DNA of 33,497 nucleotides from NCBI GenBank assembly GCA_018812265.1, contig JAHJDG010000197.1, positions 1 to 33,497 on the forward strand. The letters run 5' to 3'. The notes beneath the pieces were generated by a model. The model did not search any database and was not told the origin of the DNA. It saw only the letters and a list, made by a program, of their open reading frames with translations. Below are positions 1 through 33,497 of the stretch, piece by piece. Both the position numbers and the translations under genes were made by a program. Position 1 is the first letter of the stretch; every line of letters starts with the position of its first letter. The stretch comes from a bacterium. GTDB taxonomy: Bacteria; Electryoneota; RPQS01.

Positions 1-1472
1 CGACCGGCGGCGGAGTGTCGCACCTGCACGGAGATTCGCTGAGTTTTACGAACAACGAAGGCGGAGGAGCGAGCGCGCTTCTCCTGAAGGGAGTGAACTC
101 GATTTCGCCGGTGGAAGCGCGAGTGATAAACTGCACATTCGCCGGAAATGTTCGCTCCCTATCCGGCGAGGGTCCGGCGCTGCGGGGGAGCGCCGTCCAG
201 CAGATTTCGGGAGCGGGGCCGGTCTTGCAGCGATGTCTATTCCACGACAACTCGAATGCGGGCGGCGCGGCGAGTGCGATTCTCTTGGAAAATTCCGCCG
301 GCACGACGGTCGAGCTGCGCAACCTGACCGCGGTGTTGAATCAAGCCGACAGCGCGGCGATCCGGCTAAATGCGCCGGCGATTCTTCGCAACTCCATCGT
401 GATCGAAAACGGCGGTGCGCGGCAGATCGGCGGAACGAATCCGGCCGTCGCCTACTGCCTGACCAGCGACACGCAGTATCACGGGGCGGGCGGCAGCTTC
501 TATGCCGATCCGGCCTTCGAGGATTTCTGGGAGCGCGACTATCGGCTCTCGGCGGGCTCGTTTGCGATCAATCGTGGCGATCCCAATCAAGCCTACAATG
601 ATCCCGACGGAACGCGGGCCGACGTGGGGGCGTTCGTGGCGGAGTCGTTTTCCGCCGAAATCGAATCCCTTTTTGACGTGCCGCACGACAACGGACGGCA
701 ACTGATGCTCGAGTGGCTGCCGTCGGCGGGCGATGATGCGCGGCAGGGGATCGTCTCTTACCTGATCTACCGCAAGGTCAATCTGGCGATTCTGGAAAAC
801 TTCGAGCTGGTGGCTACCGTTCCCGCCGCGCGGCTTGAGGGTTACGGTCGGATCGTGCCGACGCTGGCCGATTCGAATGCTTCGGGGATTCGGTACTACT
901 CCTTCTTCGTACGCGCGCAATCAGTCAATCCGCTGGCCTATTGGGATACGCCGCAGGACAGCGGCTACAGCGTGGACAATCTGACTCCGGCCACTCCGCA
1001 GCAATTGGCGGGAATGGAGATTGCGGTCGGCGCGCAGCTCACGTGGGAAGCCGTGCCGGATACCGACGTTGCCTACTATGCCGTCTATCGCGGGGCGGTT
1101 CCGTTCGATCCCGACACGGCAAGCGCGGTTTACGGAACGTCCGCCGAACCGGTCTTCGTGGACAGTATGGAGACCGGCAGCTTCTTCTACGCGGTACGGG
1201 CGGTGGACCGCAACGGGAACCGTTCGCAGCCGAGCGGCGTGGTAGCGGTGGAGGTGGGGATCGTGCATCCACCGCTGGCCCTTACCATCGCCGTGGAGGA
1301 ATCCCAGCTTCGTCTTCGCTGGCAGAGTTCGCCGGGAGCGGTGCAGTACCGCATTTTCCGTTCGTTGCAGGCGGACGGGCCGATGGATTACGTGGACTCG
1401 ACTTCCGACACGATGTACGTCATCACCGACATTCCAATCCGCGCGTTCTACTTCGTCACGGCGGAAAGATAA
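1..1472 (+). CDS. Exported right-handed beta-helix protein with FN3-like modules, 5' truncated
   Basis: The frame is open to the left edge and already inside a beta-helix (the residues before the GTG at 15 read TGGGVS), so the true start and signal peptide lie outside the window. The first ~210 visible residues show the short Gly/Asn/Cys-rich strands of a parallel beta-helix, closing with a segment typical of choice-of-anchor Q proteins (RNSIVIENG, then DPAFEDF, INRGDP and ADVGAF). After it come about three fibronectin-III-like modules (roughly residues 225-320, 325-420 and 425-485) with LTWEAVPDTDVAYYAVYRG-type strands. It stops without a T9SS sorting tail. A strong ribosome site 28 bases past the stop starts the next gene, so the two are probably cotranscribed. 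Role inferred: cell-surface or secreted binding/structural protein; no catalytic motif seen. Confidence 0.8.
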   Translation, partial: TGGGVSHLHGDSLSFTNNEGGGASALLLKGVNSISPVEARVINCTFAGNVRSLSGEGPALRGSAVQQISGAGPVLQRCLFHDNSNAGGAASAILLENSAGTTVELRNLTAVLNQADSAAIRLNAPAILRNSIVIENGGARQIGGTNPAVAYCLTSDTQYHGAGGSFYADPAFEDFWERDYRLSAGSFAINRGDPNQAYNDPDGTRADVGAFVAESFSAEIESLFDVPHDNGRQLMLEWLPSAGDDARQGIVSYLIYRKVNLAILENFELVATVPAARLEGYGRIVPTLADSNASGIRYYSFFVRAQSVNPLAYWDTPQDSGYSVDNLTPATPQQLAGMEIAVGAQLTWEAVPDTDVAYYAVYRGAVPFDPDTASAVYGTSAEPVFVDSMETGSFFYAVRAVDRNGNRSQPSGVVAVEVGIVHPPLALTIAVEESQLRLRWQSSPGAVQYRIFRSLQADGPMDYVDSTSDTMYVITDIPIRAFYFVTAER

Positions 1473-1509
1473 CAAGCGAAATCCGAATCCATCTTCAACG
1501 GGAGGAATC

Positions 1510-2490
1510 GTGAAACGTTGGATCCTTGGTTTCTGTGTTCTGGCCATGGTGGTCTCAACTCCATCGGCACGGGGCTACACCCTTTCCGGTCAGGTTCTGG
1601 GCGGGCAGACCGGACTGACGCTTCTTAAGTACGTGTTTGCCGTCCCGGCGACGCTCGACACGTTCTATGTCACTATCGCCATACCGTTTTTGAATACCTA
1701 TGCCTTTTTGAATCTGGACTCGGGTGGCTACGTACTGTTTGCCTATCAGGACCTCAATACCAACATCGTTCCCGATCTCGACGAACCACGCGGTTTCTAC
1801 GGCGGGGATATCCCACAGGTGTTTCAACTGCTGGGGGACTCCAGCGGAGTGGATATCGAGCTTCATCCGCCCAATCAAGGAGGGTTTTCCGGTTCCATCA
1901 GCTACTCCGGCGCCAACACCGGGACCACGCTTATCCTTGCCCACTACACTCCCGACTTCTCGGATTTGCCGCATGGAGGCAGCCTCCTCTTCAACAACAC
2001 GGGGAGCGGTGATTATACCGCACTGGTGGATAGTTTCACCACATATTACGCTTATGCGTTCATGGATGTCAACAACAACTTCGCCTGGGACCCGGGTGAA
2101 CCACGGGGAGTGTACGGGGGTGAAGCCCCTCAACCCATCGTAGTACAGGAGACGAACTTCCCCGAAAACATTGACATCATGATGGAAGAAACGTCGGGGA
2201 TTGCGCTACGGCCGTTTGCGCAAGCGAAGAGTTTCACTTTGGAGAAGGTTTACCCTAATCCTTTCAACAGCATAGCCACCGTGGCATTTACTCTTGCTTA
2301 TCCATTAGCGATTGAGCTGTCAGTGTTCGATGTACTGGGACGGCAGGTTGCCACGCTGACTCGGGGAATGTATACTACTGGAGAACATCAAGTTCCTTTC
2401 GATGCGGAGGGGCTGGCCAGTGGAGTGTATCTGGTTCGGCTTTCCGGATCGGAAGGGCGTGTATCGAAGCCGGTTTTACTGGTTCGATAA
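1510..2490 (+). CDS. Secreted protein with duplicated acidic motif and T9SS type A sorting domain
   Basis: The GTG start follows GGGAGGAA at 1500-1507. Residues 1-22 are a signal peptide (MKRWILGF, hydrophobic core, SARG). Two similar modules follow, each ending in an Asp/Asn loop: D-L-N-T-N-I-V-P-D then EPRGFYGG near residues 81-99, and D-V-N-N-N-F-A-W-D then GEPRGVYGG near 186-204. The spacing of acidic side chains resembles a calcium-binding loop; that is inference. The last ~80 residues are a classical T9SS type A C-terminal domain (VYPNPFN, VFDVLGRQVATL, SGVYLVRL, ending VLLVR), which sends the protein through the outer membrane by the PorSS/T9SS. It lies 37 bases after the beta-helix gene, in the same direction. 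Substrate or ligand unknown. Confidence 0.85.
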   Translation: MKRWILGFCVLAMVVSTPSARGYTLSGQVLGGQTGLTLLKYVFAVPATLDTFYVTIAIPFLNTYAFLNLDSGGYVLFAYQDLNTNIVPDLDEPRGFYGGDIPQVFQLLGDSSGVDIELHPPNQGGFSGSISYSGANTGTTLILAHYTPDFSDLPHGGSLLFNNTGSGDYTALVDSFTTYYAYAFMDVNNNFAWDPGEPRGVYGGEAPQPIVVQETNFPENIDIMMEETSGIALRPFAQAKSFTLEKVYPNPFNSIATVAFTLAYPLAIELSVFDVLGRQVATLTRGMYTTGEHQVPFDAEGLASGVYLVRLSGSEGRVSKPVLLVR

Positions 2491-2507
2491 AATGTGCAAG
2501 GTGGTAC

Positions 2508-2536
2508 TTGATTATTTGACATTGTTTGACTATATT
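2508..2536 (+). promoter_or_regulatory. Probable promoter of the RRM gene
   Basis: TTGATT (2508-2513) and TATATT (2531-2536) are 17 bases apart, a good sigma70-type fit. The same stretch also reads TTG-N20-TATATTTG, close to the Bacteroidetes -7 consensus TAnnTTTG. Two TTTGAC copies (2515-2520, 2525-2530) sit in the spacer, exactly 10 bases apart. Transcription from here would give a leader of about 175 bases before the RRM start. Confidence 0.55.
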
Positions 2537-2718
2537 TGTCTATTGCCGTCCCATAGGAATTCCACTTGAGATGGCACTTTGACAGTGTTGGGTCCATCAG
2601 GGCCCTGGTCGCAGGCCCGTGTCACGGGGGAGGAGATTTCGAGTCCCTTTTGGCCTGGCGATGAGACAAGGTGACGAAGGTAGGGGCGCCATCCCCAGAG
2701 TCCAGAAAGGGCGGAATC

Positions 2719-3003
2719 ATGGTAAACATTTATGTCGGCAATCTGTCGTACACGGTAACGGACGACGATCTGAAGGTGCTGTTTGAATCGCACGGCGCGG
2801 TGGACCGGGCCAGTGTCATCACCGATCGGATGACGGGCCGTTCCAAGGGTTTCGGCTTCGTCGAGATGTCGAACGATGCGGAAGCACAGGCGGCGATCAC
2901 CAAGCTGAACGAGACCGAGCTACAAGGCCGGAACATTCTGGTCAACATAGCGCGGCCGCAAGGCGAGCGTCCCCGTCGGCCGGAACGTCGTCAGCGCTGG
3001 TAG
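2719..3003 (+). CDS. Small RRM-domain RNA-binding protein
   Basis: The 94-residue protein is a single RNA recognition motif with a short Arg-rich tail (ERPRRPERRQRW). RNP2 is IYVGNL at residues 4-9 and RNP1 is KGFGFVEM at 43-50, both with the aromatic residues that stack on RNA bases. These are the small single-RRM proteins common in cyanobacteria and FCB bacteria, thought to act as RNA chaperones, often in cold response. ATG 2719 is preferred to an upstream in-frame start at 2671 because the RRM begins at once and an AAGGGCGG ribosome site lies just ahead. It stands alone, with its own promoter, long leader and terminator. Target RNAs cannot be read from the sequence. Confidence 0.93.
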   Translation: MVNIYVGNLSYTVTDDDLKVLFESHGAVDRASVITDRMTGRSKGFGFVEMSNDAEAQAAITKLNETELQGRNILVNIARPQGERPRRPERRQRW

Positions 3004-3027
3004 GCGTCAGGATTGACGAGAAATGGA

Positions 3028-3063
3028 CAGCCGTCCGGCGTTTGCCGGACGGCTGATCTTTTT
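3028..3063 (+). terminator. Intrinsic terminator of the RRM gene
   Basis: An 11-12 bp perfect stem (CAGCCGTCCGG paired with CCGGACGGCTG) with a very short loop is followed by ATCTTTTTC, 25 bases after the RRM stop codon. Confidence 0.85.
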
Positions 3064-3225
3064 CGGGGGACGAGAGCCTGTCCCCAATATATCGGAGGGG
3101 AAATCTCTCAACTATCGCGGCGGCGAATTCTCCCATTCGCCCCGTTCGAGAAGATAGAGAGCTCTGGGTGGGTGTGATAGCCACTGCGGTGACGGCTACA
3201 ACTCAGAAGATGAACAGGAGGAGCC

Positions 3226-4767
3226 ATGCGACAGCTTTTGGCGATTGTGCTCTTGCTGGTCTGTGCAGGAGTAAGTTTCAGCCAGCTCTCCGGGCCGCTG
3301 AGCGGGACGTTGGGGCCGGGATGGTACACGGTTATCGGTGACATCCAAGTGGATACCAGCGCGGCCTTAACGATTTTGGCTCCCACTACTCTGGATTTCC
3401 AGGACACGTTCTCCTTCAAGGTCTACGGCGTGCTTACGGCTGGGAGTCAGTCGGGAGGCAACGTCCTCTTCACGACCAGCAGAACGGCCCCGAATCGGTG
3501 GCGGGGTCTGCGATTTCTCGGACCGGCCAGTACGCCCAGCCAACTTACCTACTGCATCATTGAGAACGGCTGGGCTACGGGTCCCACGCTTGCAGATCAG
3601 TGCGGGGGCGGAGTCTATATCTACCAGTCCTCGCCCACATTTTTGTACTGCTCGATGCACAACAACTACGCAGATGCTTGTGGCGGCGGTGTGTATTCGG
3701 AGTACTCGCGTGCTGTCTTCGACACGTGCTCGATCACCTGGAACACGGCCTTCAGCTCGCATCCGGCAAACTTCTGGGGCGGGGGGGGCGTGCTGTGCGT
3801 CTACGGGGCGGAGCGATTCACGTTCTGCATCATTACCAACAACGTGACCATCATGGGGAACGGCGGCGGGGCGTGGATCGAACGCGACTCGGCTCTTTTC
3901 AACGATTGCGAAATCAGCTTCAACTCGGCGCTGTCATTGGATGGCGGGGGCGTGTATTGCTTCTGGTACGCCGTTCCCACGTTCACCAATTGCGGCATCA
4001 GCGCCGATACGGCCATGCGGGACGGAGGCGGCACTTGGTGCGATAACACCAGTTCTCCGACCTACAACTTCTGCACACTGAGCGACAACGTCGCAGGCGG
4101 GTCGGGCGGGGGAGCCTTCTGCCAGGACTCGCCGCCGCCGATGGGACCCGCATACAACAGCTGCATCGTCGCGTACTCGATGGGCGAAGGGATCTACTTC
4201 CTGAACAGTTCGGGGAGCGCCATTTCGTACGGCGATTTCTTTGGAAACAGCGCAGGTGACTTCGGGGGGGCGGTGCCGCCCGGTCTGAACATCATCTCCG
4301 GTGTGAACGCCAATGGCGATCCATGCGATGCGTTCACGAACATTTTCGGTGATCCATCGTTTGTGTACCGGCCCTACGACCTGCATCTTCAGACCGCGAG
4401 TCGGTGCATCGCCGCCGCCGATCCGCTTCTTCCGGTATTCACAGACTTCGAGAGCGATGTCCGGCCAAATCCGCCGGGTTCCAGTCCGGACATCGGGATG
4501 GATGAGAATCCCCTGGGGGTTCCCGGCGGAGCCCTGGGTCCCATCACCGACTTGGTGATCCGGCCTGACTTCCCGGGCACGGGGAACGTGATTCTGTACT
4601 GGTCGCCCGTCGCGGGAGCAACTTTTTATACCGTCTATGGGAAGACAACGCCGGGGGCCACGGGAACTCCGCTGGCCTCGGGAGTGACTGGCTCCGCCTG
4701 GATGGATAACAACACCTCCAGCCGTCCTTCACCCTATTTCTACTACGTCACGGTGGTCTCACCGTAA
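3226..4767 (+). CDS. Exported right-handed beta-helix protein (choice-of-anchor Q / Pmp-like repeats)
   Basis: ATG 3226 follows an ideal ribosome site (CAGGAGGAGCC). Residues 1-19 form a signal peptide (MRQLLAIVLLLVCAGVSFS, then QLSG). Residues ~90-340 are repeated rungs with GGGVY or GGGAW turns, a Cys every turn or so (C-I-I, C-S-M, C-S-I, C-E-I) and N-N or S-D-N steps, as in polymorphic-outer-membrane-type beta-helices. The helix closes with a DPSFVYRPYDLHLQ segment and D-I-G-M-D-E. One FN3-like module (WSPVAGATFYTVYGK) completes the 513 residues. No T9SS tail is present. In build it resembles the truncated protein at 1-1472. Function inferred only as surface or secreted adhesive/structural protein. 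Confidence 0.85.
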   Translation: MRQLLAIVLLLVCAGVSFSQLSGPLSGTLGPGWYTVIGDIQVDTSAALTILAPTTLDFQDTFSFKVYGVLTAGSQSGGNVLFTTSRTAPNRWRGLRFLGPASTPSQLTYCIIENGWATGPTLADQCGGGVYIYQSSPTFLYCSMHNNYADACGGGVYSEYSRAVFDTCSITWNTAFSSHPANFWGGGGVLCVYGAERFTFCIITNNVTIMGNGGGAWIERDSALFNDCEISFNSALSLDGGGVYCFWYAVPTFTNCGISADTAMRDGGGTWCDNTSSPTYNFCTLSDNVAGGSGGGAFCQDSPPPMGPAYNSCIVAYSMGEGIYFLNSSGSAISYGDFFGNSAGDFGGAVPPGLNIISGVNANGDPCDAFTNIFGDPSFVYRPYDLHLQTASRCIAAADPLLPVFTDFESDVRPNPPGSSPDIGMDENPLGVPGGALGPITDLVIRPDFPGTGNVILYWSPVAGATFYTVYGKTTPGATGTPLASGVTGSAWMDNNTSSRPSPYFYYVTVVSP

Positions 4768-4848
4768 ACAGATTGGGGGGCAATACGACGACTACCAAAC
4801 TGAATGAGTTGGAGGAAAGCGCATTCAACCGATATCCCGAGAGCAACT

Positions 4849-4879
4849 GAAGGGCGCACCGATGTGCGCCCTTCTTGTT
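4849..4879 (+). terminator. Intrinsic terminator after the beta-helix gene
   Basis: An 11 bp stem (GAAGGGCGCAC paired with GTGCGCCCTTC) with a CGAT loop is followed by TTGTTG, about 80 bases past the stop at 4767. Confidence 0.7.
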
Positions 4880-4886
4880 GAGTAGG

Positions 4887-4917
4887 AAGCGGCACCCCGA
4901 AGGGTGCCGCTTGTGTT
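4887..4917. terminator. Second hairpin of a tandem terminator
   Basis: An 11 bp stem (AAGCGGCACCC paired with GGGTGCCGCTT) closes on CGAA and is followed by GTGTTT. On the minus strand the loop reads TTCG inside C/G, a very stable tetraloop. The GCGGCACC core recurs in the hairpin at 20031-20054. Confidence 0.6.
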
Positions 4918-5059
4918 TGCGGGATGTTCGTACCGTAAGACGGAAGGATGAATTGCTTCCGTTCCAGCCGGATTGCGCACGCTGTGGGCAGTAGTGCGGT
5001 TTGTGACTCTGTGCTTAACCCGGCTCGGCGAGAGGTCTAAAATTCCGGCAGGGCACAGT

Positions 5060-5073
5060 CCCGGCTCGGCGAG
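5060..5073 (+). repeat. 14-bp direct repeat CCCGGCTCGGCGAG, second copy
   Basis: Identical to 5019-5032, offset by 41 bases. This copy continues into a perfect GGCTCG-G-CGAGCC dyad. Meaning unknown. Confidence 0.6.
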
Positions 5074-5094
5074 CCAGCCATCACTCGTGCGGCA

Positions 5095-6723
5095 TTAGTT
5101 CTTCTGCATCTGCGGCCGATGCGAGTGGACTGCATCGCGGCGCGGCGGGAGGAAGTTCACCGAAGAGCCGGTGATCTGGAAGCGGGTGACTTCCATCATG
5201 TACTCATCGGCGGGAATCGTTCCGCCGAAGGTGCGGGTGACTCCACCGACCACCGTGCGCACGTTGAACGGCAGCGATTGGACTTCCTCGATGCCGCAGA
5301 TAGACCACCAGTCCACGGCCACAATGTATTCCCCCGCGGGCGGAGTGGCGGTCCAGTAGATGTTCTCCGGCCGGCCGTTTTCGTAGTTTGAGCACTTGTT
5401 GTCGCGATCCAGCTCTCCGCCCGAAACGGTCGTGATGTTGGACCAGCCGCACCATTCGCTGTCGGGGTCCATCACCCACAGATCGAGATCCACGCCGGGA
5501 AGCGGATAGTACCACGTGAGCGTCACCTGAATATCGCCGGTGCCGACGGAAGTCGTCGGAAGCGGGATGCAGGCGCAGCGGCCGGTGTCGGGGCTGGTGA
5601 AGCTGCCGTTGCTGATGTTCGTGCAACGCGGATTGGTGTAGTGCCAGGGCTGATGCACCACGACGTTTTCCATGAAGATGTGCTCGTAGCGTCCCGGATT
5701 GGTCTCGCTCTCCCGTTGCAGGCAGAGCTTGAACGTTCCCTGGGGGAGGTACCAGTTGCCGGTACTCGCCCAGCCGATGGTGCCGATGGGGGCGAACAGC
5801 GGGCCGCTGCCGCTTTCCGGCATCCAGTCGCCCTGTTCGGGATAGAGCAGCGTATATTCTTCCACACACACCATCAGCCACGAGCTATGGCTCATGTTCG
5901 CCACGTTGATGCAGCCCGAGCAGCGCGCATCGCGGGCGCGGCTGGTGATGAACCACGGGGAGAGTTGGAAAGTCTGCGCGCTGATCTTGCGGGTAGCCGG
6001 ATCATACGAAGAACTGAAGAACTCGGCCTGCCCGGTGGTGGGGTTCTTCCGCCACAGAGCGACTTCTTCGGGATTCTGTCCTTCGGGGACCGGGACGGTA
6101 ATCTCGACGGGACGGGCAAAGGTGAAGCCCTCGGGACCGAACTGATAGATGTCCGAGATCACCGGCTCGCCGGTCGGCGGCGTCACCAAAATATTGTTGT
6201 TTCGCTCGACGGAAAACACCATCGTGCCGACATTGCCGTTTTCGAGTGGCGGCACTGCGCCCACCGGAACGGAAATGCGCGCTCCGAGCGGAGTTTCAAT
6301 GGTGCCGGAGTTGTCGGAGCGCACGGCGCCGCTGGCGTTGTCGGGGGCGGCCGCTTGGACGACGGCGAAATTGGCGTCGCTAACGTCAAATACGTTGGCG
6401 TCCGTAGCATCCGCGACCCTTATCCGGCAGCTACTCGCAGGCGTTTGGAACACCGTCCAATCGTAGCTGTTGGCATTGGTCATGTTCGTAGCTGCGTTCG
6501 TCCAGTTGTTGCCTCCATCCGTTGACCAGTCAATCGTGACCGTGGAGACATTGCTACTGTTCCAGGTAACTTGATGGATGCTTCCGGTTTGCCAGGATTC
6601 CCCGCCATTGGGGGAGGTGATGGTGATGGAACGTTGGGGAACCGGTTCGTCATCATCGCTGGGACAGCCCAAGAAGATCAGGGCGGGGATGATGAGCAGA
6701 ATCCAAAGCCATTTTTTCGACAT
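5095..6723 (-). CDS. Multidomain lipoprotein: Kre9/KNH-type Ig-like, ZU5-like and YfaP-like domains
   Basis: ATG 6723 has a GAGG ribosome site 5 bases upstream. The N terminus is a lipoprotein signal (MSKKWLWILL, IIPALIFLGC) with the lipid-carrying Cys at residue 20, followed by an acidic linker PSDDDEP. Residues ~34-120 match the Ser/Thr-rich Ig-like domain with ITSPNGGESWQTGS and WSTDGGNNW strands. Residues ~135-260 look like a ZU5 fold (GTIETPLGARISVPVGAV). The C-terminal ~140 residues resemble YfaP/DUF2135 (VTLTWYYPLPGVDLDLWV, PPAGEYIVAVDWWS). A middle part has several Cys residues and no family I recognise. Likely an outer-membrane-anchored surface protein; no catalytic site seen. A terminator separates it from the upstream same-strand gene, so it is probably its own unit. 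Confidence 0.8.
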   Translation of the reverse strand: MSKKWLWILLIIPALIFLGCPSDDDEPVPQRSITITSPNGGESWQTGSIHQVTWNSSNVSTVTIDWSTDGGNNWTNAATNMTNANSYDWTVFQTPASSCRIRVADATDANVFDVSDANFAVVQAAAPDNASGAVRSDNSGTIETPLGARISVPVGAVPPLENGNVGTMVFSVERNNNILVTPPTGEPVISDIYQFGPEGFTFARPVEITVPVPEGQNPEEVALWRKNPTTGQAEFFSSSYDPATRKISAQTFQLSPWFITSRARDARCSGCINVANMSHSSWLMVCVEEYTLLYPEQGDWMPESGSGPLFAPIGTIGWASTGNWYLPQGTFKLCLQRESETNPGRYEHIFMENVVVHQPWHYTNPRCTNISNGSFTSPDTGRCACIPLPTTSVGTGDIQVTLTWYYPLPGVDLDLWVMDPDSEWCGWSNITTVSGGELDRDNKCSNYENGRPENIYWTATPPAGEYIVAVDWWSICGIEEVQSLPFNVRTVVGGVTRTFGGTIPADEYMMEVTRFQITGSSVNFLPPRRDAVHSHRPQMQKN

Positions 6724-6860
6724 GGGAACCTCAGATATTGGATTGTGTGAGTCGGATTAGCGGAAAGAGTCAGCAGGTAGAGGTTGCTCTTGTGGCAACC
6801 GTCACAATTTAGTGAAGAGCGCCGTCTTAGTCAACTATCAGTCCGAACCCGGCGGAATGG

Positions 6861-6890
6861 AAACGGGGCGCGGAAGATCCGCGCCCCATT
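6861..6890 (-). terminator. Intrinsic terminator of the Cys-rich repeat gene
   Basis: A 10 bp perfect stem (GGGGCGCGGA paired with TCCGCGCCCC) with a 3-base loop lies 35 bases past the stop at 6922. Read on the minus strand it is followed by GTTTCC, a weak T-tract. Confidence 0.65.
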
Positions 6891-6921
6891 TCCTCGGTTC
6901 CTATCCAAAGGAAGCTCGCGG

Positions 6922-9900
6922 TTATCGTTCCGGACCTCCTCCGGAGCAATCCACCACCACTGAGTACTTCCGGTATTCTCCGGCAATTACAGCCGGTGGA
7001 TACCAGAACATCTGAGACCCGGCAGTACCGGTAACAATGTCTTCAAACACCCAGGTTCCTCCGGGCGGCGGGCCGACTTCATGGGGATCTGCGGTGCCGT
7101 AGATCTTGTAGGCGGCCGTTTCGGGAGCCCACCAAGCCAGTCTCATGCCCACTCCGGTTTCCGGATTGGGAGCTTGAATCACCATATTGGTCACCGGCCA
7201 GCACGGTCCTTCACCGATGGTCACGCAGTAGCACACCGGTTCCTTGTAGGGATTGGAGTACTCGAAGATGAGGTGCCAGTTCACTCCGTCAAACCAGAAC
7301 CGGTAGCAGTAGTCATGCGGGCCGCCCGGACGGCACTCGGGATGGTATAGGCAGTCGTCGAACGGTGGGCCGAAGCAGCCCGGAGTGATGGTCACGGTCG
7401 GGGGGAAGGGCATGGGTGGTGTGTTCAAAAGGATGTCGTAGATCTTGTGACAGACCACAAAGCACTCGGCATCGTTGTCATTCATCGAAGGCGGTACGTG
7501 GTCGCCCACGCAGGGGGTGATCGGATCCCACCGCTGGAGGGTGCCGGGCGGGGTGACGATGACCGTCTCCTCGTAATGCAACCGCCCGAAAATCGGATCG
7601 AGGAACTGCGCCACTACTGCCAGTTGGAATGTCTGTCCTGCGGCAAGTGTCCCTGGGCCGACCGGAAACTCCCAGGTGGTGTAATCCGGTCCCACACCCA
7701 TGAACGGGACGTTGATGGAGACACCCGGCTCGGCGGTCACGATAAGGTCACCGTCAGCCGGCGGCCCACCCATCGAGGTCCACAGCGTGACGTCGAACAT
7801 CTGATTCGCTTCGTCCAGCGACGCGAGCAGATAGGCTTCGTAGGGAACCGGTGTGATCGAACTGATTTCCACACAGTAGCAGACCGGTTCAATCTGCTCG
7901 TTCGAGTACTCGAATTCGAGAATCCAACTGCCTCCAACCTTGAAGACCCGGTAGCGGTAGTCGAATAGTCCCCCGGGTACGCAGGTCGGATCCATGCAGT
8001 TGGTGATCAGCGGATCGCAGCCCGGAGTCACGGTCACGAGGGGGATTCCCGGTCCGGGGAAATCGAGCAGAACGTAGTAAACGTCGTGGCAGACGATGAA
8101 ACACTCGGGCTGTCCGAAGTACAGTACAGATGGCACATTGTCGCCGGTGCACTCGCCGCCGACGTCAAACGGTATCAATCCTCCGGAAAGGTCCATCTCG
8201 ACCAATTCGGTCTCGACCTCGTCGGGCTGGTCCGGATCATCATAGTCAATTTCCACGAAGATCTGGCAGCGGCGGTTGGGATTGTACGGTTCGGGCGCGG
8301 TCGGCTTGCCATACACCACCCAGTCCGCGCCCACGCCCGCAAACGTCCACGTCGTCTCTTCAAAGTAGAGTTCGGGCGGATCGGCCCAGACGGTGATCGT
8401 ACCGCTTAGATCACACGGATCAACACCACCGGGATCGCGCGCCAGCAGGCTCACCTTGAGAAGCTGATTCTCGGCATCGAGAGCGACAAGTGTGTGCGTC
8501 TCGCACGGCTCGTGCTCGGCCGCGACCGTTACACAGTAGCAGACCGGCTCGATTTGCTCGTTGGAGTACTCGAACTCGAGCTCCCAGTGATCGCCGGCCC
8601 ACCACACGGTGTAGCGATAGTCAAACGGGCCGCCCGGCCTACACGCGGGATCGGGCAGGCAGGGGTCGTGCGGGGGGCCGTAGCAGCCCGGTATCACACT
8701 CACTATCGGTGGACTGGCCGGATCGGTGGCGTCGGAAATCGGAATGTGATAGATGCGGTGACACACCTTGAAACACTCGGAGGTTCCCGTCAACATCTCC
8801 AGCGGAACGACGTCTCCGGTGCACTCGCCGCCGACATCCAGAATATTCAAATAGCCGTTGCTGTTCACGATCACGTCTTCGGTCAGCCACCGGTCGGGAT
8901 AGGCCGGATCGGTGTAGTTGATGTAGGCGACAAGCTGGAAGGTTTCCCCGGGGCTAAAACTGCCGGGATCCACGTTGGGCGACACCGTATGCCATTCCGT
9001 GAACACGTCGAAGAACGAGTCAATATACGGGCCGATGGTGGCTCCCGGGGGAATGGAAAAGATGGTAATGAAGCCGTCGGCGGGACACTCCCATCCCTCA
9101 TTGCTGTGCGTGCGCACGGAAACCTCAAACTGCATGTGTCCTTCGTCCAGCGCGGCGAGTTGGAAGGTCTCGCAGTCGTAGGGGACGTTGCCCTCGTAAG
9201 TCACGCAGTAGCAGACCGGCTCGACGTAGGGATTGGAGTACTCGAAGCGGAGAATCCAATCCACGCCGTTGTGATAGACGTCATAGACGAAGTCCTGCGG
9301 GCCGCCGGGGACGCAGGGAGTCAACACACAATTGTCCATCGGTTGTCCCTGACAACCGGGGGTGACCGAGATAATTGGACGTCCGCCGCCTTCATTGTAG
9401 AGGAGTACGGTTTCGTAGATGCGATGACAAACCTGAAAACACTGCGACTCAAGGGGTACCATGCTGGGAGGTACCCAGTCTCCCATGCAAGGTGGTTCGG
9501 GATTCCACGGCGCGAGTGTGCCCATCGGAGTAACGATCACAGGCTCTTTGTAGGCAACTTGTCCTTCAAAGGGATCGCTGCCCGGCCCGAAGATATCGCA
9601 CTCGATGATGATCTGGAAATTTTCTCCGGGGTTGGTCGTTAGACTGGGATGGACCGGGAATTCCCAGGTGTGGGGCAGGCAGAATACGTCGAAAAACGAT
9701 TCCACCCACCAGTCAGGATCAATCTTACCCGGCGGATTAGTCGTCACCGTGAATTCTCCGTGCCACGGCCACGTGCAGTCGCTCGACCACAGGCTCACGT
9801 CCAGCGTCTGATGAGCTTCGTTCATCGCACAGAGTAAATACGGCTCCTGCGGCAGCGGCGTGTATCCGTCCAGAGTCACGCAGTAACAGGCCGGCACGTG

Positions 9901-11247
9901 TTGTGGATTCGAGTGCTCGAATTCGAGGAACCACGTTCCGCCGATGCGAAGAACGTCATAGCGGTATTCGCCCGGCAGACCCGGATCGCATAGTGGATTG
10001 GAGCAGGGCGTGGACATCGGCCCGCAACCTTCTTGCACGATCACGCTGGGTATGCCCGGCCCCGGGAAGATGAGCGGGATGTAGTAGATGTCGTGGCAGA
10101 CGATCATGCATTCAGGAACACCCAGCACGAGTTGTTCGGGAACATAGGCTGACGGATCGCAGCTGATCTCCGGTCTTAGCGTCCGCGCGCCTTTCTGGGT
10201 CGAGTAAATCACGTATTCGACGGCCCACTGATCCGTGTACTCCGGACACATCGGCTCGGGCCCATAGCTGAAGTAGGCTGCCAACATACACGTGTCGCCC
10301 ACATCAAACGCCCCGGCCGCCACGGGAATGTGCCATGTGTAGGGTTCAGAACTGGCTTCGAGACTCTGAACGGGAATGCTGATGTACGCGCCGGGGGGAT
10401 AGGAGAAGACCTCCATGGTGCCGCACGCCACGTGGAGCGGGTTGGTCGTCCAGACCGTCAGGTCGAGCGTTTGCATCTCGGCATTCATTACCGCCAAATG
10501 CTTCACATTGTATCCCTGCGGCTGATTGCCGGTGTAGCTCACACAATAGCAGCGCGGCTCGGCGGCCGGATTGGAGTATTCAAACTCCAGGACCCAGCGG
10601 GTGCCCGATGCATAAACCTTGTAGACATAGTCCGTCGGAGCTCCCGGGACGCAGGGTTCCATCGCGCAATTGATCCCCGTGCAGCCGGGAGTAACACTGA
10701 TGTTGGGCCGGCCCAGTACTAGACGCGATCCCAGATCCACATAGTAGATGCGGTGGCAAACCTTGAAGCAAGCCGAGGTCATTGGGCCCATGGAGGGAGG
10801 CACTTCGTCTCCCATACAGGGGGTGGGTCGCACAATCACCAGCCGGCTCAGTCCCGGGTCCCACATCACCTGCTCGGCATAGACCAGATCGGTGTAGGCG
10901 GGATCCTCGAAATCCACCATCGCGTGAATCAGGAACGGCATCATTGGCGGCGGCGGCGCCATCACAACGACTTCCGGTTTCACGCGGTACACTTCCGTGA
11001 ATACGTCGAAGAAGCTATCCACATAGGGGCCGAACTCGATTCCCGGAAACTCGCTCATCAAGGTGATGTGCCCGCTGGCCGGACAATGTCCGTCATTCGT
11101 CCACGTCGATACGGCAAACCGTTGCGGAGTTGCATTCTCATCCAGGCATCCTAGCAAATTACCGCTGCACTGGGCCCAGATCGGTGAAACCCAAAACAGC
11201 GGTACTACGACGAGGACCCACAAAATTGCTTTTTCTGAAGCCCTCAT
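6922..11247 (-). CDS. Exported 1441-residue Cys-rich protein with six tandem ~220-residue repeats
   Basis: ATG 11247 is chosen because AGAGAGGAG lies 7 bases upstream and a signal peptide starts there (MRASEKAILWVLVV, ending IWAQC); the in-frame ATG at 11271 has no such support. Six repeats follow. Each has a Cys-rich half with the pattern C-x-G-D-x-V-P, C-F-x-V-C-H-x-I-Y, P-G-C, C, C-x-P-G, D-Y-x-Y, W-x-L-x-F-E-Y-S-N and C-Y-C-V, typically eight Cys per copy. The other half is a beta-sandwich-like stretch (ALDEANQ, VSLWT, often FFDVFTE). A final FN3-like module ends the protein, and no T9SS tail is seen. I do not recognise the family. Four disulfides per copy is the simplest reading. Each copy also carries one C-x3-C-H, a rare heme c attachment spacing. 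It has its own promoter and terminator. Confidence 0.8.
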   Translation of the reverse strand: MRASEKAILWVLVVVPLFWVSPIWAQCSGNLLGCLDENATPQRFAVSTWTNDGHCPASGHITLMSEFPGIEFGPYVDSFFDVFTEVYRVKPEVVVMAPPPPMMPFLIHAMVDFEDPAYTDLVYAEQVMWDPGLSRLVIVRPTPCMGDEVPPSMGPMTSACFKVCHRIYYVDLGSRLVLGRPNISVTPGCTGINCAMEPCVPGAPTDYVYKVYASGTRWVLEFEYSNPAAEPRCYCVSYTGNQPQGYNVKHLAVMNAEMQTLDLTVWTTNPLHVACGTMEVFSYPPGAYISIPVQSLEASSEPYTWHIPVAAGAFDVGDTCMLAAYFSYGPEPMCPEYTDQWAVEYVIYSTQKGARTLRPEISCDPSAYVPEQLVLGVPECMIVCHDIYYIPLIFPGPGIPSVIVQEGCGPMSTPCSNPLCDPGLPGEYRYDVLRIGGTWFLEFEHSNPQHVPACYCVTLDGYTPLPQEPYLLCAMNEAHQTLDVSLWSSDCTWPWHGEFTVTTNPPGKIDPDWWVESFFDVFCLPHTWEFPVHPSLTTNPGENFQIIIECDIFGPGSDPFEGQVAYKEPVIVTPMGTLAPWNPEPPCMGDWVPPSMVPLESQCFQVCHRIYETVLLYNEGGGRPIISVTPGCQGQPMDNCVLTPCVPGGPQDFVYDVYHNGVDWILRFEYSNPYVEPVCYCVTYEGNVPYDCETFQLAALDEGHMQFEVSVRTHSNEGWECPADGFITIFSIPPGATIGPYIDSFFDVFTEWHTVSPNVDPGSFSPGETFQLVAYINYTDPAYPDRWLTEDVIVNSNGYLNILDVGGECTGDVVPLEMLTGTSECFKVCHRIYHIPISDATDPASPPIVSVIPGCYGPPHDPCLPDPACRPGGPFDYRYTVWWAGDHWELEFEYSNEQIEPVCYCVTVAAEHEPCETHTLVALDAENQLLKVSLLARDPGGVDPCDLSGTITVWADPPELYFEETTWTFAGVGADWVVYGKPTAPEPYNPNRRCQIFVEIDYDDPDQPDEVETELVEMDLSGGLIPFDVGGECTGDNVPSVLYFGQPECFIVCHDVYYVLLDFPGPGIPLVTVTPGCDPLITNCMDPTCVPGGLFDYRYRVFKVGGSWILEFEYSNEQIEPVCYCVEISSITPVPYEAYLLASLDEANQMFDVTLWTSMGGPPADGDLIVTAEPGVSINVPFMGVGPDYTTWEFPVGPGTLAAGQTFQLAVVAQFLDPIFGRLHYEETVIVTPPGTLQRWDPITPCVGDHVPPSMNDNDAECFVVCHKIYDILLNTPPMPFPPTVTITPGCFGPPFDDCLYHPECRPGGPHDYCYRFWFDGVNWHLIFEYSNPYKEPVCYCVTIGEGPCWPVTNMVIQAPNPETGVGMRLAWWAPETAAYKIYGTADPHEVGPPPGGTWVFEDIVTGTAGSQMFWYPPAVIAGEYRKYSVVVDCSGGGPER
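7222..10818 (-). repeat. Six-fold coding repeat, period 213-224 codons
   Basis: The C-x3-C-H codons lie at 10753-10770, 10093-10110, 9424-9441, 8758-8775, 8086-8103 and 7447-7464, giving periods of 660, 669, 666, 672 and 639 bases. The similarity is far stronger in the protein than in the DNA, so these are old duplications kept by selection. Copies 4 and 5 share SNEQIEPVCYCV, and copies 2 and 5 share FPGPGIP, suggesting uneven relatedness. Confidence 0.85.
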
Positions 11248-11376
11248 TGTCTTCTCCTCTCTTCGCGACATCTGCCACTTCCGTTGGGTTTTTCGTGATG
11301 AACACAGCGGATCAAGCAGAGCGGCTTGTTCGTGATATGATTCACTTTTGCTTTCCTACTCATAGCTCTCAGAAGA

Positions 11377-11404
11377 AATATAAGACCATCGGCAAGGTGT
11401 GCAA
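11377..11404 (-). promoter_or_regulatory. Probable promoter of the Cys-rich repeat gene
   Basis: On the minus strand TTGCAC and TATATT are 16 bases apart. Transcription would start near 11370 and give a leader of about 120 bases. Confidence 0.4.
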
Positions 11405-11605
11405 TAGCATGGAAGAGAATTGGTTAAAATCTAAGAGATCGTCATCGTGGACGTGCGAATCCATAATTACATCTGAACCGTCATATTTACAGTGGCCTAT
11501 CCGCTCCGTATCTTGCTTCCGCATGATTTCCGCAACAGCGTTCCTTTAGTGGACTTCAGGGTAAGCAAATATGCCTCTCCGGATTCCCTGTCTATTTGAC
11601 CGCAT

Positions 11606-11634
11606 TTGACCCTGCCGGCCGATATGACTATGAG
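11606..11634 (+). promoter_or_regulatory. Possible promoter of the amidohydrolase operon
   Basis: TTGACC (11606-11611) and TATGAG (11629-11634) are 17 bases apart. The -35 element is the second copy of an ATTTGACC pair with a 10-base repeat distance, the same TTTGAC-N4-TTTGAC arrangement found at 2515-2530. The -10 element is a weak match. Confidence 0.35.
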
Positions 11635-11687
11635 GGGATTGCAATGATTTTGTATATTATGAATCAGGTCATTTGGAGTGTGAAATC

Positions 11688-13049
11688 GTGACGGACATTC
11701 TTCTCAAAAACATCCGAGCCCTCTTTCTGAGCGAGACCCGCGAGCTTGGCGACACCGATCTGCGCATTTCGGACGGACGGATTGCGGCAATCGGATCGGA
11801 TTTGGTCGCGCCCCATGGCGCACGGATTCTCGATTGTTCGGGGAAAGTGGCGTTGCCGGGCTTGGTCAACGCTCATCATCATTTCTTTCAGTCATTGACG
11901 CGTTGCCTGCCCGCCGCGCAGGAGTCGGGGCTGTTCGACTGGTTGACCTACCACTATGGCGTGTGGCGGCAGGTGCGGGCCGAATCGGTGTACGCGGCGG
12001 CGAGACTTGCCATCAGCGAGCTTGCGCTGTCGGGCTGCACGGCCACCGCCGACCATCACTACCTTTTTCCGCCCGGCGTGACGGAAGACCTGATCGGAAT
12101 CGAGATCGAGGCCGCCCGTGAGATCGGGATTCGTTTCTGCGCCACTCGCGGTTCGATGACGCTCGGCAATGCACACGGCGGACTTCCCCCCGACGATCTT
12201 GTGGAATCCGACGATCGCGTGCTCAAAGCCTGCGAAGAGACCGTTGCCCGCTATCACGATCCCGCGCCGTTCTCGATGTGCCGCATCCACATCGCGCCGT
12301 GCAGCCCATTCAACGTCACGACGGAACTTTTGCGCGACAGCGCCGATCTGGCTCGCAGCCTCGGGGTGAGATTGCACACGCATCTGGCCGAGACGGAAGA
12401 CGAAGACAAGTTCTGTCTGGAGAAATTCGGCAAGCGGCCGCTCGATTACATGGAAGAACTGGGCTGGCTGGGCGCGGACGTGTGGTTTGCGCACGGAATC
12501 TATTTCACGGACGGCGAGCTGGATCGTCTGGCGCGCGCGGGCGTCGGGATCTCGCATTGTCCCTCCAGCAACCTGCGGCTGGGATCGGGTTTTTGTCGGG
12601 TGCCGGAGATGCTGCGGCGGGGCGTTCCGGTGGGACTTGCGGTGGACGGCAGCGCCTCCAACGACAGCGGAGACCTGCTGGCCGAACTGCGGCAGGCGAT
12701 GCTGCTGGCTCGCGGGCGGTGGGGAAGCGCGGCGCTCACCGCCCGGCAGACGATCTCGCTGGCGACGGCGGGATCGGCGCGGCTGCTCGGATTCGCGGAG
12801 AGCGGCACGCTGGAAGTCGGCAAGGCCGCCGATATCGCGCTGTTCGATCTGGACGAGCTGGCCTATGCGGGGGCGGCCGATCCGATTGCAGCATTACTCT
12901 TTTGCGGCGGAAGCCATCGCGCGTGGCTGGTAATCACGAACGGAGAAGTCATTGTCGAAGACGGCCGGCTCGCTGGTGCCGATGAAGAAGAAATTCGCTA
13001 TCAGGCCGTTTACGAAGCGAAGAAGCTGTGGGATCGAGCCGGACTTTGA
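11688..13049 (+). CDS. Amidohydrolase, 8-oxoguanine deaminase / AtzB-TrzN-like cytidine deaminase group
   Basis: GTG 11688 is preferred to the TTG at 11673 because GGAG lies 9 bases before it. The 453-residue product is a metal-dependent amidohydrolase barrel. It has the HxH metal site at residues 63-65 (VNAHHHFFQSL), an RLHTHLAET strand with metal His 232 and catalytic Glu 235, His 269 (FAHG), and the metal/catalytic Asp 320 (LAVDGSASND). The short N- and C-terminal strands form the usual flanking beta-sandwich. NAHHHFFQSL with a LFDWL region fits proteins named 8-oxoguanine deaminase, which remove the amino group of an oxidised purine in the cytosol; hydroxyatrazine-type hydrolases and guanine deaminases look similar, so the substrate is uncertain. 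First gene of a probable four-gene operon. Confidence 0.85.
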   Translation: MTDILLKNIRALFLSETRELGDTDLRISDGRIAAIGSDLVAPHGARILDCSGKVALPGLVNAHHHFFQSLTRCLPAAQESGLFDWLTYHYGVWRQVRAESVYAAARLAISELALSGCTATADHHYLFPPGVTEDLIGIEIEAAREIGIRFCATRGSMTLGNAHGGLPPDDLVESDDRVLKACEETVARYHDPAPFSMCRIHIAPCSPFNVTTELLRDSADLARSLGVRLHTHLAETEDEDKFCLEKFGKRPLDYMEELGWLGADVWFAHGIYFTDGELDRLARAGVGISHCPSSNLRLGSGFCRVPEMLRRGVPVGLAVDGSASNDSGDLLAELRQAMLLARGRWGSAALTARQTISLATAGSARLLGFAESGTLEVGKAADIALFDLDELAYAGAADPIAALLFCGGSHRAWLVITNGEVIVEDGRLAGADEEEIRYQAVYEAKKLWDRAGL

Positions 13050-13116
13050 GGGGAGAGCGAACCACTCCATGAACTTTTACCCGACTTCGGGATTCTATTA
13101 ATAAAGGAGAGTCCCC

Positions 13117-14397
13117 ATGAAGCACCCATATTCGATATCCCTTCTCACCGGGCTTCTGGCACTGGTGATTCTTTTGCCCGTGAGCGACAGCGCCGCCGAT
13201 GACATCGTCCGGCCCGAAGAGATCCAGAGCAAGCGGCTGGTCGTCTACGACGACGCAACCTATGTGAAGCTGGCCCGGCAGTGGAAGGAGTACAACGGCA
13301 AGTTTCCCTCGGAGTACGCCTATGCCAACTGGATGTACGCCGCCCGCTACGCGAGCGACGAAAACTACTCCAAGCTGCTGGCCAAAGGAGTGAAGAAGTA
13401 CCCCGCCAATCCCACGCTTCTCTACCTGAAGGCGCTCGAACACCACGGGATGACTCAGAATGCAGAAGGCCGGGCTTATCTCGAGCGAGCCATTGCCCTC
13501 GATTCGAAGTTCGTGGATCCGTGGTTTGTGCTGGTCACGCACTATATGGACGCGCGCGATGACGGGCAGCTCGACGTGGCTCTGCGTCACCTGCTGGAAA
13601 GCGGTTACATCAGCGATGACGTGATGGATTACAACTACAATCTGCTGGCTTGCATGGACGCAAATGGCATTCTGATCACCAACGGCGACAACGACACGTA
13701 TCCGGGTTGGATTCTGACGCGGATCGTGAAGTATCGCCCCGATCTTGCGATCGTCAATCGCAGCCTGCTCAACACCACGTGGTATCCGGTCTGTCTGATC
13801 GAAAAAGGACTTCCGCGCTTCATCGCTTCGAATGAAGTGGAATCATTCCGCAGTTCGATTCTGAAAGAGATGAAGGACAAAAAAACTTTGATGGGGCCGG
13901 GCGGGCCGTTCGGAGACACGCTGATGGTGAGGCTGGTGGAAGCCGCCGCCCGCGCGGGAAGACCGGTCTATCTCTCGCACACTCTGTATGAATCCCCGAC
14001 CGTGAAGCGGCTCAAAGAGAGCGGCCGCAACCTCGGGCTGCTCACGCTGGTCACGCCGACCACGGAACTCTACGGCTCGCAACTTCGTAACCTGTTTGCG
14101 CGCTGGCTGTCGGACTTTCGCACGGGCGGACTCGACAGTTGGCGGCTGCGGGCGGCGCCGGAAACCGATGCGGGCCGAATGATTCTGCAAAACTATGCGG
14201 GCGGCCTGGCTATGCTGCTCGATTCTCTGCGCGCCTACGCTCCCGAACTGCGCGGACCGCTCTTCGAGTGGTATCGTGCGCACGCGGCGGCTATGCTGCG
14301 AACGGAGATGCGCGATCAGATTGACCAAGCGTGGTGCGCGGAGAACGACGTGAAGGAAATCCAGATGTGGTGTCAGGAACAGGGCCGCACGAAGTGA
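13117..14397 (+). CDS. Exported TPR-like protein resembling the C-terminal domain of DUF2723 proteins
   Basis: ATG 13117 follows AAAGGAG. Residues 1-28 are a signal peptide (LLTGLLALVILLPV, then SDSAAD). Residues ~60-165 have a TPR-like helical pattern (YPANPTLLYLKALEHHG, RAIALDSKFVDPWFVL). Residues 177-223 hold LLACMDANGILITNGDNDTYP and then RPDLAIVNRSLLNTTWY, with the intervening residues matching too. I know this pattern from the soluble C-terminal part of Bacteroidetes DUF2723 membrane proteins (ITNGDNDTFP, VVNLSLLNT). Here it stands alone, with no membrane glycosyltransferase part. The stop overlaps the start of the sigma factor gene, so the two are translationally coupled. Function unknown; a periplasmic sensor or partner for the sigma system is a guess from context. 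Confidence 0.75.
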   Translation: MKHPYSISLLTGLLALVILLPVSDSAADDIVRPEEIQSKRLVVYDDATYVKLARQWKEYNGKFPSEYAYANWMYAARYASDENYSKLLAKGVKKYPANPTLLYLKALEHHGMTQNAEGRAYLERAIALDSKFVDPWFVLVTHYMDARDDGQLDVALRHLLESGYISDDVMDYNYNLLACMDANGILITNGDNDTYPGWILTRIVKYRPDLAIVNRSLLNTTWYPVCLIEKGLPRFIASNEVESFRSSILKEMKDKKTLMGPGGPFGDTLMVRLVEAAARAGRPVYLSHTLYESPTVKRLKESGRNLGLLTLVTPTTELYGSQLRNLFARWLSDFRTGGLDSWRLRAAPETDAGRMILQNYAGGLAMLLDSLRAYAPELRGPLFEWYRAHAAAMLRTEMRDQIDQAWCAENDVKEIQMWCQEQGRTK

Positions 14398-14930
14398 CTT
14401 CCGACTGGGAGCTCTGGGATCGAGCGCGACGGGGCAGCGTAACCGCCTGGCGGGAGTTGGTACAACACCATCACTCGCGACTTGTGAGTCTCGGCTTGCT
14501 GATTACCGGTTCCGCTGCCGCCGCGCAGGACGTCGCTCAGGAATCATTTGTCCGCCTCTTGCAGCTTGATCCGAAACACCGGCAGGGAAGCGTGGGCGGT
14601 CTGCTGAGCACTATTGCCTATCGTTTGGCCCTTAAAGAGCGACGGCGCGCGACCCGGCATACGGATCTGTCCGGACACGATCCGCCGCTCGCCGATCCTT
14701 CGGTTCTCGATCTTCTCCTACGAAGCGAGCGGGATCGTCACATCGCTGCGGCGATCCGGAGTCTGGACGGCGATCACCGCGATACACTGGTGCTGCGCTT
14801 CTACGGCGGTCACAGCTATCAGGAGATCGCGGAGCTGATGGGAGTGCCGCTGGGGACGGTGAAATCACGAATGTTTTATGCGGTGAAACAGTGCCGCGAG
14901 GTGCTGCGGGAGAAGGGAATCCTCGAATGA
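14394..14930 (+). CDS. ECF-type RNA polymerase sigma factor
   Basis: The GTG at 14394 overlaps the TGA of the preceding gene in GTGA; starting further upstream would run over that gene's end. The 178-residue product has sigma region 2 with the core-binding AQDVAQESFVRLLQL helix (about residues 45-60) and sigma region 4 with a helix-turn-helix: HRDTLVLRFYGGHSYQEIA, then MGVPLGTVKSRMFYAVKQ (about 128-170). There is no region 1.1 or 3, as usual for ECF factors, which direct polymerase to stress or envelope-response promoters. It is followed directly by an anti-sigma gene (ATGA overlap). The regulon and signal cannot be read from the sequence. Confidence 0.92.
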   Translation: MTSDWELWDRARRGSVTAWRELVQHHHSRLVSLGLLITGSAAAAQDVAQESFVRLLQLDPKHRQGSVGGLLSTIAYRLALKERRRATRHTDLSGHDPPLADPSVLDLLLRSERDRHIAAAIRSLDGDHRDTLVLRFYGGHSYQEIAELMGVPLGTVKSRMFYAVKQCREVLREKGILE

Positions 14931-15319
14931 ATCATCTAAGCGAAGACAAGCTTCTTGAGTATGTTCTGGAACTGCTCGACGGCAATGACGAGCGTGACGT
15001 GCGGCTGCATTTGGAGAAGTGCGAGGAATGCCGACATCGCTACGAAAAAGTTCAGCGGGAAGTGAGCATGTTCGGCGGTGTCGAAGCTACGGGCACGATT
15101 CCGGCTTTTCCGCTTCGTCGCGCACGCTCGCCGGTGTTGCACGTTGCGCTCCGGGCGGCGGCACTTTTACTGATCGGATTTCTGGCGGGCTATGGGACGT
15201 CGAACTGGACGTGTCCGACTCCCGTTAACGTGATTCCCGCCTACACCGAGCTTTCGCCACCGGCTGACTCGCTTGCGCGTTTTGCAGTTACAGATGCAAC
15301 GGGCGTGTCGTTCAACTGA
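14927..15319 (+). CDS. Membrane anti-sigma factor with zinc-finger (ZAS) domain
   Basis: ATG 14927 overlaps the sigma factor stop (ATGA). The 130-residue protein starts with a small helical domain carrying H28-x3-C32-x2-C35 (RLHLEKCEECRHRYE), the zinc-binding signature of anti-sigma domains that hold ECF sigma factors inactive. One membrane helix follows at about residues 75-95 (LRAAALLLIGFLAGYG), then a short outer tail of about 35 residues. The periplasmic part is too small to be much of a sensor alone, so a partner is likely; the exported protein encoded two genes upstream is a candidate by position only. Last gene of the operon. Confidence 0.88.
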   Translation: MNHLSEDKLLEYVLELLDGNDERDVRLHLEKCEECRHRYEKVQREVSMFGGVEATGTIPAFPLRRARSPVLHVALRAAALLLIGFLAGYGTSNWTCPTPVNVIPAYTELSPPADSLARFAVTDATGVSFN

Positions 15320-15351
15320 TTGGCTGCGAACAAACGCTGAATCCAATTTCG

Positions 15352-15387
15352 TTCCCCCCGAATCGAAGATTTGGGGGGAAATTAGTT
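15352..15387. terminator. Hairpin between converging genes
   Basis: TTCCCCCC and GGGGGGAA pair, with an inner AATC/GATT extension through one G-T pair, giving a ~13 bp stem with a GAA loop. It lies 33 bases past the anti-sigma stop and is followed by ATTAGTTTCTC, so it probably ends the sigma operon. On the minus strand it is followed by CGAAATTGG, a poor tract. Confidence 0.6.
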
Positions 15388-15424
15388 TCTCCACAAAATT
15401 GGCAATCGTTGCGGAAGAAACATG

Positions 15425-15448
15425 TGGGCGGCCACACCGGGCCGCCCC
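15425..15448. repeat. REP-like GC-rich palindrome
   Basis: GGGCGGCC (15426-15433) and GGCCGCCC (15440-15447) form an 8 bp stem with a 6-base loop. Read on the minus strand the surroundings are TGTAGGGGCGGCCC and GGCCGCCC, a form I know as a dispersed intergenic palindrome in some bacterial genomes. It may also end KamA-gene transcripts. Copy number cannot be judged here. Confidence 0.4.
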
Positions 15449-15477
15449 TACAATTTTCGAGGATTTGATCCGCGCGT

Positions 15478-16683
15478 TTACAGCGGCCAGGCGTAAGGTG
15501 AAGCGGTGCGGGTGATCTGCGAGCGCTCGGGATTAATATCCTCGGCGGGAACGTCATCGCAGAGACCGCGGATCGCCGGTTGATCGTCGAGGAAAAGATC
15601 GTCCACGGGTTTTCCGAAATCTTCGAGCCAGTAGGCTTCGGGATTGCGGTGGAAAACCAGAAAACGGCCCTTGTATTCGGGCTGGGGAGAACTGTGATAC
15701 TTGAGGTAGGTGAACTTTGATGAAATGCCGACGATCTCGATCTTGCCGGTGGCGTGCGACATGACAAAGCGGGCGCGCTTGGCCAGACCCGAGCATTTGG
15801 TGCGGGCGCGCTCGAAGATCAGATACGCTTCCTCGATAGGCACGGTGTAGGCCTTGTTGCCGTAGGTGGGACGACACTGGAAGACGTAGTAGGGCGGCAC
15901 ACCGATAAACGAGAGTTTCCTGAACAATTCCGCCAGCACTTCGGGATCGTCGTTGACGCCGCGGATGATGGGAGTCTGATTGACGGCCCGGCAACCGGCT
16001 TCGAGGAGCTTGCTCGTGGCTGCCACCGCTTCCTCCGTCAGTTCGCGCGGATGATCGAAGTGCGAGACGATGTAGATCCGCTTTTCCGGTGTGCTGTAGC
16101 GGCCGAGCAACTCCACGAGCGGCGGATCGTTCAACACGCGATGGGGATTGAAGGCGGTGACTTTGGTGCCGATGCGGATGATCTGGACGTGTTCGATGGT
16201 GCGAAGCTCGGCGACGATCTGCTTGAGTTTGGACGTGGAAAGGAGTAGCGGATCGCCGCCGGTGAGCAGAACGTTGGTGATCTCGTTGTGCTCACGGATG
16301 TAGGCATAGGCCTTGGTCAGGTCGTAAGGGACTTCAGCGTTCTCGTTGGTGAAGATTCGTTTGCGGAAACAGAACCGGCAATAGGCGGCGCAAACGCGGC
16401 TGGCAAGGATCAGTGCGGTCGGGCCGTATTTGTGTTCGAGACCGGGAGCCACGGTGTAATCCGCTTCGCGGCTGGGATCGGCCTCACCCCACGGCTCCAG
16501 TTCATCGGCGGAGGGAATCACCAGACGGCGCAGCGGATCGCCCGGATCATCCCAGCCAATCAAGCTGAGGAAGTATTCGTTGCAGCGAAAGGCGAACCGC
16601 TTGGTGACCGGATCAAGCTCTGTGCGTTCGGCGGCGGAAACCTGCTGGACTTGCTCGAGATGAGTGATGTACTTCGTGTTCAC
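15478..16683 (-). CDS. KamA-family radical SAM protein (lysine 2,3-aminomutase-like)
   Basis: GTG 16683 is chosen for its GAGAGGAGG ribosome site; a longer frame to 16767 lacks one. The 401-residue protein has the radical SAM cluster motif C98-x3-C102-x2-C105 (RVCAAYCRFCFRKR), the TGGDPL motif at 141-146, and VFQCRPTYGNKAYTVP near 267-282. These place it in the KamA family, whose members use S-adenosylmethionine, a [4Fe-4S] cluster and PLP to move an amino group from carbon 2 to 3. The GGGGK loop that carries the PLP lysine in clostridial lysine aminomutase is replaced by HATGKIEIVG (K314), so substrate and even PLP use are uncertain; lysine, glutamate or another amino acid are all possible. 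The gene stands alone behind its own promoter. Confidence 0.87.
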   Translation of the reverse strand: MNTKYITHLEQVQQVSAAERTELDPVTKRFAFRCNEYFLSLIGWDDPGDPLRRLVIPSADELEPWGEADPSREADYTVAPGLEHKYGPTALILASRVCAAYCRFCFRKRIFTNENAEVPYDLTKAYAYIREHNEITNVLLTGGDPLLLSTSKLKQIVAELRTIEHVQIIRIGTKVTAFNPHRVLNDPPLVELLGRYSTPEKRIYIVSHFDHPRELTEEAVAATSKLLEAGCRAVNQTPIIRGVNDDPEVLAELFRKLSFIGVPPYYVFQCRPTYGNKAYTVPIEEAYLIFERARTKCSGLAKRARFVMSHATGKIEIVGISSKFTYLKYHSSPQPEYKGRFLVFHRNPEAYWLEDFGKPVDDLFLDDQPAIRGLCDDVPAEDINPERSQITRTASPYAWPL

Positions 16684-16829
16684 GGGAGCCTCCTCTCGTC
16701 GTTGGATTCGATCTCCCCGGAAATTCAGTCGGAGAGAATGGCGGGAAGCGGCTGGCTTCAAAGACAATGTATCCGGCCCTCCGTCGGCACTGATACGTCT
16801 CGTGCGAAGGAGGAACCGGTCCTGTGAGC

Positions 16830-16858
16830 AAGATAAGGCAGGAGTGTCCGCGAGTCAA
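16830..16858 (-). promoter_or_regulatory. Probable promoter of the KamA-family gene
   Basis: On the minus strand TTGACT and TATCTT are exactly 17 bases apart, about 150 bases before the GTG start. Confidence 0.55.
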
Positions 16859-16994
16859 GCGAAATCGGCAGGCACACTCCGTCTCTTCCTCTATGTTATT
16901 GTAGTAAAAGAGAATGTCGTCGCGGGTTCCCCACTCCTCCCGGAAACCGACCTGTCCACGATGCCCCGTTTTACACAGTGGAGCACGATTCTCC

Positions 16995-17025
16995 TTGACT
17001 TTGTGACAGAAATTGCTAATATAAT
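16995..17025 (+). promoter_or_regulatory. Probable promoter of the cytochrome operon
   Basis: TTGACT (16995-17000) is followed after 16 bases by TAATAT (17017-17022); an overlapping TATAAT (17020-17025) is at 19 bases. The leader to the start codon at 17156 would be about 125 bases. Confidence 0.55.
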
Positions 17026-17155
17026 CTTTACTACTCGATAAATAAGTAAGATATTGAGATTGGCGGACGGACGAGCTGTATCGTCGTTTATTCTGTCCCC
17101 GCAGAGAGCTGATTCAGAAGACTTTCAATCCATATAGACGGGAAAGGACAGGGAC

Positions 17156-18502
17156 ATGATCCGTGCAATGGGGATAGTGCTTTGTTTTGTCGCAATGGTC
17201 TGCCTACATGCCGGGAACACTCTGGCCGCCGACGAGACGGTCAAGGGCAAGTGCATGACCTGCCATAAGGAGGTCTCGCCGGGACTCTACCATCAGTGGT
17301 TCAGCTCGCAGCACGCCAAGCACGACGTGACGTGCTACGACTGCCACCATGCCGACCGCAATGAACCGGATGCGTATCTGCACGAAGGGGCGTACATCGC
17401 GACGCTGGTGACTCCCAAGGACTGCGGCGAATGCCACACGAACGAGATGAACGAGTTCGTTCCCTCGCACCACGCCAAGGCCGGGCAGATTCTCGAATCG
17501 GCGGACGCCTATCTTGCGCACGTGGTGGGCGGCGATCCGGCGGCGGTGGCGGGCTGCGAGAGTTGCCACGGAGCCAAGATCAAGATTGATCCGAAGTCGT
17601 CCAACAAGCTGATGAAAGGAAACTGGCCGAACTCAGGAATCGGACGGATCAATCCCGACGGCACGCTGGGCGCGTGCAATGCCTGTCATTTGCGGCATGA
17701 GTTTTCGCGCTCGCAGGCGCGGCAGCCGGAAACCTGCGGGAAGTGCCACCTCGGGCCCGATCATCCGCAGAAGGAGATCTACGAGGAATCGAAACACGGG
17801 ATCGTGTACTTCACGAACGTTGACGAGATGAATCTGGACGCGGATCGCTGGGTGGTGGGACAGGACTACTACGCGGCTCCGACCTGCGCGACCTGTCATC
17901 TCTCGGCCACGCGCAAGCAGCCGGTGACGCACGACGCGGGCGAGCGGATTTCGTGGACGCTGCGGCCGCCGATCTCCACGCTGCAGAACAACTGGGAACA
18001 GAAACGCAAGAACATGCAGGACGTATGCAGCGCGTGCCACGGGCCGGTGTGGGTGAAGGGACACTACGCGCAGATGGACGGCGTGGTGCATCTCTACAAT
18101 GAGAAGTTCGCCAAACCGGCTGGAGCGCTAATGGGCATTCTGAAGAAGAACAAGTCGCTTAAGAATCCGGCCGAGTTCAGCAATCAGGTGGAGTGGGTAT
18201 ACTGGGAGCTGTGGCATCACGAGGGCCGGCGGGCGCGGCACGGCGCTTCGATGATGGGGCCGGACTACACGTGGTGGCATGGAATCTACGACGTGGGCCA
18301 GCACTTCTACTTCAAGTTCATTCCGGCGGTTCAGGAGACGGGCGATGCGGAAGCCATCGCCTATCTGGACAAGCTCATTGCGGAAGATCCGTTCCACAAA
18401 TGGATGAAGCAGCCGACCGACGAGATCAAGAAGCAGATCCGGTCGGGTGAGCTGCAGAAGCTCTACGAGACGTTCTACCAACCGGAACTGGGCGGCAAAT
18501 GA
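17156..18502 (+). CDS. Octaheme cytochrome c of the hydroxylamine oxidoreductase (HAO) family
   Basis: ATG 17156 follows AAAGGACAGGG. A signal peptide (about residues 1-24, ending NTLAA) exports the 448-residue protein. There are eight CxxCH heme sites, at Cys 33, 60, 90, 134, 174, 194, 244 and 291. The region APTCATCHLSA, then THDAGERISWTLRP, KRKNMQDVCSACHG and VVHLYNEKFA, is characteristic of the HAO/octaheme family. It ends in a heme-free helical part with GPDYTWWHGIYD (370-379). Family members oxidise hydroxylamine or hydrazine, or act in reverse as nitrite/hydroxylamine reductases. Which applies depends on the tyrosine that crosslinks the P460 heme; Y371 or Y378 would need alignment to decide. 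Coupling to a membrane quinol-type cytochrome favours reduction (inference). Confidence 0.88.
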   Translation: MIRAMGIVLCFVAMVCLHAGNTLAADETVKGKCMTCHKEVSPGLYHQWFSSQHAKHDVTCYDCHHADRNEPDAYLHEGAYIATLVTPKDCGECHTNEMNEFVPSHHAKAGQILESADAYLAHVVGGDPAAVAGCESCHGAKIKIDPKSSNKLMKGNWPNSGIGRINPDGTLGACNACHLRHEFSRSQARQPETCGKCHLGPDHPQKEIYEESKHGIVYFTNVDEMNLDADRWVVGQDYYAAPTCATCHLSATRKQPVTHDAGERISWTLRPPISTLQNNWEQKRKNMQDVCSACHGPVWVKGHYAQMDGVVHLYNEKFAKPAGALMGILKKNKSLKNPAEFSNQVEWVYWELWHHEGRRARHGASMMGPDYTWWHGIYDVGQHFYFKFIPAVQETGDAEAIAYLDKLIAEDPFHKWMKQPTDEIKKQIRSGELQKLYETFYQPELGGK

Positions 18503-20001
18503 GGCGAATGTACCTCGCATTTCTCCGAGGTGCGTCGGCCAACGGATTCAGCCGGCTGGGCGTGATTCTGGTCACGTCGGCGGTGCTGTGCTTCATCGGA
18601 CTGGAACTGCTGCGGGTGCTGGGGATCGTAACCAACGCGTATATCGGTCTCATCACCTATCTGGCGTTTCCGCTGCTGTTCATCGTCGGGCTGATTCTGA
18701 TTCCTTTCGGCTGGTGGCGATGGTCGCGGAGGACCGGGCGGCCGATCCGCGAGCTGCTCAGCCGCCGATTCACCGAGCAGGACCTGGCGGTGAAAGAAGC
18801 GGGATCGAGGTTGATTCGCACGGTGATTGCGCTGACGCTTCTGAATCTGATCGTCCTGAGCGTCGTCAGCCTTCGCACGGTGCAGTTCATGGACAAGGCC
18901 CACTTCTGCGGAACGGCTTGCCATCAGGTGATGAATCCCGAGTGGACAACGTATCAGCAATCGCCCCATGCGCGCGTGCAGTGTGTGGAGTGTCACGTGG
19001 GCGAAGGCACGGAAGCGTTCGTGGACGCCAAGCTCAACGGTTTGTGGCAAATCATCTCCGCCACGTTCAAACTCTATGACAAGCCGATACCGACTCCGGT
19101 TCACAACCTGCGGCCGGCGCGCGAGACGTGCGAGAAATGTCACTGGCCGGAGATGTTTCTCGGCAATCGGACGGTGAACATCGCCCACTACGACACGGAT
19201 GAGGCGTCCACGCCGAGCTACACGACGCTGGTTCTGAAGGTGGGGACGGGCCGGACGGGACTGGAAAACGGCAGCCACTGGCACGTGGCCGAGGAAAACG
19301 AAGTGCGCTACGCCGCCGTGGATGACCAGCGGATGGAGATGTTGTGGGTGGACGCGCGGCAGCCGGACGGCAACTTCAAACGTTTTCGCAACGCGAATCT
19401 GCAACCGCCCGATGAAAAAACGAAGCCGGACGTGCGCGCGATGGACTGCGTGGACTGCCACAACCGCGCTACGCACATCTACGAAGAACCGGAGCGGGCG
19501 GTGGATCAGCGGATTCAGCGGGAACTCATTGATCGCAGTCTGCCGTATGCCAAGAAGATTGCGCTGGGCGCGCTGATGGGCAGCTATTCCGACACGGCTT
19601 CGGCAGTGAGGGGAATCGAAGCGCACATTCGCGGATTCTACCGCGAGCATTATCCGAATCTACTGGGTCCGCGCGGCATGGCGATAGACGGGATGGTCGA
19701 AACGGTCACGGGAATCTACCGGCGGAACCTTCATCCGTACATGGGCATTCGCTGGGGAAGCTATCCCAATCATCTCGGACACGCGGGCGAGGGCGGATGT
19801 TTCCGCTGCCACAATCCCCGGATGGTGGATGACGAGGGCAAGTCTATCTCGATGGATTGCACGCTCTGTCATTCGATCCTTGCCTATGACGAACCCGCGC
19901 CCTATGCGTATCTGTTCCTGCCCGACGACACGACGGCGGGAGTGAAACGGTACATGGCGAAATACCTGTGGGAGGAGTTCTCGAAAGCGGCGACACAGTA
20001 G
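18499..20001 (+). CDS. NapC/NirT (ImcH-like) inner-membrane multiheme cytochrome c
   Basis: ATG 18499 overlaps the TGA of the octaheme gene (ATGA), so the two are coupled. Three membrane helices lie at about residues 21-42, 47-72 and 105-127. The first heme site is C137-G-T-A-C-H142, a C-x3-C-H form, followed by QVMNPEWTTYQQSPHARVQC and CVECH (162-166) as in the NapC/NrfH fold. Further CxxCH sites are at 211, 317, 434 and 454, six hemes in all. NapC/NirT proteins take electrons from menaquinol and pass them to periplasmic cytochromes. Three helices before a long multiheme part recall ImcH-type proteins of metal reducers. The likely partner is the octaheme protein. 500 residues, complete. Confidence 0.87.
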   Translation: MRRMYLAFLRGASANGFSRLGVILVTSAVLCFIGLELLRVLGIVTNAYIGLITYLAFPLLFIVGLILIPFGWWRWSRRTGRPIRELLSRRFTEQDLAVKEAGSRLIRTVIALTLLNLIVLSVVSLRTVQFMDKAHFCGTACHQVMNPEWTTYQQSPHARVQCVECHVGEGTEAFVDAKLNGLWQIISATFKLYDKPIPTPVHNLRPARETCEKCHWPEMFLGNRTVNIAHYDTDEASTPSYTTLVLKVGTGRTGLENGSHWHVAEENEVRYAAVDDQRMEMLWVDARQPDGNFKRFRNANLQPPDEKTKPDVRAMDCVDCHNRATHIYEEPERAVDQRIQRELIDRSLPYAKKIALGALMGSYSDTASAVRGIEAHIRGFYREHYPNLLGPRGMAIDGMVETVTGIYRRNLHPYMGIRWGSYPNHLGHAGEGGCFRCHNPRMVDDEGKSISMDCTLCHSILAYDEPAPYAYLFLPDDTTAGVKRYMAKYLWEEFSKAATQ

Positions 20002-20030
20002 ATTTCAGCTACCCAAACCCTGAATAAAAC

Positions 20031-20057
20031 GCGGCACCTCGAATAAGGTGCCGCTTA
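20031..20057. terminator. Bidirectional terminator between cytochrome and nfn operons
   Basis: GCGGCACCT pairs with AGGTGCCGC (9 bp, loop CGAATA). It is flanked by TTATTG on the plus side and GTTTTATTC on the minus side, so it can serve both converging operons. Its GCGGCACC core is shared with 4887-4912. Confidence 0.75.
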
Positions 20058-20079
20058 TTGCAGGAATCTGGGAAGTGCG

Positions 20080-21534
20080 TCACGTATCGCCGTAAGGATT
20101 CCGCCTGGTCAGGGGCAGCGTGCGGACGTAGGCGTCCATGGCGGTAGCGGCCTTGCGACCGGCGCCCATCGCCAGAATCACCGTCGCGGCTCCGCTGACG
20201 ATATCACCACCGGCATACACGCCGCGCCGCGAGGTGGCTCCCGTTTCTTCATCCGCTACAATGGTTCCCCACTTGGAAGATTCGATTCCGGGAGTATTGC
20301 GGGGAATAATCGGATTGGGACTGTTGCCGATTGCAACGATGACGGTATCACAGTCAATGATGAACTCGCTGCCCTCGATGGGGACGGGACGGCGGCGGCC
20401 GGAGTCGTCGGGTTCGCCGAGGCCCATGCGAATGCACTTGATAGCCTTCACCTGACCTTTGTCGTCGCCGATCACTTCGAGCGGAGCGACCAGCAGATCG
20501 AACTTGATTCCTTCCTCGACGGCGTGGTGGATTTCCTCGCGGCGGGCGGGAATCTCCTCCATCGAACGGCGATAGACAAGCGTGACGGGATTGCCGGACA
20601 CGCGCAAGGACACGCGGGCGGCGTCCATGGCGGTGTTGCCGCCGCCGACCACGACGGTATGCTTGGCGAAGCGAATGGGCGTGTCATACCCTTCGCGCGA
20701 AGCTCCCATAAGATTGACGCGAGTCAAGAACTCGTTGGCGCTGTACACGCCGACGAGGTTCTCGCCGGGAACCTTCATCATCTTGGGCAGACCCGCTCCG
20801 GTTCCGATGAACACGGCGTGGTAGCCCTGCTCGAAGAGCTCGTCCACGGTGATGGTCACGCCGATAATCACGTCGTACACGAACTTCACGCCGAGTTGCC
20901 TGATGTAGTCAATTTCCTTGGCGACGACGGAGCGGGGCAAGCGGAATTCGGGAATGCCGTAGACGAGAACTCCGGACGGACGGTGCAGCGCTTCGTAGAT
21001 GGTGACTTCGTGTCCCAGCTTGGCCATGTCTCCCGCTACGGTAAGTCCGGCGGGGCCGGAACCGACGACCGCAATCCGATAGCCGGTGGGCGGGGGAATC
21101 GCGGGAATCTCGATGGCATCGTTGGCCAATTCCCAATCCGCGATAAAACGTTCCAGATTTCCAATGGCAACGGGTTCGTACTTGATGCCTTCGACGCACA
21201 ACACCTCACACTGGTCGGCCTGCGGACAGACGCGGCCGCAGATGGCGGGCAGCGAGTTGGTGCTGCGCACGGTGCGGGCCGCGCCGAGGAAATCGCCGTC
21301 GCGAATCTGGGCGATGAACTTGGGAATATCAATGTTGACGGGACAGCCGTCCACGCACTTGGGTTTCTTGCAGATGATGCAACGTTCGGCTTCGGCGACG
21401 GCCTGCTGTTCGGTGTAGCCGAAGGGGACTTCGTCGAAATTGTGGATGCGTGCCTCGGGCGCTTGCTCCGGCATTTTCTCGCGGGGCTTGCGCTCGCGCT
21501 TGGCTTTCTTGGGGGTGGTCACTTCTTCAGACAT
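20080..21534 (-). CDS. nfnB: NfnB-type large subunit, NAD(P)H/ferredoxin transhydrogenase (GltD-like)
   Basis: ATG 21534 lies inside the end of the preceding gene (8-base overlap ATGTCTGA); the longer open frame to 21660 only covers that gene. The 484-residue protein has an N-terminal iron-sulfur domain (CIICKKPKCVDGCPVNIDIP and CGRVCPQADQCEVLC), then a FAD site (VVGSGPAGLTVAGDMAKLG) and an NADPH site (VVVGGGNTAMDAARVSLR), as in GltD and NfnB. Paired with the NfnA-like gene rather than with a glutamate synthase large subunit, it most likely forms the cytosolic flavin-bifurcating complex that couples NADPH to NADH plus reduced ferredoxin. The neighbouring ferredoxin-dependent oxidoreductases support this. 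Sulfide dehydrogenase or a stand-alone GltD role is less likely. Confidence 0.87.
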   Translation of the reverse strand: MSEEVTTPKKAKRERKPREKMPEQAPEARIHNFDEVPFGYTEQQAVAEAERCIICKKPKCVDGCPVNIDIPKFIAQIRDGDFLGAARTVRSTNSLPAICGRVCPQADQCEVLCVEGIKYEPVAIGNLERFIADWELANDAIEIPAIPPPTGYRIAVVGSGPAGLTVAGDMAKLGHEVTIYEALHRPSGVLVYGIPEFRLPRSVVAKEIDYIRQLGVKFVYDVIIGVTITVDELFEQGYHAVFIGTGAGLPKMMKVPGENLVGVYSANEFLTRVNLMGASREGYDTPIRFAKHTVVVGGGNTAMDAARVSLRVSGNPVTLVYRRSMEEIPARREEIHHAVEEGIKFDLLVAPLEVIGDDKGQVKAIKCIRMGLGEPDDSGRRRPVPIEGSEFIIDCDTVIVAIGNSPNPIIPRNTPGIESSKWGTIVADEETGATSRRGVYAGGDIVSGAATVILAMGAGRKAATAMDAYVRTLPLTRRNPYGDT

Positions 21535-22396
21535 GCGATTTTTCTCCGTGAAGCTGCGCCTCCAGTTTGCATTCGTCATCGGCCATATGCTCAAGCTGCC
21601 GCATCTCCTGATCGCGATAGGCCTGATTGCGGAGAATGAGTTCCTGGAAATCCACTCCATGGGCGTCGAATTCCGGCCCGTCCACGCAAGCGAAAAAGGT
21701 CTTGCCGTGCACGGTCACGCGGCAGCCGCCGCACATTCCGGTTCCATCCACCATGATCGGATTCAACGACGCGAGCGAAGGAATGCCGAGGTCCTTGGTC
21801 AGGGCGGCGGCAACTTTCATCATAACGACCGGGCCGACGATGATCGCTTCGTGGAACTTCTGGCCCTCCTCCACCCACTTGCGCAGCACGTCGGTGACAA
21901 AGCCTTTCATTCCGTAGGTGCCGTCGTCGGTGGAGATCCGGACGTCCTTGCAGGCGGCGCGAAATTCGTCTTCGAGAATCATCAGGTCTTTCGAGCGCGC
22001 GCCGATGACGGCGAAGACGTTGTTTCCGGCTTCGGCCGCGGCCTTGACGATGGGAAGCAGCGGGGCCGCGCCCACCCCTCCGCAAACGGCAATGAGGTTG
22101 CCCCAGTTCTCGATGTGGGTAGGTTTGCCGAGCGGGCCGACCACGTCGAGAAACGAGTCGCCCGGCCCGAACTTGGCCATCAGAGCCGTGGCTTTGCCGG
22201 CCTCCTGAACGATGAGGCGGATGCGTCCGTTGGCGGCATCGGCCTGCACCACGGTGAGGGGGATGCGTTCGCCCCGATCATGGGTGCGGACGATGACGAA
22301 CTGACCCGCTCGGTATTTGCGCGCCACCAGCGGCGCTTCCACCCAGAACTCGTGGATTTTTTCGGCTAAAACTCGGTGGCTGTGAAGAGGATGCAT
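21527..22396 (-). CDS. nfnA: NfnA-type small subunit, ferredoxin-NAD(P)+ reductase family
   Basis: ATG 22396 gives the N-terminal length usual for the family (about 32 residues before GQFVIVR). A GTG at 22426 would add ten residues and overlap the previous stop as GTGAGTGA; both are possible and neither has a clear ribosome site. Signatures are the flavin motif RIPLTV (residues ~44-49), the NAD(H) loop AVCGGVGAAPLLPIVKAA and, near the C terminus, the [2Fe-2S] site MCGGCRVTV with FFACVDGPEFDAH. These fit the NfnA / dihydroorotate-dehydrogenase electron-transfer subunit. It overlaps nfnB by 8 bases, so the two subunits are made together. Confidence 0.87.
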   Translation of the reverse strand: MHPLHSHRVLAEKIHEFWVEAPLVARKYRAGQFVIVRTHDRGERIPLTVVQADAANGRIRLIVQEAGKATALMAKFGPGDSFLDVVGPLGKPTHIENWGNLIAVCGGVGAAPLLPIVKAAAEAGNNVFAVIGARSKDLMILEDEFRAACKDVRISTDDGTYGMKGFVTDVLRKWVEEGQKFHEAIIVGPVVMMKVAAALTKDLGIPSLASLNPIMVDGTGMCGGCRVTVHGKTFFACVDGPEFDAHGVDFQELILRNQAYRDQEMRQLEHMADDECKLEAQLHGEKSHV

Positions 22397-22418
22397 AGTC
22401 TGTCCATTTTCGTACGGT

Positions 22419-23024
22419 TCACTCACGCGATTCGATCACGTGGATTTCCTTGTTTGTGTCTTCGGCAATCTCGTCGCGGGGCACGGGCCGGGTTTCTTTC
22501 GCAGCCTCCACACCGGCATGAAAGGCGCGGAGGTTGTTCTCAACGGTTCCGTCGGGCGCGTGGTGTTGGATGGTGCGAACCATCTCTTCGACCGGAATCA
22601 CGTGAGGCATAAGATGACACAAGCTGCCGAGCGCCACGGAACTGGTGTACACCATCCGTCCCACCGTCTGCTTGGTAACGGCGATAATGGGAACGCGATA
22701 AATCATCTGCGGACCGGGGCCGAGTTCACGGACCAGCGACGGCGCGACCACCACAATGCTGTCGGACCGGAGTTGATGCGAGAACGTGTCCCAACCGCGC
22801 TGAGCCAGACAACAGAAGAAGTCAATGGAGGTGAGACGCGGGAAGATCACTTCGTCATCATCAATCAGCACGTCCACGCTGGTCGGGCCACCGCGCACCT
22901 GAGCGGTGTAGGTGGGACTCTGGACGGCGTGCCGGCCCATGTTGTGGGCGGCCAACGCCAGCCACTCGCCGGCGAGAATGTTGCCCTGTCCGCCGACACC
23001 GGCAAATCGAATTTGATATTTCAC
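22419..23024 (-). CDS. korC: 2-oxoacid:ferredoxin oxidoreductase, gamma subunit
   Basis: The GTG at 23024 has AGGAG 9 bases upstream, overlapping the stop of the beta subunit gene (TAGGAG); the gap is 12 bases. The 201-residue protein begins with the gamma-domain motif RFAGVGGQGNILAGEWLALAA and has YTAQVRGGPTSVDVLI, typical of KorC/VorC/PorC subunits. Together with the alpha, beta and ferredoxin-like delta genes directly upstream it completes a four-subunit cytosolic enzyme. Order delta-alpha-beta-gamma is that of 2-oxoglutarate or 2-oxoisovalerate enzymes; I favour 2-oxoglutarate but the sequence does not settle it. Confidence 0.87.
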   Translation of the reverse strand: MKYQIRFAGVGGQGNILAGEWLALAAHNMGRHAVQSPTYTAQVRGGPTSVDVLIDDDEVIFPRLTSIDFFCCLAQRGWDTFSHQLRSDSIVVVAPSLVRELGPGPQMIYRVPIIAVTKQTVGRMVYTSSVALGSLCHLMPHVIPVEEMVRTIQHHAPDGTVENNLRAFHAGVEAAKETRPVPRDEIAEDTNKEIHVIESRE

Positions 23025-23036
23025 CGGGCGCGGCTC

Positions 23037-23915
23037 CTACGCTTGGGTCACGGGTTTGGATTTCTCTTTTTCGGCGTGTTTCTCGGCGGTTTGGCGGGCT
23101 CGCTCCATGGCCCGCTCTTGAATCTGCCGGTAGGCTGCCGTGTACTCCGGCTTGACCGTATCCTTGTGGAGGACACCGACGGGAAATTTGTCGGATCGCT
23201 CTTCGACGCTCAGTTTGGCCCACGCCGCCGCCGGCACCGCGCGGGAGCCAATGAATTGAATCAGTTCGGCGGGATCGGGATGACGGTTGCGCCGTCCGTA
23301 CTGGGTATGGCAGTTGGCCATCACTTCGATGACGGCAAAGCCCTTGTGCTGCAGGCCATTCTTGATAAGCCGCTCGAGGAACACGGCATTGGCGACATGA
23401 CCGCGAGCCACGTAGGTTGCGCCCGCCGCGATACTCAGATTGCAGAGATCGAAAGCCTGATCGAGGTTGCCGTAGGGGGAAGTCGCGGCGCGGGTCTCGG
23501 AAGGCGAAGTCGGCGAGTACTGCCCGCCGGTCATGCCGTAGATTCCGTTGTTGACGATGACGAGCGTGATGTCAATATTCCGGCGACAGGAGTGAATCAG
23601 GTGATTCCCGCCGATGGCCGCCGCGTCGCCGTCTCCGGAGATCACGGCCACGTTTTTATCCGGCGCGACCAGCTTGATGCCGGTGGCGAAGGTAAGCGCG
23701 CGGCCGTGCGTGGTATGGAGCGTGTTCATGTCCACGTAACCGGGCGCGCGCGACGTGCAGCCGATGCCGGAGACGAGCGCGGTATCGTCACGATTCCATC
23801 CGCAGCCCTCGACGGCGCGGATGAACGACTTGACGATGATTCCCACGCCGCAGCCGGGACACCAGATGTTGGGCATCATCTCCGGCCGGAGCCAGGGAGA
23901 ATAATCAAATCCCAC
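23037..23915 (-). CDS. korB: 2-oxoacid:ferredoxin oxidoreductase, beta (TPP-binding) subunit
   Basis: GTG 23915 is chosen for the ideal GAGGAGG ribosome site 6-7 bases ahead; it overlaps the alpha subunit gene by 11 bases, and a longer frame to 23984 only covers that gene. The 292-residue protein has the cluster-binding NIWCPGCG, a GIGCTSR turn, and the thiamine-diphosphate motif GDGDAAAIGGNHLIHSCRR through IVNNGIYGMTGGQYSPT. A conserved SPTSPSETRAATSPYGNLD loop is of KorB/VorB type. It carries the catalytic cofactor for CoA-dependent oxidative decarboxylation of a 2-oxoacid, or the reverse carboxylation with reduced ferredoxin. Confidence 0.9.
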   Translation of the reverse strand: MGFDYSPWLRPEMMPNIWCPGCGVGIIVKSFIRAVEGCGWNRDDTALVSGIGCTSRAPGYVDMNTLHTTHGRALTFATGIKLVAPDKNVAVISGDGDAAAIGGNHLIHSCRRNIDITLVIVNNGIYGMTGGQYSPTSPSETRAATSPYGNLDQAFDLCNLSIAAGATYVARGHVANAVFLERLIKNGLQHKGFAVIEVMANCHTQYGRRNRHPDPAELIQFIGSRAVPAAAWAKLSVEERSDKFPVGVLHKDTVKPEYTAAYRQIQERAMERARQTAEKHAEKEKSKPVTQA

Positions 23916-25032
23916 GCTGAGCCTCCTCGATGGTGGCCAGAACGCGATCGGGTTCAATCGCGATTCCGCCGACTTCGTTGACACGATGGATAAGGACCTC
24001 GCGCCGCATGGCGGATTTTTCCACCTGCAACGCCAGCATCCCCAGATTCAATTCGGGAACCACCACGGCTTTCACGCGATCCACCAGATCGCGGATGGTC
24101 TGGACCGGGAACGGCCAGAAGGTGATGGGGCGAAAGATTCCGGCCTTGATTCCCATCTCCCGCGCCCGCAACACGGCTTCCCGTGACGCGCGTCCGGGCG
24201 AACCGAAGGTGATAACGGCAATTTCGGCATCGTCCAGCATGAATTCAAAGTTCCGCTCGATCTGCGGTTGCGCATCCACGATCTTGTATACGAGATGTTC
24301 GATGCTCTTGTGGACGATGGCGGGATTGGTGGTCGGATAGCCTTCCTTGGTATGGGCAAGACCGGTGATGTGCAGGTGCTTGCCCTGAAAGTAATCGCAG
24401 AAGGGCCGCCAACTGTTGACGCGCGCTTCCGGGTATTCGGACCGCGGCTTGATGATTCCGCATTCCTCGTCGGTGGGGATCCGGAAACTCTCGGTGGTGT
24501 GGGCGATGATCTCGTCCACCATCACGTACACGGGAGTGCGGTAAAGCTCGGCCAGATGAAACGCGCGCACGGTTTCGACGTAGACCTCGTGCGGCCAGGT
24601 GGGAGTGAGGGCGATGACGGAATGATCGCCATGCGTACCCCAGCGGGCCTGCATGATATCGCTCTGCGCGGGAGCGGTGGGCAGGCCGGTTGAGGGTCCG
24701 CCGCGCTGCACGTCAATAATCACGCACGGAACTTCGGCCATCATGGCAAAGCCGATGTTCTCCTGCTTCAGCGACAGACCGGGCCCGGAGGTGGCGGTCA
24801 GGGCTTTGGCACCGGCCAGCGACGCTCCGATGACGGCTCCCATCGCCGCAATTTCGTCTTCCATCTGGATGAACGTCCCGCCGATCTGCGGCAGACGGAG
24901 GGCCAGATGGGCGGCGATTTCGGACGAGGGAGTGATCGGATAACCGGCGAAGAACGTACAACCGGCGCGAATCGCGGCCTCGGCGATCAATTCATTTCCC
25001 GGCCAGAATTCCCGGCCGTTGGTTTGGCTCAT
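23905..25032 (-). CDS. korA: 2-oxoacid:ferredoxin oxidoreductase, alpha subunit
   Basis: ATG 25032 overlaps the delta subunit stop (ATGA) and has a GGAGGAGAG ribosome site; an open frame to 25251 has no support. The 375-residue protein has the PYR-domain signature AGYPITPSSEIAAHLALRLP, the loop QMEDEIAAMGAVIGASLAG, TATSGPGLSLKQENIGFA, and VQRGGPSTGLPTAPAQSD. The C-terminal half is domain II (AVITFGSPGRASREAV, GIFRPITFWPFPV). No gamma domain is fused to it. Length and motifs fit the alpha subunit of KGOR/VOR enzymes, which shapes substrate binding with the beta subunit. Confidence 0.9.
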   Translation of the reverse strand: MSQTNGREFWPGNELIAEAAIRAGCTFFAGYPITPSSEIAAHLALRLPQIGGTFIQMEDEIAAMGAVIGASLAGAKALTATSGPGLSLKQENIGFAMMAEVPCVIIDVQRGGPSTGLPTAPAQSDIMQARWGTHGDHSVIALTPTWPHEVYVETVRAFHLAELYRTPVYVMVDEIIAHTTESFRIPTDEECGIIKPRSEYPEARVNSWRPFCDYFQGKHLHITGLAHTKEGYPTTNPAIVHKSIEHLVYKIVDAQPQIERNFEFMLDDAEIAVITFGSPGRASREAVLRAREMGIKAGIFRPITFWPFPVQTIRDLVDRVKAVVVPELNLGMLALQVEKSAMRREVLIHRVNEVGGIAIEPDRVLATIEEAQRGI

Positions 25033-25310
25033 TCGCTCTCCTCCACCGGCTTCTTGGCCGGTTTCTTCCGCTCGGGCGCATAGGACGTGATCGCGAAGTC
25101 GGGGCACTCGGCCTCGCAGATGCCGCAGCCGTTGCAGGCATCCATCTTGGCCACCTTGACGATGGCTCCTTCCCACCGATCGGGAGCCTCGATCATTTCG
25201 AGAGTGCTGGTGGGGCACAGGTCCACGCAAACTCGACAGCCTTTGCACCACGTCTCGTTGATTACGAGAGTGTACAAGCCATCGGACGAAACGGATTTGG
25301 AGAGTTTCAT
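25029..25310 (-). CDS. korD: Ferredoxin-like delta subunit, 2x[4Fe-4S], of the 2-oxoacid oxidoreductase
   Basis: The 93-residue protein starts at ATG 25310; a TTG at 25355 in the same frame would begin inside or next to the leader hairpin and is less likely. Two four-Cys clusters are seen: C22-x2-C25-x2-C28-x3-C32-P (WCKGCRVCVDLCP) and C59-x2-C62-x2-C65-x3-C69-P (ACNGCGICEAECP), as in KorD/VorD/PorD. It carries electrons from the TPP subunit to free ferredoxin. A Lys/Glu-rich tail follows. No strong ribosome site is visible before the ATG. First gene of korDABC-nfnAB. Confidence 0.87.
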   Translation of the reverse strand: MKLSKSVSSDGLYTLVINETWCKGCRVCVDLCPTSTLEMIEAPDRWEGAIVKVAKMDACNGCGICEAECPDFAITSYAPERKKPAKKPVEESE

Positions 25311-25368
25311 ATACGTTGACTGTCCGGAAACAAGCCCATCGGGGTTGTGCGGCAATGTCGGCCGCTGT

Positions 25369-25393
25369 AAAAAGGCCAGAGAACTCTCTGGCC
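25369..25393 (-). terminator. Intrinsic terminator or attenuator in the korD leader
   Basis: On the minus strand GGCCAGAG-AGTT-CTCTGGCC is followed directly by TTTTT. It lies about 145 bases after the probable start of transcription and about 60 bases before korD. It could attenuate the operon, end a short RNA, or stop read-through from the ferredoxin gene 330 bases upstream. Confidence 0.7.
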
Positions 25394-25523
25394 TGAATCA
25401 GGTCGGGGGAATCGGGTATTCGAGGTATCCGTCGAGCGAATCAGGGAATCCACAACAGCGAGCTTTCGAGCAGACGTGCCCGGCTGGCGACGACTACCCT
25501 GGATGACTTATGTATGATATAAA

Positions 25524-25552
25524 AATATACCCATTTCATCCCATGAAAGCAA
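25524..25552 (-). promoter_or_regulatory. Probable promoter of korDABC-nfnAB
   Basis: On the minus strand TTGCTT and TATATT are 17 bases apart, with an AT-rich stretch further upstream that could act as an UP element. Confidence 0.5.
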
Positions 25553-25725
25553 CCCGGTTTTTCAATTTGGACGGCTCTGTAATGAAATCTAATTATTTGA
25601 TTAATATGGTGATGACGTTCAAGCCCTCATCGTGAGATAACTCGACAAAGAGGGTCGGAAAACACTGCCGCGAACCTCTTCAGGCTCGCGGAGAGTCTCG
25701 ACACTGAAGGTTTGCGTAAGGACGC

Positions 25726-25917
25726 CTATTCTGCCTTCTGGATGCAGTCCACCGGGCAGACCTCGATGCATCGCGGAGCGTCGAAGTGACCTTCACACTC
25801 TACGCAGGCGGCTTCGTCAATGACAAAGATCTCGTCGCCTTCGGTAATCGCGTTGGTCGGGCATTCAGGCTCGCAGGCTCCGCACGCGATGCAGGTTTCG
25901 TCAATGCGCATGGCCAT
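25726..25917 (-). CDS. Alvin-type 2x[4Fe-4S] ferredoxin
   Basis: The ATG at 25917 has GAGG 9-10 bases ahead; a second ATG two codons on is also possible. The 63-residue protein has cluster ligands C9, C12, C15, C19 and C38, C41, C50, C54, plus a further C58. The eight-residue spacing between C41 and C50 (CEGHFDAPRC) is that of the Allochromatium/YfhL ferredoxins, whose clusters have very low and unequal potentials. It is placed between the pyruvate and 2-oxoacid oxidoreductase genes and is therefore a good candidate for their soluble electron carrier, with NfnAB as a further user (inference). It has its own promoter candidate. Confidence 0.92.
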   Translation of the reverse strand: MAMRIDETCIACGACEPECPTNAITEGDEIFVIDEAACVECEGHFDAPRCIEVCPVDCIQKAE

Positions 25918-26024
25918 AAGGATGTACCTCGAAAAAGAGTAACAAGGGAAGGTTCTTGGGGATCCAATCCGTTGAATAGTGGGGAGATAGGACTCCTTCC
26001 GCTTGAATCTTCAACGGACGGCGC

Positions 26025-26053
26025 AATGTATGAAAAAGCTCGGAAAAAACCAA
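26025..26053 (-). promoter_or_regulatory. Possible promoter of the ferredoxin gene
   Basis: On the minus strand TTGGTT and TACATT are 17 bases apart. The -10 region TACATTGC is identical to that of the nifJ promoter. The -35 element overlaps a small hairpin with T-run just after the upstream gene. Confidence 0.4.
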
Positions 26054-26062
26054 GCGGTTTAT
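26046..26062 (-). terminator. Weak terminator after the nifJ operon
   Basis: On the minus strand AAACC-GCTT-GGTTT runs into TTTCC, with six T in total, immediately after the stop at 26064. The stem is only 5 bp, so read-through into the ferredoxin gene is likely. Confidence 0.35.
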
Positions 26063-26063
26063 G

Positions 26064-27062
26064 TCAAATCACCGGCCGGAAGCTCTGGATCGTCTTCATG
26101 TAGTTGGCGCGCTCGTAGGCGGCGGGTTCGGCCACCGACTTCTGACTCATGGAGCCTTTCATCTGGGCCAGCGACCGGTACTCGCGTTGTTCCATCCAGT
26201 CGGCCACTTCCTTTCGGATCCTCTTGACGGATTCGGGACCGTTCTGGAATATGGCCGAACACAGCATGGCCACGTCGGCACCGGCCATCGTCACCTTGAT
26301 GACGTCCTCGGCGGTGTGAATGCCGGTCGTCGCGGCCAGATTGCACTTGACGCGCCCATGGAGAATGGCGATCCATCGGAGCGGGAGACGAATCTCCGCG
26401 GAACTGGACAGCTCGACGTTGGGAGCCACCTCAAGATTCTCCAGATCGAGATCGGGCTGATAAAAGCGATTGAACAGCACGAGGGCGTTGGCTCCGGCTT
26501 CGTCAAGGCGGCGGGCGACGTTGGCGAGACTGCTGAAATACGGGCTGAGCTTGACCGCCACCGGAATCTTAACCTGTGAGCGAACGGTCTTGAGGATTTC
26601 GACGTAGTTGCGCTCGACGATCTCTCCGGTCATGAACGGATCGGTGGGCAGAAAATAGACGTTGAGCTCGAGAGCGTCGGCGCCCGCTTTCTGAATCTCG
26701 CGCGCGTACTCGATCCAGCCGCCGGGCGTGACCCCGTTCAGGCTGGCGATAATCGGTATCTTCACCGCCTTTTTGGCGTCGCTTATGAGTTTGAGGTACT
26801 CTTCGGGACCGAGAACGAAGTGATCGGGCTGAGGGAAGTAGCTGAGAGCTTCGGCAAAACTCTCCGTGCCTTGCGTGGTCAGGAAGTCCAGCTCGTAGGC
26901 TTCGGCTTTGAGCTGTTCTTCGAAGAGTGAGTGCAGCACCACGGCCGCCAGTCCCGCGTCTTCCAGACGGCGGATGCCGTCCAGCGTGTAGCTCAGCGGG
27001 GAGGACGAGGCGACGAGGGGATGGGCCAGCTTGAGTCCGAGATAGGTGGTCGAGAGGTCCAT
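26064..27062 (-). CDS. Dihydroorotate dehydrogenase-like flavoprotein
   Basis: ATG 27062 comes 3 bases after the nifJ stop, with a GGAAGGGAAG ribosome site within the end of nifJ. The 332-residue protein is an FMN-type TIM barrel of the PyrD/PreA group: MDLSTTYLGLKLAHPLVASSSPLS at the start (shown by its first and last parts), IIASLNGVTPGGW, ALELNVYF, VAVKLSPYFSS, and TTGIHTAEDVIKVTMAGADV near the end. The classical catalytic Cys/Ser loop of PyrD is not evident, so true dihydroorotate oxidation is doubtful. Such genes are known beside nifJ in several anaerobic and phototrophic bacteria, but their substrate is not settled. Cotranscribed with nifJ. Confidence 0.85.
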   Translation of the reverse strand: MDLSTTYLGLKLAHPLVASSSPLSYTLDGIRRLEDAGLAAVVLHSLFEEQLKAEAYELDFLTTQGTESFAEALSYFPQPDHFVLGPEEYLKLISDAKKAVKIPIIASLNGVTPGGWIEYAREIQKAGADALELNVYFLPTDPFMTGEIVERNYVEILKTVRSQVKIPVAVKLSPYFSSLANVARRLDEAGANALVLFNRFYQPDLDLENLEVAPNVELSSSAEIRLPLRWIAILHGRVKCNLAATTGIHTAEDVIKVTMAGADVAMLCSAIFQNGPESVKRIRKEVADWMEQREYRSLAQMKGSMSQKSVAEPAAYERANYMKTIQSFRPVI

Positions 27063-27065
27063 CGC

Positions 27066-30000
27066 TTACTTCCCTTCCTGTTTTCCGTTCTTGCCATAGT
27101 CGAGCGCGGCGAGCTGCTCGTAGAGACGCCAGCGGGCAGTGGTATCTTCCTGCGCCAAAGCCATCAGGTGTTTGGCGGCGTCGGGCAACATCTTGGTCAG
27201 CATTTTGAAGCGCGTTTCGCTGTAGGCCCAGTCGGAAACTTTGATCTTGGGCGGCTTGCTGTCGAGTTGCAGCGGATTCAAGCCCTGCACCGCGCGGCGG
27301 GGATCGTAGCGGTAGAGCGGCCACGCTCCGCACTCGACGACCATTCTCTGATTGTCGAGACCGCGGCTCATGTCAATGCCGTGGGCGATGCAGTGCGAAT
27401 AGGCGATGATGAGCGACGGACCGTCGTAGGATTCGGCCTCGAGGAACGCCTTCACGGTCTGCAGATCGTTGTAGCCCATCGAGATTTGAGCGGTGTACAC
27501 GTGACCGTAGTTGATGGCCATCATGCCGAGGTCCTTGCGCGGGACGGGCTTGCCGCCGAAAGCGAACTTGGCGACCGCCCCCAGCGGAGTGGCCTTGGAA
27601 CACTGCCCGCCGGTGTTGGAATAGACTCCCGTGTCAAGCACGAGCAGGTTCACGTTCTTGCCGGAAGCGAGCACGTGATCGAGACCGCCGTAGCCGATGT
27701 CGTAGGCCCAGCCGTCGCCGCCCACTCCCCACACCGACTTGCGCACGACCGAGTCAATCACTCCGAGCAGCCGCCGACCGTCGCCGCTCTTTTCGCCTTT
27801 GAGTTTACCGCGAACCTGCTCGACGCGCGCTCTCTGGGCGGCGATGCCGCCTTCGGTGGACTGATCGGCTTCCAGAATCTCCTTGACCAAACCGATGCCG
27901 ACTTTGTCTTTGAGTTTTTGCAGGAGCTCGAAGGCAAATTCGCATTGTTTGTCGAGGGTTACGCGGAAGCCCATCGAAAATTCGGCGGTATCCTCGAACA
28001 GCGAGTTGTTCCAGGTCGGGCCGCGACCGTCAAGATTCGTTGAATACGGCGTGGTGGGCAGGTTGCCGCCGTAGATCGAGGAGCAGCCGGTGGCGTTGCC
28101 GATGAGCAGGCGATCTCCGAAGAGCTGAGTGAGCAGCTTGACGTAGGGCGTTTCGCCACAGCCGCCGCAGGCTCCCGAAAACTCGAACAGTGGCTCGAGG
28201 AACTGCGAACCCTTCACGCTGTTGACCTTGACCGTGCTGCGATCCACTTCGGGAATCGTGAGGAAGAACGTCCAGTTGTCGCGCTCCTTTTCGCGCAGCG
28301 GGGGTTGGGGAGCCATGTTGATGGCCCGCAGCCGCACCTCCGCCTTATTCTTGGCGGGACAGGCGCTCACGCACAACGCGCAGCCGGTGCAATCTTCAGG
28401 CGCGACCTGCAGCGAGTAGAACAGATCGTCGCGGTCGAAGTCGCGACCCCTGAACTTGGTATAGAGGAACGTCTTGGGCGCGTTCTTCACGTCGGCGGCG
28501 GTGAACACCTTGGCGCGGATTGAAGCGTGCGGGCAGACGATCACGCATTTGTTGCATTGAATGCAGGTTTCCGCGTCCCATACCGGAATTTCCAGCGCGA
28601 TATTCCGCTTCTCGTAGCGACAGGTATTGAGCGGGAAGGTCCCGTCCACCGGAAACGCCGACACCGGAAGATCGTCGCCGTGACCTTCGATGATCTTGGC
28701 TAAAGTTTTCTTCATGAACTCGGGCGCATCGGCGGGTACGACCGGCGGACGACTGAAAGTGGAGGTGACTTTGCCCGGAATCTTCACTTCATGGAGATTG
28801 GCCAGCGTCTTGTCCACCGCCTCATAGTTCTGCTTGACGACGTCTTCGCCCTTTTTGCCGTAGGTTTTCTCGATGGTGCGCTTAATGGCGGCAATGGCTT
28901 CGTCACGCGGCAGAATACCGGAGATGGCGAAGAAGCAGGTCTGCATGATGGTGTTGATGCGCAGACCCATTCCGGTCGCTTCGGCCACCTTGTAGGCGTC
29001 AATACAGTAGAACTTCATCTTTCTGGAGATGAGATCCTGCTGCACTTCGCGAGGCAGCGTGTCCCAAACTTTGTCGGTCGGAGCCTGCGAATTGAGCAGG
29101 AACACCGCCCCTTCGACGGCGTCGGACAGCATATCCAGCTTCTCGAGGAACACCTGCTGGTGACAAGCGACGAATTTCGAACGATTGATTAGATACGTGC
29201 TGCGGATCGGTTTCTTTCCGAAACGGAGATGCGAGACCGTGATCGCGCCCGATTTCTTGGAATCGTAAACGAAGTAGCCCTGCGCGTTGAAATTGGTTTC
29301 GTCGCCGATGATCTTGATCGAGTTCTTGTTGGCTCCCACCGTTCCGTCGGCGCCGAGTCCGTAGAATTTTCCGCGGAAAACGTCATCCGGCTCGACACTG
29401 AAGTTCGGATCGTATTCGAGGCTGCTGTTCGTAACGTCGTCGAGAATGCCGACGGTAAAATGATTGCGCGGTGAAGGCTTTTTCAGTTCATCGAACACGG
29501 CCTTAATCATGGCCGGCGTGAACTCCTTGGAAGAGAGTCCGTAGCGTCCGCCGACGATGCGCGGCAGCGCGGTGAACTTGCCGTTTCCGGCGGTCACGGT
29601 CTCGCTGAGTGCGGTGATGACGTCGAGATAGAGCGGATCGCCGGTGGCTCCCGGTTCCTTGGTGCGGTCGAGAACCGCCACCGACTTCACGCTTTTCGGC
29701 AAAGCGGCGAGGAAGTGTTTGACAGAAAACGGACGATAGAGCCGCACCTTGACCACGCCGACTTTTTCGCCGCGCTCGCAAAGATAATCCACCGTTTCGT
29801 GAACGGGATCGCAGCCGCTGCCCATGAGAATGACGACGCGTTCGGCGTCGGGCGCGCCCACGTAGTCGAACAGATGATAGTGGCGTCCGACGCGGGCGGC
29901 GAACTTGTCCATCGCCTCCTGCACGATGTCCGGACAGGCGAGATAGAACGGATTGCAGGCTTCACGGGCCTGAAAGAAGACGTCGGGATTCTGGGCCGTG

Positions 30001-30650
30001 CCGCGAATGACGGGACGATCGGGTGACAACGCGCGGGCGCGATGAGCGAGAATCAGTTCGTCGTCCATCATGTGCCGCAGATCGTCGTCGGACAATTCGT
30101 AGAGCTTCTGCACTTCGTGAGAGGTGCGGAAGCCGTCGAAGAAATGGATGAACGGCACGCGCGATTTCAGCGATGCGGCCATGGCGATGCAGGCGTTGTC
30201 GTGGACTTCCTGCACGTTGGCCGATCCGAGCAGACCGAAGCCGGTGGAACGCACGGCCATGATATCGCTGTGGTCGCCGAAAATCGAAAGCGCGTGGGTG
30301 GCTACGGTGCGGGCCGAGACGTGGAAGACGGCGCTGGTGAGTTCCCCGGCGATTTTGAACATGCTGGGGATCATCAGCAATAGGCCCTGCGAAGCGGTGA
30401 AGGTGGTGGTCAGCGAACCGGTCTGCAGCGCGCCGTGCACGGCCGCCGAAGCGCCGCCTTCGCTCTGCATCTCAATAACGGTGGGGACGGTTCCCCAGAT
30501 GTTGCGGCGTCCCATCGCGGACCATTCATCGGCCCACTCTCCCATATTGGAGGAGGGAGTGATCGGATAGATGGCACAAACCTCACTGATGCGGTGGGCG
30601 GTATTGGCAGCCGCCTCGTTTCCGTCAATCGTGAGAATCGTTTCAGACAT
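27066..30650 (-). CDS. nifJ: Pyruvate:ferredoxin (flavodoxin) oxidoreductase, single-chain
   Basis: ATG 30650 follows a GGAG ribosome site. The 1194 residues match the usual length of the one-chain enzyme. In order: pyruvate-binding domain I (DGNEAAANTAHR, IYPITPSSNMGEWADEW), domain II and the gamma domain in the middle (GLGADGTVGANKNSIKII), two [4Fe-4S] motifs near residues 695 and 755 (CIQCNKCVIVCP, CTGCALCVSACP), and the TPP part with GACGGCGETPYVK (~830), GGDGWAYDIGYGG (~980) and TGVYSNTGGQCSKATPLG. It converts pyruvate and CoA to acetyl-CoA, CO2 and reduced ferredoxin, reversibly, in the cytosol. It begins the ferredoxin block behind its own promoter and an upstream dyad. Confidence 0.97.
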   Translation of the reverse strand: MSETILTIDGNEAAANTAHRISEVCAIYPITPSSNMGEWADEWSAMGRRNIWGTVPTVIEMQSEGGASAAVHGALQTGSLTTTFTASQGLLLMIPSMFKIAGELTSAVFHVSARTVATHALSIFGDHSDIMAVRSTGFGLLGSANVQEVHDNACIAMAASLKSRVPFIHFFDGFRTSHEVQKLYELSDDDLRHMMDDELILAHRARALSPDRPVIRGTAQNPDVFFQAREACNPFYLACPDIVQEAMDKFAARVGRHYHLFDYVGAPDAERVVILMGSGCDPVHETVDYLCERGEKVGVVKVRLYRPFSVKHFLAALPKSVKSVAVLDRTKEPGATGDPLYLDVITALSETVTAGNGKFTALPRIVGGRYGLSSKEFTPAMIKAVFDELKKPSPRNHFTVGILDDVTNSSLEYDPNFSVEPDDVFRGKFYGLGADGTVGANKNSIKIIGDETNFNAQGYFVYDSKKSGAITVSHLRFGKKPIRSTYLINRSKFVACHQQVFLEKLDMLSDAVEGAVFLLNSQAPTDKVWDTLPREVQQDLISRKMKFYCIDAYKVAEATGMGLRINTIMQTCFFAISGILPRDEAIAAIKRTIEKTYGKKGEDVVKQNYEAVDKTLANLHEVKIPGKVTSTFSRPPVVPADAPEFMKKTLAKIIEGHGDDLPVSAFPVDGTFPLNTCRYEKRNIALEIPVWDAETCIQCNKCVIVCPHASIRAKVFTAADVKNAPKTFLYTKFRGRDFDRDDLFYSLQVAPEDCTGCALCVSACPAKNKAEVRLRAINMAPQPPLREKERDNWTFFLTIPEVDRSTVKVNSVKGSQFLEPLFEFSGACGGCGETPYVKLLTQLFGDRLLIGNATGCSSIYGGNLPTTPYSTNLDGRGPTWNNSLFEDTAEFSMGFRVTLDKQCEFAFELLQKLKDKVGIGLVKEILEADQSTEGGIAAQRARVEQVRGKLKGEKSGDGRRLLGVIDSVVRKSVWGVGGDGWAYDIGYGGLDHVLASGKNVNLLVLDTGVYSNTGGQCSKATPLGAVAKFAFGGKPVPRKDLGMMAINYGHVYTAQISMGYNDLQTVKAFLEAESYDGPSLIIAYSHCIAHGIDMSRGLDNQRMVVECGAWPLYRYDPRRAVQGLNPLQLDSKPPKIKVSDWAYSETRFKMLTKMLPDAAKHLMALAQEDTTARWRLYEQLAALDYGKNGKQEGK

Positions 30651-30702
30651 AGTGTACTCCGGAGAATCTGGCTCACAGAAGTTGGCAAAGCATTAGCGCG
30701 GC

Positions 30703-30731
30703 AATGTAGTCATTCCCATCGAGAAAATCAA
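30703..30731 (-). promoter_or_regulatory. Probable nifJ promoter
   Basis: On the minus strand TTGATT and TACATT are 17 bases apart; the leader to nifJ would be about 45 bases. The -35 is identical to that of the RRM gene promoter, and the -10 to that of the ferredoxin gene. Confidence 0.5.
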
Positions 30732-30757
30732 CCAAGATGTGAAATAATTCCTGAATA

Positions 30758-30777
30758 AGACTGTCCCGGCACAGTCT
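30758..30777. promoter_or_regulatory. Possible operator dyad upstream of nifJ
   Basis: AGACTGT and ACAGTCT form a perfect 7+7 inverted repeat with a 6-base GC-rich spacer. Its centre lies about 70 bases before the expected nifJ transcription start, a common place for an activator. No T-run follows, so a terminator is less likely. Confidence 0.35.
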
Positions 30778-30884
30778 GGACTTGTGCTTCTACTTTCTTG
30801 ATTCTCTTTAAGTAATGGATATTGGGCAATTCGGGGGGAGAGGCATAGAAACACTCCGGTGTTAGCCCGGCACTCCTGCGGTCA

Positions 30885-30917
30885 ATGAAAAGCCCCCGTC
30901 GCACAAGGCGGGGGGCT
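30885..30917 (-). terminator. Intrinsic terminator of the beta-propeller T9SS gene
   Basis: On the minus strand a GC-rich hairpin (AGCCCCC at its 5' side, GGGGGCT at its 3' side) ends in TTTTC, 32 bases past the stop at 30949. Confidence 0.7.
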
Positions 30918-30948
30918 GCCAAAGACGGATTTGTATCGAATCGCTGAG

Positions 30949-33497
30949 CTATCGGATCAATACCATTTTCTTGGCGGCGAAAAATTCTCCGGCTCGGAGC
31001 TGACAAATGTAAACGCCCGATGCCATGGAATATCCGGACGTGTTCTTGCCGTTCCAGATGATTCGATGCTCGCCGGCCGGTCGTACCTCGTCCATCAACT
31101 TGATCACTTCCTGTCCGAGGAGATTGAACACCCGGAGTTCGACCCGCACGGCGGCGAACAGATCAAACCTGATTTCCGTGTTGGGATTGAACGGATTGGG
31201 ATAGTTCTGGTAGAGAACGTGACGCAACGGCATCGGAGGAGGCGAATCATCGTTTGCCAGACCGAGGGCAACAATGCGTTGTCCGTAGAAATCATACTGA
31301 GCAGAGGCGGATTGCTGGAGGTCCTGCGACCAGAACACGACGGCGCTGCCATCCAAACCGGGAACAAGAACCGGAGACACGTCGGCATTGGCGGCGGTGT
31401 CGCTGATGAGGCCGCCGATTTCCGGAATCCAATAGGGATCCGGCCCCGCCAATCCGTCGCCGTTCAAATGCGTGGCGGAGATGTGCGACTTGCCGAGGCC
31501 ATCTCCCACGTCCTCCCAAGCTACATATACGCCTCCGTTGTAATCCGAGACAACCGCGGGATTGAGCTGGTGGCCGGGTAGGTTGCACACGACTTGGCCG
31601 CTGTCACTCCATAGACGAATGCCTTCCGGAGAGATTCTCTGTGAGTAGATGTTGGTTAGGCTGGGGTCGTTGGTAACACCGTCTTTCCACACAACGATCA
31701 GATTGCCCGCATTGTCGAGCAGCGGCCGGGACTGTCTTTGTTCGCTTGCGCGTAGGGAAACCGGAATCCCCCGGTGCTGCCATAGCTCCGTCCCATCAGC
31801 GGAAACATGCTGAGCATAGACTTTCCGGTAATATGGCGCGCCAACCGTTTTGAGCCACGTGCAGTAGGCGCCACCTTGGCCATCGGAAGCCAGTTTGGGT
31901 TGAATGGCTCTCCAGGAATCGGCGGAATCACTCAGGATAACCGTCCAGAGGATGTTTCCGTCTGCGGTAATGCGTGCCAGACGGTACTGGGGTCCCGCTC
32001 CTTCCCACGCCACCAGGCAACTGCCGTCAGTTGCCGTCACGACCTTGGATTCATTCATCTGGTAAAAAGTGATAGTATCCAGTTGAACCGGAGCGGGCCA
32101 CATCCGCTCGCACTCCGAATTCATTCGCATCAGGTAGAATCCATCGGTTGGATACCAGAGCGAGAAGGCGACATAGCAGCCACCCACGCTGTCGGCGGAG
32201 GCCAAACCACCCGATTCATATCCTACATCTGCATCATCCCAAACCGACTTGGCCGTTCCATCGCCCATGACATGTCCATCAGCGGAAACATGTGCGAGAA
32301 ACGCAGCATATCCGTCTTCGTCGTTACCCGCACCGAGCAATGCGAAGAAACCGCCGCTGCCATCCGCACAGGCTTGGCTCGCATAAGCCCAGTAGTAGTA
32401 TGGATTCATGCCGGTCGTGTCGGGAACGATGATTGCCGTATCGGCGCTCAGCGTGGGCTGGCCCTGAATGTCGAGGATTTGATAGTACGTCTGCACTCCT
32501 GCCGTCCAGAACAGGGCGGTGCGCCCATCGGCCAAGGGAGCGGCGTATCCCTCGCTACCGGTGCTGGGCGGATACGACACAACGGAACGCCCTGCATCCC
32601 CAAGTAACCGCGTCCCGGTGGCGTAGTCCAGTTTCTGGAAAGAGAGCTTTCGACCATCCTGACCGTACAGCCCGCCCGCAAAGACAGTCAGGAAACCATC
32701 ACCTTGAGGTACGATGGCTGGCATCTGTTCATCGCCCGGCACAAGACAAACCTGAACTGCTCCCTGCGGCCAAGCGTTTTGTCCGGCGGCATTGAGGCGA
32801 ATCGCACGGATGTTCCGACCCACATACACTATTCCCTCCGGCCACCATTCCCACGCCGCAATCAGTCCGCCTTGTCCGTCACTGACCTGATGTGGCATGG
32901 ATCCGCATAGCAGCGTCCCGTTCTCTCCCCACAAGGCCGTGCCGCTTGGATCGAGCTTTTGACCATAGTAGTTACTCCCCCCACGGTAGTCACCCCATGT
33001 CAGCAGACAGCCATCACCCACGCCACCCGACACACTGAGAGCGACGCTGACACCGTACTGCGCGTCGGGAGCGGTGCACACCGGAATGCCGTTGGGCGTC
33101 CATTGCCTCTGCCCGGTGGCGTTCAAGTGCTGAGCCCAGATATCAGCGAAGTAATTGGTCCCATGCTTCCATGAGATGTAGCAGCCGCCACTGCCGTCCG
33201 GGGCAATCGCAGGATAGGAGTTGCTGTTCAGCGTGTCACAGGCCGTGATCGTTCCCCAGGGCTGCAAACCAGCCGTGGTTACTCGACTGGCTTTCGGCCT
33301 GGCCCCTTCCGTCCATGTGAGAATCATCCCACCGGAGCCATCTGTTGCTGCCGCATACGTGTCGGTGCTTTGACCGTTTACATAGATGTTTGGCCACGCG
33401 GCCACGCCCGTACTGGTGATGCGCTCGACGAAGACATATGAGCCGTAACCAACACGCCCGACCCAAGCGAGCATCGCACCACCGGCTTCATCAGGAA
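30949..33497 (-). CDS. T9SS-secreted beta-propeller-like protein, 5' truncated
   Basis: The frame runs past the right edge; the residues before the ATG at 33474 read PDEAGGA and belong to a repeat, so the start is outside the window. The visible ~850 residues contain about thirteen strands of the form DGSGGxxxxW or similar (DGSGGMILTW, DGSGGCYISW, DGQGGLIAAW, DGQGGAYCTW, YNGGVYVAWED), each followed by Q-K-L-D, Q-H-V-S or related turns, as in seven- or eight-bladed propellers. The last ~85 residues are a full T9SS type A sorting domain (LYQNYPNPFNPNTEI, VFNLLGQEVIKL, SGVYICQL, KKMVLIR). Secreted or surface-attached; ligand unknown. It has its own terminator and is not linked to nifJ. Confidence 0.87.
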   Translation of the reverse strand, partial: PDEAGGAMLAWVGRVGYGSYVFVERITSTGVAAWPNIYVNGQSTDTYAAATDGSGGMILTWTEGARPKASRVTTAGLQPWGTITACDTLNSNSYPAIAPDGSGGCYISWKHGTNYFADIWAQHLNATGQRQWTPNGIPVCTAPDAQYGVSVALSVSGGVGDGCLLTWGDYRGGSNYYGQKLDPSGTALWGENGTLLCGSMPHQVSDGQGGLIAAWEWWPEGIVYVGRNIRAIRLNAAGQNAWPQGAVQVCLVPGDEQMPAIVPQGDGFLTVFAGGLYGQDGRKLSFQKLDYATGTRLLGDAGRSVVSYPPSTGSEGYAAPLADGRTALFWTAGVQTYYQILDIQGQPTLSADTAIIVPDTTGMNPYYYWAYASQACADGSGGFFALLGAGNDEDGYAAFLAHVSADGHVMGDGTAKSVWDDADVGYESGGLASADSVGGCYVAFSLWYPTDGFYLMRMNSECERMWPAPVQLDTITFYQMNESKVVTATDGSCLVAWEGAGPQYRLARITADGNILWTVILSDSADSWRAIQPKLASDGQGGAYCTWLKTVGAPYYRKVYAQHVSADGTELWQHRGIPVSLRASEQRQSRPLLDNAGNLIVVWKDGVTNDPSLTNIYSQRISPEGIRLWSDSGQVVCNLPGHQLNPAVVSDYNGGVYVAWEDVGDGLGKSHISATHLNGDGLAGPDPYWIPEIGGLISDTAANADVSPVLVPGLDGSAVVFWSQDLQQSASAQYDFYGQRIVALGLANDDSPPPMPLRHVLYQNYPNPFNPNTEIRFDLFAAVRVELRVFNLLGQEVIKLMDEVRPAGEHRIIWNGKNTSGYSMASGVYICQLRAGEFFAAKKMVLIR

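Follow-up and report, generated by a model that had tools for sequence, protein, structure and literature searches.

The window, meaning the whole 33,497-nucleotide stretch of DNA that was analysed (contig JAHJDG010000197.1 of assembly GCA_018812265.1), belongs to a 3.5 Mb draft genome that is 97% complete. On its minus strand, at 6922..11271, it carries a gene whose 1449-aa product consists of an apparent signal peptide, six B-A domain pairs in series and a C-terminal FN3-like module. The N-terminal signal peptide (11173..11271; ...VLVVVPLFWVSPIWAQ) looked clear by inspection, with ATG codon 1 or 9 as the possible start. The pairs follow one another on the same strand as B1 (10843..11178) and A1 (10528..10842, eight Cys), B2 (10186..10527) and A2 (9865..10185), B3 (9517..9864) and A3 (9190..9516), B4 (8851..9189) and A4 (8518..8850), B5 (8179..8517) and A5 (7858..8178), and B6 (7540..7857) and A6 (7210..7539). 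The FN3-like module, with a Cys near both ends, occupies 6943..7209. A sequence-only reading had placed six Cys-rich copies at 7222-10818, a range that holds the six Cys-rich parts with their spacers but falls short of the whole gene. Directly downstream on the same strand lies a gene for a lipoprotein with a ZU5 domain (5095..6723).

The same reading had described a unit of ~220 residues. The repeat was present, but it proved to be two domains, B first (~112 aa, sandwich-like, with few fixed Cys) and then A (~108 aa, with eight invariant Cys), six of each. A single 220-aa domain was rejected since A and B formed separate profiles, and distant single-A proteins that match A without B also ruled it out. 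When a profile was built from five copies and used to recover the sixth, E-values ranged from 4e-28 to 2e-43 for A and from 1.5e-15 to 9e-33 for B, far below the best shuffled value of 0.017 (200 shuffles per copy), so that the six regularly spaced Cys-rich copies were confirmed inside one minus-strand ORF. Protein identity was 45-61% among the window's A copies and 32-46% among the B copies, which are thus more variable. DNA similarity between the A copies was no higher than in the shuffled control in a lenient gapped pairwise alignment, a figure that we took only as "no strong DNA similarity" and that agrees with the earlier claim of little likeness at the DNA level.

The Cys skeleton of A reads C1, C2-x3-C3-H, PGC or GC with C4, C5, C6 and C7-Y-C8-V, and the alignment of the six copies contained 29 invariant columns. 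The eight Cys and FE(Y/H)SN were present in all six A copies, as the sequence-only reading had stated; the C-x-G-D step that it also listed was missing from copy 2, which has CDPS in its place and FEHSN as its form of the second motif. Across 27 A copies the non-Cys residues H, F-E and S were strictly conserved alongside the Cys. Separately, the peptide [VIA][DE]SFFD[VI] turned up three times in the B domains, at strand positions that are not equivalent (9001-9018, 9682-9699 and 10999-11016), and also in copy 5 of the relative L067 and copy 3 of the relative L070. Codon matches to SFFD(V/I)F numbered four genome-wide, three of which fell within the repeat gene.

Profile and whole-protein searches of Pfam, NCBIfam, PHROGs and PADLOC gave no match over the cut-off for domain A or B, and PDB sequences gave no relevant match to either. 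A clear profile match to a described domain family was thus looked for and none was found, in line with the earlier statement that no known family has this pattern. Structures were predicted with AlphaFold2 for the B4-A4 pair and for A4 alone. The B4-A4 model showed two all-beta domains (pLDDT 94.7, pTM 0.89), and the A4 model six strands plus an extended irregular loop in which Cys 4-6 lie (pLDDT 93.3, pTM 0.85). Foldseek returned nothing at E<=0.001 for either of these confident models in the PDB and viral libraries. The weak matches of the B-A model were mostly generic Ig-like sandwiches, including the Omp28-type Ig-like domain (PDB 2r2c), with probabilities of 0.97-0.99 at non-significant E-values of 0.03-0.05. 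PDB matches of A4 alone had low TM-scores and E-values no better than 0.49, and the best match among viral models (BFVD) had an E of 0.063. The weak likeness of the pair to Ig-like sandwiches probably comes from domain B. The suggestion of a new fold held for A to the extent that no significant match exists in the PDB and viral structure libraries, and did not extend to B, which resembles an ordinary sandwich. For A itself, a new fold is possible on the predicted model, in the sense of that missing match and nothing further.

We compared the Cys pattern among the distinct sequences of domain A, about 52 in all. Three different proteins lacked both Cys 1 and Cys 3, and no sequence had lost Cys 3 while keeping Cys 1 (Fisher p = 1.8e-4, relatedness among the sequences ignored). 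One of these cases, L055, showed the double change against its paralogues directly, with SEC changed to SER and LCHG to IAHG. Such paired loss supports a disulfide between the first and third Cys of domain A, and the domain as a whole is probably held by disulfides. We also considered whether the Cys skeleton binds a metal, haem or Fe-S cluster in a redox or electron-transfer role. Multihaem cytochrome genes do lie within the window (17156-20001), the C-x3-C-H step is loosely like a haem motif, and the protein shares with multihaem c-type cytochromes a Cys-rich, exported character and the Cys-His step itself. Moreover, the disulfide oxidants VKOR and DsbB were both missing from searches of 13 genomes of the phylum, in which control genomes were matched. 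However, the protein contains C-x3-C-H and not a single CxxCH, several genes separate the cytochromes from the repeat gene, and the way in which Cys 1 and Cys 3 disappear as a pair while the other six stay fits a disulfide. Given the lack of CxxCH and the paired loss, we rejected this very improbable reading.

To follow the distribution of domain A, a profile was searched against 386 genomes, and 12 were positive, all in the window's own order. By lineage, domain A was found in all 11 genomes of the window's own family, in one of two genomes of the sister family, in none of the 26 other genomes of the phylum and in none elsewhere. The pattern scan for A used a tighter alignment, the broad 18-row alignment being too diverse. 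Within this sample, relatives were confined to one order, in a phylum within the FCB group, a distribution of the kind that the sequence-only reading had named as support for novelty. SprA was carried by some 40 to 45 genomes from other phyla in an overlapping sample, so the absence of A beyond the phylum does not come only from sampling bacteria without type IX secretion. No domain A was found in viral contigs, phages or plasmids. Records with domain A were JAPKYT01 (Lake Pavin sediment), RPQS01 (labelled candidate division KSB1), JAHIZR01 (marine) and JAGVEU01 (labelled Calditrichaeota). RPQS01 appears in the literature as an Electryoneota class (PMC10439189), and going by these accessions the window would probably belong there.

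Long relatives in other genomes of the family had A copy numbers of 4, 4, 6, at least 6 (in a protein truncated where its contig stops) and 7. In a tree of the units, copies 2, 3, 5 and 6 of the window paired with the same-numbered copies of L067, from another genus, with full bootstrap support. Those duplications therefore predate the split of the two lineages, as the earlier proposal of old duplications would have it. Copies 2-4 and 5-7 of L069 reflected a later block duplication.

Most genomes of the family also had two adjacent genes, for proteins of about 450 and 340 aa, and each of these contains a single A or A-like domain. In the single-A proteins that were inspected, the C-terminal end consists of an FN3-like part and a type IX type A sorting domain that scored above the curated cut-offs, and the window's own genome encodes SprA (SprA_N PF14349, E 1.9e-41). 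Together, the sorting domain on these relatives and the presence of SprA mark A as a module of exported proteins. The 446-aa protein L071, with the order B-A-FN3-sorting domain, looks like an intermediate between the single-copy and long forms. The window protein resembles type IX type A cargo (TIGR04183 / PF18962) in its apparent signal peptide and beta-rich modules, and its single-A relatives in the same order have the sorting domain. However, PF18962 and TIGR04183 gave no match in the window protein, the other long proteins also lacked a recognisable sorting domain, and A was in no described cargo family. Two more proteins of the window (1510-2490 and 30949-33495) contain, or weakly match, a type IX type A sorting domain. 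As a separate observation from sequence only, the paired single-A cargo genes in L024, L025 and L028 lie near ORFs resembling flagellar motor motA/motB.

The C-terminal module was examined in 11 aligned members. PF00041 (fibronectin type III) matched three of them weakly, with a best E of 0.0024, and did not match the window member; the modules are weakly alike to this family, but the window's differs in the Cys close to either end, a feature shared by 10 of the 11 aligned sequences. Searched with a profile of the module, the genome of the window yielded ten matches, the repeat protein counted, and many other exported proteins in the order also end in it (L004, L010, L011, L013, L015 and L021-L023). 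This Cys-ended module may serve as an end cap or as another kind of sorting domain. The long proteins, for lack of a recognisable type IX sorting domain, may or may not cross the outer membrane.

A protein that stays inside could be a purely structural fibre, spacer or lattice part of the periplasm or cell envelope, with repeats for length and stability and with no specific ligand. The long protein may indeed remain periplasmic for want of a sorting domain, its copy number varies among relatives, and stability would be a good use for disulfide-rich repeats. However, FEYSN was kept in nearly all copies of the long proteins and was absent from the distant single-A relatives with the same Cys skeleton, which suggests a function-specific face rather than a requirement of the fold alone. 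We regard the structural reading as rather unlikely.

The neighbouring ZU5 lipoprotein had homologues in the same place in L067 (62% identity) and L068 (45%), making three genomes in all. Beside the repeat genes of L033 and L069 it was not found, and on that side of the L070 gene there was only a weak Ig-like match. A surface-export signal of the form C-X-K-(D/E)2-X has been defined experimentally in Capnocytophaga (PMC5080379). From the lipobox Cys onwards, the three lipoproteins read CPSDDDEP in the window, CPKDEDDE in L067 and CPKDDDKDE in L068. CPKDED of L067 and CPKDDD of L068 fit C-X-K-(D/E)2 and CPSDDD of the window is close to it, the signal being known from Bacteroidetes only. By analogy, the ZU5 lipoprotein may be surface-exposed, and it is a likely partner of the repeat protein. 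The other genes of the window (amidohydrolase, sigma factor, cytochromes, pyruvate:ferredoxin oxidoreductases and others) showed no functional link.

Such a lipoprotein partner with a putative surface-export signal, together with conserved aromatic and acidic residues in A, would also suit a secreted B-A array that binds extracellular polysaccharide or particles and serves nutrient capture with the ZU5 lipoprotein. However, no carbohydrate-active enzyme or SusC/D-like transport gene was recognised next to the repeat gene, and neither model significantly matched the fold of a carbohydrate-binding module. We consider this role distinctly unlikely.

The reading that we prefer, at a probability of roughly one half, is an exported, rigid, disulfide-clamped surface stalk or binding protein, with disulfides, surface location, ligand binding and anchoring each inferred. 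The sequence-only reading had placed the fold at the cell surface or in cell-cell contact, and both stay hypothetical here. The signal peptide would export an extended protein of six B-A pairs in series. Each A would be a beta domain of six strands and an irregular loop rich in Cys, clamped by disulfides that include one between Cys 1 and Cys 3, and each B a sandwich-like spacer. Most likely the protein would then be located at or near the cell surface, forming a rigid stalk that resists proteases and shows six copies of one face, formed by the His after Cys 3 and by W-x-L-x-F-E-Y-S-N, to a putative ligand. Binding strength would come from the number of faces, and the copy number (4 to 7) would set both length and avidity. 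The ZU5 lipoprotein with its putative surface-export signal, adjacent in several genomes, could be the anchor. Counting against this reading are the missing sorting domain of the long proteins, the failure to find VKOR or DsbB in the 13 genomes, and the repeat genes of L033 and L069, beside which no such lipoprotein was found.

Repetitive bacterial adhesins and stalk proteins carry many Ig-like beta domains in tandem. The window protein is like them in its head-to-tail beta domains, variable copy number and apparent export signal. However, every alternate domain here is an eight-Cys domain with no sequence match or significant fold match, and no known adhesin or anchor domain is present. Domain A is an undescribed, so far order-restricted domain family within a familiar kind of protein. 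A further proposal, which we make only tentatively, is that A is a new fold, with six beta strands clamped by disulfides. On this view it first appeared in type IX cargo, as a module, within a single order of the FCB group, and was later amplified into a multivalent surface binder.

As far as tested, this undescribed family, which is confidently modelled and lacks a significant PDB match, belongs to one order of uncultivated bacteria. The roughly two dozen disulfides that a single protein would contain, in an envelope with no detectable VKOR or DsbB, raise the question of the route by which they would be formed. The family also offers natural variation, in A copy number (1, 4, 6 and 7) and in forms with and without the type IX sorting domain. 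The A family is a starting point for learning how the surface of these bacteria is made.
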